Below, piece after piece: positions 1-64,000 of a stretch of DNA of 64,000 nucleotides. This DNA is from Nonomuraea terrae (GTDB lineage Bacteria; Actinomycetota; Actinomycetes; Streptosporangiales; Streptosporangiaceae). The notes beneath the pieces are model-generated. The model saw only the letters and a list, made by a program, of their open reading frames with translations. It did not search any database and was not told the DNA's origin. A program made the translations under genes and the position numbers. How positions within the stretch are numbered: the first letter of the stretch is position 1; every line of letters starts with the position of its first letter. The DNA is taken from NCBI RefSeq assembly GCF_004348995.1, contig NZ_SMKQ01000016.1:1-64000 (forward strand), in the 5' to 3' direction.

Positions 1-17
1 GGGGACAGAGTGGGCGC

Positions 18-701
18 ATGACCGCAGTGAAGAGGCTCTTCCCCCTGATCGCCTGCGCCTCGATCCTGTTCTCGGTGGTCGGCGTGCTGGTCGGGCAGTT
101 CGATCCCGACCCCTACCTCGACCCCATGAACGTCACCATCAGCGAGTACGCCGTGGCCGACCGCGGGGGCGTCACGGAGGTGGCGATGGCGGTGCTCGGG
201 ATCGGGTCGCTGGTGTTGCTGGCGGGGCTGCGGGCCGCGGGGGCGCCCGTACGGGGGATGCCGGAGCGGTTGCTGATGGTGTGGTCGGGCGCCCTGGTGG
301 TGGCCGCGGTGGTCCCGACCACACCCATCGGCCACGATCTCGACCTGGCCGCGCAGATCCACCGGTACGTCTCCGTCGCCGCCTTCGTGAGCCTGCCGGC
401 CGCCGGCGCGCTGCTGGTGCCGAGGCTGGGCGCGGACGCCGTGTGGAAGCCGGTGGCGCGGGTCGTGGAGTGGGTGGCGCTGGCGGGCGGGTTCGGCCTG
501 CTGGCGATCACGTACGTGGCCCTGCCGGGCGACCGGGTGCTGATCGGGCTGGTCGAGCGGCTGCTCCTCGGCGCCGAGGTGGCCCTGCTCGTCGTGCTGG
601 CCGCGTGGCTGGTCAGAGTCACGTGGCGACAGAGCATCGCAAGCACCACGACAACCGCAAATTTCCCGACATATCACGGATTTATCGCTAGTCGATCTTA
701 A
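18..701 (+). CDS. DUF998-like integral membrane protein
   Basis: A 227-residue hydrophobic protein with about six predicted membrane segments and short charged loops. The first outside loop carries FDPDPYLDPMNVTISEYA, the Asp/Pro-rich stretch with an S-E-Y motif that is typical of the DUF998 family. No enzymatic motif is visible and the biochemical role of the family is not established. The start is an ATG close to the window edge, preceded by a purine-rich GGGGACAGAG. The last 25 residues are polar and low in GC compared with the rest. It ends about 55 bases before the next gene on the same strand. A membrane-protein call is safe; the family name is moderately safe. Confidence 0.7.
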   Translation: MTAVKRLFPLIACASILFSVVGVLVGQFDPDPYLDPMNVTISEYAVADRGGVTEVAMAVLGIGSLVLLAGLRAAGAPVRGMPERLLMVWSGALVVAAVVPTTPIGHDLDLAAQIHRYVSVAAFVSLPAAGALLVPRLGADAVWKPVARVVEWVALAGGFGLLAITYVALPGDRVLIGLVERLLLGAEVALLVVLAAWLVRVTWRQSIASTTTTANFPTYHGFIASRS

Positions 702-757
702 AACCAGTAGTTTGGGTGCTATTCTCTCCCGCGATCTTCTATCCGGGAGCAGGTGTC

Positions 758-2992
758 ATGGCATCGGGCAGATCCATCAGATTCAAGATCTCGACGCTGC
801 TCGTCATCCCTTTGGTCTCCCTGATCGGTCTCTGGGGCTTCGCCGCGAGCACCACGTTGGGGGACGCGCTCAACCTGTTCAAGGTGGACGCGATCTGGAC
901 CGGTGTGATCGACCCCTCGGAAGACCTCGTCACCAACCTGCAGGCCGAGCGCCTGGCCTCGGCCGAACAGATCGCCGGCGCCCCGGACGAAGCCGAGACG
1001 CTCGCCCGGACCAGGGCCTCGGTGGACGCCACCGGCAAGACGCTGCGGCAGCACGCGGAGTCGGAGGACACCCGTGCGGCCCTCACCCCCGACATGCGGA
1101 AACAGCTCCAGACCGTGCTGGAGGCGGTCGACCGGCTGCCCGACATCAGGGCCAAGGTGGACGACCGGGAGTTCACCCCCGGCGACCTGGTCACCGAGTA
1201 CGCCAAGATCACCGATGAGATCCACCTGCTGTACTCCCGGCTGACCATGAGCACCGACCTGGAGCTGTCGCTGCAGGCGCAGGGCCTGATCGCCGCCGAC
1301 GAGGTACGCGAGCTGCTCGCCCGCGAGCACGCCCTGGTCATCGCCTCCAACGGCCGGGCCGGCATGCGCGACGTCCACCTGCTGGCCGGCATCGACGGCA
1401 CCAGGACGTACCTCTTCCCCAAGGCCCTGGCCAACCTCGACGCCGAGCTGCGCACCCCCTTCGAGAAGCTGTACTACTCCCCCCGCTACGTCACCATGGA
1501 GAACCTCCTGGAGGGCTACATCGGCGGCCGGCCGATGGACGTCGACCTGTGGCGGGGCATCGCCGATCAGGTGCAGACGGAGCTGCGCGAAGCCGTCCAC
1601 GGCACCGGCGACAAGCTGCTGGCCAGGATGGAGCCGGCCGGCACGGGCATCGTGGTGCGGGCCGTCCTGGCAGGGGTGATCGGCCTGTTCGCGGTGACGT
1701 TCTCTGTCGTCGTCTCCATCCGCGTCGGCCGGCGGCTCGCCGAGGAGCTGGCGGCGCTGCGGCGCAGCGCGCTGGAGCTGGCGGAGGTCCGGCTGCCGGA
1801 CGTCGTGACGAAGCTGCGCCAGGGCGAGACCGTGGACATCGCGGCCGAGGCCCCGCCCATCCAGGTCGGCGAGAAGCCGACCAGCGAGGTCGCGGACCTG
1901 GCGGCGGCGTTCGACAGCGTGCAGAGCACGGCCGTGGACGCGGCCGTCGAGCAGGCCAGGCTCCGCGAGGGCGTCTCCGAGGCGCTGCGCAACCTGGCCC
2001 GGCGCAGCCAGTCGCTGCTGCAGCGCCAGCTCAGGCTGCTGGACGAGATGCAGCACCAGACGGAGGAGCCTGAGGCGCTGGAGCGGCTGTTCAAGCTCGA
2101 CCACCTGACCACGCGCATGCGCCGCCACGCCGAGGGGCTGGTGCTGCTGTCGGGCGGCTCCGCGGGCCGCAGATGGCGCGGCGTCATCCCCGTCGAGGAC
2201 GTGCTCAGCGGCGCCGCCGCCCAGGTGGAGGAGTACACCCGGGTCAGGGTCTACCCGATGCCCGAGGTCGGCGTGCCCGGCAGCGCGGTGGCCGACCTCA
2301 TGCACCTGTTCGCCGAGCTGATCGAGAACGCCGCGTCGTTCTCGTCCCCGGAGAACGAGGTCTCCGTGCGCGGCGAGATGGTCGGCAGGGGCTTCGCGGT
2401 CGAGATCGAGGACCGCGGCCTGGGCATGGACGAGGCCACGTTCAAGGCCGTCAACGCCCGCCTGGCCAGCCCGCCGGAGTTCGACCCGGCGCAGACCGAG
2501 CGGCTGGGCTTCGCGGTGGTCGGCATGCTGGCCGCCCGGCACGGCGTCAAGGTGACGCTCAAGCCGTCCCCGTACGCGGGCACCACGGCGATCGTGCTCG
2601 TCCCGGCCGAGCTGGTGGAGCTGATGGCGCCGCCGACGCAGCCGATGGACCTGACGCCCATCTCCGTGTCGGTCGTCCACGCCGAGACCACCGGACCGGG
2701 CGACCTGCCCCGCCGCATCCGTACCAGCAGGCGGGCCGCCGCGCAGGTCCAGAACCTCGTGGACAACGAGGCCCAGTACGAGGCTCAGGGACAGGCCGTG
2801 CCGCAGCAGGCCGGCCTGCCCCGCCGCGAACGGCAGACGGGGCTGTCGCAGCGGCTCAAGCAGGCGCCGACGCCCGCGGTGCCGGCCGAGGAACGTACGC
2901 CCGAGGAGGCCAGGGCACTGCTCTCCTCGCTCCAATCAGGCTGGCAACGCGGGCGGCAGGACAGCGACCAGGATGGGGGATCTGAACAGTGA
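758..2992 (+). CDS. Conservon-type sensor histidine kinase (CvnA), lone A-C pair
   Basis: A 744-residue membrane kinase-like protein. It has a TM helix at about residues 10-28, an extracellular nitrate/nitrite-sensor-like helical domain to about residue 300, a second TM, a HAMP-like linker and a C-terminal HATPase domain. ATPase boxes are visible as FAELIENAASF (N-box, about residue 515) and EDRGLGMDE (G1, about 550). A classical HisKA phospho-acceptor box is not recognisable, as usual for CvnA proteins. I chose ATG 758 because MASGRSIRFKIS aligns with the second copy in this window (MGSRNRSIRFKIF) and a GGGAGCAGG lies just upstream. The stop overlaps the DUF742 start by 4 bases (GTGA). No roadblock or GTPase gene follows on this strand, which is unusual. 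Confidence 0.88.
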   Translation: MASGRSIRFKISTLLVIPLVSLIGLWGFAASTTLGDALNLFKVDAIWTGVIDPSEDLVTNLQAERLASAEQIAGAPDEAETLARTRASVDATGKTLRQHAESEDTRAALTPDMRKQLQTVLEAVDRLPDIRAKVDDREFTPGDLVTEYAKITDEIHLLYSRLTMSTDLELSLQAQGLIAADEVRELLAREHALVIASNGRAGMRDVHLLAGIDGTRTYLFPKALANLDAELRTPFEKLYYSPRYVTMENLLEGYIGGRPMDVDLWRGIADQVQTELREAVHGTGDKLLARMEPAGTGIVVRAVLAGVIGLFAVTFSVVVSIRVGRRLAEELAALRRSALELAEVRLPDVVTKLRQGETVDIAAEAPPIQVGEKPTSEVADLAAAFDSVQSTAVDAAVEQARLREGVSEALRNLARRSQSLLQRQLRLLDEMQHQTEEPEALERLFKLDHLTTRMRRHAEGLVLLSGGSAGRRWRGVIPVEDVLSGAAAQVEEYTRVRVYPMPEVGVPGSAVADLMHLFAELIENAASFSSPENEVSVRGEMVGRGFAVEIEDRGLGMDEATFKAVNARLASPPEFDPAQTERLGFAVVGMLAARHGVKVTLKPSPYAGTTAIVLVPAELVELMAPPTQPMDLTPISVSVVHAETTGPGDLPRRIRTSRRAAAQVQNLVDNEAQYEAQGQAVPQQAGLPRRERQTGLSQRLKQAPTPAVPAEERTPEEARALLSSLQSGWQRGRQDSDQDGGSEQ

Positions 2993-3363
2993 GCCGCGAG
3001 CACGAGTGGGTTGACGAGGAGGCGGGGCCCGTCGTGCGGCCGTACGCGGTCGCACGCGGGCGTACGAGGTCCGCCTCCGCCGAGGTCGACCTGCTGGCGA
3101 CCGTCGTCTCGACGGGCTGGCCCGTCTCCGCCAAGGCCGAGCTGAGCGTTCAGCACCGCCGGCTGCTGAACCTGGTCGCGGGCAAGGCCAGGCCCGTGGT
3201 CGAGGTCGCCTCGGATCTGGCCCTGCCCGTCGGCGTCGTACGGGTGTTGCTGGGGGACGTGCTGGAGCACGGCCTGGTGACGGTGCGCCCGCCGCGGGAC
3301 AAGGCCGCCGCCCCGTCGGAGAGCCTGCTCCGCGAGGTCATCAACGGCCTGCGCGCGCTCTAG
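2989..3363 (+). CDS. DUF742 protein (CvnC-like)
   Basis: A 124-residue cytoplasmic protein of the DUF742 conservon family. The signature DEEAGPVVRPYAVARGRTRS sits near the N-terminus, followed by a winged-helix-like region (PVVEVASDLALPVGVVRVLLGDVLEHGLV). The GTG start overlaps the upstream kinase stop, so the two are translationally coupled. It ends EVINGLRAL, the same nine residues as the DUF742 protein of the facing operon, which points to a shared origin. Its TAG stop and the stop of the convergent GTPase gene share one palindromic CTAG. Molecular function is not established; in conservons these proteins form a membrane-associated complex with the kinase, roadblock protein and GTPase. Confidence 0.88.
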   Translation: MSREHEWVDEEAGPVVRPYAVARGRTRSASAEVDLLATVVSTGWPVSAKAELSVQHRRLLNLVAGKARPVVEVASDLALPVGVVRVLLGDVLEHGLVTVRPPRDKAAAPSESLLREVINGLRAL

Positions 3364-3932
3364 TTGGCCGAGGTCAGCGTCCGCAGGGAGTGCTCCACCA
3401 GCGCGATCATGACCTCCTTGGCCGAGGTCCGCCGGCGCACGTCGCAGAGCATGACCGGGACGTCGTCGTCGAGGTCGAGCGCGATGCGGACGTCCTCGAC
3501 GCTGTGCTGGTCGGCGCCGTCGAAGCAGTTGACGGCCACGACGAACGGCGTGCCGCGCTGCTCGAAGTAGTCGACCGACGGGAAGCAGTCGGTGAGCCGC
3601 CGGGTGTCGGCGATCACGACCGCGCCGAGCGCGCCGTAGGACAGCTCGTCCCACATGAACCAGAACCGCTCCTGGCCGGGCGTGCCGAACAGGTAGACGA
3701 CCAGCCCGTCGCGGATGGTGATGCGGCCGAAGTCCATCGCCACGGTCGTCGTGGTCTTGGACTCCACGCCGTCGAGGTCGTCGATCCCGATCCCGCGGTC
3801 GGAGAGCACCTCCTCCGTGCGCAGCGGCCTGATCTCGCTGATCGATCCGACCAGGGTGGTCTTGCCGACGCCGAACCCGCCCGCGATCAGGATCTTGAGC
3901 GCGACGGGGTCCTCAGAGAGCACGGAGTCCAT
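3360..3932 (-). CDS. Conservon small GTP/ATP-binding protein (CvnD)
   Basis: A 190-residue Ras/MglA-like GTPase. The P-loop GGFGVGKTT is at residues 18-26, a switch region with a Thr run (KTTTTVAMDFG) lies around residue 60, and the DxxG-like segment is LFGTPGQERF. AVNCFDG stands where NKxD-type specificity is expected, so base specificity is not certain. It is the last gene of a complete minus-strand conservon (A-B-C-D) and its start lies 20 bases inside the DUF742 gene. It faces the lone A-C pair tail to tail with a 4-base overlap. Family knowledge: CvnD proteins bind guanine nucleotide and cycle in a membrane-tethered complex resembling eukaryotic GPCR modules. Confidence 0.9.
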   Translation of the reverse strand: MDSVLSEDPVALKILIAGGFGVGKTTLVGSISEIRPLRTEEVLSDRGIGIDDLDGVESKTTTTVAMDFGRITIRDGLVVYLFGTPGQERFWFMWDELSYGALGAVVIADTRRLTDCFPSVDYFEQRGTPFVVAVNCFDGADQHSVEDVRIALDLDDDVPVMLCDVRRRTSAKEVMIALVEHSLRTLTSAN

Positions 3933-4275
3933 TGATCACTTCCTTGAGAATGCGCTCATTCGACCGCGCCCCTCCTGCCGTGGGCGACGTCACCGAGATG
4001 AGACCGTGGTCACGCATGTCGCCGAGCAGCACCCGGACGACGCCGACGGGCAGGTCGAGCTCGACGGCCAGGTCGGCCAGCGAGATCGGGCTCTGGGCTG
4101 CCCGCAGGATGTGTCGTTGTTCGGGACCGAGGTCGTCCGGCGGGTCGCCGATCGCGCGCACGGTCGCCACGAGGTCGAACGCGTCTCCGGAAGAGCGCGT
4201 GCGTCCGCGGATGAGAGCATAGGGCCGGACGACCGGTCCCGCCTCCTCATCGAACCACTGCGGGCGATCGCTCAT
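3913..4275 (-). CDS. DUF742 protein (CvnC)
   Basis: A 120-residue DUF742 protein with FDEEAGPVVRPYALIRGRTR at the N-terminus, a winged-helix-like middle (LAVELDLPVGVVRVLLGDM) and the C-terminal tail EVINGLRAL. Its ATG overlaps the upstream roadblock gene by 4 bases and its 3' end overlaps the GTPase gene by 20 bases, so the four genes look translationally coupled. It is clearly paralogous to the plus-strand DUF742 gene at 2989. Confidence 0.9.
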   Translation of the reverse strand: MSDRPQWFDEEAGPVVRPYALIRGRTRSSGDAFDLVATVRAIGDPPDDLGPEQRHILRAAQSPISLADLAVELDLPVGVVRVLLGDMRDHGLISVTSPTAGGARSNERILKEVINGLRAL

Positions 4276-4679
4276 GACGCCCCGGCGCGTGGATTGGTGG
4301 TGATGTGCTGGCCCACGCGCTTGACCAGCATCGCCATCTCGTACGCGATGTGGCCGACGTCCACGGTGGCGTCGGCGACCACGGCCAGACAGGTGCCCTG
4401 GCCGGCCGCGGTGACGAACAGGAACGCCGACTCCATCTCCACGATGGTCTGGCGCACGTCGCCGCCGCCGAAATGGCGGCCGGTGCCGCGGGCCAGGCTC
4501 TGGAAACCGGCCGCCACCGCTGACAGGTGCTCGGCGTCCTCGCGGGACAGTCCTTTCGAATATCCGACGGCCAGGCCGTCGGTCGACAGGATGGCCGCTT
4601 GGCGCACGGCGGCGACCCGGGTGACCAGGTCGTCCAGCAGCCAGTTCAGCTCGCCGCTGTTCGTGGTCGGCACACTCAT
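4272..4679 (-). CDS. Roadblock/LC7 domain protein (CvnB)
   Basis: A 135-residue single-domain roadblock/LC7 protein. It starts MSVPTTNSGELNWLLDDL and has the typical strand-helix pattern (AAILSTDGLAVGYSKGL, then FLFVTAAGQGTCLAVVAD). Family knowledge: these proteins act as GTPase-regulating dimeric platforms, the bacterial counterpart of MglB or of the dynein light chain. It is the second gene of the conservon, with 4-base overlaps on both sides. It is the only roadblock gene in the neighbourhood, so the facing A-C pair has none of its own. Confidence 0.92.
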   Translation of the reverse strand: MSVPTTNSGELNWLLDDLVTRVAAVRQAAILSTDGLAVGYSKGLSREDAEHLSAVAAGFQSLARGTGRHFGGGDVRQTIVEMESAFLFVTAAGQGTCLAVVADATVDVGHIAYEMAMLVKRVGQHITTNPRAGAS

Positions 4680-6871
4680 GCGTCCCCCTTACTCATGGGC
4701 CCCTCCTCGGAGGCTTCTTCTCTGGCGCGTTGGGTTCCCCGCTGGAACGCGGAGAACAGGTCGCGTACCTCGTCAGGAGAGCGTTCGGCCTGCTCCTGCT
4801 CCGGCTCGGGCTGCTGTTCCCTGAGCTGAGGCGCCAGGTGGGCCTGTCGCACCCGTTTGGGCAGCCCGGCATGGGTGCCCGAGGTCACGACCGCGAGCGC
4901 CTTCTTCCGCGTACGGCTCGGCAGCACCGCCTTGCCGTCGCCGTTCTGGGTCGTCCTGCCCGGCTCGCGGGTCTGCGCGGGCTCTCCGGGCTCGGCGGTT
5001 TCTGTGGTCTCGGCCATGAGGGCGCGCGGCACCAGCACGATGGCCAGCGTCCCGCCGAAGGGCGAGCGGCGCAGCTGCACCTTGACGCCGTGCCGCCCGG
5101 CCAGCGTGGCGACCACGAACAGGCCGAGCCGGTCGCTGTCGGCCAGGTCGAACTCGGGCGGGGCGGCCAGCAGCGCGTTGACCTGGCCGTATTCGGCGGC
5201 CGACAGGCCGAGGCCCTTGTCCTCGACCTCGATGGCGTAGCCGTTGCTCACCCGGTCGCCGCGCACCTGCACCATGGTGTCGGGCGGCGAGTAGATGGTG
5301 GCGTTCTCGACCAGCTCGGCCACCAGGTGGGTCACGTCGGCCGCGGCGGCGCCGTCGATCGCGCCGTCCGGCATGGACGTGACGGCGATCCTGGTGTAGT
5401 CCTCCACCTCGGCGACCGCGGCCCGGACGACGTCGATCATGGGCACCGGCCGGCGCCAGGCCCGCCCCGGCGCGGCGCCCGACAACACGATCAGGCTCTC
5501 GGCGTGCCGCCGCATGCGGGTGGTCAGGTGGTCCAGGCGGAAGAGCTCTTCCAGCCGGTCGGGGTCGTGGGTGCGCCGCTGCATGCGGTCGAGCAGCCCG
5601 AGCTGGCGGTGCAGCAGGCCCTGCTTGCGCCGGGCGAGGTTGAGGAAGACCTGGCCGACCCCGCGGCGCAGCGCGGCCTGGCCGACCGCCGCCTTCACGG
5701 CGGTGCGCTGCACGGAGCCGAAGGCCCTGGCCACGTCGGTGATCTCAGCGGAACCGCGCACCTTGATCGCCTTGGCCTCCTTCCGCACGTCGACGTCCTC
5801 GCCCCTGCGCAGCCGCGCCACGATGTCGGGCAGCCGCCGCTGCGCCAGCTCCACCGCCGCGGAACGCAGCCCGGCCAGCTCTCCGGCCAGGCGTCGACCG
5901 AAGCGTACCGAGATGATGATCGACGCGAGAACCGCGATCAAACCGAGGCCGCCGGCGACGGCGATCTTGACCATGGTGCCGGTGGCGGCCTCCGACGTAC
6001 GGTCGGCCAGGGTCCCGGCGGTGTCGGCGCCGAGGTCGTCGAGGCGGGAGGTGAGGTCGTCGAGGGTCTGCTGCCAGGCGTCGGCGGCGGGCGTCGTGCC
6101 GGTCCTGACGATGCGCGTCTCCATGGCGGTGAACACGATGAACGGCTCGCTCGCGAAGACCTCCTCGTACGGCCTGCGCAGCGGCACGTCGAGCCCGGCC
6201 AGGCCGCGGGCGTGCAGGAACTTCCTGGAGGCGGCGTACTCGGCGAAGGCGGTGGTCTCGGCCTCGCTCAGTCGCCGGTCGGCCAGCGCGCCGACGACGA
6301 GGGCGTGCTCCCTGGCGATGTACTCCCTGGCCAGGCCCATGGTGTGCAGTGACGACGCCTGCTGGAAGATCGCCAGGTCGGAGACGGGGACCAGGTCGTC
6401 GGACAGGAGGAACAGCGCGTCGAGGAGGCGGTTGTAGGCGTGCAGGCCGGACAGGCGCGAGCCGCCGCCCGTGTCGATGTCGTCCCTGATCGACGCGAGG
6501 CGGTCGAGGGAGGTGCGGAGGTTGTCCAGCGGGGCGCGCAGGTCGTCGCCGACGGCGTCGCCGGCCGCGGAGACGGCGTGCTCGAACTCGGCGACGGACT
6601 GGTCGGTGCGGGCGCGCTGGCTGCCGAGCACCTCGGTGAGCTCACGCGTGGCGAGCGTCTCGGCGGAGCGGACCCTTTCCGCCTGCAGCTGCAATCCCAG
6701 GTCGGTGGAGGCGACACCGAGTGTCTCGTAGAGGGTGTTCGCGCGGAGCAGGGACCGGGCGTCGTCCATGGTGAGGTTCAGGACGAAACCCCACAGCGCG
6801 CTCAGAGACAGGAGGGGTAGCAGCAGCAATAAGAAGATCTTGAACCGAATTGACCGGTTTCGCGAGCCCAT
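4676..6871 (-). CDS. Conservon sensor histidine kinase (CvnA)
   Basis: A 731-residue membrane kinase-like protein heading the complete conservon. TM helices flank an extracellular nitrate-sensor-like helical domain, followed by a HAMP-like linker and a HATPase domain (N-box VAELVENATIYSPPD, G1 EDKGLGLS). The C-terminal tail is charged and probably disordered. I chose ATG 6871 (MGSRNRSIRFKIF), which has GAGG 8 bases upstream and matches the N-terminus of the other copy. ATGs at 6895 and 6934 would add a short non-conserved extension. The stop overlaps the roadblock start by 4 bases. Confidence 0.88.
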   Translation of the reverse strand: MGSRNRSIRFKIFLLLLLPLLSLSALWGFVLNLTMDDARSLLRANTLYETLGVASTDLGLQLQAERVRSAETLATRELTEVLGSQRARTDQSVAEFEHAVSAAGDAVGDDLRAPLDNLRTSLDRLASIRDDIDTGGGSRLSGLHAYNRLLDALFLLSDDLVPVSDLAIFQQASSLHTMGLAREYIAREHALVVGALADRRLSEAETTAFAEYAASRKFLHARGLAGLDVPLRRPYEEVFASEPFIVFTAMETRIVRTGTTPAADAWQQTLDDLTSRLDDLGADTAGTLADRTSEAATGTMVKIAVAGGLGLIAVLASIIISVRFGRRLAGELAGLRSAAVELAQRRLPDIVARLRRGEDVDVRKEAKAIKVRGSAEITDVARAFGSVQRTAVKAAVGQAALRRGVGQVFLNLARRKQGLLHRQLGLLDRMQRRTHDPDRLEELFRLDHLTTRMRRHAESLIVLSGAAPGRAWRRPVPMIDVVRAAVAEVEDYTRIAVTSMPDGAIDGAAAADVTHLVAELVENATIYSPPDTMVQVRGDRVSNGYAIEVEDKGLGLSAAEYGQVNALLAAPPEFDLADSDRLGLFVVATLAGRHGVKVQLRRSPFGGTLAIVLVPRALMAETTETAEPGEPAQTREPGRTTQNGDGKAVLPSRTRKKALAVVTSGTHAGLPKRVRQAHLAPQLREQQPEPEQEQAERSPDEVRDLFSAFQRGTQRAREEASEEGPMSKGDA

Positions 6872-6993
6872 GTCCCAACCTCGAGTCGGGGGCATTTCCA
6901 CACCTTGTGTAAATACACCTCCGGAAGATCGCACAGGAGACTAGCACCGATTAAGTGTCCGGCGCAGTGGGAGCAAGGCGTTCATTACCGTGA

Positions 6994-7899
6994 TTATTGG
7001 GACGACATCTGCCGTCGGCGGCGATCCCGGACAAGGGTCCCCCAGAGCCATGCCAGCGCGACCAGCGAGATCACCACGAACCCCGACCAGGTCACCACGG
7101 TGTAGACGTGCACCTGCCAGGCGGTCACGTCCGGCACCCGGCCGATCCGCAGCTGCGCGAACTGCCACGGCCGCCCGGTCAGCACCAGCGTGATCGCGAT
7201 CGCGATGGCGCTCATCGAGTCCCACAGCGCGTGCAGCACCGAGACGCCGAGGTAGGCGAGCAGCACGGGCCCGGTGAGCCGTCCGCCCGCGGCGAACAGC
7301 GCGCCGCCCGCGATCGCCGTCCACAGGCCGTGCCCCACCGGCGTCAGGATGCCGCGCAGCACCTCGGTCTCGACGAGCTGGCCCAGCGACAGGCCGTGGG
7401 AGGTGAACAGGGCGTTGAAGGCGTACCCGGCGCTCTCGAAGGCGGCGAAGCCGAAGCCGACGGTGGCGCCGAGCACCACGCCGTCGCGGATCGAGCGCTT
7501 GACCGCGTGCCGGGTGACGACCATCAGCGCGGCCAGCTTGGCGGCCTCCTCGATGAGGCCGACCAGCAGGAACATCACGATCGACGGCCGCACCAGCCAG
7601 CTCTCCAGCAGCGAGGCGCCGAGCACGCCCAGCACGCCGCCCACCACGAACGCGACGAACATCCGCTCCACCGTCACGGTGGGGGAGCGGCCCTGCCCGT
7701 ACGCCCAGGCCACGAACGTCACGGGGACCAGGAAGCTGCCGAGCAGCACCACGGTCGGCACCAGGTTCGGGTTGAGCGTCCAGGACGTGACGACCACGCT
7801 GGCCACCCACAGGACGAGCCCGGTCAGGAAGATCCGCAACCACGGCCGTCGCACGGTGCGCACGGTGCCCTCCGTGCTTCCCGGGCTCCCCGTGCTCAC
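6994..7899 (-). CDS. PrsW-family intramembrane protease
   Basis: A 301-residue polytopic membrane protein with eight or so TM segments. The three PrsW motifs are all present: EExxK (E117, E118, K121), FExxxY (F154, E155, Y159) and HxxxD (H223, D227). Family knowledge: PrsW of Bacillus performs site-1 cleavage of the anti-sigma factor RsiW, and relatives belong to the CPBP/ABI superfamily. The GTG start overlaps the stop of the upstream oxidoreductase by 4 bases (GTGA), so the two are coupled. No anti-sigma gene is adjacent, but a membrane-tethered sigma/anti-sigma fusion lies 44 kb away. The substrate is unknown. Confidence 0.88.
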   Translation of the reverse strand: MSTGSPGSTEGTVRTVRRPWLRIFLTGLVLWVASVVVTSWTLNPNLVPTVVLLGSFLVPVTFVAWAYGQGRSPTVTVERMFVAFVVGGVLGVLGASLLESWLVRPSIVMFLLVGLIEEAAKLAALMVVTRHAVKRSIRDGVVLGATVGFGFAAFESAGYAFNALFTSHGLSLGQLVETEVLRGILTPVGHGLWTAIAGGALFAAGGRLTGPVLLAYLGVSVLHALWDSMSAIAIAITLVLTGRPWQFAQLRIGRVPDVTAWQVHVYTVVTWSGFVVISLVALAWLWGTLVRDRRRRQMSSQ

Positions 7900-9422
7900 C
7901 GGGCGAGCTCCGCGACCGCCCTGTGCGCGGCCAGCACGGCGGCGTCGGCGCGGGCCGCCGGCACCGAGTCCGAGCCGCCGATGGCGATCCTGCCGAACGG
8001 CCCGCGCGCCGCGTCCGCCGGGAACGGCCCGTCGGGGTGGTAGGCGTGCCAGGGCCGGCAGTGCTCGGGCGGGTACGCGTGCCCCCGCCGGTTCACGGTG
8101 ATCTCCAGGATGTCCCCGGCCGGGTCGAAGCCGACCGGCCCGAGCAGCCGGGCCAGCTGGTCGCGGATCGTCCGCTCCAGCACGTCGTACGGCGTCCTGA
8201 TCAGTTCCCGCCGGCCGGCCGCGGAGCCCGCGTCGGGCCCCAGCTCCGACCTGCACGGCGTGGCCACCAGCCGTACGGAGTCGGGCGGCGCGAACTCCGT
8301 GGCGCACCAGTACGCGCCCGTCCAGCGCACCCGCTCGACGCCGAGCCGCCGCCAGGCCCCCGGGTCGCGCAGCCGTACGGTGGCGTGCAGCGCCGGCACC
8401 CTGACGACCTGCCGCAGCGCCCGCCGCCGCTCCTCGGGCAGCTCCGGCACGAGGTACGGCACGACCGCGCTCCAGCACGCCAGGATCACCGCCCCGGCCT
8501 CGACGGTGCCGACCCGGTCGCCGTCGAAGTAGCCGACGGTGGCGGCGCTGACGCCGTCGCGTACCGAGACGACCGGGCTCGACAGGCGCAGGAGCGCCCG
8601 GCCGTCGAGGGCGGGAGCGGCGGCGGGAGCGGCGCCGTGCCAGTCGCGCCGCACGGTGGGCGAGTTGTAGCGGGACGGCTTGTCCCGGTCGAGCCCCAGC
8701 CCGGCGAACCCCGGGTAACCGGTGCCCCAGGCGTCGATCGCCCCGAACGCCCGGGCGTCGTAGGCCCAGTCGCGGCTCGGCATGGTCCGGCAGAACCGCT
8801 CCACGTCGGGGTGCGCCCCGCACACCTCCCGCAGGAACCGCGAGTACGTCAGCTCCGCCAGCCGCTCCTGCTTGGCCTCCGCGCTCAGCCCGGGGAACCA
8901 GTCGGGCGGTTCGTCGTGCAGCCTGAGCAGGTCCCGCCGGGCGGCCTCGGCGATCGGCAGCCTGCCGATCCAGCCGGGCGAGGCCGTCGTGACCAGGGTG
9001 TCGGCGCCGAAGCTCTCCGCGTCGCACATCACGGCGTCGGGCCCCGCGGCCCGCACCGGCGGGCGCGGATCACCCAGCTCGTCGTGGTTGTCGAGCACGA
9101 GCACGCGCGCCGACGGGTGGCGCAGCAGCCACCCGTTGGCCGCGCTCACCCCGGCGCGCCCGCCGCCCACCACCACGAGGTCGTAGCGTTCCCCGGTGGG
9201 CTCGGGCGCGCCCGCGTGCTCCCAGAAACGGCCGTCCCGCAGCGCGTGCGGCACGCTGAGCGCCTCGGCGGTGTCCCCTCGTACGGCGAACGGCGTGGAC
9301 GCGGCCCTCGCCGCCGGCACGGGCCCAAGGGCGCTCCCCAGGGAGGCCAGGGCGATCCCGTCGAAGAGATCCCGGCGAGAAATGGGGCGATCCAGCCCGA
9401 GATCGCGCGGAGTCAAGCTCAT
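7896..9422 (-). CDS. Tat-exported FAD/NAD(P)-binding oxidoreductase, spermidine dehydrogenase-like
   Basis: 508 residues. The N-terminus carries a twin-arginine motif (ISRRDLFDGIAL) followed by a hydrophobic stretch ending AARA, as in a Tat signal. A Rossmann FAD-binding motif (VVVGGGRAGVSAA) follows at about residue 80, with LVLDNHDELG as the acidic end of the second strand. The C-terminus has a second FAD-contact stretch (RIAIGGSDSVPAARADAAV). N-terminal layout and the LDNHDELG segment resemble spermidine dehydrogenase-like flavoproteins, but the substrate cannot be read from sequence. It is first in a two-gene unit with the PrsW protease. I see no strong Shine-Dalgarno before the ATG. Confidence 0.72.
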   Translation of the reverse strand: MSLTPRDLGLDRPISRRDLFDGIALASLGSALGPVPAARAASTPFAVRGDTAEALSVPHALRDGRFWEHAGAPEPTGERYDLVVVGGGRAGVSAANGWLLRHPSARVLVLDNHDELGDPRPPVRAAGPDAVMCDAESFGADTLVTTASPGWIGRLPIAEAARRDLLRLHDEPPDWFPGLSAEAKQERLAELTYSRFLREVCGAHPDVERFCRTMPSRDWAYDARAFGAIDAWGTGYPGFAGLGLDRDKPSRYNSPTVRRDWHGAAPAAAPALDGRALLRLSSPVVSVRDGVSAATVGYFDGDRVGTVEAGAVILACWSAVVPYLVPELPEERRRALRQVVRVPALHATVRLRDPGAWRRLGVERVRWTGAYWCATEFAPPDSVRLVATPCRSELGPDAGSAAGRRELIRTPYDVLERTIRDQLARLLGPVGFDPAGDILEITVNRRGHAYPPEHCRPWHAYHPDGPFPADAARGPFGRIAIGGSDSVPAARADAAVLAAHRAVAELAR

Positions 9423-9791
9423 GGCGCGATCATCAGCAGCCCGGGCGAAAAGCCGCGCATGGACGCGCAGCGGTTCGACGACATTTTGCGTGACCTGTTA
9501 CGAGGAATGCCCTGTCGTTTCTGACATCCGCCTTTACAGTCCGCCGCGCAGAACGCCCCGACAAGCCGTTCTGTCGCACGGGGTGGAGGGAGAGCGGCAG
9601 GAGAGCGGGGACGGCTTCGAGCAGGCGAGTCGCCGCGTGGAGTGCGGCAATAAGCACGCCAAAACGGAAATCGTTCGTGAAGCCGTTGAATTACGCGAAT
9701 AGCGGCGTTGTCCAGCCCGTTACTCGGCGTGTCCTCTAGCGTTTTCCACAATGCCGCAAGAGTGAGCCGCCAGAGTCGAATTGGAGAAGCC
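9423..9791. other. Gene-free intergenic stretch
   Basis: About 370 bases between the divergent oxidoreductase and lipoprotein genes. Both directions must be promoted from here. I see no coding potential and no RNA consensus. The part nearest the lipoprotein is AT-richer (around 9655-9760), which fits promoters, but I could not pick a -10/-35 pair with confidence. Confidence 0.5.
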
Positions 9792-10466
9792 ATGCGCAAG
9801 GCTGTTTCCGGCGTGTTTCTGACCACCCTCGTCCTCGCCGGATGCTCCTCGGGAGAAGCTCCCGAACCCGCCGCCTCGGCCACCCCGGCCCAGCCGTCGG
9901 CCGCCGAGACCGCGAAGCTGCGCGCCGCCCTGCTGCCGGTGCCCAAGGGCATGAGCATCGCGTACGGCCCCGAGGTGGGCGCGTTCGGCACGCTCAAGTC
10001 GACGCAGCAGGGCATGGAGGCGCTGCGCCACGCCAAGGCCGAGCGCCCGGAGTGCGCCGGCGCCGCCCAGCTCGACGCCGCCAGGCCCGAGGTCGCGAAG
10101 TCGCCCGCCGCGGTGGTCGCGTTCTCCGCCGACCGGGGCTCGATCACGCAGGCCGTGGTGTCGCTCCCGGCGCCGGCCTTCCCCGCGCCGCTGCCGAAGC
10201 AGTGCGCCAGCTACACCGCCGACGTCGGCGGCACGAAGGTCACCTACCGGACGCGCACCCTGAAGATGCCGGTCAAGGGCGACGAGTCGCAGGCCTACCT
10301 CACGACGGCCGCGGGCGAGAAGAACAACGCCCAGATCGGCTCGGTCATGATCAGGCGCGGCGCGGTGGTCATGAGCATGCTCGTGGTCGGACAGCAGGTC
10401 AAGCCGCAGGGCCTGTACGAGCTGGCCCGCCTCGCCGACCAGAGCCTGGCGAAGGCGACCGCCTAG
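9792..10466 (+). CDS. Putative secreted lipoprotein of unknown function
   Basis: 224 residues. A basic N-terminus (MRKAVSG), a hydrophobic core and a lipobox LVLAGC predict lipidation at the Cys near residue 20. An Ala/Pro/Glu-rich linker (SGEAPEPAASATPAQPSA) follows, then a globular domain of mixed strands with no motif I recognise. ATG 9792 has GGAGAA 4-9 bases upstream, which decides the start. It converges on the glycosyltransferase gene with a 6-base gap. The function is unknown; a surface-exposed lipoprotein of the PknH-sensor or LpqN kind is possible but not supported by any motif. Confidence 0.72.
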   Translation: MRKAVSGVFLTTLVLAGCSSGEAPEPAASATPAQPSAAETAKLRAALLPVPKGMSIAYGPEVGAFGTLKSTQQGMEALRHAKAERPECAGAAQLDAARPEVAKSPAAVVAFSADRGSITQAVVSLPAPAFPAPLPKQCASYTADVGGTKVTYRTRTLKMPVKGDESQAYLTTAAGEKNNAQIGSVMIRRGAVVMSMLVVGQQVKPQGLYELARLADQSLAKATA

Positions 10467-10472
10467 CGCTCG

Positions 10473-12509
10473 TCAGATGAGCACGTGGTCGTCGGGGCGG
10501 CCGACGAAGGCGAACTGAGCGTTCCTGGTCAGCTTGATGTGGTCGGCCTGCCAGGTGTGCATCGAGGCGTCGGCGCTGCGCCAGTAGACGAAGTTGAAGC
10601 GGTCCGCCGAGTAGATCTTGACGCGGTCCTCCTTCAGCCGCCGTACGAGGTGGGTGTCCTCGCCCCGGGTGATGTCGGCGAAGCGGTACGAGCGGAACAG
10701 GTCGGCCTTGCCGAGGAACGTGCCGCCCTGCACGAGCCAGGAGTAGCGGTGCTCCAGGCCGGGCAGGCGCAGCATCGTGGTGTTGCTGCCCTCGAAGTAC
10801 GCGTAGTGCGCGCCCTTGCCGGCCAGCTCGGCGTCGGAGTAGTCGAACGCCCTGACCAGGTCCGACAGGTAGTGCTCGCCGTAGAGGTTGTCGTCGTCCA
10901 TCTTGGCGATCAGCTCGCCCTCGGCGGCGGCGATGCCCAGGTTCATGCAGGCGCCCAGCGACAGCGAGGCGTCGGCGGGCAGCACGACGACGTCGGTGAT
11001 GCCCGCCATGCGGGCCTTGTCGGCGACCACGACCGGGTCGATGTCGAGGCCGTGCAGCACCATGACGAGCTGGAGCGGGCGGTGGAGCTGCTTGGCCACC
11101 GAGGAGATCGCGTGCTCGATCTGCGCGGCCCGGTTGGTGGGCAGCACGACCGAGATCGACCGTGAGCGCGGCTCGACCCGGTGGCCGAGGTCCTGCAGGA
11201 TCTGGTCCACCCGGTGGGAGAACAGGTGCTTGTCGAACACCTCGCGCATCGCCAGGTGGCCCATCCTGGCCCGCAGCTCGGGGCTGTTGAGCAGGTGCAG
11301 CACCTGGTTGTACGACTCGATCGGCTCGCGCGCGATCGGGAGCAGCTCGCCGAACGTCTCCTCGATGGCCCGCGACCACCCCGACACGACGGGGGTCGCG
11401 CAGGCCGACAGCTCGAAGACGCGCCGCGCGCACATGGTCGGCGAGTCGAGCACGGAGTTGACGTTCAGGAAGACCTTGTACATCCGGTACGCGGCCAGCA
11501 TCTGGTCGTAGGGCAACTCGCCCACGATGTGCGGCCGGTACTTCTCCGGCCAGGCGTACTTCTCGTCGACCTCGCCGTTGCGGGCGAAGATGTGCAGGCC
11601 GAGCTCCCTGACGGGGTCGAGCACGGTCTCCATCTGCTCGCGGCGCTCGGGGTGCTTGTCGCGGAAGTACATTCCGGCGAAGACCACGTCGTGCAGGCGG
11701 CCCTTGTTCTGCTGGATCGGGTTGTGCACGCGGGGCTGGGCGGCGAACTGCAACACGTCCACCCGGTCGTGTCCCAAAATTTCCCGATATTTCGGCAGCA
11801 TGTCACCGTCGCAGGTGAACACGTAGTCGAACAGCTTGGCCGTGTCGATGAAGAAGTCGAAGTTCGGCGGGTCCTCCTTGTTCCAGAAGACCGTCGGGAT
11901 GCCCTCCTGCCTGCACCAGGCCACCAGGTCGCGCAGCGGCTCCTTCGGGGCGTTGGTGCCGGTCATCTGGTAGCGCCAGCGGCCCTGGTTGCCGTGCCAG
12001 GCCGACTCGCAGAACAGCAGGTCGGGACGCTTCTCCGCGAAGATCTCCGGCCAGTCCTTCAGCCCGAACTCGATCTGGTCCCACTCGTAGCGGAAGGCCA
12101 TCCTGGAGAAGTCGTCCAGGATCACCGCGACCTTCAGGTCGGGCCGGTTGACCGGCCCCGCCGGCCACTTCACCGGCGGCACCTCGACCAGCGGCGGCCG
12201 GTTGTTCGCCAGCTCGGTCGCCTCGCTGACCGGCATGGGCGGCTTGGGCGCCTTCTGCTTCGACCGGACCGCCTCGACGATCTTCCCCGGACTCTTCGAG
12301 CCGAGGGCCTCGCCCAGCTTGTACGTCCGCTTGGCCTGCGTGGCCTCCAGCTTCCAGCTCGCGTACGCGGCCTTGGCCTCGGCGATCTCCAGCCGCCGCC
12401 GCAGCTCCCGCAGCTCCGCCTCGTACCGCTCGACGAGCTTGCGATCCTCGGGCAGCCAGTTGACGGGGCCGAGCCGCTGGAAAGTGGGCTCTTCGGGGGT
12501 TTCGGCCAT
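10473..12509 (-). CDS. Two-domain glycosyltransferase (GT-B CgeB-like plus GT2)
   Basis: 678 residues. The first 60 or so form a charged coiled coil (ERYEAELRELRRRLEIAEAK). Residues about 125-410 look like a CgeB/GT-B domain ending in a nucleotide-sugar site (FELSACATPVVSGW). Residues about 420-678 are a GT2 domain with a DDD metal-binding motif (AKMDDDNLYGEHYL) and a later GED motif (DITRGEDTHLVRRL). The pairing suggests a processive or bifunctional enzyme building a cell-surface glycan. The start ATG has GGGAGG 6 bases upstream. It lies upstream of, and opposite to, the TnpB gene, and belongs with the wecB/wecC-like genes to the right. Acceptor and donor are unknown. Confidence 0.78.
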   Translation of the reverse strand: MAETPEEPTFQRLGPVNWLPEDRKLVERYEAELRELRRRLEIAEAKAAYASWKLEATQAKRTYKLGEALGSKSPGKIVEAVRSKQKAPKPPMPVSEATELANNRPPLVEVPPVKWPAGPVNRPDLKVAVILDDFSRMAFRYEWDQIEFGLKDWPEIFAEKRPDLLFCESAWHGNQGRWRYQMTGTNAPKEPLRDLVAWCRQEGIPTVFWNKEDPPNFDFFIDTAKLFDYVFTCDGDMLPKYREILGHDRVDVLQFAAQPRVHNPIQQNKGRLHDVVFAGMYFRDKHPERREQMETVLDPVRELGLHIFARNGEVDEKYAWPEKYRPHIVGELPYDQMLAAYRMYKVFLNVNSVLDSPTMCARRVFELSACATPVVSGWSRAIEETFGELLPIAREPIESYNQVLHLLNSPELRARMGHLAMREVFDKHLFSHRVDQILQDLGHRVEPRSRSISVVLPTNRAAQIEHAISSVAKQLHRPLQLVMVLHGLDIDPVVVADKARMAGITDVVVLPADASLSLGACMNLGIAAAEGELIAKMDDDNLYGEHYLSDLVRAFDYSDAELAGKGAHYAYFEGSNTTMLRLPGLEHRYSWLVQGGTFLGKADLFRSYRFADITRGEDTHLVRRLKEDRVKIYSADRFNFVYWRSADASMHTWQADHIKLTRNAQFAFVGRPDDHVLI

Positions 12510-12685
12510 CAGAACCTCCCGAGGGGACCGGCGGCTTTAGCCGTCAGGGGAATCGGGAGCGGGAAGGCCGTCAAGGCCCGAGCGTGCCGTGACCTGCCAG
12601 GTCCACGCATCACAGATGTCCTTCCGGGTTTTGTCGGTGCCAGCCGGTGCCGTGGTCGTCTCGTTACCGAACGTGGGAGGTGGGT

Positions 12686-13870
12686 GTGCGTAGGTCGTTC
12701 AAATTCCTGTTGCGCCCCACCAGCAAGCAGGCGGCCGCGCTCACGCAGTGCCTGGAGGATCACCGGCAGTTGTACAACGCGGCCCTCGAACACCGCCGCA
12801 TCGCCTACCGCAAAGCCGGGGTGACCGTCCGGTACGGCGACCAGGCGGGCGAGTTGAAGCACATCCGCGCCGACGATCCCGAAGGTCAGAGCCGGTGGTC
12901 GTTCTCTTCCCAGCAGGCCACCCTGCGACGCCTGGACAAGGCGTTCGCCGCGTTCTTCGCACGCGTCAAGGCCGGGCGCACTCCGGGCTTCCCGAGGTTC
13001 AAGGGGCGGGGCTGGTTCGACACGGTGGAGTGGCCCAAGGACGGCGACGGCTGTCGGTGGGACTCCCAGCCCCAGCACCCGACCGCGACCTACGTGCGGT
13101 TGCAGGGCGTCGGGCATGTGCGGGTGCACCAGCACCGGCCCGTGCTCGGCACGGTGAAGACGGTCAGCGTGAAGCGGGAAGGCTCCCGCTGGTACGTCGT
13201 GCTGTCGTGCGACGACGTACCAGCCGAGCCGCTCCCGGCGACCGGCGCGGTCGTTGGGATCGACATGGGTGTTGCTTCGCTGGTCACCACCTCCGACAAC
13301 GTCCACCGGGAAAACCCGCGCTACCTGGCCGTGGCCGCTGACCGCCTCGCCGCCGCGCAACGCGACCTCGCCCGGAAGAAGCCCGGCTCCAAGCGCCGCC
13401 GCAAAGAGGTGGCACGTATCGCCGCGCTGCATGGCAAGGTCCGTCGGCAGCGGCTCGACTACGCACACAAGGCCGCGAACGCCCTCGTTCGCGACTACGA
13501 CGTGATCGTGCACGAAGACCTGCGGATCAGCAACATGACCCGCTCGGCGTCCGGCACGATCGAAGCTCCCGGCCGGAACGTCGCCCAGAAATCCGGGCTC
13601 AACCGAAGCATCTTGGACGCGGGGTGGGGGGTGTTCCTGCAGATTCTCGCGCACAAGGCTGAAAGCGCCGGTCGAGAGCTGATCGCAGTGAACCCCGCCA
13701 GCACCTCCCGCACGTGCTCGTGCTGCGGGCACTGCGCCAAGGAGAACCGCGCCACCCAGGCCGAGTTCCGATGCACGGCGTGCGGGCATGCTGCGCACGC
13801 CGACGTGAACGCGGCGATCAACATTTTGAGGGCAGGGCTTGCCCTTCGCCGGGCTGCGGAAGCGGCTTAG
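12686..13870 (+). CDS. tnpB: TnpB/OrfB RNA-guided nuclease-like protein
   Basis: 394 residues, normal for TnpB. An N-terminal helix-turn-helix-like region (RRSFKFLLRPTSKQAAALTQ) precedes a split RuvC nuclease domain. The three catalytic acids are all in place: D193 (GIDMGVASL), E277 (VHEDLRISNM) and D373 (HADVNAAINIL). A Cys4 zinc finger (CSCCGHC then CTACGH) lies between the last two. The gene therefore looks intact. I chose GTG 12686 because GGGAGG sits 5 bases upstream. Family knowledge: TnpB uses an RNA from the element's right end to cut DNA next to a short target-adjacent motif. Confidence 0.9.
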   Translation: MRRSFKFLLRPTSKQAAALTQCLEDHRQLYNAALEHRRIAYRKAGVTVRYGDQAGELKHIRADDPEGQSRWSFSSQQATLRRLDKAFAAFFARVKAGRTPGFPRFKGRGWFDTVEWPKDGDGCRWDSQPQHPTATYVRLQGVGHVRVHQHRPVLGTVKTVSVKREGSRWYVVLSCDDVPAEPLPATGAVVGIDMGVASLVTTSDNVHRENPRYLAVAADRLAAAQRDLARKKPGSKRRRKEVARIAALHGKVRRQRLDYAHKAANALVRDYDVIVHEDLRISNMTRSASGTIEAPGRNVAQKSGLNRSILDAGWGVFLQILAHKAESAGRELIAVNPASTSRTCSCCGHCAKENRATQAEFRCTACGHAAHADVNAAINILRAGLALRRAAEAA

Positions 13871-13906
13871 CGAGAAGCCGTTCCCTTCAGGGAGCGGAGG
13901 AGTCAC
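13863..13906 (+). ncRNA. Candidate omegaRNA/reRNA scaffold 3' end
   Basis: Two consecutive hairpins span the end of tnpB: CGGCTT-AGCGAG-AAGCCG (13863-13880, containing the stop codon) and TCCC-TTCA-GGGA (13882-13893), followed by a GCGGAGGAGTCAC tail. In TnpB systems the guide RNA scaffold overlaps the gene's 3' end and its guide is the host DNA just beyond the right end, here starting near 13907. The hairpins are directly visible; the RNA role is inferred from the family. Confidence 0.45.
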
Positions 13907-13963
13907 GGTGATACGCCTATCGCTCGCGCGCGGAGGTTTGTCATAGTACGGCGGTTTGAGCCG

Positions 13964-15094
13964 CTATTCCTGGCGTTCGGCCTGAGAGGCAGGGGCGAGG
14001 TTGTCGCCCTCCAGCCAGGCGGAGATCACCTTGGCGATGCGCGGCCCGGCCTTGCCGTCCCAGAGCACCGGCAGCTCGCCGGCCGGCGTGACGGCTCCGT
14101 CGGCCAGCGCCTTGTCCGCCGCTGCGGGCAGCAGGGCGGGCGTGACCAGGCGGTTGGTGCCGTGCGTGACCGTGATCGGCCGCTCGGTGTTGGGCCGGAC
14201 GGTCAGGCACGGGACGCCCAGCATGGTCGTCTCCTCCTGCACGCCGCCGGAGTCGGTGACCACCAGGGCGGCGCCGCGCACGAGGGAGAGGAAGTCCACA
14301 TAGCCGAGCGGGTCGACGACCTTGACCGTCTCGCCGTCGACGAGCCCGGCCGCGGCCAGCCGCGCCTTGCCGCGCGGGTGGATCGGCACGACGACGGGGA
14401 CCTTGCGCGAGACCTCCAGCACCGCCTCCACCAGTTCCTTGGCGGCCTCGGCGGTGTCGACGTTGGCGGGGCGGTGCAGCGTCGCGACGGCGTAGCGGGC
14501 CGGCAGGCCGAGCCGCTCGACCACGGGCGCCGGGTCGAGCGACGGCAGCGCCGCGAAGAGGCTGTCGATCATGGGGTTTCCCACGAGGTGCATCTTGGAG
14601 GCGGGCACGCCCTCTGCGGCCAGGTACGCGAGGGCCTCCGGTGAGGTCGCGAACAGCAGGTCGGCCAGGGCGTCGGTGACGACCCGGTTGACCTCCTCCG
14701 GCATCCCCCGGTCGTACGAGCGCAGACCGGCCTCGACGTGCGCGGTCGGGACGCCGAGCTTGGCGCAGACGAGGATGGCGGCCAGCGTGGAGTTGACGTC
14801 GCCGTAGACCACGACGAGGTCGGGCTCGTGCTCCTGGACGACCTCCTCCAGGCCGACGAGGAGGGCCGCGGTCTGCTTGGCGTGGCTGCCGGAGCCGACG
14901 CCGAGGTTCGCGATCGGCTCGGGCAGGCCGAGGTCGGCGAAGAACACGTCGGACATCAGCGCGTCGTAGTGCTGACCGGTGTGGATGATGCCCTGCCGCA
15001 CGCCGAGTTCACCGAGTGCTCGCACCACCGGGGCCGCTTTCACGAAATTGGGACGAGCTCCCAGAACGTGCAGGACCAGGGGGTTCTCCCTCAT
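13964..15094 (-). CDS. wecB: UDP-N-acetylglucosamine 2-epimerase, non-hydrolysing (WecB-like)
   Basis: 376 residues, the usual family length. The N-terminal LHVLGARPNFVKAAPVVRAL, VVVYGDVNSTLA, HVEAGLRSYDRGMPEE, TLHRPANVD and VTDSGGVQEE motifs are all characteristic, including the catalytic Asp, Glu and His positions. Predicted reaction: UDP-GlcNAc to UDP-ManNAc in the cytoplasm. A WecC-like dehydrogenase lies 1.9 kb away on the other strand, so together they should give UDP-ManNAcA for a surface polymer. A purine-rich AAAGGCGAGG lies just upstream of the ATG. It diverges from the GT4 gene with only 56 bases between the chosen starts. Confidence 0.93.
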   Translation of the reverse strand: MRENPLVLHVLGARPNFVKAAPVVRALGELGVRQGIIHTGQHYDALMSDVFFADLGLPEPIANLGVGSGSHAKQTAALLVGLEEVVQEHEPDLVVVYGDVNSTLAAILVCAKLGVPTAHVEAGLRSYDRGMPEEVNRVVTDALADLLFATSPEALAYLAAEGVPASKMHLVGNPMIDSLFAALPSLDPAPVVERLGLPARYAVATLHRPANVDTAEAAKELVEAVLEVSRKVPVVVPIHPRGKARLAAAGLVDGETVKVVDPLGYVDFLSLVRGAALVVTDSGGVQEETTMLGVPCLTVRPNTERPITVTHGTNRLVTPALLPAAADKALADGAVTPAGELPVLWDGKAGPRIAKVISAWLEGDNLAPASQAERQE

Positions 15095-15150
15095 TGACCT
15101 CGCCTTTCATAGCGGAAGGGGAAAAACGTTGCCTATGGTACGGTCACGGC

Positions 15151-16836
15151 GTGGCATCCGACGCCAGTCGTCAAGACTCCCCCCGCGCCGCCGGCAGGGT
15201 TTCCGCGAAGTCCGCCCGCGCCGGTGTCGCCGGGCTCCTCAAGGGCTTCGCCCGGCACCCGATCATCGTCTCCCGCGTGGTCGCGACGAAGGTGAAGTCC
15301 GACCCGGTCCGCGTGGCCCAGGCAGCGGCCGAGGCGCTCCCGCCCCGGCTGCGTCCCGTCGTGGGCAGCGTCGCCTGGCCGACCGCCCGCCGGGCGCGGC
15401 GCATTGTCCGCAAGCTCGGCATGCGCGTGGTCAAGGGCCCGTGGAACGACGCCAAGACCGCCTGGGACGCCGGTCGCGTCAGCGAGGCCGCCGAGCTGTT
15501 GGAGGCGCACACCAAATACCCGTTCGTCAAGCGCAGGGCGGCCTACTACCGCGGTGAGCTGGCCGCGATCAGCCCTGACCCGATCCCGCCCGCGCCCAAG
15601 GTCGCCATCCTCAGCCGGGTCAAGGACCGCGTCCTGCACGTGGTCACGAACGCGCTGCCGTACACGCAGGCCGGCTACACCGTGCGCACCCACCGCATCG
15701 TCACCTCGCAGAAGGCCGCGGGCATCGACCCGCACGTGGTGACCAGCTGGGGCTGGCCGATGCTGCAGGGGCACGCCGACGCGGCGCCGTACGAGGAGAT
15801 CGACGGCATCCCCTACCACCGGCTGCTGCCGGACGGGCACGGCGAGATGCCGTTCGAGACCCAGGGGCGCATCATCAGGGGCGCCGACGCGGTCACCAGG
15901 ATCGTGACCGAGCTGCGCCCGCAGATCCTGCACGCCGCCACCGACCACCGCAACGGCTCCATCGCCCACGCCGTGCGCGACCGCACGGGCACCCCGTTCG
16001 TCTACGAGGTGCGCGGCTTCCTGGAGGAGACCTGGGCCTCGCGTGACCCGATCAGGGTCGGCAGCCAGCGTCATCTGCTCCAGCGCGAGCGCGAGGCGTT
16101 CCTGATGCGCGAGGCCGACGCGGTCGTCACGCTGGCAGAGACCATGGCGACCGAGATCGTCGAGCGCGGCGTGCCCAGGGAGAAGATCCACCTGGCGCCC
16201 AACGCCGTCGACGACTCCCTGCTCACGGCCGACTACGACGGAGCGTCGTTCCGGCGCGCGTACGGGATCGGCGACGACGAGCTCGTGGTCGGGTCGGTGT
16301 CGAGCATCGTGGCCTACGAGGGGTTCGCCACCCTGCTGCGGGCGGCGGCGCTGCTGCGCGACGACCACACGCCTGTGCGGGTGCTCATCGTGGGCGACGG
16401 CACCGAGCGCGAGAACCTGCTGGAGCTGGTCGACGAGCTGGGCCTGCGCGATGCGATCCTGCCCGGCCGGGTCGGCCCCGACGAGGCCCTGCAGGCCCAG
16501 GACGCGATCGACGTCTTCGCCTGCCCGCGCGAGGATCTGCGCGTATGCCGACTCGTTACGCCATTGAAACCCGTCGAGGCGATGGCGCTCGGCAAGCCCG
16601 TCGTGCTCAGCGATCTGCCCGCCCTGTCCGAGCTCGTCGGCTCGGACGGCGCCGGTCTGCTGGTGCCGCCGGGCGATCCGGCCGCGCTCGCCAAGGCGCT
16701 CGCCGGACTCCGGGAGGACCCCGCCAGGCGCGCTGAGATGGGCGAGGCCGGGCGCGCGGAGGTCGCGGCGAAGCGCACGTGGAGCCGCGTCGCCGAAACC
16801 TACCAAGCTCTCTACCGATCGCTTACGGATCGTTGA
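15151..16836 (+). CDS. Family 4 glycosyltransferase
   Basis: About 561 residues from GTG 15151. The first 170 residues are basic, helical and unlike typical GT4 enzymes. From about residue 160 a GT-B fold begins (VLHVVTNALPYTQAGYTVRT) and the C-terminal domain carries the GT4 pattern (LAPNAVDDSLL, VGSVSSIVAYEGF, VLIVGDGTE, then PLKPVEAMALGKPVVLSDLP with the E-x7-E-like donor site). No clear Shine-Dalgarno is visible; a TATGGT hexamer lies 11 bases before the GTG, so a near-leaderless mRNA is possible. Part of the polysaccharide locus; donor and acceptor are unknown. Confidence 0.82.
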   Translation: MASDASRQDSPRAAGRVSAKSARAGVAGLLKGFARHPIIVSRVVATKVKSDPVRVAQAAAEALPPRLRPVVGSVAWPTARRARRIVRKLGMRVVKGPWNDAKTAWDAGRVSEAAELLEAHTKYPFVKRRAAYYRGELAAISPDPIPPAPKVAILSRVKDRVLHVVTNALPYTQAGYTVRTHRIVTSQKAAGIDPHVVTSWGWPMLQGHADAAPYEEIDGIPYHRLLPDGHGEMPFETQGRIIRGADAVTRIVTELRPQILHAATDHRNGSIAHAVRDRTGTPFVYEVRGFLEETWASRDPIRVGSQRHLLQREREAFLMREADAVVTLAETMATEIVERGVPREKIHLAPNAVDDSLLTADYDGASFRRAYGIGDDELVVGSVSSIVAYEGFATLLRAAALLRDDHTPVRVLIVGDGTERENLLELVDELGLRDAILPGRVGPDEALQAQDAIDVFACPREDLRVCRLVTPLKPVEAMALGKPVVLSDLPALSELVGSDGAGLLVPPGDPAALAKALAGLREDPARRAEMGEAGRAEVAAKRTWSRVAETYQALYRSLTDR

Positions 16837-16951
16837 CCTCCATGTTGTCTGTCTCTCATGACGGGTTCGGTCGCATTAGGCGTGAGCTAGGTGGACTTGA
16901 GATAACCTTTGCGACCATGAAGTGTTGTTTCCGGCTCCCAAAGGCACAGCT

Positions 16952-18217
16952 GTGACAGAAATCGACTTGGCTGTCATCGGCTTGGGCTACGTCGGCATGC
17001 CGCTCGCCAAGGAGGCGGTGGCTGCCGGTCTGCGGGTCGTCGGCGTGGAGGTCGACCCCGTCAAGGTCGAGGCACTCAACGCCGGGCAGTCCTACATCGA
17101 TGACCTGACCGACGCCGACCTCGATCACATGCTGGCCAACGGGTTCAGCGCCACGCTCGACGAGTCCGTGCTGAGCAGGAGCAACACGATCGTCATCTGC
17201 GTGCCCACCCCGCTCGACGAGGACCACCGTCCCGATCTGTCGGCCGTGGAGGGCGCCACCCGCACCGTGGCGCGCAACCTCACCAAGGGCACGCTCGTCG
17301 TGCTGGAGTCGACCACCTGGCCCGGCACCACCGACGAGGTGGTCAGGCCGGCGCTGGAGAGCGACTCGGGTCTCGTCGCCGGCGAGGACTTCCACCTGGC
17401 CTTCTCGCCCGAGCGCATCGACCCGGGCAACCCCAAGTTCGGCCTGAGCAACACGCCCAAGGTCGTCGGCGGCTACACCGCGACCTGCCGCGACCGCGCG
17501 AAGGCGTTCTACGGGCAGTTCATCGAGCAGGTGGTGCCGGTCAGCGGCACCCGCGAGGCCGAGATGGCCAAGCTGCTGGAGAACACCTACCGGCACGTCA
17601 ACATCGCCCTCGTCAACGAGATGGCGATCTTCTGCGACGAGCTCGGCATAGACCTGTGGGAGTCGATCGAGGCCGCGGCGACCAAGCCGTTCGGCTTCCA
17701 GAAGTTCCTGCCGGGGCCGGGCGTCGGAGGCCACTGCATCCCCGTCGACCCGTCGTACCTGTCGTACACGGTGCGCAAGCTGGGCTACCCGTTCCGGTTC
17801 GTGGAGCTGGCCCAGGAGATCAACGAGCGGATGCCCTCGTACGTGGTCAACCGAGTGCAGCGGCTGCTGAACCGGCATAAGAAGCCCGTGAACGGCGCAA
17901 AGGTCGTTATGCTCGGCGTCACTTACAAACCGGACATCGCCGACGAGCGTGAGACCCCGGCGCTTCCCGTGGCGCGTGCGCTGCTGGAGCTGGGCGCCGA
18001 GCTCTCGTTCGCGGATCCGTACGTCAAGGAGTGGTCGGTGGACGGCACCCCGGTGCCGCGTGAGGAGGATCTGGCCGAGGCCGTGATCAACGCGGACGTG
18101 ACGCTGCTCCTGCAGCAGCACGCCGCTTTCGACCTCGACATGGTCGAGGCGAAGGCCAGGCTCGTGCTCGACACCCGCGGCGTCCTCGCCGAGGGTGAAC
18201 GCGTCGAGCGGCTGTAG
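16952..18217 (+). CDS. wecC: UDP-N-acetyl-D-mannosaminuronate dehydrogenase-like (WecC/UDP-sugar dehydrogenase)
   Basis: 421 residues. The N-terminal Rossmann motif is AVIGLGYVGMPLAKEA. The middle contains CVPTPLDEDHRPDL, LESTTWPGTT and FSPERIDPG. The catalytic Cys is C262 in GVGGHCIPVDPSYL. The C-terminal UDP-binding domain starts MLGVTYKPDIADERETP. Predicted reaction: four-electron NAD-dependent oxidation of a UDP-HexNAc to the uronate, most likely UDP-ManNAc given the WecB-like neighbour. GTG 16952 was chosen because AAAGG lies 7 bases upstream; GTG 16922 would add ten unconserved residues. It is followed 19 bases later by a GT4 gene. Confidence 0.9.
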   Translation: MTEIDLAVIGLGYVGMPLAKEAVAAGLRVVGVEVDPVKVEALNAGQSYIDDLTDADLDHMLANGFSATLDESVLSRSNTIVICVPTPLDEDHRPDLSAVEGATRTVARNLTKGTLVVLESTTWPGTTDEVVRPALESDSGLVAGEDFHLAFSPERIDPGNPKFGLSNTPKVVGGYTATCRDRAKAFYGQFIEQVVPVSGTREAEMAKLLENTYRHVNIALVNEMAIFCDELGIDLWESIEAAATKPFGFQKFLPGPGVGGHCIPVDPSYLSYTVRKLGYPFRFVELAQEINERMPSYVVNRVQRLLNRHKKPVNGAKVVMLGVTYKPDIADERETPALPVARALLELGAELSFADPYVKEWSVDGTPVPREEDLAEAVINADVTLLLQQHAAFDLDMVEAKARLVLDTRGVLAEGERVERL

Positions 18218-18236
18218 CGACGGAGGGCTGCGCGCA

Positions 18237-19325
18237 GTGCACGTGCTCGTCATGACGGTGGTGCATAACCCCGAGGACGCGAGGATTCTGCACAGGCAGA
18301 TCCGTGCCCTCGTGGATGCCGGTCATGAGGTCACGTACGCCGCGTCCTACACGGCTCACGGCGTCGTCCCCCGGCCGTGGGTGACCGGGGTCGATCTCCC
18401 GCGGGCCGCCCAGCGTAAGCGGATCGCCGCGGTGTGGGCCGCGCGCCGGCTGTTCAAGCGCATGCGCGACAAGGTGGACCTCGTCCTCATCCACGACCCC
18501 GAGCTGCTGTTCGCGGTGTGGGGCGTGCGTAACAGGCCGCCCGTGGTGTGGGACGTCCACGAGGACACCCCGGCCACGCTGTCGCTGAAGCCGTGGCTGC
18601 CGGCGCCGCTGCGGCCGCCCGTGCGCTTCCTCGCCCGGCTGCTGGAGGGCACCGCCGAGCGCCACATGCACCTGCTGCTGGCCGAGACCGCGTACGCGGG
18701 CCGGTTCAAGCACGCCCACCTCATCGTGCCGAACGAGACCTGGGTGCCCGACTCGGTGACGCCCCCGGGCGACGACCGCGTGGTCTACCTGGGCTGGCTG
18801 TCGAGGGCCAGGGGCGTGTACGAGGCGGTCGAGGTGGCCCGGCTGCTGCAGCCGTACCGCGTGACGGTGGAGCTGATCGGCTACGCCGACCAGCAGAGCC
18901 GTCCGATGCTCAACCAGGCCGTGCACGACGGCCTGCTGGAGTGGCGCGACTTCATGCCCAACGACGAGGCGCTCAAGCGGCTCGACGGGGCGCTGGCGGG
19001 GCTGTCGCTGCTGCACGACGAGCCGAACTACCGGCACTCCATGCCCACGAAGATCGTGGAGTACATGGCTCACGGCATCCCCGTCATCACCACGCCGTCG
19101 CCCCGCGCGGTCGAGCTGATCGAGCGCTACGAGAGCGGCGTCGTGGTGCCCTGGCAGGACCCGAAGGCGGTGGCGCAGGCCGTGCTGACGCTCCGCGACG
19201 ACGTACGCGAGCGGCAGGCCCAGGGCGCGCGCGGCTACGCGGCCGCCCGCGCCAACCATCACTGGCCCAACTCCGCGAAGCGGTTCGTCTCCCAGCTGGA
19301 GGCCTGGGCCGGGGTCAAGCACTGA
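18237..19325 (+). CDS. Family 4-like glycosyltransferase
   Basis: 362 residues with GT-B architecture. The N-terminal domain starts VHVLVMTVVHNPEDARIL and contains DLVLIHDPELLFAVW and VVWDVHEDTP. The C-terminal domain includes VVYLGWLSRARG, then PTKIVEYMAHGIPVITTPSP, the usual donor-binding helix. GTG 18237 is preceded by GGAGGG with a 9-base spacing. It sits between the WecC-like dehydrogenase and the membrane-anchored hydrolase-like gene, in one apparent operon. Likely role: adding a sugar, possibly ManNAcA, to a lipid-linked or nascent surface glycan. Confidence 0.83.
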   Translation: MHVLVMTVVHNPEDARILHRQIRALVDAGHEVTYAASYTAHGVVPRPWVTGVDLPRAAQRKRIAAVWAARRLFKRMRDKVDLVLIHDPELLFAVWGVRNRPPVVWDVHEDTPATLSLKPWLPAPLRPPVRFLARLLEGTAERHMHLLLAETAYAGRFKHAHLIVPNETWVPDSVTPPGDDRVVYLGWLSRARGVYEAVEVARLLQPYRVTVELIGYADQQSRPMLNQAVHDGLLEWRDFMPNDEALKRLDGALAGLSLLHDEPNYRHSMPTKIVEYMAHGIPVITTPSPRAVELIERYESGVVVPWQDPKAVAQAVLTLRDDVRERQAQGARGYAAARANHHWPNSAKRFVSQLEAWAGVKH

Positions 19326-19340
19326 ATCACACGAGGGCGG

Positions 19341-21155
19341 TTGGGTTTCCTGAACGTGCGCTGGCTCTTCCTGGTCGTGGGCGCGGTCGTGGCGGCCGTG
19401 GTGGCCGCCGTGATGATCGTGCTGCCGGACTCGTCCGACGAGCCCGCGAAGGAGGCCGGCTCCAAGGCGGCGCCGACGCCGTCGAGGACGTTCCCGACCC
19501 CTCGGGTGAGCGAGTTCACCGACCCCTGTGGAACGTTCGACACCGGTGAGGCCGCCCCCTACGCCGTCACCGGCTACTGGATCACCCCGACGTCCAACCC
19601 GTGCACCTGGCGCAAGCAGCTCCAGGAGATCCACCGCGTCGGCGGCGACACGATCATCCGGATCGGCTGGGGCCTGCAGTACCGCACGGTCTCCGACGAC
19701 GGGGAGGTGCTGGCCAAGGACGGCACCGTCGACCCCCTCTACGAGGCGTGCGAGGAGGACGGCCTGACCTGCCACGACGCCGCCATGCGTGATCTGAAGG
19801 AGGCCAATCCGAAGAACCGGATCGGCCGCATGTACGTCTACAGGACCGACGAGTCGTTCGGCCCCGAGGTGTTCCGCTGCCCCGAGATGGAGCACGCCAT
19901 CCCGATCGGCAAGCGGATCTACTACCGCCTGCTCACCCAGCCCGACGGCTCCGACGACGCCACCTGCGACTTCACCGGCAAGCCCGACTCGTACGACATG
20001 ATCCTCATAGCGGGCTCGCCCAACGACAGCCTGGGCGAACTGCTCGACCTGGGCGACCAGTTCGGGATGCGGGTCTTCCCCGCGCTGCCGCTGGCCCCCC
20101 GCGACTCCAGGACGCCGACCAAGGCCGAGCCGCGCCACCTCGGCACGCTGACCACGCTGACGCGGCGCATCCTGCAGGACTACGGCGTGCGCTTCGCCGA
20201 CCGCCCCTCGCTCGGCGGGGTCTACCAGCCGTTCGAGGTGCAGATGTCGGAGACGCTGGCGGACAATCCGACGCTGGACGTCTACTCCGACCAGCACACG
20301 ATCGTCGAGCAGGAGCTGCCCGGCAAGCCCATCCTGATCAGCCCCTACCTCGACGCGCGCAAACGGGTGGCCTTCGGCCGGACGCCCCGGCAGGTCGCCG
20401 AGGGGTTCAAGGCCCTGGTGAAGACCGGGGTCGGCATCATCGCGCCGCAGGACAGCCGGGGCACCGGCAAGGTCGGCCTGTTCTGGCCCGACGAGCGCGA
20501 CCAGGAGGTGGACGAGCGGCTGCGGCCGGTGGTGGGCGAGGCGACGTACGACACCGCCTACCACGGGTCCACGCGCGACTACTACCGCGAGATGGCCGCG
20601 GCCCGGCTGGAGCTGCTCGACGCCGGATACCAGGTGCAGCTGTGGGCGAACGTGGAGGCGTTCGAGCCGTCCGGCGACCGGCCGTGCGCCCCGACGGGCA
20701 CGCGCGGCAAGACCGACAAGAAGCGCCTGGACCAGGCGGTGACGATGGCCGGGCGATACGTCCAGAAGATCGTCTCCTACATGTGGAGCGACTTCATGAC
20801 CTGCGGCGAGCCGTCGCTGGAGACGGAGATCCTCCGGGACTGGCAGCGGCCGATCGCCGTCGACGCCATCCGCACGCCGCGCGACGTCCAGGACGGCGTC
20901 GAGGTGCGCGGCTACAACCTCAAGGACAGCACCGTCACCCTGCAGTGGTCGGGCGGCACGAAGGAGCTGGTGGTCTCGTCCGTCGGCTGGCTGGACGAGA
21001 ACCCGATCGAGGGCGAGCTGCCCGAGGGCATGGCGACCGCGTGGGTGCCGTTCGACTGGAGTCAGGTGCAGACCGGGGAGTGGGTGCGGATCAGCGTGCG
21101 CCTGCCGTCCGGCCAGGAGAGCACCGAGCCGTTACACGTCCGCATCCTCACCTGA
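19341..21155 (+). CDS. Membrane-anchored extracytoplasmic protein, glycoside hydrolase-like (DUF4434-type)
   Basis: About 600 residues. A single N-terminal signal anchor (VRWLFLVVGAVVAAVVAAVM) is followed by a Pro/Thr linker. A large domain begins TGYWITPTSNPCTWRKQL and QEIHRVGGDTIIRIGW, a TIM-barrel style opening seen in DUF4434/GH-like proteins that sense or trim polysaccharide. The C-terminal 100 residues look like a beta-sandwich (VRGYNLKDSTVTLQWSGGTK). Six or more Cys residues in the outer part suggest disulfides. Start is uncertain: TTG 19341 has GAGGG only 3 bases upstream, while GTG 19356 begins exactly at the TM helix. It follows the GT4 gene by 15 bases and may process the exported polymer. 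Confidence 0.65.
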   Translation: MGFLNVRWLFLVVGAVVAAVVAAVMIVLPDSSDEPAKEAGSKAAPTPSRTFPTPRVSEFTDPCGTFDTGEAAPYAVTGYWITPTSNPCTWRKQLQEIHRVGGDTIIRIGWGLQYRTVSDDGEVLAKDGTVDPLYEACEEDGLTCHDAAMRDLKEANPKNRIGRMYVYRTDESFGPEVFRCPEMEHAIPIGKRIYYRLLTQPDGSDDATCDFTGKPDSYDMILIAGSPNDSLGELLDLGDQFGMRVFPALPLAPRDSRTPTKAEPRHLGTLTTLTRRILQDYGVRFADRPSLGGVYQPFEVQMSETLADNPTLDVYSDQHTIVEQELPGKPILISPYLDARKRVAFGRTPRQVAEGFKALVKTGVGIIAPQDSRGTGKVGLFWPDERDQEVDERLRPVVGEATYDTAYHGSTRDYYREMAAARLELLDAGYQVQLWANVEAFEPSGDRPCAPTGTRGKTDKKRLDQAVTMAGRYVQKIVSYMWSDFMTCGEPSLETEILRDWQRPIAVDAIRTPRDVQDGVEVRGYNLKDSTVTLQWSGGTKELVVSSVGWLDENPIEGELPEGMATAWVPFDWSQVQTGEWVRISVRLPSGQESTEPLHVRILT

Positions 21156-21196
21156 GCCGCCTGATCGCGCGGTTCGCCGGTGGTGGGAGGTCCGTG

Positions 21197-21202
21197 TAAC
21201 GT
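21197..21202 (+). promoter_or_regulatory. -10 hexamer for a leaderless mRNA (NrtR-like gene)
   Basis: TAACGT ends 7 bases before ATG 21210. TANNNT plus 6-8 bases plus a start codon is the usual layout for leaderless actinobacterial genes. No good -35 is visible. Confidence 0.45.
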
Positions 21203-21209
21203 GCCGTCC

Positions 21210-21875
21210 ATGGTCCCGAGCGTCCCGGTCAGCGTCGACCTGGTCGTGCTCACCGTCCGTAACCAGGCACTGAGCGCCCTGGTGTGGCGGCGCGACAGCC
21301 CGCCGTTCCTGCGCCGCTGGTCGTTGCCCGGCGGCTTCATCCAGCTCGACGAGGACCTCCCGGCCGCCGCCCACCGCATCCTCGCCGAGCGCGCCGGCCT
21401 CCCGGGCGCGCCGGTGCACCTGGAGCAGCTCCAGACGTACGGCTACCCCGACCGCGACCCCCGCCAGCGCGTGCTCAGCGTCGCCTACCTCGGTCTCGCC
21501 CCCGACCTGCCGGCCTCGGAGAAGGCCCACATGAGCTGGCAGCCGGTCGACGCCCTGACCGTCATGGCCTTCGACCACCGCCGCATCATGCTCGACGGCG
21601 TCGAACGCGCCCGGGCCAAGCTGGAGTACACCTCGCTGGGGGCGGCGTTCTGCCCGCCCGAGTTCACGGTGGCCGATTTGCGCCGGGTCTACGAGATCGT
21701 CTGGGGCCGCCGGCTCGACCCGCGCAACTTCCACCGCAAGGTCACCAAGGCCGAGGGCTTCCTGGTGGAGACCGGCGAGACGACGACCCGCGACGGCGGC
21801 CGGCCCGCCAAGCTCTACCGCCGCGGCCCCGCCGAGCTGCTCCACCCGCCGATGCTGCGCAGCCTCAGAGACTGA
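21210..21875 (+). CDS. NrtR-like regulator with degenerate Nudix domain
   Basis: 221 residues: a Nudix-fold domain (VSVDLVVLTVRNQALSALVW onward) followed by a winged-helix domain (EFTVADLRRVYEIVWGRRLD, then NFHRKVTKAEGFLVE). That combination is the NrtR family, which senses ADP-ribose or related ligands and represses NAD or sugar genes. The Nudix box reads GGFIQLDEDLPAAAHRILAE with RI instead of RE and ER instead of EE, so hydrolase activity is probably lost. I chose ATG 21210 because of the leaderless promoter pattern; GTG 21201 is possible. Its targets are unknown; neighbours are a surface glycan locus and a HisC-like aminotransferase. Confidence 0.8.
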   Translation: MVPSVPVSVDLVVLTVRNQALSALVWRRDSPPFLRRWSLPGGFIQLDEDLPAAAHRILAERAGLPGAPVHLEQLQTYGYPDRDPRQRVLSVAYLGLAPDLPASEKAHMSWQPVDALTVMAFDHRRIMLDGVERARAKLEYTSLGAAFCPPEFTVADLRRVYEIVWGRRLDPRNFHRKVTKAEGFLVETGETTTRDGGRPAKLYRRGPAELLHPPMLRSLRD

Positions 21876-21924
21876 CCCGGTCCCCGCGGCCCACCTGGGT
21901 GATGCCGCACCGAGCCGCTCCTTT

Positions 21925-21930
21925 TATGGT
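21925..21930 (+). promoter_or_regulatory. -10 hexamer for a leaderless mRNA (aminotransferase gene)
   Basis: TATGGT lies 6 bases before ATG 21937. No Shine-Dalgarno is present between them. Confidence 0.42.
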
Positions 21931-21936
21931 TAGGCC

Positions 21937-23007
21937 ATGCCTCGTTTCCGCAAGATCCTCGACACCGTGGCCCCTTACAAGCCGGGCAAGTCCGTGGCCG
22001 CGCCGGCCGGCGGGCGGTCGTACAAGCTGTCCTCCAACGAGTCGCCCTACGAGCCCCTGCCCTCCGTGGTCGAGGTGATCGCCAAAGCGGCGCGCGAGGT
22101 CAACCGCTATCCCGACCCCACGAGCATGCGGCTGATGGAGGCCATCGCGGAGCGCCACGACGTCCCGACCGGCCACGTCACGCTCGGCCCCGGGTCCGTC
22201 ACGATCGTGCAGCAGCTGCTCACGTCGGTCGCCGATCCCGGCACCGAGTCGGTGTACGCCTGGCGGTCGTTCGAGTCCTACCCGCTGCTGTCGGACCTGG
22301 CGGGCATGACGTCGGTCAGGGTGCCGCTGGCGGGCGAGGAGCACGACCTCGGCGCGATGGCCGAGGCGATCACCGACCGCACCCGCATCGTGTTCGTCTG
22401 CACCCCGAACAACCCCACCGGCGTCGCCGCGCGCCGGTCGCAGCTGGAGGAGTTCCTCGACCGGGTGCCCGAGCACGCGCTGGTGGTGCTCGACGAGGCC
22501 TACCACGAGTACGTGCGCGACGCCGACGTCCCCGACGGCCTGACCCTCTACCGCGACCGGCCCAACGTGGTCGTGCTGCGCACCTTCTCCAAGGCGTACG
22601 GGCTGGCCGGGCTGCGCGTCGGCTACATGATCGCGCAGGAGCCGGTGGCGGCGGCCGTCCGCAAGACGATCGTGCCGTTCGCCGTCAACCACCTCGCCCA
22701 GGCCGCCGCCATCGCCTCGCTGAAGGCGGAGGACGAGCTGCTGGAGCGGGTCGAGCAGGTGGTCAAGGAGCGCACGCGGGTGCGCGAGGCGCTGGTCGAG
22801 CAGGGCTGGACGGTCCCGCCGACCGAGGCGAACTTCGTCTGGCTGCGCTTCGACGACGAGCAGCGCACGCTCGCCTTCACCGACGCGTGCGCCGCCGCGG
22901 GCGTCGCCGTGCGGCCGTACCCGCCCGACGGTGTCCGCGTCTCGATCGGCACCCCGGAGGCGAACGACGTCCTGCTCCGGGCGGCGGACGCGTTCCGCAA
23001 CGGCTGA
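21937..23007 (+). CDS. HisC-like class II aminotransferase (histidinol-phosphate or aromatic amino acid)
   Basis: 356 residues, fold-type I PLP enzyme. It starts [18 protein letters not shown] and shows the substrate-loop [11 protein letters not shown], the PNNPTG motif, [11 protein letters not shown] and the PLP lysine in [15 protein letters not shown], with the C-terminal Arg in [13 protein letters not shown]. This matches HisC and the related phenylalanine aminotransferase Pat. No his genes are adjacent, so an aromatic aminotransferase role is about as likely as histidine synthesis. It runs 22 bases ahead of a GVVGPHDLV regulator on the same strand. Confidence 0.87.
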
Positions 23008-23029
23008 GGAACGGTCTCGGGGGCGTGCC

Positions 23030-24343
23030 GTGGAGCGGCTGCGATCGAGGATCGCCATCGGGGTGGTCGGCCCGCACGATCTGGTGGAGCGGATCGTGCA
23101 CGTCGGTGCGGGCCTGCCGACGGCGGCGACGTTCCGGCTGGTGAGCGCCTCCCAGGACGAGAAACTCAGCAAGATCACCGGCAGCGTCGACGCGGTGCTG
23201 TTCACCGGCCCGCTCCAGTACGACCTGGCCACGCAGGCGGGTGAGCTCGACGTCCCGGCCACGTACGTGCCGGTGAGCGGGGCCGGGCTCTACGCGGCGC
23301 TGCTGCGCGGCGCGCTGGGGCAGGGCGTCGACCCGGCCCGGGTCAGCATCGACTCCATCGCGCCCGCCGAGGTCGCCGAGGCGTACGACGAGATCGGCCT
23401 GCCCACGGCGGGCGTGCACGTCCGCGAATACCTGGGGCCCGACTCGGTGCGCGGCTTCGCCGGCTTTCACGAGCGTCTCCACCGCGAGGGCGCCACCACG
23501 GCGGCCCTCACCACCGTCCGCACCGTCGCCACCAGACTGACGGCCGACGGGGTGCCGGTGCTGCGCATGACCCCCGCCGCGAGCACGGTGCGCCGGGCCA
23601 TCGACACCGCCGCGCTGCTCGGTGCGGGCAACCGGGCGCAGGAGTCGCAGATCGCGATCGCGCTGGTGTCGCCCGTGGCCAGGCCGGGCACCGCCGATCC
23701 CGGCGACTACCGGCAGCAGGAGCTCAGGCTGCTGCTGCACCGGTCGCTGCTGGCCGACGCGCGGCTGATGGGCGCCACGGTCGTGCCGCGCGAGGAGCAC
23801 GCCTACGCGCTGATCACCACTGCGGGGGCGCTGTCGCGGGTCACCGACGGCTTCCGGACGGCGCCGTTCGTCGACCGGGTGCGCGCCGACGTGGGTCTCG
23901 ACGTGGTGTGCGGCCTCGGTCTCGGCGGCACGGCCAGGGACGCCGACGCCCACGCCGCGACCGCGCTCGACCGGGCCCGCGCCGTGGGGGCGGCGGCGTT
24001 CCTGGTGGACGGCGACGGCGTGGCGCTGCCGCTGCCCGCGCACGGGCGCGCCGGCACCCGCACGGGCGGCAGCCCCGGCACGGTCACGGAGCCGGGCTCC
24101 CGGGCGGTCACGGAGCCCGGCTCGCGGGCGGTGAGGATCCGCGACCGGCTGGTCGAGCGGCTCGGCCCCGGCTGCGTGGTGGTCGACGCCGAGACCGTCG
24201 CCGAGATCCTCGGCCTCGCGCCCAGGAGCGCCAGGAGGGTGCTGCAACACCTGGTGGAGGAGGGCCTGGCCTGGGCACTGCCCCCGGTACGGCCGACGCA
24301 GGCGGGTCGCCCCCGTCAGCCGTACCGCCTCATCACGCGCTGA
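23030..24343 (+). CDS. GVVGPHDLV-family regulator, copy 1 (ligand-like domain, GGDEF-like domain, winged helix)
   Basis: 437 residues, probably a cytoplasmic transcription regulator of a family I cannot name. The N-terminal 210 residues look like an alpha/beta sensory domain starting IAIGVVGPHDLVERIVHVG. Residues about 225-330 resemble a degenerate GGDEF/nucleotide-cyclase fold (GLGLGGTARDADAHAATALD), and the last 70 form a winged helix (VAEILGLAPRSARRVLQHL, then QAGRPRQPYRL). GTG 23030 aligns with copy 2. The linker has a tandem 8-residue duplication (VTEPGSRA twice, 24083-24130). It is very similar to the gene at 33265 and more distantly to the one at 41258. It converges on the C5-epimerase-like gene. 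Confidence 0.75.
   Translation: MERLRSRIAIGVVGPHDLVERIVHVGAGLPTAATFRLVSASQDEKLSKITGSVDAVLFTGPLQYDLATQAGELDVPATYVPVSGAGLYAALLRGALGQGVDPARVSIDSIAPAEVAEAYDEIGLPTAGVHVREYLGPDSVRGFAGFHERLHREGATTAALTTVRTVATRLTADGVPVLRMTPAASTVRRAIDTAALLGAGNRAQESQIAIALVSPVARPGTADPGDYRQQELRLLLHRSLLADARLMGATVVPREEHAYALITTAGALSRVTDGFRTAPFVDRVRADVGLDVVCGLGLGGTARDADAHAATALDRARAVGAAAFLVDGDGVALPLPAHGRAGTRTGGSPGTVTEPGSRAVTEPGSRAVRIRDRLVERLGPGCVVVDAETVAEILGLAPRSARRVLQHLVEEGLAWALPPVRPTQAGRPRQPYRLITR
24083..24130 (+). repeat. Tandem 24-bp duplication inside regulator copy 1
   Basis: Two adjacent 24-base units beginning GTCACGGAGCC encode VTEPGSRA twice in the linker before the winged helix. They differ at two third-codon bases. 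The other two copies of this regulator lack the duplication. Confidence 0.75.
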
Positions 24344-24368
24344 ACGCCCGGGCCCGCCGGCGTCAGCG
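24338..24368. terminator. Bidirectional hairpin covering two convergent stop codons
   Basis: CGCTGAACGCC (24338-24348) pairs with GGCGTCAGCG (24359-24368) with a single bulge and a 10-base loop. The stem contains the TGA of regulator copy 1 and the TGA of the convergent gene. No U-tract follows, as is common in this GC range. Confidence 0.55.
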
Positions 24369-25874
24369 GCGCGCGCCCCAGTTGAGATAGGCCACGCCCA
24401 GCAGGTGGGAGCCCTGGTCGACCTGCAGCTCACGGCCGACGTAGACGGACAGGGCGTGCGGGTGCAGCGCCTCGTCCCAGGGAGTCAGGGCCATCCAGCG
24501 GGGCGCCTGCAGATACTGGCCGGCCGCCGCGAAGCCGCCGGTGCCGTCCACGCGCAGCGTCGTGGTCGGCACCCCCTGCGGGTCGGTGGTGGCCATGTTC
24601 CTGGTGTAGGCGCGGGCGAGCCGGACCATGTCGGCGCCGTTGAAGCCGAGCTGGTTGCGGAAGGCCAGGACGGCGAACTCCACGTCGATGGCGCCGTGGC
24701 TGAGGTCCTCGATCTGCCGGGCGCCGTTGCCCGACGGGGTGAACTCGGAGATCTCCTGGCTCTTGGTGAAGCCGCGGTAGGTGTGGCCGAACGTCGGCCA
24801 GTACGACCAGGTGGAGGCGTCGTTCGGGCCGGGCTTGAGCTCGCGGGCGAACGTGCGCGCCAGCGCCCGCACCCGGTCGCCGTAGAAGCGGTCGCCGGTC
24901 GCGGCGTAGATCTCGGCGTAGGTCTGGCCGAGCGCGAGGAACTGGTTGGTCGGCTGCTCGGTGCCGTCGTAGGCGAGGGGGGTGCCCTTGTTCCAGACGA
25001 AGTAGCCGTACCCGTCGTCGGTCTGGCGCCACTCGTCGTCGTGCGCGGCGGCGGCGTCGCGCACCGCCTGAAGGTATTCCTCCGCTTTCGCACGATATTT
25101 CGGGACAGAATGCAGCGTCGGCGTGCCGAGCACCACCCGCGCGAACGACGCCATGCCCCACGTGATCATCCCGGTGTGCACCGTGAAGACCACCGGCTGG
25201 GAGACCAGCGGCGTGCTGCCCGCGGCCGGCACCCCGTCCCCCAGCGCCTTGGCCGTGACCAGCATGGACGACGGATACGCGGCCAGGATGCGGTCGGGGG
25301 CGAAGTCGGGCGAGGCCGGGTCCATGGTCAGGTCGGCGAAGGTCGACGTGGTGCCGGTCCTGCCGCGTACCTCCAGCGTGAACCGCCCCTCGGACGTGCC
25401 CGAGCGCACGGTCACGGTGGTCAGGTCGGCGTAACTCACCGCGCTGCGCACCTCCAACGCCGGCCGCCCGTCGGCGTCGTTCAGCGTGACCTTGCCCAGC
25501 GTGTACGGATGCATGGCGCGCCAGGCCGGCAGCGATCGCCCCTTGTAGTCGGTGACGCCGCGCTCGGAGTCGCGGTTGGCCAGCATCTGGTCGACGGTCT
25601 CGATCACCCGGTCCAGGTAGTGGGTGTCCTTGTAGGTCTCGTACATCCTGACGAAACCGGCCAGGGCGTAGGACTGGCCCCACGCCAGCCCGCCGTGCTC
25701 GTTGGTGCCCGCCGCCTGCTCCCCGCCGGTGCCGGCGTACCAGGTGCGGTCGAAATGGTCGAAGGTCTCGCGGGAGGTGTAGTCGTATCCGTCGGCGAGG
25801 GCCCGGGTGGCCGGCGCCAGGGCGAGCGCGCCGGCGGCGAGCGCTCCTAAGCCGAACTGCCTGCGTGTCAACAT
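24363..25874 (-). CDS. Tat-exported polysaccharide-processing protein, glucuronyl C5-epimerase-like
   Basis: 503 residues. The N-terminus MLTRRQFGLGALAAGALALA ends in TRALA, a good twin-arginine signal. The mature part starts YDYTSRETFDHFDRTWYAG and contains HGGLAWGQSYALAGFVRMY, then GVTDYKGRSLPAW, HTGMITWGMASFA and YLQAPRWMALTPWDEALH, which suggest a helical (alpha/alpha) toroid such as the D-glucuronyl C5-epimerase C-terminal domain or related lyases. The activity is not proven by sequence. The gene follows the two ABC permeases by 26 bases on the same strand, so uptake and processing are co-transcribed. The ATG has GAAGG at 8-12 bases upstream. Confidence 0.62.
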   Translation of the reverse strand: MLTRRQFGLGALAAGALALAPATRALADGYDYTSRETFDHFDRTWYAGTGGEQAAGTNEHGGLAWGQSYALAGFVRMYETYKDTHYLDRVIETVDQMLANRDSERGVTDYKGRSLPAWRAMHPYTLGKVTLNDADGRPALEVRSAVSYADLTTVTVRSGTSEGRFTLEVRGRTGTTSTFADLTMDPASPDFAPDRILAAYPSSMLVTAKALGDGVPAAGSTPLVSQPVVFTVHTGMITWGMASFARVVLGTPTLHSVPKYRAKAEEYLQAVRDAAAAHDDEWRQTDDGYGYFVWNKGTPLAYDGTEQPTNQFLALGQTYAEIYAATGDRFYGDRVRALARTFARELKPGPNDASTWSYWPTFGHTYRGFTKSQEISEFTPSGNGARQIEDLSHGAIDVEFAVLAFRNQLGFNGADMVRLARAYTRNMATTDPQGVPTTTLRVDGTGGFAAAGQYLQAPRWMALTPWDEALHPHALSVYVGRELQVDQGSHLLGVAYLNWGARR

Positions 25875-25900
25875 CGGGTGCTTCTCCTTCCGCGCGGGCG

Positions 25901-26716
25901 TCAGCCCTTCACCGCGCCGCGCATTCCTTCGAGAACGTGCCGTTGCATGAGCATGAAGACGACCACGACCGGGACGATCGACAGGATCGTGCCGGCCGCG
26001 AGGGAGCGGACGTCGGTGCCGGTGATGCCGGCGAGGTAGGCGACGCCCAGGGCGATCGGATACTTGGCGGAGTCCTTCAGCACCACCAGCGGCCACAGGA
26101 AGCTGTTCCAGACCGAGATGAAGCCGAAGATGGCGAGGATGGCCAGGGTCGGCCTGGCCGCCGGCAGCATGACGTGCCAGAAGATGCGCAGCTCGTGGCA
26201 GCCGTCCGTGCGGGCGGCGTCCACGATCTCGCGCGGCACCCCGGCGAACGTCTGGCGGAGCAGGAAGATCCCGAACGCCGACAGGATGCCGGGCAGGATC
26301 ACCCCCGCGAAGGTGTCGGCCATGCTGAGCTGCGAGACCACCATGAAGCGCGGGATCAGCATGACCTCGCTGGGCAGGAACATCGTGGACAGGATGGCGA
26401 AGAAGATCAGGTTGCGTCCCCTGAACCGCATCTGCGCCAGCGGGTACGCGCACAACGCCGACACGATGAGGTACGCCGGCACGGTGATCGCGACGTAGAT
26501 CACCGAGTTCCACATGTACTGCGGGAACGGGATGGACGTCCACGCCTCGATCACCCAGTCCAGCACGGGCGGCCTGGGGATGACGTCGGGCGGGAACGAG
26601 AAGACGGCCTGGTGGGAGGGCTTGAGCCCGGCCGACAGCAGGATGAGGAACGGCCCGACGAAAGCGAGGGCGATCGCCGTCAGCAGGATGTACGTCCCGG
26701 CTCTGCGCAGGATCAC
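25901..26716 (-). CDS. Carbohydrate ABC transporter permease (UgpE/MalG type)
   Basis: 271 residues with six TM segments. The EAA loop that docks to the ATPase reads DAARTDGCHELRIFWHVMLP, with the E-A-A Glu-Ala region altered to DAA. The C-terminus ends VLEGMRGAVKG, typical of MalG/UgpE permeases. The GTG start overlaps the other permease's stop by 4 bases. No ATPase gene is present in the cluster. In actinomycetes a shared MsiK-type ATPase elsewhere in the genome usually serves such systems. Confidence 0.9.
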   Translation of the reverse strand: MILRRAGTYILLTAIALAFVGPFLILLSAGLKPSHQAVFSFPPDVIPRPPVLDWVIEAWTSIPFPQYMWNSVIYVAITVPAYLIVSALCAYPLAQMRFRGRNLIFFAILSTMFLPSEVMLIPRFMVVSQLSMADTFAGVILPGILSAFGIFLLRQTFAGVPREIVDAARTDGCHELRIFWHVMLPAARPTLAILAIFGFISVWNSFLWPLVVLKDSAKYPIALGVAYLAGITGTDVRSLAAGTILSIVPVVVVFMLMQRHVLEGMRGAVKG

Positions 26717-27609
26717 GCGACCACCGCCTGTCCCTTGTTGACCCGGTGGTTGAGCACGGCCATGCCGATCATCAGCACCCAGAGCACCAGGCCCATGGCG
26801 CTGGCGTAGCCCATCTCGTAGTGCTCGAAGGCGGCGGACCAGATGTAGTAGCCGAGCGTGAGGGTGGCGTCCTGCGGGCCGCCCCTGGTCATGACGTAGA
26901 TCGAGGTGAAGGCCTGCATGGAGTCGAGCATCTCCATGGTGAAGGCCACCGCGATGTAGGGCGCCATGAGCGGGACGGTGATGCGGCGCAGCCGTACCCA
27001 GGCGCCGGCGCCGTCGACCTTCGCGGCCTCGTACAGGCTGGTGGGGATCGTCTGCAGGCCGGCGAGATAGATCATCATGTAGAACCCCATGCTCTTCCAG
27101 CCCTCGACCAGCACCAGCGCGGGCAGGGCCCAGAAGGGGTCGAGCAAGTACTGGATCGGCTGGTCGAGCAGCCCGAAGGCGGTGAGCATCCAGTTGAGCA
27201 CGCCCTGCTGGTGGAAGACGTACTCCCAGGCCACGCCGACGGCGACCATCGAGGTCACGACCGGCAGGTAGTAGAGCATCCGGAACGTCCTGATGCCCGG
27301 CACTTTCTGGTTGACCAGGACGGCGAGCAGCAGCGGCAGCACGACGAGCAGCGGGAACATCCCGATGAGGAAGAGCACCGAGTTGAGCAGCGACTTCCAG
27401 AAGCGCTCGTCGCCGAGCATGCGGGTGAAGTTGTCCATCCCGGCGAACGTGGGCGGCGAGACCACGTCGTAGTGGAGAACCGACAGCTGGATGGCAGTGA
27501 CGGCCGGCCAGGCGAAGAACACCCCGAACAGGACGAGGGCGGGCAGCGCAAACAGATAGGGGGTGTACCACCGCTGTCCGGGCATCCGGGTGGCGGCCAC
27601 AGGCATCAC
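26713..27609 (-). CDS. Carbohydrate ABC transporter permease (UgpA/MalF type)
   Basis: 298 residues with six TM segments, starting WYTPYLFALPALVLFGVFFA. The EAA loop is YEAAKVDGAGAWVRLRRITV and the C-terminus is typical of UgpA-like permeases. The first codons read ATGATGCCT; either ATG could be used. It is transcribed away from the binding-protein gene, and the 170-base divergent gap holds two copies of a putative operator. Confidence 0.9.
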   Translation of the reverse strand: MMPVAATRMPGQRWYTPYLFALPALVLFGVFFAWPAVTAIQLSVLHYDVVSPPTFAGMDNFTRMLGDERFWKSLLNSVLFLIGMFPLLVVLPLLLAVLVNQKVPGIRTFRMLYYLPVVTSMVAVGVAWEYVFHQQGVLNWMLTAFGLLDQPIQYLLDPFWALPALVLVEGWKSMGFYMMIYLAGLQTIPTSLYEAAKVDGAGAWVRLRRITVPLMAPYIAVAFTMEMLDSMQAFTSIYVMTRGGPQDATLTLGYYIWSAAFEHYEMGYASAMGLVLWVLMIGMAVLNHRVNKGQAVVA

Positions 27610-27630
27610 ATCCTTAGTGCCATCCTAAGC

Positions 27631-27653
27631 AGTGATAAGGGACGGCCATAATT
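27631..27653. promoter_or_regulatory. Putative operator copy 1 (GATAAGGGACGGCCATAATT)
   Basis: One of two near-identical direct repeats in the divergent promoter region. Copy 1 reads GATAAGGGACGGCCATAATT and copy 2 (27742-27760) GATAAAGGACGGCCATATT. The centre GGACGGCC is nearly palindromic. This copy sits about 22 bases from the permease start. Confidence 0.5.
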
Positions 27654-27664
27654 TGGAGGGAGCG

Positions 27665-27670
27665 TATAAT
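27665..27670 (+). promoter_or_regulatory. Consensus -10 box for the binding-protein gene
   Basis: A perfect TATAAT, rare in this GC-rich sequence, between the two operator copies. No TTGACA lies 17 bases upstream; operator copy 1 overlaps the expected -35 zone. The 5' leader to ATG 27780 would be about 100 bases and would include operator copy 2. Confidence 0.45.
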
Positions 27671-27738
27671 CGGTGCCCAGTCAGGTCAAGAGTGCCCGGC
27701 TATTGACGAATACTGCGAAAGACTGTCACGCTGCCGAA

Positions 27739-27762
27739 AGTGAGATAAAGGACGGCCATATT
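27739..27762. promoter_or_regulatory. Putative operator copy 2 (GATAAAGGACGGCCATATT)
   Basis: Second copy of the direct repeat, 18 bases before the binding-protein start and adjoining its AAGAGGAGG ribosome-binding site. Binding here would block transcription elongation or ribosome access. Confidence 0.5.
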
Positions 27763-27779
27763 AAGAGGAGGTTTCGTCC

Positions 27780-29066
27780 ATGTCTCGTCGAGCCTTACTG
27801 GCATGTGCGCTCGCGCTAACCCTCGCCACCGGGTGCGTGCCGGGCACCACCACGAGCAGCGCCCCCCAAACCGCCTCGGCCGGCCAGCCCTTCGAGGGCG
27901 AGGTGGAGTTCTGGACGATCAACCTGAAGAAGAACTACAGCGACTACATCACCGGCCTCATCGCCGAGTACCAGCGGCAACACCCCAAGGTGAAGGTCAA
28001 CTGGGTCGACGTGCCCGGCGCCGAGAGCGCGACCAAGCTGCTCGCCGCCGTGGCCAGCGGCGACGTGCCCGACGCCGTCAACGTCAACTCCGTCGAGCTG
28101 GGCCGCTTCACGCCCTCGCTCGAACCCCTCGACGCCTACTTCGACCAGGCCGCGCTCGCGGACTTCCAGCCCAACCTGGTCGAGCCGCTGCGCTTCGACG
28201 GCAAGCTGTACGCGGTGCCGTGGTACAACGGTGGCGCCCCCGTCGCGATGTACCGCAAGTCCGTCGTCGAGAAGGCCGGCTTCGACGAGAAGGCCCCGCC
28301 CGCGAGCTTCGACGAGGCCCTCGCGCTGGCCGACAAGGTCTACCAGGAGACCGAGGTCCACGGCATGAACAGCATCCCCGACGTCAACGTGCTGCGTTAC
28401 TACGGGATCGAGCCGCTGTCGGCCGACAGGAAGACGGCCACCTTCAACACGCCCGAGGCCGTGACGCTGCTGGAGAAGTTCAAGAAGAGCTACGACGGCA
28501 AGGGCATCGCGCCCGGCGCCATCTCCAAGGACGTCCGCGCGCTGCCGCAGTCGCTCGACAACGGCCAGGTCGCCTTCAAGCCCATGGCCAACGCCGCCGA
28601 GCTGCTCAACACGCAGAAGAACGCCCCCGACGTCTACGACGACCTGGCCGTCACCGAGCCGGTGAAGATGAACACCGGCGGCTTCCTGCTGCTGGCGCAG
28701 CAGGCGTTCTCCATCCCGAAGGCGTCGACGAACAAGAAGGCCGCCGCCGAGTTCATCAAGTTCTTCACCAACGGCGTCAACCAGCTCGCCTTCTGCAAGA
28801 TCGTGCCGATCTACCCCTCGACGATCTCCTCGACCAAGGACCCGTTCTTCACCGAGGCCGCCGGCGGCGACCCGATGGCCACCGCCCGCCAGGTGATCGT
28901 GAAGGGCCTGCCCCAGTTGCAGTACAAGCCGCTCGGCACCGACAAGGACGCCGAGCTGGGCGAGTACTTCCTGGAGGAGGTCAGGGGTTTCCTGCAGGGA
29001 AGCCAGAGCGCACAGGATGCGCTCGACGCAGCCGAAGAGAAATGGAACCAAGCCCTTGCTGCCTAA
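27780..29066 (+). CDS. Sugar ABC transporter substrate-binding lipoprotein
   Basis: 428 residues. MSRRALLACALALTLATGC is a lipoprotein signal with the lipobox Cys at residue 19. The mature protein is a family 1 solute-binding protein (VEFWTINLKKNYSDYITGLI, then VASGDVPDAVNVNS). AAGAGGAGG 6-14 bases upstream is a strong ribosome-binding site. It is the first gene of a plus-strand run: binding protein, dehydrogenase, heparinase-like lyase, two amidohydrolases, regulator. A ligand of oligosaccharide size is likely; the identity is unknown. Confidence 0.92.
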   Translation: MSRRALLACALALTLATGCVPGTTTSSAPQTASAGQPFEGEVEFWTINLKKNYSDYITGLIAEYQRQHPKVKVNWVDVPGAESATKLLAAVASGDVPDAVNVNSVELGRFTPSLEPLDAYFDQAALADFQPNLVEPLRFDGKLYAVPWYNGGAPVAMYRKSVVEKAGFDEKAPPASFDEALALADKVYQETEVHGMNSIPDVNVLRYYGIEPLSADRKTATFNTPEAVTLLEKFKKSYDGKGIAPGAISKDVRALPQSLDNGQVAFKPMANAAELLNTQKNAPDVYDDLAVTEPVKMNTGGFLLLAQQAFSIPKASTNKKAAAEFIKFFTNGVNQLAFCKIVPIYPSTISSTKDPFFTEAAGGDPMATARQVIVKGLPQLQYKPLGTDKDAELGEYFLEEVRGFLQGSQSAQDALDAAEEKWNQALAA

Positions 29067-30039
29067 GTTGAGGGTCGGCATCGTCGGCACCGGCATCATG
29101 GGGCGCGGCCACGCGGAAGTGCTGGCCGCGCACCCGGACGCCGAGGTCACCGCGGTCTCGCGCAGGCCGCTCGGCGACGCCGCCGTCTACCCCGACCACC
29201 ACGCGCTCATCGCCTCCGGCACGGTCGACGCCGTGTCGGTCACCACGCCCGACCACCTGCACGCCGACGTGATGGTGGCCGCGGCGGAGGCCGGCCTGCA
29301 CATCCTGGTGGAGAAGCCGTTCACCACCACCGTGGCGGACGCCGACAGGGCCGTCGCCGCGATCCGGGCGGCGGGCGTGGTGGCGATGTGCCTGTTCAAC
29401 CACCGCTGGGTGCCGGCGTACGCGCAGGCGAAGGAGCAGATGGCGCTGATCGGCGAGCCCGTCGTCGGCTACGCGCGCAAGAACGACACCATCTACGTCC
29501 CCACCGAGATGATCGGCTGGGCGGACCGGACGACGTGCGCGTGGTTCCTGTCCAGCCACGACATCGACCTGGTCACCTGGCTGTACGACGACGTGGCGGT
29601 GGAGGTGTTCGCCACCGCGCGCCACGGGAAACTGCGCGGCATGGGCATCGACACCCCCGACGCGATGCAGATCCAGGTGCGCTACAGCCGCGGCGCCGTC
29701 GCCACCTTCGAGTCGGCCTGGATCTACCCCAACACCTTCCCCACCACGGTGGACAGCTACGTCACCGTCGCCGGCGAGGACGGCGTGATCCAGCTCGACC
29801 GCCAGAAGGAGAACATCCAGGTGGCCACCGACAAGGCCTACACCTACCCGCGCAACATGCTGCAGCGCGTGGTGCACGGTCAGCCCGCCGGCGCCTACCG
29901 CGACGCCATCCACCACTTCGTGGACTGCGCCCGCACCGGCGCCGAGCCGCTCATCTCGGTGGAGAGCTCCCGTCAGGTGACCGCCGTGCTCGCCGCCGCG
30001 CACGAGTCGGCCAGGACCGGGCGGCCGGTGAAGCTGTGA
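29017..30039 (+). CDS. Gfo/Idh/MocA family NAD(P)-dependent oxidoreductase
   Basis: About 340 residues. The Rossmann motif is RVGIVGTGIMGRGHAEVLAA, with the EKPFTTTVADADRAV motif holding the conserved Lys of the family. The C-terminal domain follows (DRTTCAWFLSSHDIDLVTWL, with the catalytic-region His-Asp). Predicted role: oxidation of a sugar or sugar acid released by the pathway. The start is uncertain: ATG 29017 overlaps the upstream gene by 50 bases; TTG codons at 29056 or 29068 lie closer to the Rossmann strand. It is translationally coupled to the downstream lyase (GTGA overlap). Confidence 0.88.
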   Translation: MRSTQPKRNGTKPLLPKLRVGIVGTGIMGRGHAEVLAAHPDAEVTAVSRRPLGDAAVYPDHHALIASGTVDAVSVTTPDHLHADVMVAAAEAGLHILVEKPFTTTVADADRAVAAIRAAGVVAMCLFNHRWVPAYAQAKEQMALIGEPVVGYARKNDTIYVPTEMIGWADRTTCAWFLSSHDIDLVTWLYDDVAVEVFATARHGKLRGMGIDTPDAMQIQVRYSRGAVATFESAWIYPNTFPTTVDSYVTVAGEDGVIQLDRQKENIQVATDKAYTYPRNMLQRVVHGQPAGAYRDAIHHFVDCARTGAEPLISVESSRQVTAVLAAAHESARTGRPVKL

Positions 30040-31718
30040 CGTACGTGGAGAAGCCGCCGCACGTCCACGAGACGCGCATGCGGCGCATCAGCGACGAGGA
30101 CCTGCTGGCCGCGCTCGGCGCCGCCGGCGTCGCGGAGACCCGCCACTGGCGCCGGCCCAAGCCGCTGTGGGACCTCGGCAGGGACGAGGTCGAGGCGGCG
30201 GACGCCCTGATCGGCCAGGAGGTCGACTTCCTCGACAAGAGCCGCGGCCGCTCCCGCCTGTACGGCTTCCACTACCTGCGCTGGATGATGCCCCTGGTGT
30301 CCGCCTACGCCCGCACGGGCGACCCGGTGTACGCCAAGGAGTGGGACCGCCTCTTCACCCGCTGGTACGACACCAGGGACCAGGTCGAGGGCGACTGGCC
30401 TGGGCTCGACGTCGTTTGGTACTCCCTCGGCGTCTGGGCCCGTTCGATGCACGTCAACGCGGCGCTCGCGGTGTTCGCCGAGGAGCCCGCGCTCAGTGAC
30501 GGGTGCTGGGCGCGCATGCTCAAGACCGTCATCGGCGGCGCCCGCTGGGCGGCGGAGGAGCACGACGAGTTCCGGCACGGCAACTGGCAGTTCGTCTGCG
30601 CCTGCGAGCTGCTGCACGCCGCCACCCTCTATCCGGAGCTCCCGGAGGCCGCCTCGTGGGCGCGGGTCGCGCGGGCGCGCATCCTCGACCACCTCGAACG
30701 CGACGTGCGCGCCGACGGCGGCCACCACGAGCGCTCGCCGGGCTACCACGTCATGGTCCTGGAGTCGTTGCAGCGCGCGGTGGCGCTGGACCCGGAGATC
30801 GCGGAGCATCCCAAGGTCGCGGCCATGCACGCGTGGCTGGCCGCGCTGGAGGCGCCCGGCGGCTGGGTCCCGCACCTGCAGGACAGCGGCGTGGTGTGGC
30901 CGGCGGAGCTGCTCGCCAAGGGCCCGAAAGTCGCCGTGCCGGATGGCTCCCACCTGCTGGCCGCCAGCGCGTACGCGGTCATGCGGAACGCCGGCCTGTA
31001 CGCGGTCGTCAACTACGGCCCGTACGTCGGCCACGAGCTGGAGCCGCACAGCCACCACGCCGCGCTCGACTTCGTGCTGGCCGACCGGGACGGGCCGCTG
31101 GCCTGGGAGGCCGGCGGGCCGCCGTCGTACGACGACCCCGGCTACTACGACTGGTACCAGGCCACCCGCGGCCACAACACGCTCCTGGTGCCCGGCCAGG
31201 ACTACACCGAGGACCGGCGGGCCGAGCTCGACCTGTTCGTGACGGGCGAGCACGCCGACGTCTTCGCGGGCCACCACCACGGCTACGCGCGGCGGCACGA
31301 CCGCAGGATCGTCTTCGTCCGCGACGAGCCGTCGTACTGGCTGGTCACCGACACGATCGACGCCGAGGCGATCTGGCAGCTGCACGGCCTGGAGCCGTGG
31401 CGTCCGCACGGCTCCGGCTACGTCAGCGGGCGCGTCCTCGTCGTCCCGGCCGGCCCGCCCGACGAGGTCGTCCACGGGAACGGTCCCGCCCGCATCCCCG
31501 ACCAGCGGACCCGCACCGCGGAGTACGGCGAGATCCACTCGCTGGGACTGCGCAGACGCGACGGCAGGTTCACCGTCGCCATCGTCCCCTTCCACGGTGA
31601 ACCGCCCGAGGTCACCGTGACCGAGTCCGGCGTCACGATCGACGGCACCACCGACACGTTCAGCGCGTACGGCTGGAGCCGGGGGGAGAGCTCCCAGCAC
31701 TGGGGCGGCGATGAGTGA
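30036..31718 (+). CDS. Heparinase II/III-like polysaccharide lyase
   Basis: 560 residues without a signal peptide, so probably cytoplasmic. The N-terminal half is a helical toroid; HGNWQFVCACELLHAATLYP and GGHHERSPGYHVMVLESLQR carry the expected Asn/His/Tyr region. The C-terminal half is a beta-sandwich starting HSHHAALDFVLADRDG, which holds the conserved His of the family. Predicted action: beta-elimination of uronic-acid-containing oligosaccharides. GTG 30036 overlaps the dehydrogenase stop. Cytoplasmic location suggests it acts on oligosaccharides after ABC import. Confidence 0.83.
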   Translation: MTYVEKPPHVHETRMRRISDEDLLAALGAAGVAETRHWRRPKPLWDLGRDEVEAADALIGQEVDFLDKSRGRSRLYGFHYLRWMMPLVSAYARTGDPVYAKEWDRLFTRWYDTRDQVEGDWPGLDVVWYSLGVWARSMHVNAALAVFAEEPALSDGCWARMLKTVIGGARWAAEEHDEFRHGNWQFVCACELLHAATLYPELPEAASWARVARARILDHLERDVRADGGHHERSPGYHVMVLESLQRAVALDPEIAEHPKVAAMHAWLAALEAPGGWVPHLQDSGVVWPAELLAKGPKVAVPDGSHLLAASAYAVMRNAGLYAVVNYGPYVGHELEPHSHHAALDFVLADRDGPLAWEAGGPPSYDDPGYYDWYQATRGHNTLLVPGQDYTEDRRAELDLFVTGEHADVFAGHHHGYARRHDRRIVFVRDEPSYWLVTDTIDAEAIWQLHGLEPWRPHGSGYVSGRVLVVPAGPPDEVVHGNGPARIPDQRTRTAEYGEIHSLGLRRRDGRFTVAIVPFHGEPPEVTVTESGVTIDGTTDTFSAYGWSRGESSQHWGGDE

Positions 31719-32466
31719 GGACCTGCCGGTCCTGATCGACGCGGACGCCATGCTGGGCCGCCACCCGCGACGCGACGTGGGCGGCGGAACAGCGGCCGAG
31801 CTGCTGGCCGCCATGGACCGCGTCGGCGTCTCGGGGGCACTCGTCACGAACATGACCTCCTGGCTGCACGACCCCGCGCGCGGCAACCGCGGGCTGCTCG
31901 GCCTCGTCGCCGGGGAGCCCAGGCTGAGCCCGTGCTGGGTGCTGCTGCCCGACACCTGCGGCGAGATCGGCGCCGGCTTCGCCGAGGCCGCCGTGGCCGC
32001 CGGGGTCCGCGCCGTGCGCGCCTTCCCCGCCGACCACGGCTACGACCTCGCGGGCCCCGACGTCGCCCCCGTGCTGGACGCCCTGTCGTCCGTACGGCTG
32101 CCGCTGCTCGTGGACGCGGGGCAGGCGGGCTGGCCGGTCGTGGAGGCCGTCGCGCGGGCGCATCCGCGGCTGCGCATCGTCGTCGGAGGCGCGGGATACC
32201 GGATGTTGCGGCAGATCGCCGGGGTGCTCGACCGCGCCCAGAACGTGTACGTCGGACTGGCCGACCTGTCCTCCCACCGAGGGCTCGAATGGCTGGTCGA
32301 ACGGTTCGGAGCGGGCCGGTTCGTCTTCGGCACAGGGGCGCCGTACCGCGATCCGGCGGAGGCGGTCACCCGGCTGCTCTGGTCGGAGCTGGACGACGCC
32401 CAGGTGGCGGCGATCGGCGGGGGCAACCTCCGCCGGCTGATCGGGCAGGAGGTCAGAGCGGCATGA
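31711..32466 (+). CDS. Amidohydrolase-family protein lacking metal ligands (pseudoenzyme)
   Basis: 251 residues with an amidohydrolase_2 TIM-barrel outline, but each ligand position that its neighbour keeps is altered. The HxH motif reads IDADAM, the KIHP position reads RAFP, the barrel His positions read LLVDAG and VVGGAG, and the final SDFP reads TGAP. It probably does not hydrolyse anything alone and may be a regulatory or structural partner of the next gene, with which it shares an ATGA overlap. Its ATG overlaps the lyase by 8 bases. Confidence 0.72.
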   Translation: MSEDLPVLIDADAMLGRHPRRDVGGGTAAELLAAMDRVGVSGALVTNMTSWLHDPARGNRGLLGLVAGEPRLSPCWVLLPDTCGEIGAGFAEAAVAAGVRAVRAFPADHGYDLAGPDVAPVLDALSSVRLPLLVDAGQAGWPVVEAVARAHPRLRIVVGGAGYRMLRQIAGVLDRAQNVYVGLADLSSHRGLEWLVERFGAGRFVFGTGAPYRDPAEAVTRLLWSELDDAQVAAIGGGNLRRLIGQEVRAA

Positions 32467-33263
32467 ACCGGCTGGCACAGGCCGTGTGGGAACGGCGGCC
32501 GCAGACCGTGACGCGCATCGTGGACGCGCACGCCCACGCGGGGCCGTACAGCGTGTTCTTCATCCCCGACCCGGACCCGGCGGGGATGCTGCGGGTCATG
32601 GACCGGTGCGGGGTGGCGCACGCGGTGCTCTCCAGTCACCTCGCGATCCAGCTCGACGCCGCGGCCGGGAACGCCGCCACGGCGGCGATCGTCGACCAGG
32701 CCCCCGACCGCTTCAGCGGCTACCTCACGGTCAACCCCTGGCAGGACCCGGAGGGGGAGCTGGCCCGCTGGGGGGACGATCCCCGGTTCGCCGGGATCAA
32801 GATCCATCCGGACCTGCACGACTACCCGCTCACCGGCGCCCGCTACGCGCCGGTGTGGGAGTTCGCCGCGGCGTCGCGGTTCCCGGTGCTCACGCACACC
32901 TACAGCGGCTCGCCGTACAACGACCTGCACCACGTGGACGAGGTGGCCGCGCGCCATCCCGGCGTGACCGTGCTCGCCGGGCACTCCGGGGTGACGCCGC
33001 TCGGCATCGACCAGGCCATCGAGGTGGCCAAGCGGCACGAACGCGTCATCCTGGAGGTGTGCGGCTCGTACAACTCGGGGGCGGATATCGTACGGATGGT
33101 GCGTGAGGTGGGCCAGGACCGCGTGGTGTACGGCTCCGACTTCCCCTTCATCGATCTTCGGATGTCGCTGGGCCGCATACTGTTCTCTCAACTCACGGAA
33201 GAGGAAAGAGCAGCGGTGCTCGGGGGGACCGTCACCGGGTTGCTCGGCGGACGAGGGGCGTGA
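32463..33263 (+). CDS. Metal-dependent amidohydrolase (amidohydrolase_2, TIM barrel)
   Basis: 266 residues with an intact metal site: VDAHAH (H23, H25), FAGIKIHPDLHDY, PVLTHTYSG, VLAGHSG and VYGSDFPF. Relatives hydrolyse lactones or decarboxylate; given the dehydrogenase upstream, a sugar lactonase is a reasonable guess. ATG 32463 overlaps the preceding pseudo-amidohydrolase by 4 bases, so the two are made in step and may form a heterodimer. The gene ends 1 base before the regulator start. Confidence 0.85.
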   Translation: MNRLAQAVWERRPQTVTRIVDAHAHAGPYSVFFIPDPDPAGMLRVMDRCGVAHAVLSSHLAIQLDAAAGNAATAAIVDQAPDRFSGYLTVNPWQDPEGELARWGDDPRFAGIKIHPDLHDYPLTGARYAPVWEFAAASRFPVLTHTYSGSPYNDLHHVDEVAARHPGVTVLAGHSGVTPLGIDQAIEVAKRHERVILEVCGSYNSGADIVRMVREVGQDRVVYGSDFPFIDLRMSLGRILFSQLTEEERAAVLGGTVTGLLGGRGA

Positions 33264-33264
33264 C

Positions 33265-34572
33265 GTGGAGCGGCTTCGATCCAAGATCGCGATCGGTGTG
33301 GTCGGTCCTCATGATCTGGTCGAGCAGATCGTGCACATCGGGGCGACCCTGCCGACGGCCGGCACCCTGCGGCTCGTCGGCGCGCCGCACGCGGGCGAGA
33401 ACGAGACGCACGAGAAGCTCAGCAAGATCATGGGCAGCATCGACGCCGTGCTGTTCACCGGACCGCTCCAATACGACCTCGCCCGGCAGTCGGGCGAGAT
33501 CAGCGTCCCGGCCACGTTCGTCCCGGTGAGCGGGTCGGGCCTGTACGCCACGCTGCTGCGCGGCGTGCTCGCCCACGGCGTCGACCCGGCCAGGGTGAGC
33601 ATCGACTCCATCGCCCCCGACGAGGTCGCCGAGGCGTACGACGAGATCGGCGTGCCCATGTCGGCGGTGCACGTGTCCGAATACCTCCAGCCCGACTCCG
33701 TGCGCGACTTCATCGGTTTCCACGAGCGCCTGCACCGCGAGGGCGCCACCACCGCCGCGCTCACCACGGTCCGCACGGTCGCCACCCGGCTGGAGGCCGA
33801 CGGGGTGCCGGTGCTGCGCATGATGCCGTCCACGAGCACGTTGCGGCAGGCCATCAACACCGCGGCGCTGCTCGGCGCCGGCAACCGGTTGGAGGAGGCG
33901 CAGCTCGCGATCGTGCTGGTGTCGCTGGCGGCCTCCGTCCGGCCCGGCCACTCCGGTCCGGGCAACTACTGGCAGCAGGAGCTCAAGCTGCGGCTGCACC
34001 GGGCGCTGCTGGCCGAGGCGCGGCTGATGGGCGCCACGGTGGTGCCGCGCGAGGAGAACACCTACGTGGTGACCACCACGGTGGGTGCGCTGTCGCAGGC
34101 CACCGACGGGTTCAGGGTGGCGCCGTTCATGGACCGGGTGCGGGCCGACGTCGGCTTGGAGGTGGAGGTCGGTCTGGGGCTCGGCCACACCGCCAGAGAC
34201 GCCGACGCGAACGCCGTGACGGCGCTCGAACGCGCCCGCGCGGCGGAGGCGGCGGCCGCGTTCATGATCGACAGTGATGGGAACGCGGTGTCCCTGCCCA
34301 TGCGCCGGCGGGGGCCGGCGGACGTCGTGCGCGAGCCCGCCGACTCCAAGGCGGTCAAGATCAGGGACCGGCTCGTCCAGACGCTCGGCGAGGATCCCGA
34401 GGCCATGGTCGTGGACGCGGAGATCGTCGCGGAGATCCTGGGTGTGGCGCCGCGGAGCGCGCGACGGGTGCTGCAGAACCTGGTGGAAGAGGGCCTGGCC
34501 TGGGCGCTGCCCCCGGTGAAGTCCGCCCAGGCGGGCCGCCCCCGCCAGCCGTACCGCCTCATCGCGGGCTGA
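33265..34572 (+). CDS. GVVGPHDLV-family regulator, copy 2
   Basis: 435 residues, same domain order as the gene at 23030: alpha/beta sensory domain (IAIGVVGPHDLVEQIVHIG), GGDEF-like fold (GLGLGHTARDADANAVTALE) and winged helix (VAEILGVAPRSARRVLQNL, then QAGRPRQPYRL). Whole blocks such as FHERLHREGATTAALTTVRT are identical to copy 1. GTG 33265 has GAGGGG 6 bases upstream and follows the amidohydrolase by 1 base, so it is part of the catabolic operon. That makes it the best candidate for the cluster's own regulator. Confidence 0.77.
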   Translation: MERLRSKIAIGVVGPHDLVEQIVHIGATLPTAGTLRLVGAPHAGENETHEKLSKIMGSIDAVLFTGPLQYDLARQSGEISVPATFVPVSGSGLYATLLRGVLAHGVDPARVSIDSIAPDEVAEAYDEIGVPMSAVHVSEYLQPDSVRDFIGFHERLHREGATTAALTTVRTVATRLEADGVPVLRMMPSTSTLRQAINTAALLGAGNRLEEAQLAIVLVSLAASVRPGHSGPGNYWQQELKLRLHRALLAEARLMGATVVPREENTYVVTTTVGALSQATDGFRVAPFMDRVRADVGLEVEVGLGLGHTARDADANAVTALERARAAEAAAAFMIDSDGNAVSLPMRRRGPADVVREPADSKAVKIRDRLVQTLGEDPEAMVVDAEIVAEILGVAPRSARRVLQNLVEEGLAWALPPVKSAQAGRPRQPYRLIAG

Positions 34573-34594
34573 CCTGCGACGGGCCGCGGGTCAG
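34569..34594. terminator. Bidirectional hairpin covering two convergent stop codons
   Basis: CTGACCTGCG (34569-34578) pairs with CGCGGGTCAG (34585-34594), a 10-bp stem with one G-U pair and a 6-base loop. Stop codons of the regulator and of the convergent GNAT gene both lie within the stem. The layout copies the one at 24338-24368 behind regulator copy 1. Confidence 0.6.
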
Positions 34595-35238
34595 GCGAGG
34601 AAGGCGGGGGTCACCAGGGAGTGGAGGGTCCAGCCGAGGGTGGCGTAGAGGGCCTGGCCCTGGTCCGTGGCGACCAGCACGCCGCTGCGGGCGCCCCGGG
34701 AGACCGCGGCGGCCTCGAGGCTCTTCATGATCACGCTGCCGAGGCCGCGGCGGCGGTGCCCGGCCGCCGTCTCCACCTGGTCGACGATCGCAGTCGTGCC
34801 CGCCAGCGCGATCTGGCCCCGCGCGGCGACCTCGCCGCCCGCCGTCAGCAACCGCGCGACCGTGACGCCGGCCCGCGTGGTGACCGCCGGGACGTAACCG
34901 GCGGGAGTGCGCGGCAGGGCGCGCGACAACGAACGCGTGACCATCATGTACTCCTGCTCCTTCACGGACCAGGCCGGCGGCAGGTGGGGAGCGACCGCCT
35001 CGGCGGGCCCGCAGAGCTTGAGCCAGGTGCCGGGGGCGGTGACGGCCCGGGTCAGGCGGGCCAGCAGCTCGGGTGTCGGACAGGGCACGATGTGCCGGGC
35101 CACGTGCCCCGGCAGTCCCACGTCCACGCGCAGCCCCCACGGCTCGCGTACGGCCCTGGGGGTGTGGCGGGAGACGACCCAGCCATCGACCCATGCCTGG
35201 ACTGTCATTGAATGGGCGGTTTTGAGAACCTCCGTCAC
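34591..35238 (-). CDS. GNAT-family N-acetyltransferase
   Basis: About 215 residues. The C-terminal half has the acetyl-CoA motif A (VETAAGHRRRGLGSVIMKSL, the R-x-x-G-x-G loop) and motif B (LVATDQGQALYATLGW). The N-terminal half is less conserved. I chose GTG 35238 because TAGGCT ends 7 bases upstream, the leaderless pattern used by several genes here; ATG 35208 is the alternative. It diverges from the glycerophosphodiesterase gene with 109 bases between starts. The substrate is unknown. Confidence 0.78.
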   Translation of the reverse strand: MTEVLKTAHSMTVQAWVDGWVVSRHTPRAVREPWGLRVDVGLPGHVARHIVPCPTPELLARLTRAVTAPGTWLKLCGPAEAVAPHLPPAWSVKEQEYMMVTRSLSRALPRTPAGYVPAVTTRAGVTVARLLTAGGEVAARGQIALAGTTAIVDQVETAAGHRRRGLGSVIMKSLEAAAVSRGARSGVLVATDQGQALYATLGWTLHSLVTPAFLA

Positions 35239-35245
35239 GGAGGAC

Positions 35246-35251
35246 AGCCTA
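35246..35251 (-). promoter_or_regulatory. -10 hexamer for a leaderless mRNA (GNAT gene)
   Basis: On the minus strand TAGGCT is followed by 7 bases and then GTG 35238. Confidence 0.42.
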
Positions 35252-35314
35252 TGGTCTGCCCTAAATTCGCCGACGGGGCATACCAGGATAAAAAGGATTC
35301 GGCGTGGCACTGCC

Positions 35315-35340
35315 TTGACGCGCCCCCCGCCCGGTAGGGT
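35315..35340 (+). promoter_or_regulatory. Promoter of the glycerophosphodiesterase gene
   Basis: TTGACG (35315-35320) and TAGGGT (35335-35340), with a short 14-base spacer, followed by 7 bases and GTG 35348. The short spacer weakens the -35 call; the -10 is better supported. Confidence 0.45.
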
Positions 35341-35347
35341 CCTCGGT

Positions 35348-36253
35348 GTGCGCGTTGAGATTCATGGTCACCGAGGAGCTCGCGGCCTGTGGCCCGAGAA
35401 CACTCTGCCGGGGATGAGCCGCACGATGGAGCTGGGCGTGCATGCGCTCGAGCTCGACGTCGCGCTCACCGCCGACCGCCGTCTCGTGCTCACGCACGAC
35501 CTCACCGTCTCGGCCGTCACCAGCGCCGATCGCGGGCCGGTCCACGCCGGCGACCCGCTCTACCCCTACGTCGGCAAGCCGATCAACGCCCTCACCCTGG
35601 CGCAGCTGCGCACGCTCGACGTCGGCGTACGCCTGCCGCGCCACCCCGACGACCCCTTCGCGCTGACGCAGGTGCCGATGCCCGAGACCCGCATGCCGAC
35701 GCTCGGCGCGGTGCTCGGCCTGGTCGACGCCTACGAGGCCGAGGGCGTGCGCCTGCATGTCGAGCTCAAGTCCGACCCCACCCGACCGCAGCTGACGGCC
35801 GACCCGGCGATGTTCACCGAGATGGTGGTCGAGGAGCTCGACAAGCACGGCCGGCTCGGCAACGCCGCGATTCTCAGCTTCGACTGGCGCGTCATCGGCC
35901 ACGCGGCCCGGCTCGCCCCCGGCACCCGTCGCTTCGCCCTGATCGAGCCCGACACCCTCCACTGGAACGACGGCGTGGGCGACGACGTGCCCGCCGCGGC
36001 GCGCGAGGCCGGGGCCACCACGCTCTCGCCCGAGCACGTCATGGTCGACGAGCGGTTCATGGCGCGGGCGTCCGCCGCCGGGCTCGACGTGGCGGTCTGG
36101 ACGGTCAACGACGCCGCGCTCGCGGGCCGGATGCTCGGCCTCGGAGTGGCCGGCGTCGTCACCGACTACCCCGACCGGATGCGCGAGCTCTGGCGCGAGC
36201 GGGGCCTGGAGCTCCCCGAGCCCGTCGCCCCGCTGCGCCCCGTGGGCGTCTGA
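35348..36253 (+). CDS. Glycerophosphodiester phosphodiesterase
   Basis: 301 residues, GDPD TIM barrel, no signal peptide. It begins VEIHGHRGARGLWPENT, with the catalytic His-Arg and the ENT motif, then LELDVALTADRRLVLTHD with the metal-binding Glu/Asp and second His, then HVELKSDPTRP. AVWTVNDAALAGRMLGLGVA and VVTDYPDRM close the barrel. Reaction: hydrolysis of glycerophosphodiesters to glycerol-3-phosphate and an alcohol. A leaderless start fits the -10 spacing. It converges on corA with a 3-base gap. Confidence 0.92.
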   Translation: MRVEIHGHRGARGLWPENTLPGMSRTMELGVHALELDVALTADRRLVLTHDLTVSAVTSADRGPVHAGDPLYPYVGKPINALTLAQLRTLDVGVRLPRHPDDPFALTQVPMPETRMPTLGAVLGLVDAYEAEGVRLHVELKSDPTRPQLTADPAMFTEMVVEELDKHGRLGNAAILSFDWRVIGHAARLAPGTRRFALIEPDTLHWNDGVGDDVPAAAREAGATTLSPEHVMVDERFMARASAAGLDVAVWTVNDAALAGRMLGLGVAGVVTDYPDRMRELWRERGLELPEPVAPLRPVGV

Positions 36254-36256
36254 CCT

Positions 36257-37360
36257 TCAGAGCCAGCCGTTGCGGCGGAAGCCGCGGTGCAGCAGTACGC
36301 AGGCCGTCACCATGACGGCCAGCACCGCCGGGTAGCCCCACACCTGCTTGGTCTCCGGCATGAAGTCGAAGTTCATCCCGTAGATGCCGGCGATCATCGT
36401 GGGCACCGCCAGTATGGCCACCCACGACGAGATCTTGCGCATGTCCTCGTTGGCGAGGGCGTTGGAGCGGGCGAGCGCGGCCTGCAGGATCGAGCTGCAC
36501 AGCTCATTCGACGACTCCACCTGCTCGCACACCCGCGACAGGTGGTCGCCGACGTCGCGGAAGTATTCGCGCATCTCCGACGGGATGACGCGGCGCTGGG
36601 GGAGCGCCGAAAGCGGCGACAACAGCGGCGTGACGGCCCGCTTCATCTCCAGCATCTCGCGCTTGAGCTGGTAGATGCGGTTGATGTCGCGGGAGCTGAC
36701 GTCGGCGAACACGGTCGCCTCGACCTCTTCGAGCTCCAGCTGCATCAGGTCGGCCACCTGCAGGTACTGGTCGACCACGTGGTCGGCGATGGCGTGCAGG
36801 ACGCCCGCCGGACCGCGCCTCAGCAGCTTGGGGTCGCCTTCGAGGCGCTCGCGGACGATGGTGAGCGGGCAGTGTTCGCCGTGGCGCACGGTCACCACGA
36901 AGTCGACGCCGAGGAAGACCATGATCTCGCCGGTGGCGATGATCTCGCCGTCGGACGGGCCGTGGTCGAGGTAGGCGAGGGTCTTCAGCACCATGAACAG
37001 CGAGTCGCCGTACCGCTCGACCTTGGGGCGCTGGTGGGCCTTGACGGCGTCCTCGACGGACAGCGGGTGCAGGCCGAACACCCCGGACAGCCACTCCACC
37101 TCGGGAGCGGCCGGCTCGTGCAGACCCACCCAGACGAACGCGTTGGGGCCCTCGGCGTCCCTGTTGTGCTCGCGTACGAGGCGCAGGGCCTCCGCGATGC
37201 CGGGGGTGCTCACCTTCCTGCCCTCGACGTAGGCGCCGAACTCGACGACCGAGTCGACGGGGGGCAGCCGGACATCTCGCAACGGCTTGGTCAGCTGGTG
37301 AGCGGCACGCGACGGCACGGGGTGACGGTTGATGCGACGGAAAAGCGTGGACGAGCGCAT
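36257..37360 (-). CDS. corA: CorA-family Mg2+/Co2+ transporter
   Basis: 367 residues. A large cytoplasmic alpha/beta and helical domain is followed by two C-terminal TM helices; the selectivity motif GMN is in [11 protein letters not shown], and the short C-terminus is basic ([10 protein letters not shown]). Function: pentameric channel for Mg2+ uptake, gated by bound Mg2+. A GGAAAGGGA ribosome-binding site lies upstream of ATG 37360. The 350-base region upstream, on this strand, folds into a large multi-helix structure (see 37390-37543), so expression may be controlled by its leader. Confidence 0.93.
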
Positions 37361-37389
37361 GGCAGTCCCTTTCCGCCCGACCTGGCACG

Positions 37390-37543
37390 CTCCACGCGCG
37401 ATGAAAAAATCACCTCAATCGAACAAACATGCGTGGAGGCACGATCAGGCTGCCGGATTGGAGTGGTCGGGGGTAACTGGGGTGTACGTGACGGACCACG
37501 TACTGCTGGGATCACCAGGTTTCATCCCGGACCACCTCCAATC
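37390..37543 (-). ncRNA. Candidate structured leader: three-way junction plus long stem
   Basis: Direct complementarity defines four helices. P1: GATTGGAGTGGTC (37456-37468) with GACCACCTCCAATC (37530-37543), 13 bp with one bulge. P2: GTACGTG-ACGGAC-CACGTAC (37484-37503), a perfect 7-bp arm. P3: GGGAT (37508-37512) with ATCCC (37524-37528). Outside P1, CTCCACGC (37390-37397) pairs with GCGTGGAG (37431-37438) around an oligo-A/T loop. On the minus strand the order is junction, stem, ribosome-binding site, corA start. It could equally be transcribed rightward toward purD. It does not match any riboswitch consensus I can recall. Confidence 0.5.
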
Positions 37544-37710
37544 GCTAAGAGACGCCGCAAAGCCGCCCAAACTTACCACGGGCGGGTGAACGGATCCGAC
37601 GATACTCGTCGGGAGAGGTGCGCTCAGGTAGAACTCCACAAAGGTTGTCGCTTATTCCGGCATCCCGTGCTGTACGGGCGGCCTGGGCGGGTGGCGTGCG
37701 GCGGGCCTGC

Positions 37711-37716
37711 GAGAAT
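37711..37716 (+). promoter_or_regulatory. -10-like hexamer for purD (leaderless spacing)
   Basis: TGCGAGAAT gives an extended -10 (TGN GAGAAT) that ends 7 bases before GTG 37724. The first base is G rather than T, so this is weak. Confidence 0.3.
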
Positions 37717-37723
37717 GGAGCGC

Positions 37724-38938
37724 GTGCGCGTTCTAGTCATTGGTTCCGGAGGGCGTGAGCACGCCCTGTGCCGTTCACTCAAGCTCGATCCCCAGGTCAG
37801 CGAGCTCCACTGCGCCCCAGGCAATCCGGGCATCGAAGAGGTCGCCACCGTGCACCCCGTCGATCCCCTCGACCCCGGGCAGGTGGCCGCGCTGGCCGCC
37901 CGCTTGCACATCGACCTCGTCGTGGTGGGGCCGGAGGCGCCGCTCGTCGCGGGGGTGTCCGACGCGGTGCGCGAGGCGGGCATCGCCTGCTTCGGGCCGT
38001 CCAGCGGGGCCGCCATGATCGAGGGCTCCAAGGCGTTCGCCAAGGAGGTCATGCAGGCGGCCGACGTGCCGACCGCCCGGTCCATGACGTGCACCACCGA
38101 GGCGGAGGCCGCGGCGGCGCTCGACGAGTTCGGCGCCCCCTACGTCGTCAAGGACGACGGGCTGGCCGCCGGCAAGGGCGTGGTCGTCACCACCGACCGG
38201 GCCGAGGCGCTGGCGCACGCGCGGGCGTGCGACCGGGTGGTGATCGAGGAGTTCCTCGACGGGCCCGAGGTGTCGCTGTTCGCGCTCTGCGACGGCAGCA
38301 CGGCAGTGCCGCTCCAGCTCGCTCAGGACTTCAAGCGCGCCCTCGACGGCGACGAGGGCCCCAACACCGGCGGCATGGGCGCCTACACGCCGTTGCCGTG
38401 GGCGCCCGAAGGCCTGACCGAGCAGGTCATGCGCGAGGTCGTGCACCCGACGATCGCCGAGCTGGGGCGGCGCGGGCTGCCGTACCAGGGGGTGCTCTAC
38501 GTGGGGCTGGCGCTGACCGCGAAGGGGCCGAAGGTGGTTGAGTTCAACGCCCGCTTCGGCGATCCCGAGACGCAGGTGCTGCTCGACCGGCTGGAGACGC
38601 CGCTCGGTGGGCTGCTGATGGCCTGCGCGACCGGCGAGCTGGGCCTCGACCCGGTGTTCAAGCCGGGCTCGGCCGTGACCGTGGTGATCGCGTCGGAGGG
38701 CTATCCCGCCGCCCCGGTCAAGGGCGACGTGATCAGGGGGCCGCGGGCGGCGGACAACGCGTACGTCCTGCACGCCGGCACGAGGAGGAAGGACGGCGAG
38801 GTGGTCTCCGACGGTGGGCGGGTGCTCAGCGTGGTCGGCCACGGGCCCGACCAGGAGAGCGCGCGCCAGGCCGCCTACGATCTCGCCGCCCGCATCGAGT
38901 TGCGCGGCTCCCACCACAGGACGGACATCGCCCGATGA
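37724..38938 (+). CDS. purD: Phosphoribosylamine--glycine ligase
   Basis: 404 residues from GTG 37724, or 407 from ATG 37715; neither has a clear ribosome-binding site. [19 protein letters not shown] is the family N-terminus. The ATP-grasp domain shows [49 protein letters not shown] and [21 protein letters not shown]. Reaction: phosphoribosylamine plus glycine plus ATP gives GAR, the second step of purine synthesis. Its stop overlaps purC by 4 bases. Confidence 0.95.
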
Positions 38939-39771
38939 GACACGTGCACTCCGGCAAGGTGCGAGACCTCTACGAGACCGACGACGGCCTGCTGCTGATG
39001 GTCGCCTCCGACCGTCTGTCGGCCTTCGACTACGTGATGGAGCCCGACATCCCCGACAAGGGGGCGATCCTCACGCAGATGTCGTTGTGGTGGTTCGACC
39101 AGCTCAAGGACGTCGTGCCCAACCACGTCGTGGCCCCCGGCGACGACCTGCGCAGCGTGCTGTGCCGGCCGCTGCGGATGGTGCAGGTCGAGTGCGTGGC
39201 CCGGGGCTACCTCACGGGCGGCGGGCTCAACGAGTACCGCGAGACGGGCGCGGTCTCCGGCGTGCCGCTGCCGCCGGGGCTGGAGGACGGCTCCCGGCTG
39301 CCCGAGCCGATCTTCACGCCGTCGACCAAGGCGCCGATGGGCGAGCACGACGAGCCGATCGCGTACGAACGGGTCGTCGCGGAGGTCGGCGCGGAGACGG
39401 CCGAGGCGCTGCGGCAGATCACGCTGGCCGTCTACACGCGCGGGGCGGAGATCGCCGGTGAGCGGGGCATCATCGTGGCCGACACCAAGATCGAGCTGGG
39501 CTGGGACGCGGACGGCGTGCTGACGCTGGGTGACGAGGTTCTCACTCCCGACTCGTCGCGGTTCTGGCCGGCAGACGAATGGAGTCCGGGCCGCACCCAG
39601 CATTCCTTTGATAAGCAATTTGTGCGCGATTGGCTACTTTCGCCCGAATCTGGATGGGACAAATCCTCTGGAAACCCCCCACCTCGCCTTCCCGATGACG
39701 TGGTAGAGCGCACGCGGCAGCGATACCTGGAAGCGTATGAACGCATCACGGGGGCTCCCTTTAGCGGATGA
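38935..39771 (+). CDS. purC: Phosphoribosylaminoimidazole-succinocarboxamide (SAICAR) synthase
   Basis: 278 residues. It starts [20 protein letters not shown] and contains [57 protein letters not shown], then [12 protein letters not shown] and [12 protein letters not shown]. All are family hallmarks. Reaction: CAIR plus aspartate plus ATP gives SAICAR. The ATG is coupled to purD (ATGA). The last 200 bases have lower GC than the rest. Confidence 0.95.
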
Positions 39772-39850
39772 TTCGGCTGGGCCAGGTGGTGTGAGCGGCT
39801 ACTGTTGGCCCGATCGAGCCTCACCGTTGATTTCCAAGGAGCCGCACGAA

Positions 39851-41116
39851 ATGGTCCGTTACCGCGTGCGCGGTGGCAACGCACTGCGTGGAACCGCGTT
39901 CATCCAGGGCGCGAAGAACGCCGTGCTTCCCATGATCGGTGCGGCTCTGCTCGCCCCCAAGGGCCGCACCGTTCTGCGCAACGTGCCGATCATCGAAGAT
40001 GTATGCCGCGCGATCGAGCTGGCCGAGGCCGTCGGCGCGTACGTCGAGCTGCACGAGTCAGAGCGCACGCTGGTCATCGACGCCTCCCGGGTGAGCAGCC
40101 CCGTGCTGCCCGCCGAGATCGCCCGCCGCTTCCGCGGCTCGGTGCTGTTCACCCCGGCGCTGCTGCACCGCCTCGGCGAGGCGATCGTCGAAGGCGTCGG
40201 CGGCTGCAACCTCGGCAGCCGCAACCTCGACTTCCACTACCTCGGCTACAAGCGCCTCGGCGCGATCGTCGACGAGGGTGAGACCGTCATCCACGTCAAG
40301 GCCTCCGGCCTGACCGGCGCCACCCTCTATCTCGACACCCCGTCCCACACCGGCACGGAAAACCTCATCATGGCCGCCGCCCTGGCCAAGGGCACCACCG
40401 TGATCGAGAACGCCGCGCTGGAGCCCGAGGTGCTCGACGTCATCGACATGCTCACCAAGATGGGCGCGCGCATCAGCGGCGGCGGCACCGGGTTCATCAC
40501 CGTCGAGGGCGTCGACGAGCTGCACGCGGTCGAGCACACCGTCATGCCCGACCGGCTCGACGCGGGCGTCTTCGCGATGGCCGCGGCGATCACCGGCGGC
40601 GAGCTCAGCCTCGTCGGCACCGGCCTCGACCTCGGCGTCGTGCGCTACAAGCTGGAGCAGATGGGCGTCGAGTTCCAGAGCCAGGGCGCGGTGCTGCACG
40701 TCCGGTGCGAGGGCCCGCTGCGGCCGATCAACATCATCACCGACACCTACCCCGGCTTCGCCACCGACCTGCAGTCGCCGATGATGACCGTCGCGGCGCT
40801 CGCCGACGGCACCAGCTACATCCACGAGCGCATCTTCGACGGCAGGTTCGCCCTGGCCGGCGAGCTCAACAAGATGGGCGCCAACGTCGAGGTCGACGGC
40901 AGCCGGGCGATCGTCCGCGGCTGCACGCCGTTGACCGGCACCGAGGTGACCGCCCACGACCTTCGCTCGGGCATCGCTCTCGTGCTCGCCGCTCTGGCGG
41001 CCGAAGGCGAGACCGTGATCGACTCCGGATACCTCATCGACCGCGGCCACGCACATCTCGCAGCGCGAATGCGTGCACTCGGCGCGGACATTACACGAGA
41101 GATTTCCGAGCACTAA
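39851..41116 (+). CDS. murA: MurA-like enolpyruvyl transferase (UDP-GlcNAc 1-carboxyvinyltransferase family)
   Basis: 421 residues. [20 protein letters not shown] precedes [15 protein letters not shown], the MurA substrate motif. The PEP-loop Cys is kept (C119 in [13 protein letters not shown]), but the loop deviates from the common GGCAIGxRPVDxH. Later motifs such as [17 protein letters not shown] and [19 protein letters not shown] fit MurA. Start ATG 39851 has AAGGAG 9 bases upstream. Reaction: transfer of enolpyruvate from PEP to UDP-GlcNAc, the first committed step of peptidoglycan synthesis. Since C119 is Cys, fosfomycin sensitivity would be expected. It could be a second, specialised paralogue. 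Confidence 0.85.
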
Positions 41117-41257
41117 AAAAGGCGAGAAAAACCGCGTTGAGCTGCTAGGACATCTTCTCGGGCGGTCAACTAGAACGACTTTCCGGAAAAGTCAGGCGTG
41201 ACATTACGGCCCCCGCGAGCGATCGTTCCAAAAGAGAGCACTGCAACGGACGGCAGG

Positions 41258-42607
41258 ATGGGACGAACATTGGTCGAGAGGGCCGAAGAAACTCCCCGAG
41301 TGTCACGCCCGGGCGCCATGACACCGGACCTCACCATTGGCGTGGTGGGACCCCACGACCTGGTCGAGCGGGTGATGCTGATGGGTCATGCCGCGGCGCC
41401 GCTGCCGTGTCGCCTTGTTGCGGCCGCCTATCGCGATGAGCAGGAGGCCCCCGACAAGGTGACGCGGCTCGGTCCCGGCGTCGACGCGTGCCTGTTCGCC
41501 AGCCCGGTCCCCTACGACCTGGCCCGGCGATCAGGTGTGCTGACGATGCCCGCGACGTACGTGCAACTCGGCGGAGCAGCACTGGTGGCGGCGCTGGCCA
41601 AGGCCGCGATCGACACTCGCATCGACCCCCAGCGGGTCAGCATCGACGTGGTGAGCCGGGCGGACGTGGAGGAGGCGTACACCGATCTCGGTATCCCGGC
41701 TTCCGACGTGCACAGCCGCGACGAGCCGGGCGCCACCGGCACGATCGCGGCCTACCACGAACGGCTGGTGCGGCAGGGCGCCACGACAGGAGCCCTGACG
41801 TGCCTGCCCGCGGTGGCCGAACGCCTGCACGCATCCGGCGTGCCGGCGATCAGGATCAGGCCGACGTCGGCGGCGGTCCGTACGGCGCTGCACACCGCGG
41901 CGCTGCTCGGGGCGCACCACCGGCTGGAGGAGTCGCAGCTCACCGTGGTCCTCGTGGAGGTCCCGACGCTGCGCGAACCCGTACGCCGGGCCGCGCCGCG
42001 TTACTGGCGCGACGAGCTGCGGCTGTCGCTGCACCGGCTCCTGGTCCAGGAGGCCAACCGGATCAACGCGACGGTCTGGCCCATCGACGATCACAGCTAC
42101 CTGGTCACGGCCACGCGGGGATCCATCGCGGCGGCCACCGACGGGTTCAGGGTGCTGCCGTTCGCGGGCCGGATCAGGGACGAACTCGGCCTCGCGGTCG
42201 AGGTCGGCGTCGGGATGGGTCGCACCACCCACGACGCCGAGTCGCACGCCCGCGCCGCGCTGGCCCGCACCCAGGCGGGCAAGCAGGCGCAGGGCTTCGC
42301 GGTCGACAGGGAGGGCCGGGCGCTCATCCCGGCGCCCCGCATGCCACCCACGGGCGCGACGGCGCTCAAGCCCAAGGGGGTCGAGGTGCTGGCCCGGCTG
42401 GCGGCCAAGCTGGAGGGCGGCGACACGGTCGTCGACGCCGAAGGCGCGGGCAAGATGCTGGGCGTCACGCCGCGTACGGCACGGCGGTTGCTGCGCACGC
42501 TGGTTGACGAGGGGCTCGCGTGGCCGCTACCGCCCAACCGCACGCCTCAGCCGGGGCGGCCCCGGCAGCTCTACCGGCTGATCGTGGAGAAGCTCGGTCC
42601 ACGCTGA
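41258..42607 (+). CDS. GVVGPHDLV-family regulator, copy 3 (divergent)
   Basis: About 449 residues; the start is uncertain (ATG 41258, ATG 41318 or GTG 41198; none has a good ribosome-binding site). TIGVVGPHDLVERVMLMG opens the sensory domain, GVGMGRTTHDAESHARAALA marks the GGDEF-like domain and GVTPRTARRLLRTLVDEGLA plus PGRPRQLYRLI the winged helix. The order is identical to the copies at 23030 and 33265, but sequence agreement is much lower. It stands alone after murA and may regulate something else. Confidence 0.72.
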   Translation: MGRTLVERAEETPRVSRPGAMTPDLTIGVVGPHDLVERVMLMGHAAAPLPCRLVAAAYRDEQEAPDKVTRLGPGVDACLFASPVPYDLARRSGVLTMPATYVQLGGAALVAALAKAAIDTRIDPQRVSIDVVSRADVEEAYTDLGIPASDVHSRDEPGATGTIAAYHERLVRQGATTGALTCLPAVAERLHASGVPAIRIRPTSAAVRTALHTAALLGAHHRLEESQLTVVLVEVPTLREPVRRAAPRYWRDELRLSLHRLLVQEANRINATVWPIDDHSYLVTATRGSIAAATDGFRVLPFAGRIRDELGLAVEVGVGMGRTTHDAESHARAALARTQAGKQAQGFAVDREGRALIPAPRMPPTGATALKPKGVEVLARLAAKLEGGDTVVDAEGAGKMLGVTPRTARRLLRTLVDEGLAWPLPPNRTPQPGRPRQLYRLIVEKLGPR

Positions 42608-42630
42608 CGAGCCGCCGCCCCGTTCCGGGT

Positions 42631-42666
42631 CCGCCGTCCTGTCTTCCCCCTTCCGAAGGACGGCGG
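42631..42666 (+). terminator. Terminator-like hairpin after regulator copy 3
   Basis: CCGCCGTCCT (42631-42640) pairs perfectly with AGGACGGCGG (42657-42666); loop of 16 bases. No U-tract follows. It lies 24 bases after the stop codon. Confidence 0.6.
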
Positions 42667-42695
42667 GCCCTCGGGGAGCTATCGCACTGACTTTT

Positions 42696-42734
42696 GTCAA
42701 CGTGTTGGTTGACGCGGGCGGAGAGGGGTATGTT
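42696..42734 (+). promoter_or_regulatory. Palindromic operator overlapping a promoter
   Basis: GTCAAC-GTGTTG-GTTGAC (42696-42713) is a perfect 6-6-6 inverted repeat. A -35-like TTGGTT (42705-42710) and a -10-like TATGTT (42729-42734) with an 18-base spacer overlap its right half. A repressor at the palindrome would block the promoter. Confidence 0.5.
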
Positions 42735-42863
42735 CTCCGCTGCCCCCGATCGACGCGATTCGGACGGGGGCACCAAATCCGTTCCGGTGCCCGCTTCCCG
42801 GACACGTCTTCCGCGCCCCTGGAATGCCCCTGTGGCCGTGCTCGGCGGCCCGGTCGGGCACGG
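42735..42863 (+). ncRNA. Possible small RNA or long structured 5' leader
   Basis: Just downstream of the palindromic promoter, TGCCCCCG (42741-42748) pairs with CGGGGGCA (42765-42772) and ATCG with CGAT inside it. Further on CCGTGC (42836-42841) pairs with GCACGG (42858-42863). The next gene has its own -10 at 42958, so this transcript might be independent. No open reading frame here looks real. Confidence 0.3.
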
Positions 42864-42957
42864 GTGAGGGTCCCTCTCGCCGAGGCTCGTACGCCGCGTA
42901 TGCCGCCTCGTCATCTCAAGGTCTGAAATCGACCGGCGAACTGTCACCCCGCGGCGC

Positions 42958-42963
42958 TACTGT
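42958..42963 (+). promoter_or_regulatory. -10 hexamer for a leaderless mRNA (EamA transporter)
   Basis: TACTGT is followed by 8 bases and ATG 42972. Confidence 0.42.
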
Positions 42964-42971
42964 CACGAGTC

Positions 42972-43982
42972 ATGACCGTTAACGCCCCTGACGCCAAGGT
43001 GACTCCTGCCGTCTGGGGAGCTCTCGCCATCGTCTACGTGGTCTGGGGCTCCACCTACCTCGCCATCGCGCTCGCCGTCGAGACGATCCCGCCGATGTTC
43101 TCCGGCGCCATGCGCTTCTTCACCGCGGCCGCGCTGCTCGGCGGGTTCCTCCTGGTGCGCTCCGGCCGGGAGGCGTTCCGGATGACGCGCCGGCAGTTCT
43201 TCGGGGCCGCGCTGGTCGGGCTGCTGCTGCTGACCTTGGGCAACGGCATGGTGGCCGTGGCCGAGCAGCACATCTCGACGGGCCTGGCCGCGCTGCTCGT
43301 CGCCTCCGTGCCGCTGTGGCTGGTGGTGTTCAGGTTCGCCGTACGCGACCGGCCGCAGCCGCTGACGCTGGCCGGCGTCCTCGTCGGCCTGGTGGGAGTC
43401 GCCGCACTGTCGCTGACCGGAGGTGAGGCGGGCAGCACGGTCGGCATCGTGATCATCCTGTTCGGCTCGCTGACGTGGGCCGTCGGCTCGTTCCTGTCGG
43501 CCCGCATCGCGATGCCGGCCAACGCCTTCGCGACGAGCGCCGTGGAGATGCTCGCCGGCGGCCTCGGCCTGCTGCTGCTCGGCTTCGTCACGGGCGAGCG
43601 GCTCGACCTGACGGCGATCAGCGGCCGCTCGTGGGCGGGCCTGGTCTACCTCATCCTGGTCGGCTCGCTGATCGGCTTCACGTCGTTCGCGTGGCTGCTC
43701 GGCCACGCCCCCATCTCGCTCGTCTCCACCTACGCCTACGTCAACCCGGCCGTCGCGGTAGCCCTCGGCGCGCTGGTGTTGTCGGAGCCCGTCACGATCC
43801 AGGTCGTCGCGGGCGGCCTGATCATCCTCGTCGGCGTAGCGCTGGTGATCTCCACCGAGCGGTCAAAGCGTGCCGAGCGCGTCGGCGAACGCGTCGACGG
43901 TGAAGGCGACGTCGGCCTCGGTGTGGGCGGCCGACATGAACCACAACCCGCGCGGCACCATGTTGACGCCCCTGTCGAGTAG
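42972..43982 (+). CDS. EamA/DMT-superfamily transporter with unusual C-terminal extension
   Basis: 336 residues. Ten TM helices in two EamA repeats: VWGALAIVYVVWGSTYLAIA in the first, GIVIILFGSLTWAVGSFLSA in the second, ending VAGGLIILVGVALVIS. Probably a metabolite or drug exporter; substrate unknown. After residue about 297 (STERSKRAE) the protein should end, but the frame stays open for 40 polar residues that are antisense to the aminotransferase C-terminus. This 120-base tail-to-tail overlap suggests loss of an original stop codon. Confidence 0.83.
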   Translation: MTVNAPDAKVTPAVWGALAIVYVVWGSTYLAIALAVETIPPMFSGAMRFFTAAALLGGFLLVRSGREAFRMTRRQFFGAALVGLLLLTLGNGMVAVAEQHISTGLAALLVASVPLWLVVFRFAVRDRPQPLTLAGVLVGLVGVAALSLTGGEAGSTVGIVIILFGSLTWAVGSFLSARIAMPANAFATSAVEMLAGGLGLLLLGFVTGERLDLTAISGRSWAGLVYLILVGSLIGFTSFAWLLGHAPISLVSTYAYVNPAVAVALGALVLSEPVTIQVVAGGLIILVGVALVISTERSKRAERVGERVDGEGDVGLGVGGRHEPQPARHHVDAPVE

Positions 43983-45164
43983 CGCCGCGTGCAGCCGGGT
44001 CATCGCGGCCCGGTCGGTGGCCGCGAAGTCCCGGTAGTTCCGCACCGACGACGCCTCGGTGAGGTACGTCTGGAACACCGGGCCAGGGCCGTCCACCAGC
44101 ATCGGGACGCCCGCCTTCGCGGCGGCGGAACGCAGGCCCTCCATGAGCTCGGCGCCGCGGGCGTACAGGGTGCCGTAGACCTCGTCGCGGCGTTCGTCGA
44201 GGACGCGCAGCGTGGCCTCGGCGGCGGCGATGCCCACGGGGTGGGAGTTGAACGTCCCGGCGTGCGCGACCTTGCCGGTCGAGATGTGGTCCATGACGTC
44301 GGCGCGTCCCACGAGCGCGGAGACCTGCATGCCTCCCGCCATCGCCTTGCCGAACACCGACAGGTCCGGCGTGACGCCCAGGTGCTCCTGCGCGCCGCCC
44401 GGGGCCAGCCGGAACCCGGTGATGATCTCGTCGAAGATCAGCAGCGTCCCGTGCTCGCGGCACAGGCGCTGGACCTCCTCCAGGTAGCCGGGGTCGGGCT
44501 CGATGGCGCCCGTGTTGCACAACACCGGCTCCATGATCACCGCGGCGAGCCGCCCGGCGTGCTGCTCCATGAGCCTGCTCAGCGCGGGCACGTCGTTCCA
44601 GGGGCAGACGACGAGGTCGTCGGAGTGACCGCGCTGTTGTCCCGCAGTGCCGGGGACGGTCGCCGGCGCGTCGGCCGGGCCGGCCGCGTCGAGCGCGGGA
44701 TGCACGCTGAACAGCACCGGGTCGAGCCAGCCGTGGTAGTGGCCCTCGAACTTGAGTACCGCCTCGCGCCCGGTGCACCCCCTGGCGAGCCGGAGCGCGG
44801 CGTGCACGGCCTCGGAGCCGACGGTGTTGAACCGGACCCGCCCGGCCGACGGCACCAGCGCGCACAGGCGCTCGGCGACCCGCACCTCGGCGGCGTGCTG
44901 GGCGGAGTAGGCCATCCCGCGCGCGGCCTGCGCGGCCACCGCCTCCACGACCTCGGGCGGGCAGTGCCCCAGCACCGAGGGGCCCTGGCCGAGGACGTAG
45001 TCGACGTATTCGTTGCCGTCGACGTCCCACAGGCGCGAGCCCTTCGCGTGGTCGACGAAGAGCGGCACTCCGTCGACCCGGCGGGCGTCGCTGGAGACGC
45101 CCCCGGCGAGGTAGCGCCGCGCGTCCGCGTACATTTTGCTGCTGGCGTCCAAGGTCCGCGTCAT
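43863..45164 (-). CDS. Class III PLP aminotransferase, glutamate-1-semialdehyde aminomutase-like
   Basis: 433 residues. GVSSDARRVDGVPLFVDHAK and DGNEYVDYVLGQGPSVLGH are close to HemL. RVRFNTVGSEAVHAALRLAR, KFEGHYHGWLD and LIFDEIITGFRL hold the cofactor Asp. The Schiff-base Lys is K273 in VFGKAMAGGMQV. HemL-like sequence does not prove heme synthesis here, as no hem gene is nearby; the FAH-family hydrolase and AraC regulator next door fit a catabolic or secondary-metabolic role. ATG 45164 was chosen because family homology starts there. Its 3' end overlaps the transporter by 120 bases. Confidence 0.85.
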   Translation of the reverse strand: MTRTLDASSKMYADARRYLAGGVSSDARRVDGVPLFVDHAKGSRLWDVDGNEYVDYVLGQGPSVLGHCPPEVVEAVAAQAARGMAYSAQHAAEVRVAERLCALVPSAGRVRFNTVGSEAVHAALRLARGCTGREAVLKFEGHYHGWLDPVLFSVHPALDAAGPADAPATVPGTAGQQRGHSDDLVVCPWNDVPALSRLMEQHAGRLAAVIMEPVLCNTGAIEPDPGYLEEVQRLCREHGTLLIFDEIITGFRLAPGGAQEHLGVTPDLSVFGKAMAGGMQVSALVGRADVMDHISTGKVAHAGTFNSHPVGIAAAEATLRVLDERRDEVYGTLYARGAELMEGLRSAAAKAGVPMLVDGPGPVFQTYLTEASSVRNYRDFAATDRAAMTRLHAALLDRGVNMVPRGLWFMSAAHTEADVAFTVDAFADALGTL

Positions 45165-45291
45165 GGCGCCCATCCAAGCGGCGCGCGCGGCCCGCCCACA
45201 AGCGACCGGCGAGCAAGTGCGCAAGGACGGGGTCGGCATCGCAAGGAAGAGGCCTTGTGGCCGTACACCCGCCGCTGGTGGGCTTTGAGGC

Positions 45292-46152
45292 ATGTTTCTC
45301 GGGCGTGTACGGCGGACGGCCGCCGATCCGGTGGAAGTGGTGGCCTGGCGGCCGGGCGGCGAACTGCTGCCCCTGATCGGTCTGGAGGGCGGCGACGACC
45401 CGGTGGCGATGCTCGGCCACTACGGGCTGGAGCGGCTGACCGAGGAGGCGGACCGGCGGTGGGCGGTGGCGGGTGAGCTGCTCCTGGAGGCCGAGGTGCT
45501 GTTCGAGCCGCCGGTGGCCACCTGCACGAAGGTCTGCTGCCTGGCGCTCAACTACGTGGCGCACGCCGAGGAGAGCGGCCTGGAGGTGCCGCCGGACCCG
45601 GTGCTGTTCTTCAAGCCGCCGTCCGCGCTGACCGGACACAACCGGCCGGTGATCGCGCCGGCCCGCACCCGCCACCTGGAGCACGAGGTGGAGCTGGCCG
45701 TGGTGATCGGCTCGGTCACCCGCGACCTGCCGGAGGAGCGCTGGCGCGAGGCCGTCGCCGGCTACACCGTGCTCAACGACATGACGGCCAGGGACCTGCA
45801 GCTCACGAACATCGCCCGCAACCAGCCGTGGGACCAGTCGAAGGGATTCGACACGTTCGCTCCGGCGGGGCCGTACCTGGCCACGGTGGACGAGGTGCCG
45901 GACCCGCACGACGTCGAGCTGACGCTGGAGGTGGACGGCGAGGTACGCCAGCGGGCGAACACCAAGCAGATGGTGTTCGGCGTGCCCAGGCTGATCGCGG
46001 ACCTGTCGGACGGCATGACGCTGCTGCCCGGCGACCTCATCGCGACCGGCACCATCGCCGGGATCGCGCCGCTGAAGCACGGTGACGTCATGCGCGCGAC
46101 CGTGGCCGGAGTCGGCACACTCGTCAACGAAGTGGTATTTCGGTCTGCCTAA
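45292..46152 (+). CDS. Fumarylacetoacetate hydrolase-family protein
   Basis: 286 residues. The C-terminal FAH domain shows KVCCLALNYVAHAEESG, then FFKPPSALTGHNRPV, EHEVELAVVIG with the acidic metal ligands, DMTARDLQ, and PGDLIATGTIAGIAP. Relatives cleave C-C bonds of acylpyruvates or isomerise hydroxymuconates. The substrate is not evident. It diverges from the aminotransferase (127 bases between starts) and runs 21 bases ahead of an AraC regulator, perhaps its controller. Confidence 0.9.
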   Translation: MFLGRVRRTAADPVEVVAWRPGGELLPLIGLEGGDDPVAMLGHYGLERLTEEADRRWAVAGELLLEAEVLFEPPVATCTKVCCLALNYVAHAEESGLEVPPDPVLFFKPPSALTGHNRPVIAPARTRHLEHEVELAVVIGSVTRDLPEERWREAVAGYTVLNDMTARDLQLTNIARNQPWDQSKGFDTFAPAGPYLATVDEVPDPHDVELTLEVDGEVRQRANTKQMVFGVPRLIADLSDGMTLLPGDLIATGTIAGIAPLKHGDVMRATVAGVGTLVNEVVFRSA

Positions 46153-46160
46153 ACCAGCGT

Positions 46161-46166
46161 TACTCT
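46161..46166 (+). promoter_or_regulatory. -10 hexamer for a leaderless mRNA (AraC gene)
   Basis: TACTCT followed by 7 bases and ATG 46174. Confidence 0.45.
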
Positions 46167-46173
46167 TGGCCGT

Positions 46174-47244
46174 ATGGAGTACGCGGTTGGTGTGCTCGTC
46201 GACATCGACGACTACATGGCGCTGTCCAGGGCCCGCGGATCCCAGTGGGCGCGCACGCAGCTGGAGCGGGCCGACCGCGCGATCCGCGAGGTCACCGGCT
46301 GCGTCGCGCTGCCGCCCGAGGAGTGGCTGGTCGTCCTGACCGGGCCCGACCCCCGCCGCCTCATGGACCGCGCGAGCACCCTCGCCGAGGACGTACGCGC
46401 CCGGATCGGGCGGGCCGGGGAGCTGACGGCCACGGTCAGCCTCGGACGCCCCGGGCTCCTGGCCGAGGCGGAGCGGGACGCGCGCCGTACCAACGCCTAC
46501 AAGCTCGTGCTGGGCGGCGACCGGGTGATCACGGCGCCGGAGGGGGACCGCCCGGAGGGCGGGCCGCCGGTGCGGATCGAGCCGGAGCTGGCGCGCGCCG
46601 TGCACGCCGGCGACCGCCGGGCGGCGGCGGCCCTGCTGGCCGGCTGGGTCGACCGCTGCAGCCAGGAGCGCGACCTCGACCCGGCGACGCTGCACCGGTG
46701 GCTGGTCGGGGAGCTGCTGTTCGTGGTGGACCTGGTCAACCGGCGCAGGCTGGCGAGCGGCTGCACCGACTGGGTGGACGCCTGCGCCCGGCTGCCGATC
46801 TCGGAGCTGGTGGCGGTGAACTCCATCCACGAACGCTCATATTTACGGATCTGGGTGGAAGAGATCCTGACGCGGCTCATCCCCGCGGCCGCCCGCGACA
46901 TCCTGACCATGGCCGAGAGCTACATGGCCGCCCACTACGCCGACCCTGGCCTGCGGCTGACCACCGTGGCCCAGGCCGTCTCGGCGAGCCCGTTCCACAT
47001 CGCCCACCTGTTCGCCGCGGAACGCCGGACGACGTTCCTGCGCCAGCTCACCGGGCTGCGCATGCGGCACGCCCGGTCGCTGCTGACGTCGTCGGCGCTG
47101 CCGGTGGAGGCGGTGGCCACGCGCTCCGGCTACCAGAGCGCGAAGGCCTTCCGCGGGGTGTTCAAGCGGCACGTGGGCTGCTCACCCACCGAATACCGCA
47201 GAGCCCACCGGGCTCAGACCAGCGAGCGGATCACCAGGGTCTGA
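46174..47244 (+). CDS. AraC-family regulator with GGDEF-like N-terminal domain
   Basis: 356 residues. The C-terminal 105 residues are a double helix-turn-helix ([20 protein letters not shown] and [20 protein letters not shown], the second with the usual F-x-R-x-F-K pattern). The first 125 resemble a degenerate GGDEF/cyclase fold: [31 protein letters not shown], then [20 protein letters not shown]. Catalytic GGDEF residues are absent, so ligand sensing is more likely than c-di-GMP synthesis. Its 3' end overlaps purA by 31 bases, tail to tail. Confidence 0.85.
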
Positions 47245-48497
47245 TCGCGGCCCGGGCCCACGCCGATGGCGGAGATCGGCGCCCCGCTCATCTCCTCCAG
47301 CGCCCGCACGTACGCCTGCGCGTTGCGCGGCAGGTCCTCGAACGACTTGGCGCCGGTGATGTCGTCCTGCCAGCCGGGCAGCTCCTCGTAGATCGGCTTG
47401 GCGTGGTGGAAGTCGGTCTGCGTCATGGGGATCTCGTCGTGCCGCACCCCGTCGACCTCGTACGCCACGCACACCGGGATGCTCTCCAGCCCCGACAGCA
47501 CGTCGAGCTTGGTGAGGAAGTAGTCGGTGACGCCGTTGATGCGGGTCGCGTACCGGGCGATCACCGCGTCGAACCAGCCGCAGCGGCGGTTGCGGCCCGT
47601 CGTGACGCCGTACTCGCCGCCGGTCTGGCGCAGCCATTCGCCCATCTCGTCGGTCAGCTCCGTCGGGAACGGCCCCGACCCGACGCGGGTGGTGTACGCC
47701 TTGAGGATGCCGATGATCTTCGTCAGCCGGTTCGGCGGGATGCCGGCCCCGGCGCACGCCCCGCCCGCCGTGGGCGAGGACGACGTGACGAACGGGTACG
47801 TGCCGTGGTCGATGTCGAGCAGCGTGCCCTGGCCGCCTTCCAACAGCACGAACTTGCCCTCGTCCAGCGCCTTCGACAGCACCAGCGAGGTGTCGGCGAT
47901 GTGCGGCTTGAGCCGCTCGGCGTAGGCGAGGTACTCCTCCAGCACCGCGGCGGGCTCGATGCCGCGCCGGTTGTAGACCTTGGTCAGCACCTGGTTCTTC
48001 TCGGTCAGCGCGACCTCGATCTTCTTGGCCAGGATGCCCGGGTCGAGCAGGTCCTGCACCCGCACGCCCATCCGGGCGATCTTGTCGCCGTACGCCGGCC
48101 CGATGCCGCGCCCGGTCGTGCCGATCCTGGCCTTGCCCAGGTAACGCTCGGTCACCTTGTCGAGCGCCTTGTGGTGGGGCATGATCAGGTGCGCGTTGGA
48201 GGAGATCAGCAGCCGCTCGGCGGAGATGCCGCGGGCGGCCAGCCCGTCGATCTCGCTGAGCAGCACGCCAGGGTCGATCACCACTCCGTTGCCGATGACC
48301 GGTACCACCTCCGGCGACAGGATCCCCGTGGGGAGCAGGTGCAGCGCGTATTTCTGGTCACCGATGACCACGGTGTGACCCGCGTTGTTGCCCCCCTGAT
48401 AGCGGACGACGTAGTCGACGTCGCCACCGAGCAGGTCGGTGGCCTTGCCCTTGCCCTCATCGCCCCACTGGGCACCCACGAGAACGGCAGCCGGCAT
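47214..48497 (-). CDS. purA: Adenylosuccinate synthetase
   Basis: 427 residues, full length. [20 protein letters not shown] is the GTP-binding N-terminus, GGNNAGHT and [17 protein letters not shown] are IMP/Mg contacts, and the C-terminal [15 protein letters not shown] is typical. Reaction: IMP plus aspartate plus GTP gives adenylosuccinate. GGGAGA lies about 8 bases upstream of ATG 48497. The upstream 70 bases contain a terminator and competing helices (see 48503-48568), suggesting regulation by leader RNA. Confidence 0.95.
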
Positions 48498-48502
48498 GGT
48501 TC

Positions 48503-48568
48503 AGTCTCCCGAGCACAAAACGAAAACCCCTGACGCAAGTGCGACAGGGGCTCTTGCGTTGAGAGACT
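48503..48568 (-). ncRNA. Candidate cis-regulatory RNA in the purA leader
   Basis: Read 5' to 3' on the minus strand: AGTCTCTC (48568-48561), ACGCAAG (48559-48553), CCCCTG (48550-48545), CTTGCGT (48539-48533), CAGGGG (48532-48527), oligo-T (TTTTCGTTTT, 48526-48517), GGGAGACT (48510-48503), ATG 48497. ACGCAAG pairs with CTTGCGT, CCCCTG with CAGGGG, and AGTCTCTC with the ribosome-binding region GGGAGACT. The first two helices interleave, so they compete or form a pseudoknot. TAGTCT (48569-48564) also fits a -10, which would place the RNA 5' end near 48557. Confidence 0.5.
48517..48550 (-). terminator. Intrinsic terminator between DUF3151 gene and purA
   Basis: CCCCTG-T-CGCA-CT-TGCG-T-CAGGGG stem followed by TTTTCGTTTT on the minus strand. 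It is the only textbook stem plus U-tract I find in the window. It ends 20 bases before the purA ATG, so it either ends the DUF3151 transcript or attenuates purA. Confidence 0.75.
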
Positions 48569-48590
48569 ACCCGAACGTGGTCATTCAGGG

Positions 48591-49001
48591 CTAACCCTTG
48601 GTCAGCGCGTCGTAACCCGTTTCCGTGCTGTCCTTCAGGAACTGCAGACAGCGCTCGGCCTCGTCCTTCTCGCCGATGGCCTGCGCCGCGCGCGACAGGG
48701 CGTACAGGCAGCGCAGGAACCCGCGGTTGGGCGCGTGCTCCCACGGGATCGGGCCGTGGCCCTTCCAACCGCTACGGCGGAGCTGGTCGAGGCCGCGGTG
48801 GTAGCCGGTGCGGGCGAAGGCGTAGGAGGTCACGGCGTGGCCCTGGGCGAAGTACTCCTCCGCGAGCGCGGCCCAGGCCGCGGGGTAGGCGGGGAACCGG
48901 GCGGCCACGTCGGCGGCCTTGACTCCGGAGTCCAGCAACTCCCTGGCCTCAGGCAGCTCCGGCAGATGCGTCGGGGGCGGCCCGGCGAGAAGGTTTTCCA
49001 T
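48591..49001 (-). CDS. DUF3151 family protein
   Basis: 136 residues. ENLLAGPPPTHLPELPEARE, then FPAYPAAWAALAEEYF and KGHGPIPWEHAPNRGFLRCL are DUF3151 hallmarks, a small helical actinobacterial family of unknown function. I chose ATG 49001 because TATGAC lies 7 bases upstream, the leaderless layout; ATG 49013 would add four residues. It sits between fbaA and purA, an arrangement familiar from actinomycetes. Confidence 0.88.
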   Translation of the reverse strand: MENLLAGPPPTHLPELPEARELLDSGVKAADVAARFPAYPAAWAALAEEYFAQGHAVTSYAFARTGYHRGLDQLRRSGWKGHGPIPWEHAPNRGFLRCLYALSRAAQAIGEKDEAERCLQFLKDSTETGYDALTKG

Positions 49002-49035
49002 AGCACCAGTCATACCCGCCAGGCCGCCGAAGTGG

Positions 49036-50058
49036 CTATGAGATCTTCGTCCCAGCGCTCTTCAGGCTCTGGCACGCCTCGACGACGCGGGCGGCCATCC
49101 CGGCCTCCGCGGCCTTGCCGTACGAACGCGGGTCGTAGGTCTTCTTGTTGCCGACGTCGCCGTCGACCTTGAGCACGCCGTCGTAGTTCCTGAACATGTG
49201 GTCGGCGATCGGCCGGGTGAAGGCGTACTGGGTGTCGGTGTCGACGTTCATCTTGACGACGCCGTACGAGATGGCCTCGTGGATCTCCTCAAGCAGCGAG
49301 CCGGAGCCGCCGTGGAAGACCAGGTCGAAGGGCTTGTCCTTGCCGTACTTCGCGCCGACGGCCTCCTGGATGTCCTTCAGCACGCTCGGGCGCAGCTTGA
49401 CGTGGCCCGGCTTGTACACGCCGTGCACGTTGCCGAACGTGGCGGCCAGCATGTAGCGGCCGTGCTCGCCCAGGCCCACGGCCTCGGCGGTGTCGATCGC
49501 GTCGCCGACCGTCGTGTAGAGCTTCTCGTTCATCTCGCCGACGACGCCGTCCTCCTCGCCGCCGACGACGCCGATCTCCATCTCCATGATGATGCGGGCC
49601 CGCGCGCACTTCTCCAGGAGTTCCCTGGCGATCTGCAGGTTCTCGTCCAGCGGGACGGCCGAGCCGTCCCACATGTGGGACTGGAACAGCGGGTCCAGGC
49701 CCTTGGAGACGCGTTCGAGCGAGATGTCGATCAGCGGCCGCATGTAGCCGTCGAGCTTGTCCTTCGGGCAGTGGTCGGTGTGCAGCGCCACGGTGACCGG
49801 ATATTTCGCGGCGACCACGCGCGCGTACTCGGCGAGCGCCGTCGCGCCGGTGACCATGTCCTTGACCGTGGTGCCCGAGAGGAACTCCGCGCCGCCGGTG
49901 GAGATCTGCACGATGCCGTCGCTCTCGGCCTCCGCGAAGCCGCGCAGGGCGGCGTTCAGCGTCTGGGAGGACGTCACGTTGATCGCCGGGTAGGCGAATC
50001 CGCCGGCCTTGGCCCGGTCGAGCATCTCGGCGTAGACCTCTGGAGTCGCAATAGGCAT
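49036..50058 (-). CDS. fbaA: Class II fructose-bisphosphate aldolase
   Basis: 340 residues. Zinc-site motifs VALHTDHCPKDKLDGY, EMEIGVVGGEEDGV, NVHGVYKPGHVKL and VFHGGSGS are all present, with NVDTDTQYAFTRPI near the end. Reaction: reversible cleavage of fructose 1,6-bisphosphate in glycolysis/gluconeogenesis. ATG 50058 has AGGGAG 6 bases upstream; ATG 50064 lies inside that site. It is transcribed toward DUF3151 with a 34-base gap. Confidence 0.95.
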   Translation of the reverse strand: MPIATPEVYAEMLDRAKAGGFAYPAINVTSSQTLNAALRGFAEAESDGIVQISTGGAEFLSGTTVKDMVTGATALAEYARVVAAKYPVTVALHTDHCPKDKLDGYMRPLIDISLERVSKGLDPLFQSHMWDGSAVPLDENLQIARELLEKCARARIIMEMEIGVVGGEEDGVVGEMNEKLYTTVGDAIDTAEAVGLGEHGRYMLAATFGNVHGVYKPGHVKLRPSVLKDIQEAVGAKYGKDKPFDLVFHGGSGSLLEEIHEAISYGVVKMNVDTDTQYAFTRPIADHMFRNYDGVLKVDGDVGNKKTYDPRSYGKAAEAGMAARVVEACQSLKSAGTKIS

Positions 50059-50174
50059 GATCATCTCCCTGAGAAGTTACGGCTTGGGGCCAGGCCCAGT
50101 ATTCCGAGTGTCTACCCCATGTGGTAGAGCCGACGCGCGCCGGGGCGGTCCCGGGCCTGCTCGCGGCCACGGGA

Positions 50175-50180
50175 TAGTCT
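50175..50180 (+). promoter_or_regulatory. -10 hexamer for a leaderless mRNA (DedA gene)
   Basis: TAGTCT followed by 7 bases and GTG 50188. Confidence 0.45.
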
Positions 50181-50187
50181 CTCGGCC

Positions 50188-50877
50188 GTGGACTGGCTGG
50201 TGAATCTCCTGGATCCGACCTGGTGGCTGACCCTTCTGGGGGCGTTCGCCACCGTCGGCGTTCTCGCGATCATCTTCGCCGAGACGGGGCTGCTGCTCGG
50301 GTTCTTCCTGCCGGGTGACTCGCTGCTCGTGGCCGCGGGGATCTTCAGCTCGTCGTCCGTCGCCCAGGGCATGGGCATCACGCCGCTGTCACTGCCCGTG
50401 CTGCTCATCGGCACGCCGCTGTGCGCGGTCGCCGGCGCGCAGCTGGGCCACTTCCTCGGCGCGCGCTTCGGCCGCAGGTTGTTCGACAAGCGCGACTCGC
50501 GGCTGTTCAAGCGGGAGCACGTGCTGCGGGCCGAGGAGTTCTTCGAGAGGTTCGGGCCGGCCAAGGCGGTGATCCTGGCCAGGTTCGTACCGATCGTCCG
50601 TACGTTCATGAACCCCGTCGCCGGCGTGCTGGAGATGAGGGCCAAGCGCTTCCTGCTCTGGAACGTCGTCGGCGGCGTCGTCTGGGTCGAGAGCCTGATC
50701 CTGGTCGGCAACCTCCTCGGTCACCAGGTCGACCCCAAGCAGATCGACACGTACATCCTGCCGGGCGTCTTCCTGATCGTCCTCGTCTCGCTGATCCCGA
50801 TCTTCGTCGAGCTGGTCAAGAAGCGCCGGGCGGCGGTGTCGGCGCGGGTCCCGACCGGGACCGACACTCCGCTCTGA
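50188..50877 (+). CDS. DedA family membrane protein
   Basis: 229 residues. IIFAETGLLLGFFLPGDSLL is the DedA re-entrant motif with the essential Glu, and RFGPAKAVILARFVPIVRTF plus MNPVAGVLEM the second. Four or five TM helices are present and the C-terminus is basic. Family knowledge: DedA/VTT proteins scramble or flip phospholipids or undecaprenyl phosphate and keep the proton-motive force. GTG 50188 has the leaderless layout. It diverges from fbaA. Confidence 0.92.
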   Translation: MDWLVNLLDPTWWLTLLGAFATVGVLAIIFAETGLLLGFFLPGDSLLVAAGIFSSSSVAQGMGITPLSLPVLLIGTPLCAVAGAQLGHFLGARFGRRLFDKRDSRLFKREHVLRAEEFFERFGPAKAVILARFVPIVRTFMNPVAGVLEMRAKRFLLWNVVGGVVWVESLILVGNLLGHQVDPKQIDTYILPGVFLIVLVSLIPIFVELVKKRRAAVSARVPTGTDTPL

Positions 50878-50901
50878 CCCCCCGGGTCGATCTTCACCCG
50901 C

Positions 50902-50907
50902 TACGCT
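50902..50907 (+). promoter_or_regulatory. -10 hexamer for a leaderless mRNA (gene at 50915)
   Basis: TACGCT followed by 7 bases and GTG 50915. Confidence 0.42.
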
Positions 50908-50914
50908 GCCCCCT

Positions 50915-51358
50915 GTGGGACGCCACAAGTCAGAACCGATGGGTCTTGCCCGATTAGCCCTCGCCGTCCTGGCGGTGGGGGCCGCGGTTACGCTGCTCGT
51001 CATCGGCGGCCGGGAGGTGCTCGGCAGGCTCGGCGAATCAGAGCCCGCACGCGAGCGCACCTCAGCTCCCGCCAGTGAACCGGCCACGGCGCCCGCCAGT
51101 GAGAAGAGCGCTCAGGAGCCCACCGTGCGCATCGAGTGCGTGGCCGAGACCTGCCCGCTCGTCACCGTACGCGTGCCCGGCGGCGACGTGCTGCAGCACC
51201 GTGACATGAGCAGGGGCGAAGAGGTCAGCTTCCACGAGCCCGAGCTCGACGTCGTGCTGACCGACGCGAGCACCGTCCACGTCACCGAGAACGGCACGCT
51301 CCGCGAGCCCGGCGAGGAGGGCGCCCGCGAGTCCTTCACCGTCCGGGCCCCCGACTGA
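50915..51358 (+). CDS. Membrane-anchored hypothetical protein
   Basis: 147 residues. A short basic N-terminus (GRHKSEPMG) and one TM helix (LARLALAVLAVGAAVTLLVI) are followed by an Ala/Pro/Glu/Ser linker and an 80-residue beta-rich outer domain (VRIECVAETCPLVTVRVPGG, then LDVVLTDASTVHVTENGT) with two Cys. That domain resembles the small sandwich seen at the end of RodZ (DUF4115), but the match is weak. No function can be given. Confidence 0.7.
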   Translation: MGRHKSEPMGLARLALAVLAVGAAVTLLVIGGREVLGRLGESEPARERTSAPASEPATAPASEKSAQEPTVRIECVAETCPLVTVRVPGGDVLQHRDMSRGEEVSFHEPELDVVLTDASTVHVTENGTLREPGEEGARESFTVRAPD

Positions 51359-51366
51359 GCTCCCTG

Positions 51367-51900
51367 TTACAGGCCGAGATCCTCCAGCGTGTACGCGCAG
51401 CGGTACTCGAGGCCCTCCGCCGTGATGCGCTCGCGTGCGCCCCGGTCGACGATCGTCGCCACGGCGACCACCTCGGCGCCCGCCTCGCGCAGCGCCTCCA
51501 CGGCCGTCAGCGGCGAGGAGCCCGTCGTCGAGGTGTCCTCCACGGCCAGCACCCGGCGGCCCTTGACGTCGGGGCCCTCGATGCGGCGCTGCATGCCGTG
51601 CGCCTTCTGCGCCTTGCGCACCACGAACGCGTCGAGCGCCCGCCCGCGCGCGGCCGCCGCGTGCAACATCGCGCCCGCCACCGGATCGGCGCCCATCGTG
51701 AGCCCGCCCACCGCGTCGTAGTCGAGGTCGGCGGTCAGGTCGAGCATCACCCCGCCGACGAGCGGCGCCGCCACGCCGTCGAGCGTGATGCGCCGCAGGT
51801 CGAGATAGAAGTCGGCCTCCTGGCCCGAGGAGAGGGTGACCTTGCCGTGGACGATGGCCTTCTTCTTGATCTCGGCCAGCAGGTTGTCGCGATCCGTCAT
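51367..51900 (-). CDS. pyrE: Orotate phosphoribosyltransferase
   Basis: 177 residues. SSGQEADFYLDLRRITLDG is the orotate-binding region and VLAVEDTSTTGSSPLTAVEA the PRPP signature; FVVRKAQKAHGMQRRIEG is the flexible catalytic loop with the Lys residues. Reaction: orotate plus PRPP gives OMP. ATG 51900 is preceded by TAAGCT and 7 bases, so leaderless. It converges on the gene at 50915 and diverges from the sigma-factor fusion. Confidence 0.94.
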   Translation of the reverse strand: MTDRDNLLAEIKKKAIVHGKVTLSSGQEADFYLDLRRITLDGVAAPLVGGVMLDLTADLDYDAVGGLTMGADPVAGAMLHAAAARGRALDAFVVRKAQKAHGMQRRIEGPDVKGRRVLAVEDTSTTGSSPLTAVEALREAGAEVVAVATIVDRGARERITAEGLEYRCAYTLEDLGL

Positions 51901-51907
51901 GGCATCA

Positions 51908-51913
51908 AGCTTA
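51908..51913 (-). promoter_or_regulatory. -10 hexamer for a leaderless mRNA (pyrE)
   Basis: Minus-strand TAAGCT followed by 7 bases and ATG 51900. Confidence 0.45.
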
Positions 51914-51980
51914 GAGTCCTGGTCACGGCCGCATCCCACAGGTAAAGACGCGCTCGCGGTTTAGCCATGGCGATGACTGC

Positions 51981-52008
51981 GGAATGATGACCCGGGTAAC
52001 CCCGCGTC
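51981..52008 (+). promoter_or_regulatory. Possible ECF-type promoter of the sigma-factor fusion gene
   Basis: GGAAT (51981-51985) and CGTC (52005-52008) with 19 bases between them resemble an ECF -35/-10 pair. The start codon follows 14 bases later. Self-regulation is typical for ECF genes, but the motif is short. Confidence 0.28.
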
Positions 52009-52022
52009 ATCGTTAGGTCACT

Positions 52023-54368
52023 ATGAGTGCCGAAACTCCGCAAAGCGACGCCGATCTGCTCCACGCGGTCCAGGCGGGCAACGCCGCTGCCTACGGCGAG
52101 CTCTATGAGCGCCACGTGGCCGCCGCGCGTGCCATGGCCAGGCAGCTCGTCAGCGGTGCCGAGGTGGAGGACGTCGTCGCCGAGTCGTTCACGAAGATCC
52201 TCGACCTGGTGTGCCGGGGCGGCGGCCCCGAGTCGGCGTTCCGCACGTACCTGCTGACGATCGTGCGGCGCACGGTGCACGACCGGTCCAGCATCGCCGC
52301 CCACCCCACGGGCGAGATCGAGCGGTACGACCCGACGGCGCCGTTCGTCGATCCCGCGCTGGCCGGGCTGGAGCACTCGCCGATCGCCCGGGCCTATCTG
52401 TCGCTGCCCGAGCGGTGGCGGGCGGTGCTGTGGCACGCCGAGGTCGAACGCGCCAGGCCGGCCCAGGCGGCGCCAATGCTCGGGCTGTCGGCCAACGGCG
52501 TGGCCGCGCTGGCCTACCGGGCGCGGGAAGGGCTGCGGCAGGCGTACGTACGGCTGTATCTGCGGCCGGATACGCCGCCGGAGTGCCGCACGGTGCTCGG
52601 CCGGATGAGCCACTACGTGCGCGGCGGGCTGGCCCGGCGCGAGGCCAAGGCGCTCGACGAGCACGTCGACGCCTGCGAGGAGTGCCACGGCGTGCTGCTG
52701 GAGGTGACCGACGTCGATCGCGGGCTGCGCGTCATCGTCGGGCCGCTGATCGCCGGTCCCCTGTTCAGCGGCTACGTGGCGGCGCTGGCCAGGGCGGTGG
52801 GCCCGGGCGGTGCGGCCGGTCGGCCGCTGCGGGCGCTGCGGCGGCTGTGGCGGGCGCCGCGGCGCTGGCAGGCGGTGCTGGCCGGCGGCACGGTGCTGGC
52901 GGTGGCCGTGGCCGGGGGCGTCCAGTTGTTGTCCGACGCGGAGCCGGTCGCCGAGCCGTCGGTCGGGCCGCCGATCGCGCTGCCGGCCCCGTCGGCCGTG
53001 CCGGTGCCGGTGCCCGTGCCGCTGCCGGCCGAGGAGCCCTCTCCGGTGCCGGCGCCCGGCGGCAAGGATCGGCAGGCGACGTCCGCCAGGCCGGTGGGTG
53101 CGCGGCTGCGCGTCACGATCGACCCGCTCGGCTCGCTCGTCCGCGCCCGGCCCGGCATCGTCGGCATCCGCGTGCGCAACCACGGCGAGGTGGCCAGCGC
53201 GAACGTCGCGGCCCACGTCGACCTGCCGCCGGGGGTGACGTTCGTCCCGTCCGTGCTGCGCGGGCCCGGCGCCGCCGTCTCCGGCGCGGTGGGCACGGTC
53301 GACGGCTGGCAGTGCCGTCCGTCCGGTCGCGGCGCCCGGTGTGCCAGGGAGCCGCTCGCCGCGGGGCGGGCCACGGCCGTGTACCTGCGGGTGCTCGTGT
53401 CCGGCGCGGCCCCGCAGACTGCGGGCCCCGTCGTCCGCGTCACCGCCGGTCCGCTGCGCGTGCGTGCCCGCGCCGAGCAGGGCGTACGCGCGACCGGCGC
53501 GCCCGCCAGGTTCGCCACCGAGGGCAGGGTGGCCGTCCGGGCGATCGGCAACACGCTGCTGAGCTGCCCCGACGAGCAGGCGGGCTGCCGCGAGGCGCGG
53601 CGGCGCGAGGGGGAGCAGCGCGACAACGACCTGTGGCCGATGCTCGCGCTCGACCGCGACGACCACCCCTTCACCGAGTCCTCCAGCTCGGCGGTGTTGT
53701 CCGTGCCCAAGGGCGGCGAGGTCGTGTGGGCCGGGCTCTACTGGTCGGCCACGGGCGCGCAGGCGGGGCCGATCAGGGTCCGGCCGCCGGGGCTGCGCAC
53801 CTACCTGACCGTCCGGCCCAGCGAGGTGATGGTGCGCGAGCTGCCGGTCGGGCCGGTCTACCAGGCGTTCGCCGACGTGAGCGAGCTCGCCCGAGGCGTA
53901 CGCGCCGACGGCACGTGGTGGGCGGGCGACGTGCCCATGGAGGAGGGGGTCGCACGCCATGCCGGGTGGAGCCTGGTGCTGGTGGTCACCGATCCGGCGG
54001 AGCCGTACAGCCAGGCGATGGTGCTCGACGGGGGCACGGTGGTCGGGCGGCGGGCGTACGTACCGCTGGGCGGGTTGCGGCCGGCCGCCTCGCCCGCGCG
54101 GGTCGAGCTGGTGACGTGGGAGGGCGACGCCGACCTCGGCGGCGACAAGGTCTCGCTGGGCTCCGGCCCGCTCACCCCGTCGGGCGGCGACCGCGAGGCG
54201 TCCAACGTCTTCGACGGCTCGGCGCGCGGCGCGAGGGAGCTCTCGTTCGGCGTCGACGTCGACACGGTGAGCGCCGAGCTGGGCGTCGATCCCGGCCTCA
54301 CGATCGCCACGAACAAGGACGTCGTGCTGTTCGGCGCGGCCGCCGTGAGCGTGCGAGCCCGGCAGTGA
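52023..54368 (+). CDS. ECF sigma factor fused to anti-sigma-like zinc motif, TM helix and large extracytoplasmic region
   Basis: 781 residues, four times a normal ECF factor. Residues about 8-80 are sigma region 2 (DADLLHAVQAGNAAAYGELY, then VEDVVAESFTKIL) and about 120-180 region 4 (LPERWRAVLWHAEVE, then LGLSANGVAALAYRAREGLR). Residues about 195-235 hold HVDACEECHGVL, the HxxxCxxC zinc site of ZAS anti-sigma domains. A TM helix (WQAVLAGGTVLAVAVAGGVQ) lies at about residue 280, then a Pro/Val linker, a DUF11-like repeat domain (GIRVRNHGEVASANVAAHVD) and a long beta-rich domain (VWAGLYWSATGAQ, then VRADGTWWAGDVPMEEGVA). The sigma part should be tethered to the membrane until released. No separate anti-sigma gene is adjacent. 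Confidence 0.85.
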   Translation: MSAETPQSDADLLHAVQAGNAAAYGELYERHVAAARAMARQLVSGAEVEDVVAESFTKILDLVCRGGGPESAFRTYLLTIVRRTVHDRSSIAAHPTGEIERYDPTAPFVDPALAGLEHSPIARAYLSLPERWRAVLWHAEVERARPAQAAPMLGLSANGVAALAYRAREGLRQAYVRLYLRPDTPPECRTVLGRMSHYVRGGLARREAKALDEHVDACEECHGVLLEVTDVDRGLRVIVGPLIAGPLFSGYVAALARAVGPGGAAGRPLRALRRLWRAPRRWQAVLAGGTVLAVAVAGGVQLLSDAEPVAEPSVGPPIALPAPSAVPVPVPVPLPAEEPSPVPAPGGKDRQATSARPVGARLRVTIDPLGSLVRARPGIVGIRVRNHGEVASANVAAHVDLPPGVTFVPSVLRGPGAAVSGAVGTVDGWQCRPSGRGARCAREPLAAGRATAVYLRVLVSGAAPQTAGPVVRVTAGPLRVRARAEQGVRATGAPARFATEGRVAVRAIGNTLLSCPDEQAGCREARRREGEQRDNDLWPMLALDRDDHPFTESSSSAVLSVPKGGEVVWAGLYWSATGAQAGPIRVRPPGLRTYLTVRPSEVMVRELPVGPVYQAFADVSELARGVRADGTWWAGDVPMEEGVARHAGWSLVLVVTDPAEPYSQAMVLDGGTVVGRRAYVPLGGLRPAASPARVELVTWEGDADLGGDKVSLGSGPLTPSGGDREASNVFDGSARGARELSFGVDVDTVSAELGVDPGLTIATNKDVVLFGAAAVSVRARQ

Positions 54369-54555
54369 CCAATAACGGGACAAACTGGTACGGTCGGCCT
54401 GAATGGTCTGGCGGCTCGGTGCGTGAGGGTCGAATCGTCGGGATTAACCCTCGCACGATCACCCGCTTTCATTACCCTGAGAGAGGGCCGCCGAGTCCGG
54501 GTCTCTGACGGTGCAGAGCCAGCAAGGTCGGACCATCAGGAAAGGGGCGGTGTCA
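54369..54555 (+). other. Leader of the NYN gene with inverted repeats
   Basis: 187 bases with lower GC at the left end. GAGGGT (54425-54430) pairs with ACCCTC (54447-54452), and AGAGA (about 54481) could pair with TCTCT (about 54502). The ribosome-binding site AAAGGGG (54541-54547) follows. No riboswitch consensus was recognised. Confidence 0.35.
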
Positions 54556-56127
54556 GTGGATCGCTGTGCGCTGTTCGTGGACGCTGGCTATCTGCTGGCT
54601 GACGGGGCGTTGGCCGTACACGGCACACGTCATCGCGAGGCGGTGTCCTGGGACTATCCGGGGCTGCTCCAGTTAATGACCAACCTGTCGCGTGAGCGTA
54701 CCGCGCTGCCGCTGTTGCGCTGCTACTGGTACGAAGCGACGGTCGAGGGCCGCCGCACCCCCGAGCACGACGCGCTCGCCGACATTCCGGGCCTGAAGCT
54801 GCGGTTGTCGCGCATCCGCCCGGGGCGGCGCGAGGGCGTCGACGCCCAGGTGCACCGCGACCTCATGACGCTCGCCCGCAACAACGCCATCTGCGACGCG
54901 GTCGTCGTCAGTGGCGACGAGGACCTCGCCCAGGTCGTCTGCGACGCGCAGGACCTCGGCATCCGGGTGACCGTCATCAACATCGCGGCCGAGGGAAGCT
55001 GGGCGGTGTCGCGGTCCCTGCGGCAGGAGTGCGACGACCTCGTGGAGCTGGGGGCACCCCACCTGCGGCCGTACGTCAGCCTGGTCACCGGCATCTCCGA
55101 GGCGTCCAACGGGCACCACCAGCCGATCGGCAACGGCCAGGCCACCCACTCGCTGCCTGCGGCGCAGCCGTCCCTGCCGCCGGCGCCGTCGTCCACCGGC
55201 AGTCACGCGGCCGGCCCTTCCTCGGCGGCTCAGCCGCGCTCGGGCCCTGACTCGCCGTCGTACGGCGGGCCGAACACACCGTCCTCCGCCGGTTCCGGCA
55301 CGTCTTCGTACGGCGGGTCGGGCTCGGCTTCGTACGGCGGGTCCGGCGCTGGATCATCCGACGGGTCGGGCTCGAACGTTCCTTCCTACGGCGGGTCCGG
55401 CGCGAACACACCGTCCTCCGCGCCTTCCTACGGCGGGTCCGGCGCGAACACACCGTCCTCCGCGCCTTCCTACGGCGGGTCCGGCGCGAACTCGGCGTCA
55501 CCCGGCGGCAACGTGTCCTCCTATGGCGGGTCTCACGCGAACGGCCAGGTGTCGGGAGGGTCGGGAGCGAACGGCCAGTTGCCCGGCGGGTCCGACGCCG
55601 ACGGGCCGATGCGCGGGCAGCCGTCCACGCCTCCGGCGCTGCCGCCGTACAGCGGTTACCAGGGTGAGCAGCAGCAGCCGCAGACCAACGCGCCGTCGTC
55701 GGCGCCGGTCACCGGGCCCGTGCAGGCTCAGTCGCCCAGCACCGGCCAGTTCTCCTCACCGTCCAGCGCGGGTTCGTACCAGCAGTCGAACAGCGCGGCC
55801 TACCAGCCGTCGCAGCCGGGGCCGTACACGGGGCCGCAGCCCGCCCCGGTCGTTCCTCCCTCCGCCGCCACGGCGGGGGCCACCACTCTGGCCGACGCCG
55901 TCAAGGCCGCCCACAGGGAGGGACACGACTTCGGCGAGTCCGTGGCCCGCGACGCCCCGGCGCTGTGGCTGGAGGCGGTGCTGGCGCGCAAACCCCGCAT
56001 GCCGTCCGACCTGGAGGCACGCCTTCTTCAGGGCTCCTCGCTCCCGATCGACTTCCTCCTGCACGACGAGGTCCGCCACGCCCTCCGCCGCGGCTTCTGG
56101 GACGCCCTGGAACGCGCCCGCAACTGA
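54556..56127 (+). CDS. NYN-domain (PIN-like) protein with long repetitive linker
   Basis: 523 residues. Residues 1-175 form a NYN/LabA nuclease-like domain: DRCALFVDAGYLLADGAL with the first Asp, RPGRREGVDAQVHRDLMTLA, and AVVVSGDEDLAQVVCDAQDL with the clustered acids. Residues about 190-435 are low-complexity Gly/Ser/Pro/Gln with SYGGSGANTPSSAP repeats. The last 80 (LADAVKAAHREGHDFGESVA to the end) form a conserved helical domain. Start GTG 54556 has AAAGGGG 8 bases upstream. NYN domains act on RNA; the target is unknown. The disordered linker suggests condensate or multivalent binding. Confidence 0.85.
   Translation: MDRCALFVDAGYLLADGALAVHGTRHREAVSWDYPGLLQLMTNLSRERTALPLLRCYWYEATVEGRRTPEHDALADIPGLKLRLSRIRPGRREGVDAQVHRDLMTLARNNAICDAVVVSGDEDLAQVVCDAQDLGIRVTVINIAAEGSWAVSRSLRQECDDLVELGAPHLRPYVSLVTGISEASNGHHQPIGNGQATHSLPAAQPSLPPAPSSTGSHAAGPSSAAQPRSGPDSPSYGGPNTPSSAGSGTSSYGGSGSASYGGSGAGSSDGSGSNVPSYGGSGANTPSSAPSYGGSGANTPSSAPSYGGSGANSASPGGNVSSYGGSHANGQVSGGSGANGQLPGGSDADGPMRGQPSTPPALPPYSGYQGEQQQPQTNAPSSAPVTGPVQAQSPSTGQFSSPSSAGSYQQSNSAAYQPSQPGPYTGPQPAPVVPPSAATAGATTLADAVKAAHREGHDFGESVARDAPALWLEAVLARKPRMPSDLEARLLQGSSLPIDFLLHDEVRHALRRGFWDALERARN
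55381..55491 (+). repeat. 42-bp tandem repeat in the NYN gene linker
   Basis: CCTTCCTACGGCGGGTCCGG begins identical 42-base units at 55381 and 55423 and a partial third at 55465. Each unit encodes PSYGGSGANTPSSA. The number of units is likely to vary between strains. Confidence 0.88.
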
Positions 56128-56432
56128 CCCTCACCCGCCGGACACCCGTCTGCCTCGCTGTCCGCGCTCTCTTGCGGCACGCCGCCCACCGCCTCGTGGT
56201 TCACCCACCGCGCCGCGCGTTTCCCTGTGCATGCCGCCGCACGCGGCTGTCAGCGCTCGGAGCGGTGCGTCCCGTGAAAGGGCAGTCGCGCTGCCGATGA
56301 TGGGACGCGGTTGCCGATGGTGCGCGTACCGCTTCTGGGATGTGCGCCCGTGAGCGGGACCCCGGAAATCCGGAGAGGTGCCGCGCTCTGGGCGCCCCGC
56401 CGCCCCCTGAGGTGGGGCGGTGGGCGCACGCG
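56128..56432. other. Gene-free convergent gap
   Basis: 305 bases between the NYN gene and the convergent response regulator. Codon-position GC shows no coding pattern that I trust, and I see no strong terminator hairpin or RNA motif. Confidence 0.5.
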
Positions 56433-57062
56433 TCAGGAGAGGGCGTCGAAGGCGGCGCGGAGGTGGTTGACGCGGTCCGTCAGGTCTCCAAGGGGGGCGG
56501 TCAGGGCGGGGTCCTGGGTCTTGCGGGCCAGTTCGCGGACGCGGGCCAGCTCGTCCTCCACGGCCGTCAGCCGGCGTGACAGCTCCGGCAGCACCGACGC
56601 GTGGTCTCCGGCGCCGGGCGGCAGCTCGCCGCTCACCCGGTCGCGCAGCAGCGCCGCCTGCTCGGCCAGGCGCTTGTTCATGTTGTACAGCTCGCTGAAC
56701 ACCGACACCTTCGCCCGCAGCACCCACGGGTCGAACGGCTTGGTGAGATAGTCGACCGCGCCCGCCGCGTAGCCGCGGAAGGCGTAGTCGGGGGCGCTGT
56801 CGACCACGGTCAGGAAGATGATCGGGATGTTCCTGGTGCGCTCGCGCCGCTTGATGTGCGCGGCCGTCTCGAAGCCGTCCATGCCCGGCATGCGCACGTC
56901 GAGCAGGATCAACGCGAACTCGGTGTTGAGCAGCGCCTTGAGCGCCTCCTCGCCCGACCGGGCGCGTACGGGCACCAGGTCGAGCGAGCTGAGGATGGCT
57001 TCGAGGGCGATCAGGTTTTCCTCGCGGTCATCGACCAGGAGGATCTTGGCACGATCCGACAT
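56433..57062 (-). CDS. Response regulator without DNA-binding domain
   Basis: 209 residues. The receiver domain has the acidic pocket D11-D12, phospho-acceptor D55 (ALILLDVRMPGMDG), the conserved Thr in IIFLTVVDSA and Lys in YLTKPFDPWVL. After residue about 125 comes a coiled coil (LYNMNKRLAEQAALLRDRVS) rather than an output domain. It follows the hybrid kinase by 3 bases and is co-transcribed with it. Probably a phosphorelay or partner-switch adaptor. Confidence 0.9.
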   Translation of the reverse strand: MSDRAKILLVDDREENLIALEAILSSLDLVPVRARSGEEALKALLNTEFALILLDVRMPGMDGFETAAHIKRRERTRNIPIIFLTVVDSAPDYAFRGYAAGAVDYLTKPFDPWVLRAKVSVFSELYNMNKRLAEQAALLRDRVSGELPPGAGDHASVLPELSRRLTAVEDELARVRELARKTQDPALTAPLGDLTDRVNHLRAAFDALS

Positions 57063-57065
57063 AGA

Positions 57066-60000
57066 TCACGACCCTTCGGCTGGTGATGCTGACGAGTCGG
57101 ACGCGGGTCCGCGCCCACGGCTGAGCCAGCCGCGCAGGCGTTCGAGCAGACGGTCCACGTCGACCGGCTTGGGAACGTAGTCGGAGGCGCCCGAGGCGAT
57201 GCTCTTCTCGCGATCACCCCGCATGACCTTGGCGGTCAGCGCGATGATCGGCAGGTCCGCGAACTGGGGCATGCGCCGGATGGCCGAGGTCGTGGCCCAG
57301 CCGTCCATCTCCGGCATCATGATGTCCATCAGCACGAGCGCGACGTCCTCGTTCCGTTCGAGCTGCTCGATCCCCTCCCGACCGTTTTCAGCGTAGACGA
57401 CCGTGGAGCCGTGTCGTTCCAGCACGCTGGTCAGCGCGAAGACGTTGCGGATGTCGTCGTCGACGATGAGGATCTTGGCGCCGTTCAGCGGGTCGTCGCC
57501 CTGCCACTGGGCGGGCGTCTCGATCGGGGGCTCGACCAGCTCCGGCATCGGCATGTCCAGCGGCATCGGCGGCTCGGGCGCCGCCGCGGCGGGCTCGTCG
57601 CTCGGCGGTGTCATGAGCTGCCGGCGCGCCGCCCCGCCGTCGGTCGCGGTCAGCGGGCCGGTGTAGGAGGCCGGCAGGTAGAGCGTGAACGTGCTGCCTT
57701 TGCCCAGCTCGCTGTCGACGTGGATCTCGCCGCCGAGCAGGCGGGCGATGTCGCGGCAGATCGCGAGGCCGAGGCCGGTGCCGCCGTACTTGCGGCTCGT
57801 GGTGCCGTCGGCCTGCCGGAACGCCTCGAAGATGACATCGCGCTTGTCGGGCGCGATGCCGATGCCGGTGTCGACCACGTGGAAGGCCAGCAGGTCGTGC
57901 GCGTCGTGCAGGGCGTCGTCGTCGAAGTCGACCCCGACGGGCGCCTTGGCGACGCGCAGCTTCACCTCGCCCCGCGGGGTGAACTTCACCGCGTTCGACA
58001 GCAGGTTGCGCAGCACCTGCTGCAGCCGCTGCTCGTCGGCGCGCAGCTCCTTCGGGACGTCCGGCTCGACCTCCACGTTGAACGACAGCCCCTTGTCCTG
58101 CGCCAGCGGCGCGAACGCGGCCTCCAGCAGGTCGACCATCTTCGGCAGCGACACCTGGATCGGGTGGATGTCCATCCGGCCGGCCTCGACCTTCGACAGG
58201 TCGAGCATGTCGTTGATGAGCTGCAGCAGGGCCGAGCCCGCGCTGTGGATCGTGCGGGCGAACTCGACCTGCTGGGAGGTCAGGTTGCCCTCGGCGTTCT
58301 CGGTCAGCAGCTTGGCCAGCACGAGCAGGCTGTTGAGCGGGGTGCGCAGCTCGTGGGACATGTTGGCGAGGAACTCGGACTTGTAGCGCGAGGAGACCGC
58401 GAGCTGCTCGGCGCGCTCCTCCAGCGTGCGGCGGGCCTGCTCGATCTGGAAGTTCTGGATCTCGATCGCGCGGTTCTGCTTGGCGAGCAGCGCCGCCTTG
58501 TCCTCCAGCTCGGCGTTGGACCTGCGCAGCTCCTCCTGCTGGCGCTGCAGCTCGTCGGAGCGCTCCTGGAGCTCGCGGGTGAGCCGCTGCGACTCGGTGA
58601 GCAGGTCTTCGGTGCGGGAGTTGGCGATGATCGTGTTCATCGTCACGCCGATGGTCTCGACGAGCTGCGTCAGGAAGTCGAGGTGAACCTCGCCGAACGG
58701 CGTGAAGGAGGCCAGCTCCAGCACGCCGAGCACCCGGTTCTCGAACAGGATCGGCAGCACCACGATCTGCGCGGGCGTCGAGCGGCTGAGCCCGCTGTCG
58801 ATCGTGATGAAGTTCGGTGGCACGTCGTCGAGCACGATGTGCCGGCCCTCGGCCGCCGCCTGGCCGACGATGCCCTCGCCGATCGCGAAGCGCTGGCGCG
58901 GCCCCCGGTCGGGGCGTACGCCGTAGCCGCCGATGAGGATCAGCTCGCCCTCGGCGTCGGGGTTGATGCTGTAGAAGGCGCCGTAGCGGGCCGAGACCAG
59001 CGGCGTCAGCTCGCTCATCGTGAGCTTGGCGACTTCGAGCAGGTCGCGGTGGCCCTGCATGAGCCGCGAGATGCGGGCCAGGTTGGACTTGAGCCAGTCC
59101 TGCTCCTGGTTGGCCTGCGTGGTCTCGCGGAGGTTGGCCACCATCGAGTTGATGTTGTCCTTCAGCTCCGCCAGCTCGCCCTGCGCCTCGACGGCGATCG
59201 AGCGCGTCAGGTCACCGCGCGCGACGGCGCTGGTCACGGTCGCGATGGCGCGGATCTGGGTGGTGAGGCTGCCGGCCAGCTCGTTGACGCTCTCGGTGAG
59301 CCGCTTCCAGGTGCCCTCGACGCCCTCGACGCGGGCCTGGCCGCCCAGCTGCCCCTCCGAGCCCACCTCGCGGGCCACACGGGTGACCTCGGAGGCGAAC
59401 GACGACAGCTGGTCGACCATCCGGTTGACGGTGGTCTTGAGCGCCAGGATCTCGCCCTGGGCGTTGACGTCGATCTTGCGGGTGAGGTCGCCGTTGGCCA
59501 CCGCCGTGGTGACCTCGGCGATGTTGCGCACCTGGTACGTCAGGTTGTTGGCCATGGAGTTGACGTTGTCGGTGAGGTCCTTCCAGACGCCCGACACGCC
59601 CTTCACGCGGGCCTGGCCGCCCAGTTGCCCCTCGGTGCCGACCTCGCGGGCGACGCGGGTGACCTCGTCGGCGAAGGACGACAGCTGGTCGACCATCGTG
59701 TTGAGGGTGTCCTTCAGCTGGAGCATCTCGCCCTGGGCGTCGACGGTGATCTTCTTCGACAGGTTGCCCTGGGCCACCGCGGAGGACACGGCCGCGATCT
59801 GGCGCACCTGAGAGGTCAGGTTGTTGGCCATGGAGTTGACGTTGTCGGTGAGGTCCTTCCAGACCCCGGACACGCCGCGCACCTGGGCCTGGCCGCCCAG
59901 CTGTCCCTCGGTGCCGACCTCGCGGGCGACGCGGGTCACCTCGGAGGCGAACGACGACAGCTGGTCGACCATCGTGTTCATGGTCGACTTGAGCTCGAGG

Positions 60001-61250
60001 ATCTCGCCCTGCGCGTCCACGTCGATCTTGCGGGTGAGGTCGCCGTTGGCGACCGCCGTGGTCACCTGGGCGATGTTGCGCACCTGGTACGTCAGGTTGG
60101 CCGCCATGGAGTTGACGTTGTCGGTGAGGTCCTTCCAGACGCCCGACACGCCCTTCACCTCGGCGCGCCCGCCCAGCTTTCCTTCGGTGCCGACCTCGCG
60201 GGCGACGCGGGTGACCTCGTCGGCGAAGGACGACAGCTGGTCGACCATCGTGTTGAGGGTGTCCTTCAGCTGCAGGATCTCGCCCTGGGCGTCGACGGTG
60301 ATCTTCTTCGACAGGTTGCCCTGGGCCACCGCCGTCGCCACGGTCGCGATGCTGCGTACCTGGGAGGTGAGGTTGTTGGCCATGAAGTTGACGTTGTCGG
60401 TCAGGTCCTTCCAGACCCCCGACACGCCGGTCACCTGTGCCTGGCCGCCCAGCTGGCCCTCCGTGCCCACCTCGCGGGCCACGCGGGTCACCTCTTCGGC
60501 GAAGGCGGACAGCTGGTCGACCATCGTGTTGACGGTGTTCTTCAGCTCGAACATCTCGCCCACGGCGTCGACCGTGACCTTGCGGCTCAGGTCGCCCCTG
60601 GCCACGGCGGTGGTCACCACGGCGATGTCGCGCACCTGCGCCGCCACCCGGGAGGACATCGTGTTGACGGCTTCAGTGAGGTCGCGCCAGCTCCCCGACA
60701 TGCCGCGCAGATTGGCGCTGCCGCCCAGCCGGCCCTCGGTGCCCGCCTCGCGGGCCACCCGGGTCACCTCGCTGTTGAACAGCGCGAGCTGGTCGACCAT
60801 GCCGTTGATCGCCTTGCCCAGGCGGCGCACCTCGCCGCGCGCCGACCGGTCGAGGTCGATGCGCCGCGACAGGTCGCCCTTGGCCACCGCGTCTATGACG
60901 TCGGCCGCCCCGCTCACCGGGCTCACCAGGGCGTCGATCAGCATGTTGACCGACTCGACGCTCTCGGCCCACGCGCCGACGCCCGGCCCCGGGGTCAGGC
61001 GCTCGCCGAAGCGGCCCTCCTTGACGACCTCCCGGCGCACACGCGACAGCTCGTTGGCGAGGTGTTCACGGCGGTCGGCGACCTCGTTGAGCAGCAGCCG
61101 CACCTCGCTGAGAATGCCAGGAGGCGCATGGGGGACCCGGCGTCGGAAGTCGCCGTCACGCCAAGAGAAAAGAGTCTCAAGGATGGGCACGAGATCGGAC
61201 TCGGTGTAAGTCCTCTCCTCAGGGCTGGGCGCAACCTTGGCCGTGGTCAT
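57066..61250 (-). CDS. Soluble hybrid histidine kinase with seven HAMP-like repeats, GAF and receiver domains
   Basis: 1394 residues and no TM segment. Seven HAMP-like units of about 92 residues (each with an AVAxGxLxxKI and NxMVDQL pattern) run from about residue 110 to 720, followed by a GAF domain ([20 protein letters not shown]), a coiled coil, HisKA ([17 protein letters not shown]), HATPase ([37 protein letters not shown]) and a receiver ([25 protein letters not shown]). Start ATG 61250 has AAGGAGG 5 bases upstream. The layout parallels fungal group III (Nik1/Os-1) kinases, which sense osmotic stress. Target: the downstream response regulator, probably. Confidence 0.93.
59270..60930 (-). 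repeat. Tandem HAMP-encoding DNA repeats (about 276 bp, higher-order 552 bp)
   Basis: HAMP units 3 and 5 ([15 protein letters not shown]) are nearly identical and units 4 and 6 (NGDLTRKID) likewise, so the array grew by duplication of a two-unit block of 184 codons. Units 1, 2 and 7 are more divergent. Boundaries are approximate. Confidence 0.75.
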
Positions 61251-61370
61251 AGGGCCTCCTTCACTCGCGGCTGGCTCCTGCGAGTGATTCAAGTCTGTCA
61301 CGATGAGTAGCTCGTAGTCCTGTCCTTGGATTTACCCCAAGTCACCGGGAAGTGTGGTAGGCACGTTGGG

Positions 61371-62912
61371 ATGACTGGTTCTCCCCAAGCAGTGCTCGCT
61401 GCGACGTTCGCGCCGGGCGAGACTGCTGTGACGTCTGCGATGAGGTTCACGCGCGAGGTGTTGACCGCGTGGGCCACCGGTGGTGCGCTCCACACCGCCG
61501 AGCAGGTCGCAGGAGATCTGGCCGAGCAGGTCGCCGCCGAGCCCTTTGAGGTGATTTGGAAGCATTTCGGGAACGCGGTCCAGGTCGAACTGCGGCAACG
61601 AAACCTCTCCCAAGGCGATCTCAAAGCTCCTTCCGTGCACGTCGAAGAGTGGGGAGTCACCTTCCAGGGCGACTCCCGTGTCCATTGGGCTAGGCTCACG
61701 CTACCTGGCTCGGCGGACCAAGTGGCAGCCGAATGGCTGGAGGAGAGCTCGCGAGGCCCGCACTGGCTGGGCTTCCTGGCCGACGCGAGCGACCTGCTGG
61801 CGGGCACCCTCGACCCCGACATGGTGCCGGCGATCATCGCCCAGGTCGTGGTGCCGCGGCTGTCGAGCTGGTGCGCCGTCTACACCTCCGACCACAGCGG
61901 CCCGCCGCGGCTGCGCTACCTCTGGCACGCCGACGAGTCCCGCATCGACGGCCTGCGCGAGCAGCTGTCCGAGATGGACGTCTCGGCCGCCGACACCCGG
62001 GTGACCTCCGCGATCCACCTGGCCGAGTGGCAGGTGCTGGCCGTGCCGCTCACCGCGCGCGGGCGCAGCCTCGGCATGATGTGCCTGGGCCGCACCGACC
62101 GCTTCCCCGACGAGGTCATCCAGTTCGCCGACGACATCGGCAGGCGCGCCGCCCTGGCCATGGACAACGCCCGGCTCTACGCCCAGCAGGCCGCCGCCAA
62201 CCGCGCCCTGCAGCGCAGCCTGCTGCCGCCCAACGAGCCTGAGGTCCCGGGCCTCGACTACGGCGTCATCTACGAGCCCGCCGGCGAGGCCAACGAGGTC
62301 GGCGGCGACTTCTACGACCTGTTCAAGGCGGGCGACGACTCCTGGCGCTTCGCGATCGGCGACGTGTGCGGCACCGGGCCGGAGGCCGCCGCCGTGACCG
62401 GTCTGGCCCGCCACACGTTGCGCCTGCTCGCCCGCGAGGGGTACGGCGTCGCGGCGGTGCTCGGCCGCCTCAACCAGGCGATCCTGGAGGAGGGCGAACG
62501 CGCGCGCTTCCTGACGCTGCTGCACGGCGACATCACACCCGTCGAGAGCGGGCTGGAGGTGCGCCTGGTCTCGGCCGGCCATCCCGAGGCGCTGCGGCTG
62601 CGGCCCAACGGCAAGGTGGAGTCGGTCACCACGCCGCAGTCGCTGCTCGGCGTCTTCCACGAGGTCGTGTTCGAGGCCGACACCGTCCATCTCGACCACG
62701 GCGACGTGCTGCTGGCCGTGACCGACGGCGTCACCGAGCGCCGCTCCGGTGGGCGGCTGCTCGACGACGACGGCGGCCTGGCCAAGATGTTGTCCGAGTG
62801 CGCCGGCCTGTCAGCCAGGGCGGTGGCCGAGCGGATCCGCAGGGGCGCGGCCGAGTTCGCCGCCGAGCCGAGCGCCGACGACCTGGCCATCGTGGTGCTG
62901 CGCGCCCGCTGA
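61371..62912 (+). CDS. SpoIIE/PP2C-type serine phosphatase with GAF domain (RsbU-like)
   Basis: 513 residues. The N-terminal 115 residues look like a degenerate RsbW-type ATPase-fold domain (VTSAMRFTREVLTAWATGGA). A GAF domain follows (DASDLLAGTLDPDMVPAIIA), then a PP2C domain: LPPNEPEVPGLDYGVIYEPA, EVGGDFYDLF and FAIGDVCGTGPEAA with the metal-binding Asp residues, VTDGVTERR and DDLAIVVLRAR. Likely role: dephosphorylating an anti-sigma antagonist in a partner-switching circuit. It diverges from the hybrid kinase with 120 bases between starts, so the two may be linked. ATG 61371 has TAGGCA 8 bases upstream and no ribosome-binding site. Confidence 0.9.
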   Translation: MTGSPQAVLAATFAPGETAVTSAMRFTREVLTAWATGGALHTAEQVAGDLAEQVAAEPFEVIWKHFGNAVQVELRQRNLSQGDLKAPSVHVEEWGVTFQGDSRVHWARLTLPGSADQVAAEWLEESSRGPHWLGFLADASDLLAGTLDPDMVPAIIAQVVVPRLSSWCAVYTSDHSGPPRLRYLWHADESRIDGLREQLSEMDVSAADTRVTSAIHLAEWQVLAVPLTARGRSLGMMCLGRTDRFPDEVIQFADDIGRRAALAMDNARLYAQQAAANRALQRSLLPPNEPEVPGLDYGVIYEPAGEANEVGGDFYDLFKAGDDSWRFAIGDVCGTGPEAAAVTGLARHTLRLLAREGYGVAAVLGRLNQAILEEGERARFLTLLHGDITPVESGLEVRLVSAGHPEALRLRPNGKVESVTTPQSLLGVFHEVVFEADTVHLDHGDVLLAVTDGVTERRSGGRLLDDDGGLAKMLSECAGLSARAVAERIRRGAAEFAAEPSADDLAIVVLRAR

Positions 62913-62915
62913 GCC

Positions 62916-64000
62916 CTAGCCGTCGATCTTCACGGCGGTCGTGTGCTTGCGGGCGAACTCCAGCTGCCGCGCCGTCTGGGTGATGCGCTCCGCGACCACG
63001 AGCGAGGCCCCGATGGCGTCGTAGGTGTAGACCTCGTGCTCGCTGCCGTGCTCGGCGAGCTTGGCGACGTACTTCTCGATCTGGCGCAGCGGGCAGCGGC
63101 AGTCGTTCTGGCCGGCCAGGATCAGCAGCGGGCTCTTGACCTGGTCGACGTACGTGATGGGGGAGCTGGCGGCGTACCGCTCGGGCTGTTCGGCGGGTGA
63201 GCCGCCGAGCAGGGCGCGGTGGAAGGCGCGCAGGCTCTCCGACTCGTCCTCGTACGAGGTGTGGTGGCAGGCGATCGGCACGGCGGCGATGCCGGCCGCC
63301 CAGAGGCCGGGCTGGGTGCCGAGGCCGAGCAGCGTGAGATAGCCGCCCCAGGCCGTGCCGGCCAGCACCATCCTGGCCGGGTCGGAGATGCCCTGCTCGA
63401 CCACCCACTGCCGCACGGCCGCCACGTCGGCGAGCTCGATGTGACCCACGTCGTCGCGTAACGTGTCGCGCCAGGCCGATCCGTAGCCGGTGGAGCCGCG
63501 GTAGTTGACCCGGACGACCGCGAACCCGGCGTCTACCCAGGCCGCGACCTCGGGCGAGAACGCGTCGCGGTCGTGCGCGTCGGGGCCGCCGTGCAGCAGG
63601 AAGACCGTGGGGAAGGGCGCGATGCCCGTCTCGGGTTTGGAGACGAGCGCGTGGATGCGTCCGCCCGCGCCCTCGACGTCGATGTCCTGGACGGGGACGC
63701 TCGGCGGGGCCGGCGGGCCGCTGGGGTTGACCACGACCTGGCCGGTGCTGGAGCGGATGACCGGCGGGTGTGAGCCGCTCGACCAGGAGTACTCGACGTG
63801 GCCGCCGGGCCGGGGCGCGGCTTCCTCGATCACGCCGTGGGGCGTGTCGATGAGGATCAGGCCGCCGCCGGCGAGGTCGTAGCGGTGCAGGTGGGTGCGG
63901 GCCCGGTGGTCGCGGACGATGAGCAGGCCGCGGCCGTCGTGGTACCACTCGGCGGTCAGCTCGCCCGGGTCGCGCAGCCAGATCTCGCGCTGCTCGCCGG
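62916..64000 (-). CDS. S9 prolyl oligopeptidase-like protein, catalytically degenerate, partial (5' end outside window)
   Basis: Open frame continues beyond 64000; the visible 361 residues are the C-terminal part. It holds the end of a beta-propeller (REIWLRDPGELTAEWYHDGR) and an alpha/beta hydrolase domain (TVFLLHGGPDAHDRDAF, VVRVNYRGSTGYGSAW). The nucleophile motif expected as GxSxGG reads VLAGTAWGGYL, so Ser is replaced by Ala (codon 63353-63351). The acid is kept (LAGQNDCRCP), but the His motif reads YDAIGASLV without His. Two of the three catalytic residues are missing, so it is probably not an active peptidase. It converges on the phosphatase gene with a 3-base gap. Confidence 0.83.
   Translation of the reverse strand, partial: GEQREIWLRDPGELTAEWYHDGRGLLIVRDHRARTHLHRYDLAGGGLILIDTPHGVIEEAAPRPGGHVEYSWSSGSHPPVIRSSTGQVVVNPSGPPAPPSVPVQDIDVEGAGGRIHALVSKPETGIAPFPTVFLLHGGPDAHDRDAFSPEVAAWVDAGFAVVRVNYRGSTGYGSAWRDTLRDDVGHIELADVAAVRQWVVEQGISDPARMVLAGTAWGGYLTLLGLGTQPGLWAAGIAAVPIACHHTSYEDESESLRAFHRALLGGSPAEQPERYAASSPITYVDQVKSPLLILAGQNDCRCPLRQIEKYVAKLAEHGSEHEVYTYDAIGASLVVAERITQTARQLEFARKHTTAVKIDG

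Follow-up and report, generated by a model that had tools for sequence, protein, structure and literature searches.

The analyzed window, a 64,000-nucleotide stretch from Nonomuraea terrae (contig NZ_SMKQ01000016.1), carries purA on its minus strand, preceded on the same strand by a DUF3151 gene and by fba (Table 1). At its other end purA overlaps, tail to tail and by 31 nt (47214-47244), a plus-strand ORF of 356 aa (46174-47244) that by eye resembles an AraC-type regulator. Read on the minus strand, the leader of purA runs TAGTCT CTCAAC GCAAGAGCCCCTGTCGCACTTGCGTCAGGGGTTTTCGTTTTGTGCTCGGGAGACTGAACC ATG. A sequence-only reading had picked out in this leader two helices (ACGCAAG with CTTGCGT, CCCCTG with CAGGGG) and a segment, AGTCTCTC, complementary to the ribosome-binding region; all of these segments are present and in place on the minus strand, and the two helices interleave as proposed, in the order 1-2-1'-2'. 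The 75-nt leader folds at -36.2 kcal/mol (z = -4.9) and its terminator part alone at -23.7 kcal/mol (z = -5.4), values that none of 200 shuffled sequences reached in either case.

Table 1. Features of the purA locus and its leader (positions in the window)
Feature	Position	Strand	Basis
purA, adenylosuccinate synthetase, 427 aa	47214-48497	-	ORF; Pfam PF00709, E 3.1e-184
purA start codon ATG	48497-48495	-	sequence
GGGAGACT (ribosome-site region)	48510-48503	-	sequence
Ribosome-binding site GGGAG	48506-48510	-	sequence, position relative to ATG 48497
U-rich terminator tail TTTTCGTTTT	48517-48526	-	T counts after P2
P2 3' arm CAGGGGTTT, segment 4	48524-48532	-	compensatory pair types at +9, +12, +13
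CAGGGG	48532-48527	-	sequence
CTTGCGT	48539-48533	-	sequence
Inner stem-loop CGC-ACTT-GCG, shares bases with P1 3' arm	48534-48543	-	fold
P1 3' arm CTTGC, segment 3	48535-48539	-	longer-than-chance complement; partner of position 2 follows position 2
P2 5' arm GAGCCCCTG, segment 2; overlaps P1 5' arm at G48553	48545-48553	-	fold, cross-family pair table
CCCCTG	48550-48545	-	sequence
Conserved block GCAAGAGCCCC, putative RNA +1 to +11	48547-48557	-	start from -10 spacing
P1 5' arm GCAAG, putative antiterminator segment 1	48553-48557	-	pairs with 48539-48535
ACGCAAG	48559-48553	-	sequence
AGTCTCTC	48568-48561	-	sequence
-10 element TAGTCT (TAnnnT) of purA promoter	48564-48569	-	conservation and spacing
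DUF3151 gene	48591-49013	-	window ORF/Pfam
fba	49036-50064	-	window ORF/Pfam

In the second helix, P2, AGAGCCCCTG pairs with CAGGGGTTT and is followed by the U-rich tail, which ends 19 nt before the ATG. The terminator that had been proposed here is present and extends further than the proposal had it (CCCCTG-T-CGC-ACTT-GCG-T-CAGGGG). A U/U mismatch (48544/48533) lies below the inner CGC-ACTT-GCG stem; a simple terminator scan of the window did not list P2, probably because the stem holds this mismatch. The 10 nt after P2 contain a mean of 7.0 T in the genus and 4.4-5.7 in the other main families, compared with 1.3-1.5 per 10 nt in the rest of the leader. A cross-family MAFFT alignment misregistered the 3' arm of P2, and we therefore counted pairs with anchored scripts. 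Among the 201 leaders with a P2 match, the pair at +12 is U-A in 86, G-C in 71 and A-U in 7, that at +9 is C-G in 189 and U-A in 8, and that at +13 is G-C, U-A, A-U or C-G; pairing at +7 to +11 was demanded in choosing the match, and its 100% occurrence therefore counts as no evidence. P2 covaries across families. In all groups P2 and its U-rich tail lie downstream of the conserved -10 element, the start being placed from that element. By these sequence features, P2 with its T-rich tail is an intrinsic terminator in each of the four main families, and we infer that it terminates transcription in vivo.

The -10 element lies exactly 6 nt upstream of the conserved block GCAAGAGCCCC. Among 34 distinct purA leaders of the genus, the TAGTCT hexamer is 100% conserved, and conservation is 1.00 at -17 to -7 and at +1 to +11, 0.98 at +12 to +27, and 0.77 upstream of -17. 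The block from +1 to +11 keeps a mean top-base frequency of 0.95-1.00 in five actinobacterial groups, and in a set of purA loci fetched by protein only, TAnnnT stands exactly 6 nt upstream in all 20 leaders carrying G(C/T)AAGAGC(C/T)CC. TAnnnT is also the -10 consensus of Streptomyces lividans (PMC8079986), and the HrdB regulon of S. coelicolor includes purA (PMC6344877). Given the conserved -10 element and the usual distance from it to the start, purA RNA most probably begins at the G of GCAAG, position 48557, in agreement with the start near 48557 that the sequence-only reading had predicted. The sequence from +1 is GCAAG or GTAAG in nearly all leaders, and the distance from +1 to the start codon is mostly 100-180 nt in Streptomyces-type loci.

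The alternative helix, P1 (GCAAG with CTTGC), overlaps P2, and its complement sits between the P2 arms. When the growing RNA was folded, P1 formed before segment 4 emerged and P2 formed in the full leader, with fold energies in the window of -7.8 kcal/mol at 24-28 nt and -22.3 kcal/mol at 41 nt; P2 is far more stable than P1. The interleaving expected of mutually exclusive helices is found in the window and in most lineages, and is missing in some. A full pseudoknot with both helices in the window appears sterically unlikely by reasoning, as the linkers are 1-2 nt.

In comparison with mononucleotide shuffles, a statistic that ignores shared ancestry, 29 of 55 Micrococcaceae leaders carry a complement of 7 bp or more to +1..+7, where 2.2 would be expected, and 52 of 73 Nocardioidaceae leaders carry one of 5 bp or more, where 18.2 would be expected; the excess is modest against dinucleotide shuffles of the short loops. 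P1 of Streptomycetaceae spans 4 bp, which is why 5-bp matches are rarer there than expected. We examined the partner of position +2 with an anchor that takes no account of +1 and +2 (CTCTT in Micrococcaceae, the unique CTT in Nocardioidaceae). In Micrococcaceae the base opposite U at +2 is A in 14 cases and G in 12, while in Nocardioidaceae the base opposite C at +2 is G in 23 of 24 cases and never A. The pair types of P1 thus vary consistently (C-G, U-A, U-G), and the helix recurs in loops of different length. Within the Streptosporangiales/Streptomyces alignment we observed no P1 covariation, four of the five pairs being invariant. The evidence for P1 is weaker than that for P2 because of this invariance and because of the smaller excess over dinucleotide shuffles.

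Most Aeromicrobium-type leaders and those of several Micrococcaceae genera keep GTAAG and P2 and have no P1, so that the start sequence must have a role besides pairing. A group of Nocardioidaceae-like loci (L154, L221-L247, L285-L287) mostly has GTAAGAGCCCC at +1 and a short hairpin with no P1 partner; there the start may have another role or be a relic. In some Micrococcaceae-like genera (L335-L337) the 3' arm of P1 is paired anew when the terminator forms, and in other Micrococcaceae-like loci (e.g. L182, L248-L260, L263-L269) a stretch after the terminator arm, GGGGC(A/G)TTCTCATG(C/A)ACGG, is conserved beyond pairing needs.

Within the genus, all 55 genomes have the leader; within the family, 238 of 299 do, representing 56 of 68 genera. 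The sequence-only reading had made its case depend on conservation of the paired segments, and both the terminator and the alternative helix are kept well beyond the genus. The pattern TAnnnT-N6-G(C/T)AAGAGCCCC precedes purA, normally once per genome, in Streptosporangiales, Streptomycetaceae, Nocardioidaceae-like and Micrococcaceae-like genomes (family labels inferred from named loci, e.g. Nocardioides, Aeromicrobium, Arthrobacter and Paeniglutamicibacter). A strict form, TAnnnT-N6-GYAAGAGCCCC, occurs as a single copy in each of 52 of 297 genomes of the class, where its reversed control gave 6 matches in total, and 36 of 37 checked matches lie 61-182 nt upstream of purA. A slightly looser form is found in 124 of 198 Nocardioidaceae-like and 84 of 149 Micrococcaceae-like genomes, and purA lies downstream in 67 of 71 further fetched loci. 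Outside the class, matches were no commoner than those of the reversed control. Many actinobacteria do not have the element, and it was absent from the Mycobacterium, Micromonospora, Actinoplanes, Corynebacterium, Rathayibacter, Bifidobacterium and Lentzea loci examined.

In the window's own genome, a covariance model of the element scored 65.3 bits at purA, the sole site found; the next match (25.1 bits) was rejected as a second copy, being an ordinary 3' terminator of another gene. Elsewhere in this genome (C168:4954-4990, L350), a strong GC hairpin with a T-rich tail stands between genes that are groES- and groEL-like by eye. A contig titled Vibrio cholerae strain 35D (WNZI01000008.1, L138) carries an Arthrobacter-like purA with the actinobacterial leader, and this assembly looks mislabelled or contaminated.

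We propose, and consider reasonably probable, that the element attenuates purA transcription close to the promoter, with the antiterminator made up of the RNA's first nucleotides. What this proposal builds on was computed: the helices and their interleaving, the conservation, the covariation, the U tail and the fixed spacing to the -10 element. RNA polymerase would start at G48557 and make GCAAGAGCCCCUG..., and as the leader emerges segments 1 (GCAAG) and 3 (CUUGC) would pair first, as P1. Segment 4 (CAGGGG), on emerging, could then pair with segment 2 (CCCCUG) as P2, which together with the U tail would end transcription about 40 nt from the start. Because P1 and P2 share bases and interleave, a stably held P1 would act as an antiterminator and let polymerase into purA. 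The default state may simply be termination: P1 would form first, but P2 is much more stable, and something would therefore have to hold P1 or delay P2 for purA to be expressed. Candidates are a ligand, a protein or the speed of the polymerase. We infer that the balance between P1 and P2 is regulated, and attenuation of adenine nucleotide synthesis is a plausible outcome. That the signal reports purine (adenylate/GTP) supply is only a guess. GTP is a substrate of PurA, which uses it in making AMP; with purA as the sole target and a start that is always G, a purine signal is therefore attractive.

One alternative is that P2 is an unregulated early terminator or 5' hairpin, which cuts purA output or shields the 5' end of the mRNA by a fixed amount, with P1 as a folding intermediate only. 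The lineages that have P2 without P1, and the much greater stability of P2, are what such an element would show. It does not explain why the P1 complement recurs in several families in loops that differ in length and sequence, nor why conservation of +1 to +11 goes far past the needs of a hairpin, and we consider it unlikely.

The same conservation could instead reflect a DNA operator, that is, a repressor or activator that binds DNA in the conserved interval from -17 to +11, across the -10 element and the start, with the RNA helices secondary. The fixed 6-nt spacing would fit, as would a +1 to +11 block that is near-invariant even without P1. However, the conserved block is no palindrome, and P2 covaries and is followed by a U tail. 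The arms of P1, moreover, stand about 9 to 15 nt apart across families, unlike those of a DNA inverted repeat, and this variable distance fits an RNA hairpin better than an operator; we judge binding at the DNA to be quite improbable as the main explanation.

Translational control, in which AGTCTCTC hides the ribosome-binding site, was part of the sequence-only reading and is the part that did not stand, unlike its purA leader, terminator and interleaved alternative helix. AGTCTCTC does match GGGAGACT over 8 nt, with 7 Watson-Crick pairs and one G-U, and the pairing is high in the genus (7.41 vs 4.43 in shuffled sequences) and in Streptomycetaceae (6.57 vs 4.25). There is no excess, however, in two of the five groups, Nocardioidaceae (4.52 vs 4.51) and Micrococcaceae (4.09 vs 4.31), and we therefore rejected masking as a general feature. 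Moreover, AGTCTCTC is the -10 region; it lies upstream of the probable start and would therefore be outside the RNA, which makes this reading very unlikely. In Streptomyces leaders (L105-L121) a second stretch, GGACATGCCCCgCCCGGAAGGGGTGTACGCCT, is conserved some 50 nt upstream of the purA start codon, and a hairpin formed by it could hide their AAGGGG ribosome site.

That P2 terminates an upstream fba-DUF3151 operon, with the purA promoter downstream of it, is suggested by the two genes on the same strand in the window and is scarcely tenable: the conserved -10 element lies upstream of the terminator at a fixed spacing, just 19 nt are left before the ATG, and the element is kept in Streptomyces and Nocardioides loci where the upstream gene (diacylglycerol-kinase-like by eye) is divergent, so that P2 there serves no upstream operon. 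A leader-peptide attenuator was rejected as well, there being no ATG or GTG from 48557 to the terminator and a loop length that shifts by single bases between species.

The principle of attenuation is known, and the proposed attenuator resembles trp-type attenuators and riboswitch expression platforms in having a terminator between promoter and start codon and an exclusive helix that forms earlier. Unlike them, it has no leader peptide and no recognized aptamer, its 1:3 and 2:4 pairings are contained within about 40 nt, and the RNA begins with its antiterminator strand. Attenuation of pyrG in Gram-positive bacteria needs a run of G at +1, which lengthens by slippage when CTP is short. There, too, the antiterminator is built from the RNA's first nucleotides and the gene serves nucleotide synthesis; purA RNA, however, starts with GCAAG or GUAAG, never with a G run, which leaves nothing to slip on, and we rejected slippage of this type.

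Purine riboswitches and actinobacterial leaders in Rfam 15 are likewise cis-acting RNAs, as in a purine gene leader, and differ in that the purA element matches none of them: a search of Rfam 15 gave no match near the window leader even at E values up to 10, and no gathering-score match in 18 related loci. A leader motif of FGAM synthase in the purine operon, described as a possible anti-Shine-Dalgarno device, is also a candidate for RNA control of a purine synthesis gene, but of a different gene, and purA is not mentioned in the main text of that study (Narunsky et al., 2024, PMC11109978). Neither Rfam 15, nor three surveys of motifs or terminators, nor text searches yielded a description of a purA leader element, a scope that leaves room for an entry in supplementary tables (e.g. 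of Streptomyces start-site or 3'-end studies). As far as searched, the element is apparently undescribed. A Term-seq study of S. clavuligerus counted as premature only those ends that lay at least 70 nt beyond the start (PMC8269248), and RNAs of about 40 nt would therefore have been left out.

More tentatively, and with considerable doubt, we suggest that these leaders form an undescribed class of very small regulatory RNAs, found in several actinobacterial families, in which the first five nucleotides are the antiterminator and the switch is coupled either to the manner of initiation and the nucleotide used for it (+1 always G) or to direct binding of a purine nucleotide by the 40-nt leader. 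Few intrinsic terminators are predicted in high-GC bacteria (PMC2965389); if our reading is true, high-GC families can preserve intrinsic attenuation that acts no further than about 40 nt from the start. Our literature search found no description of control at the AMP branch of purine synthesis in actinobacteria, and a compact purA attenuator common to Streptomyces, Nonomuraea, Nocardioides and Arthrobacter relatives would provide a control point that is direct and can be tested.
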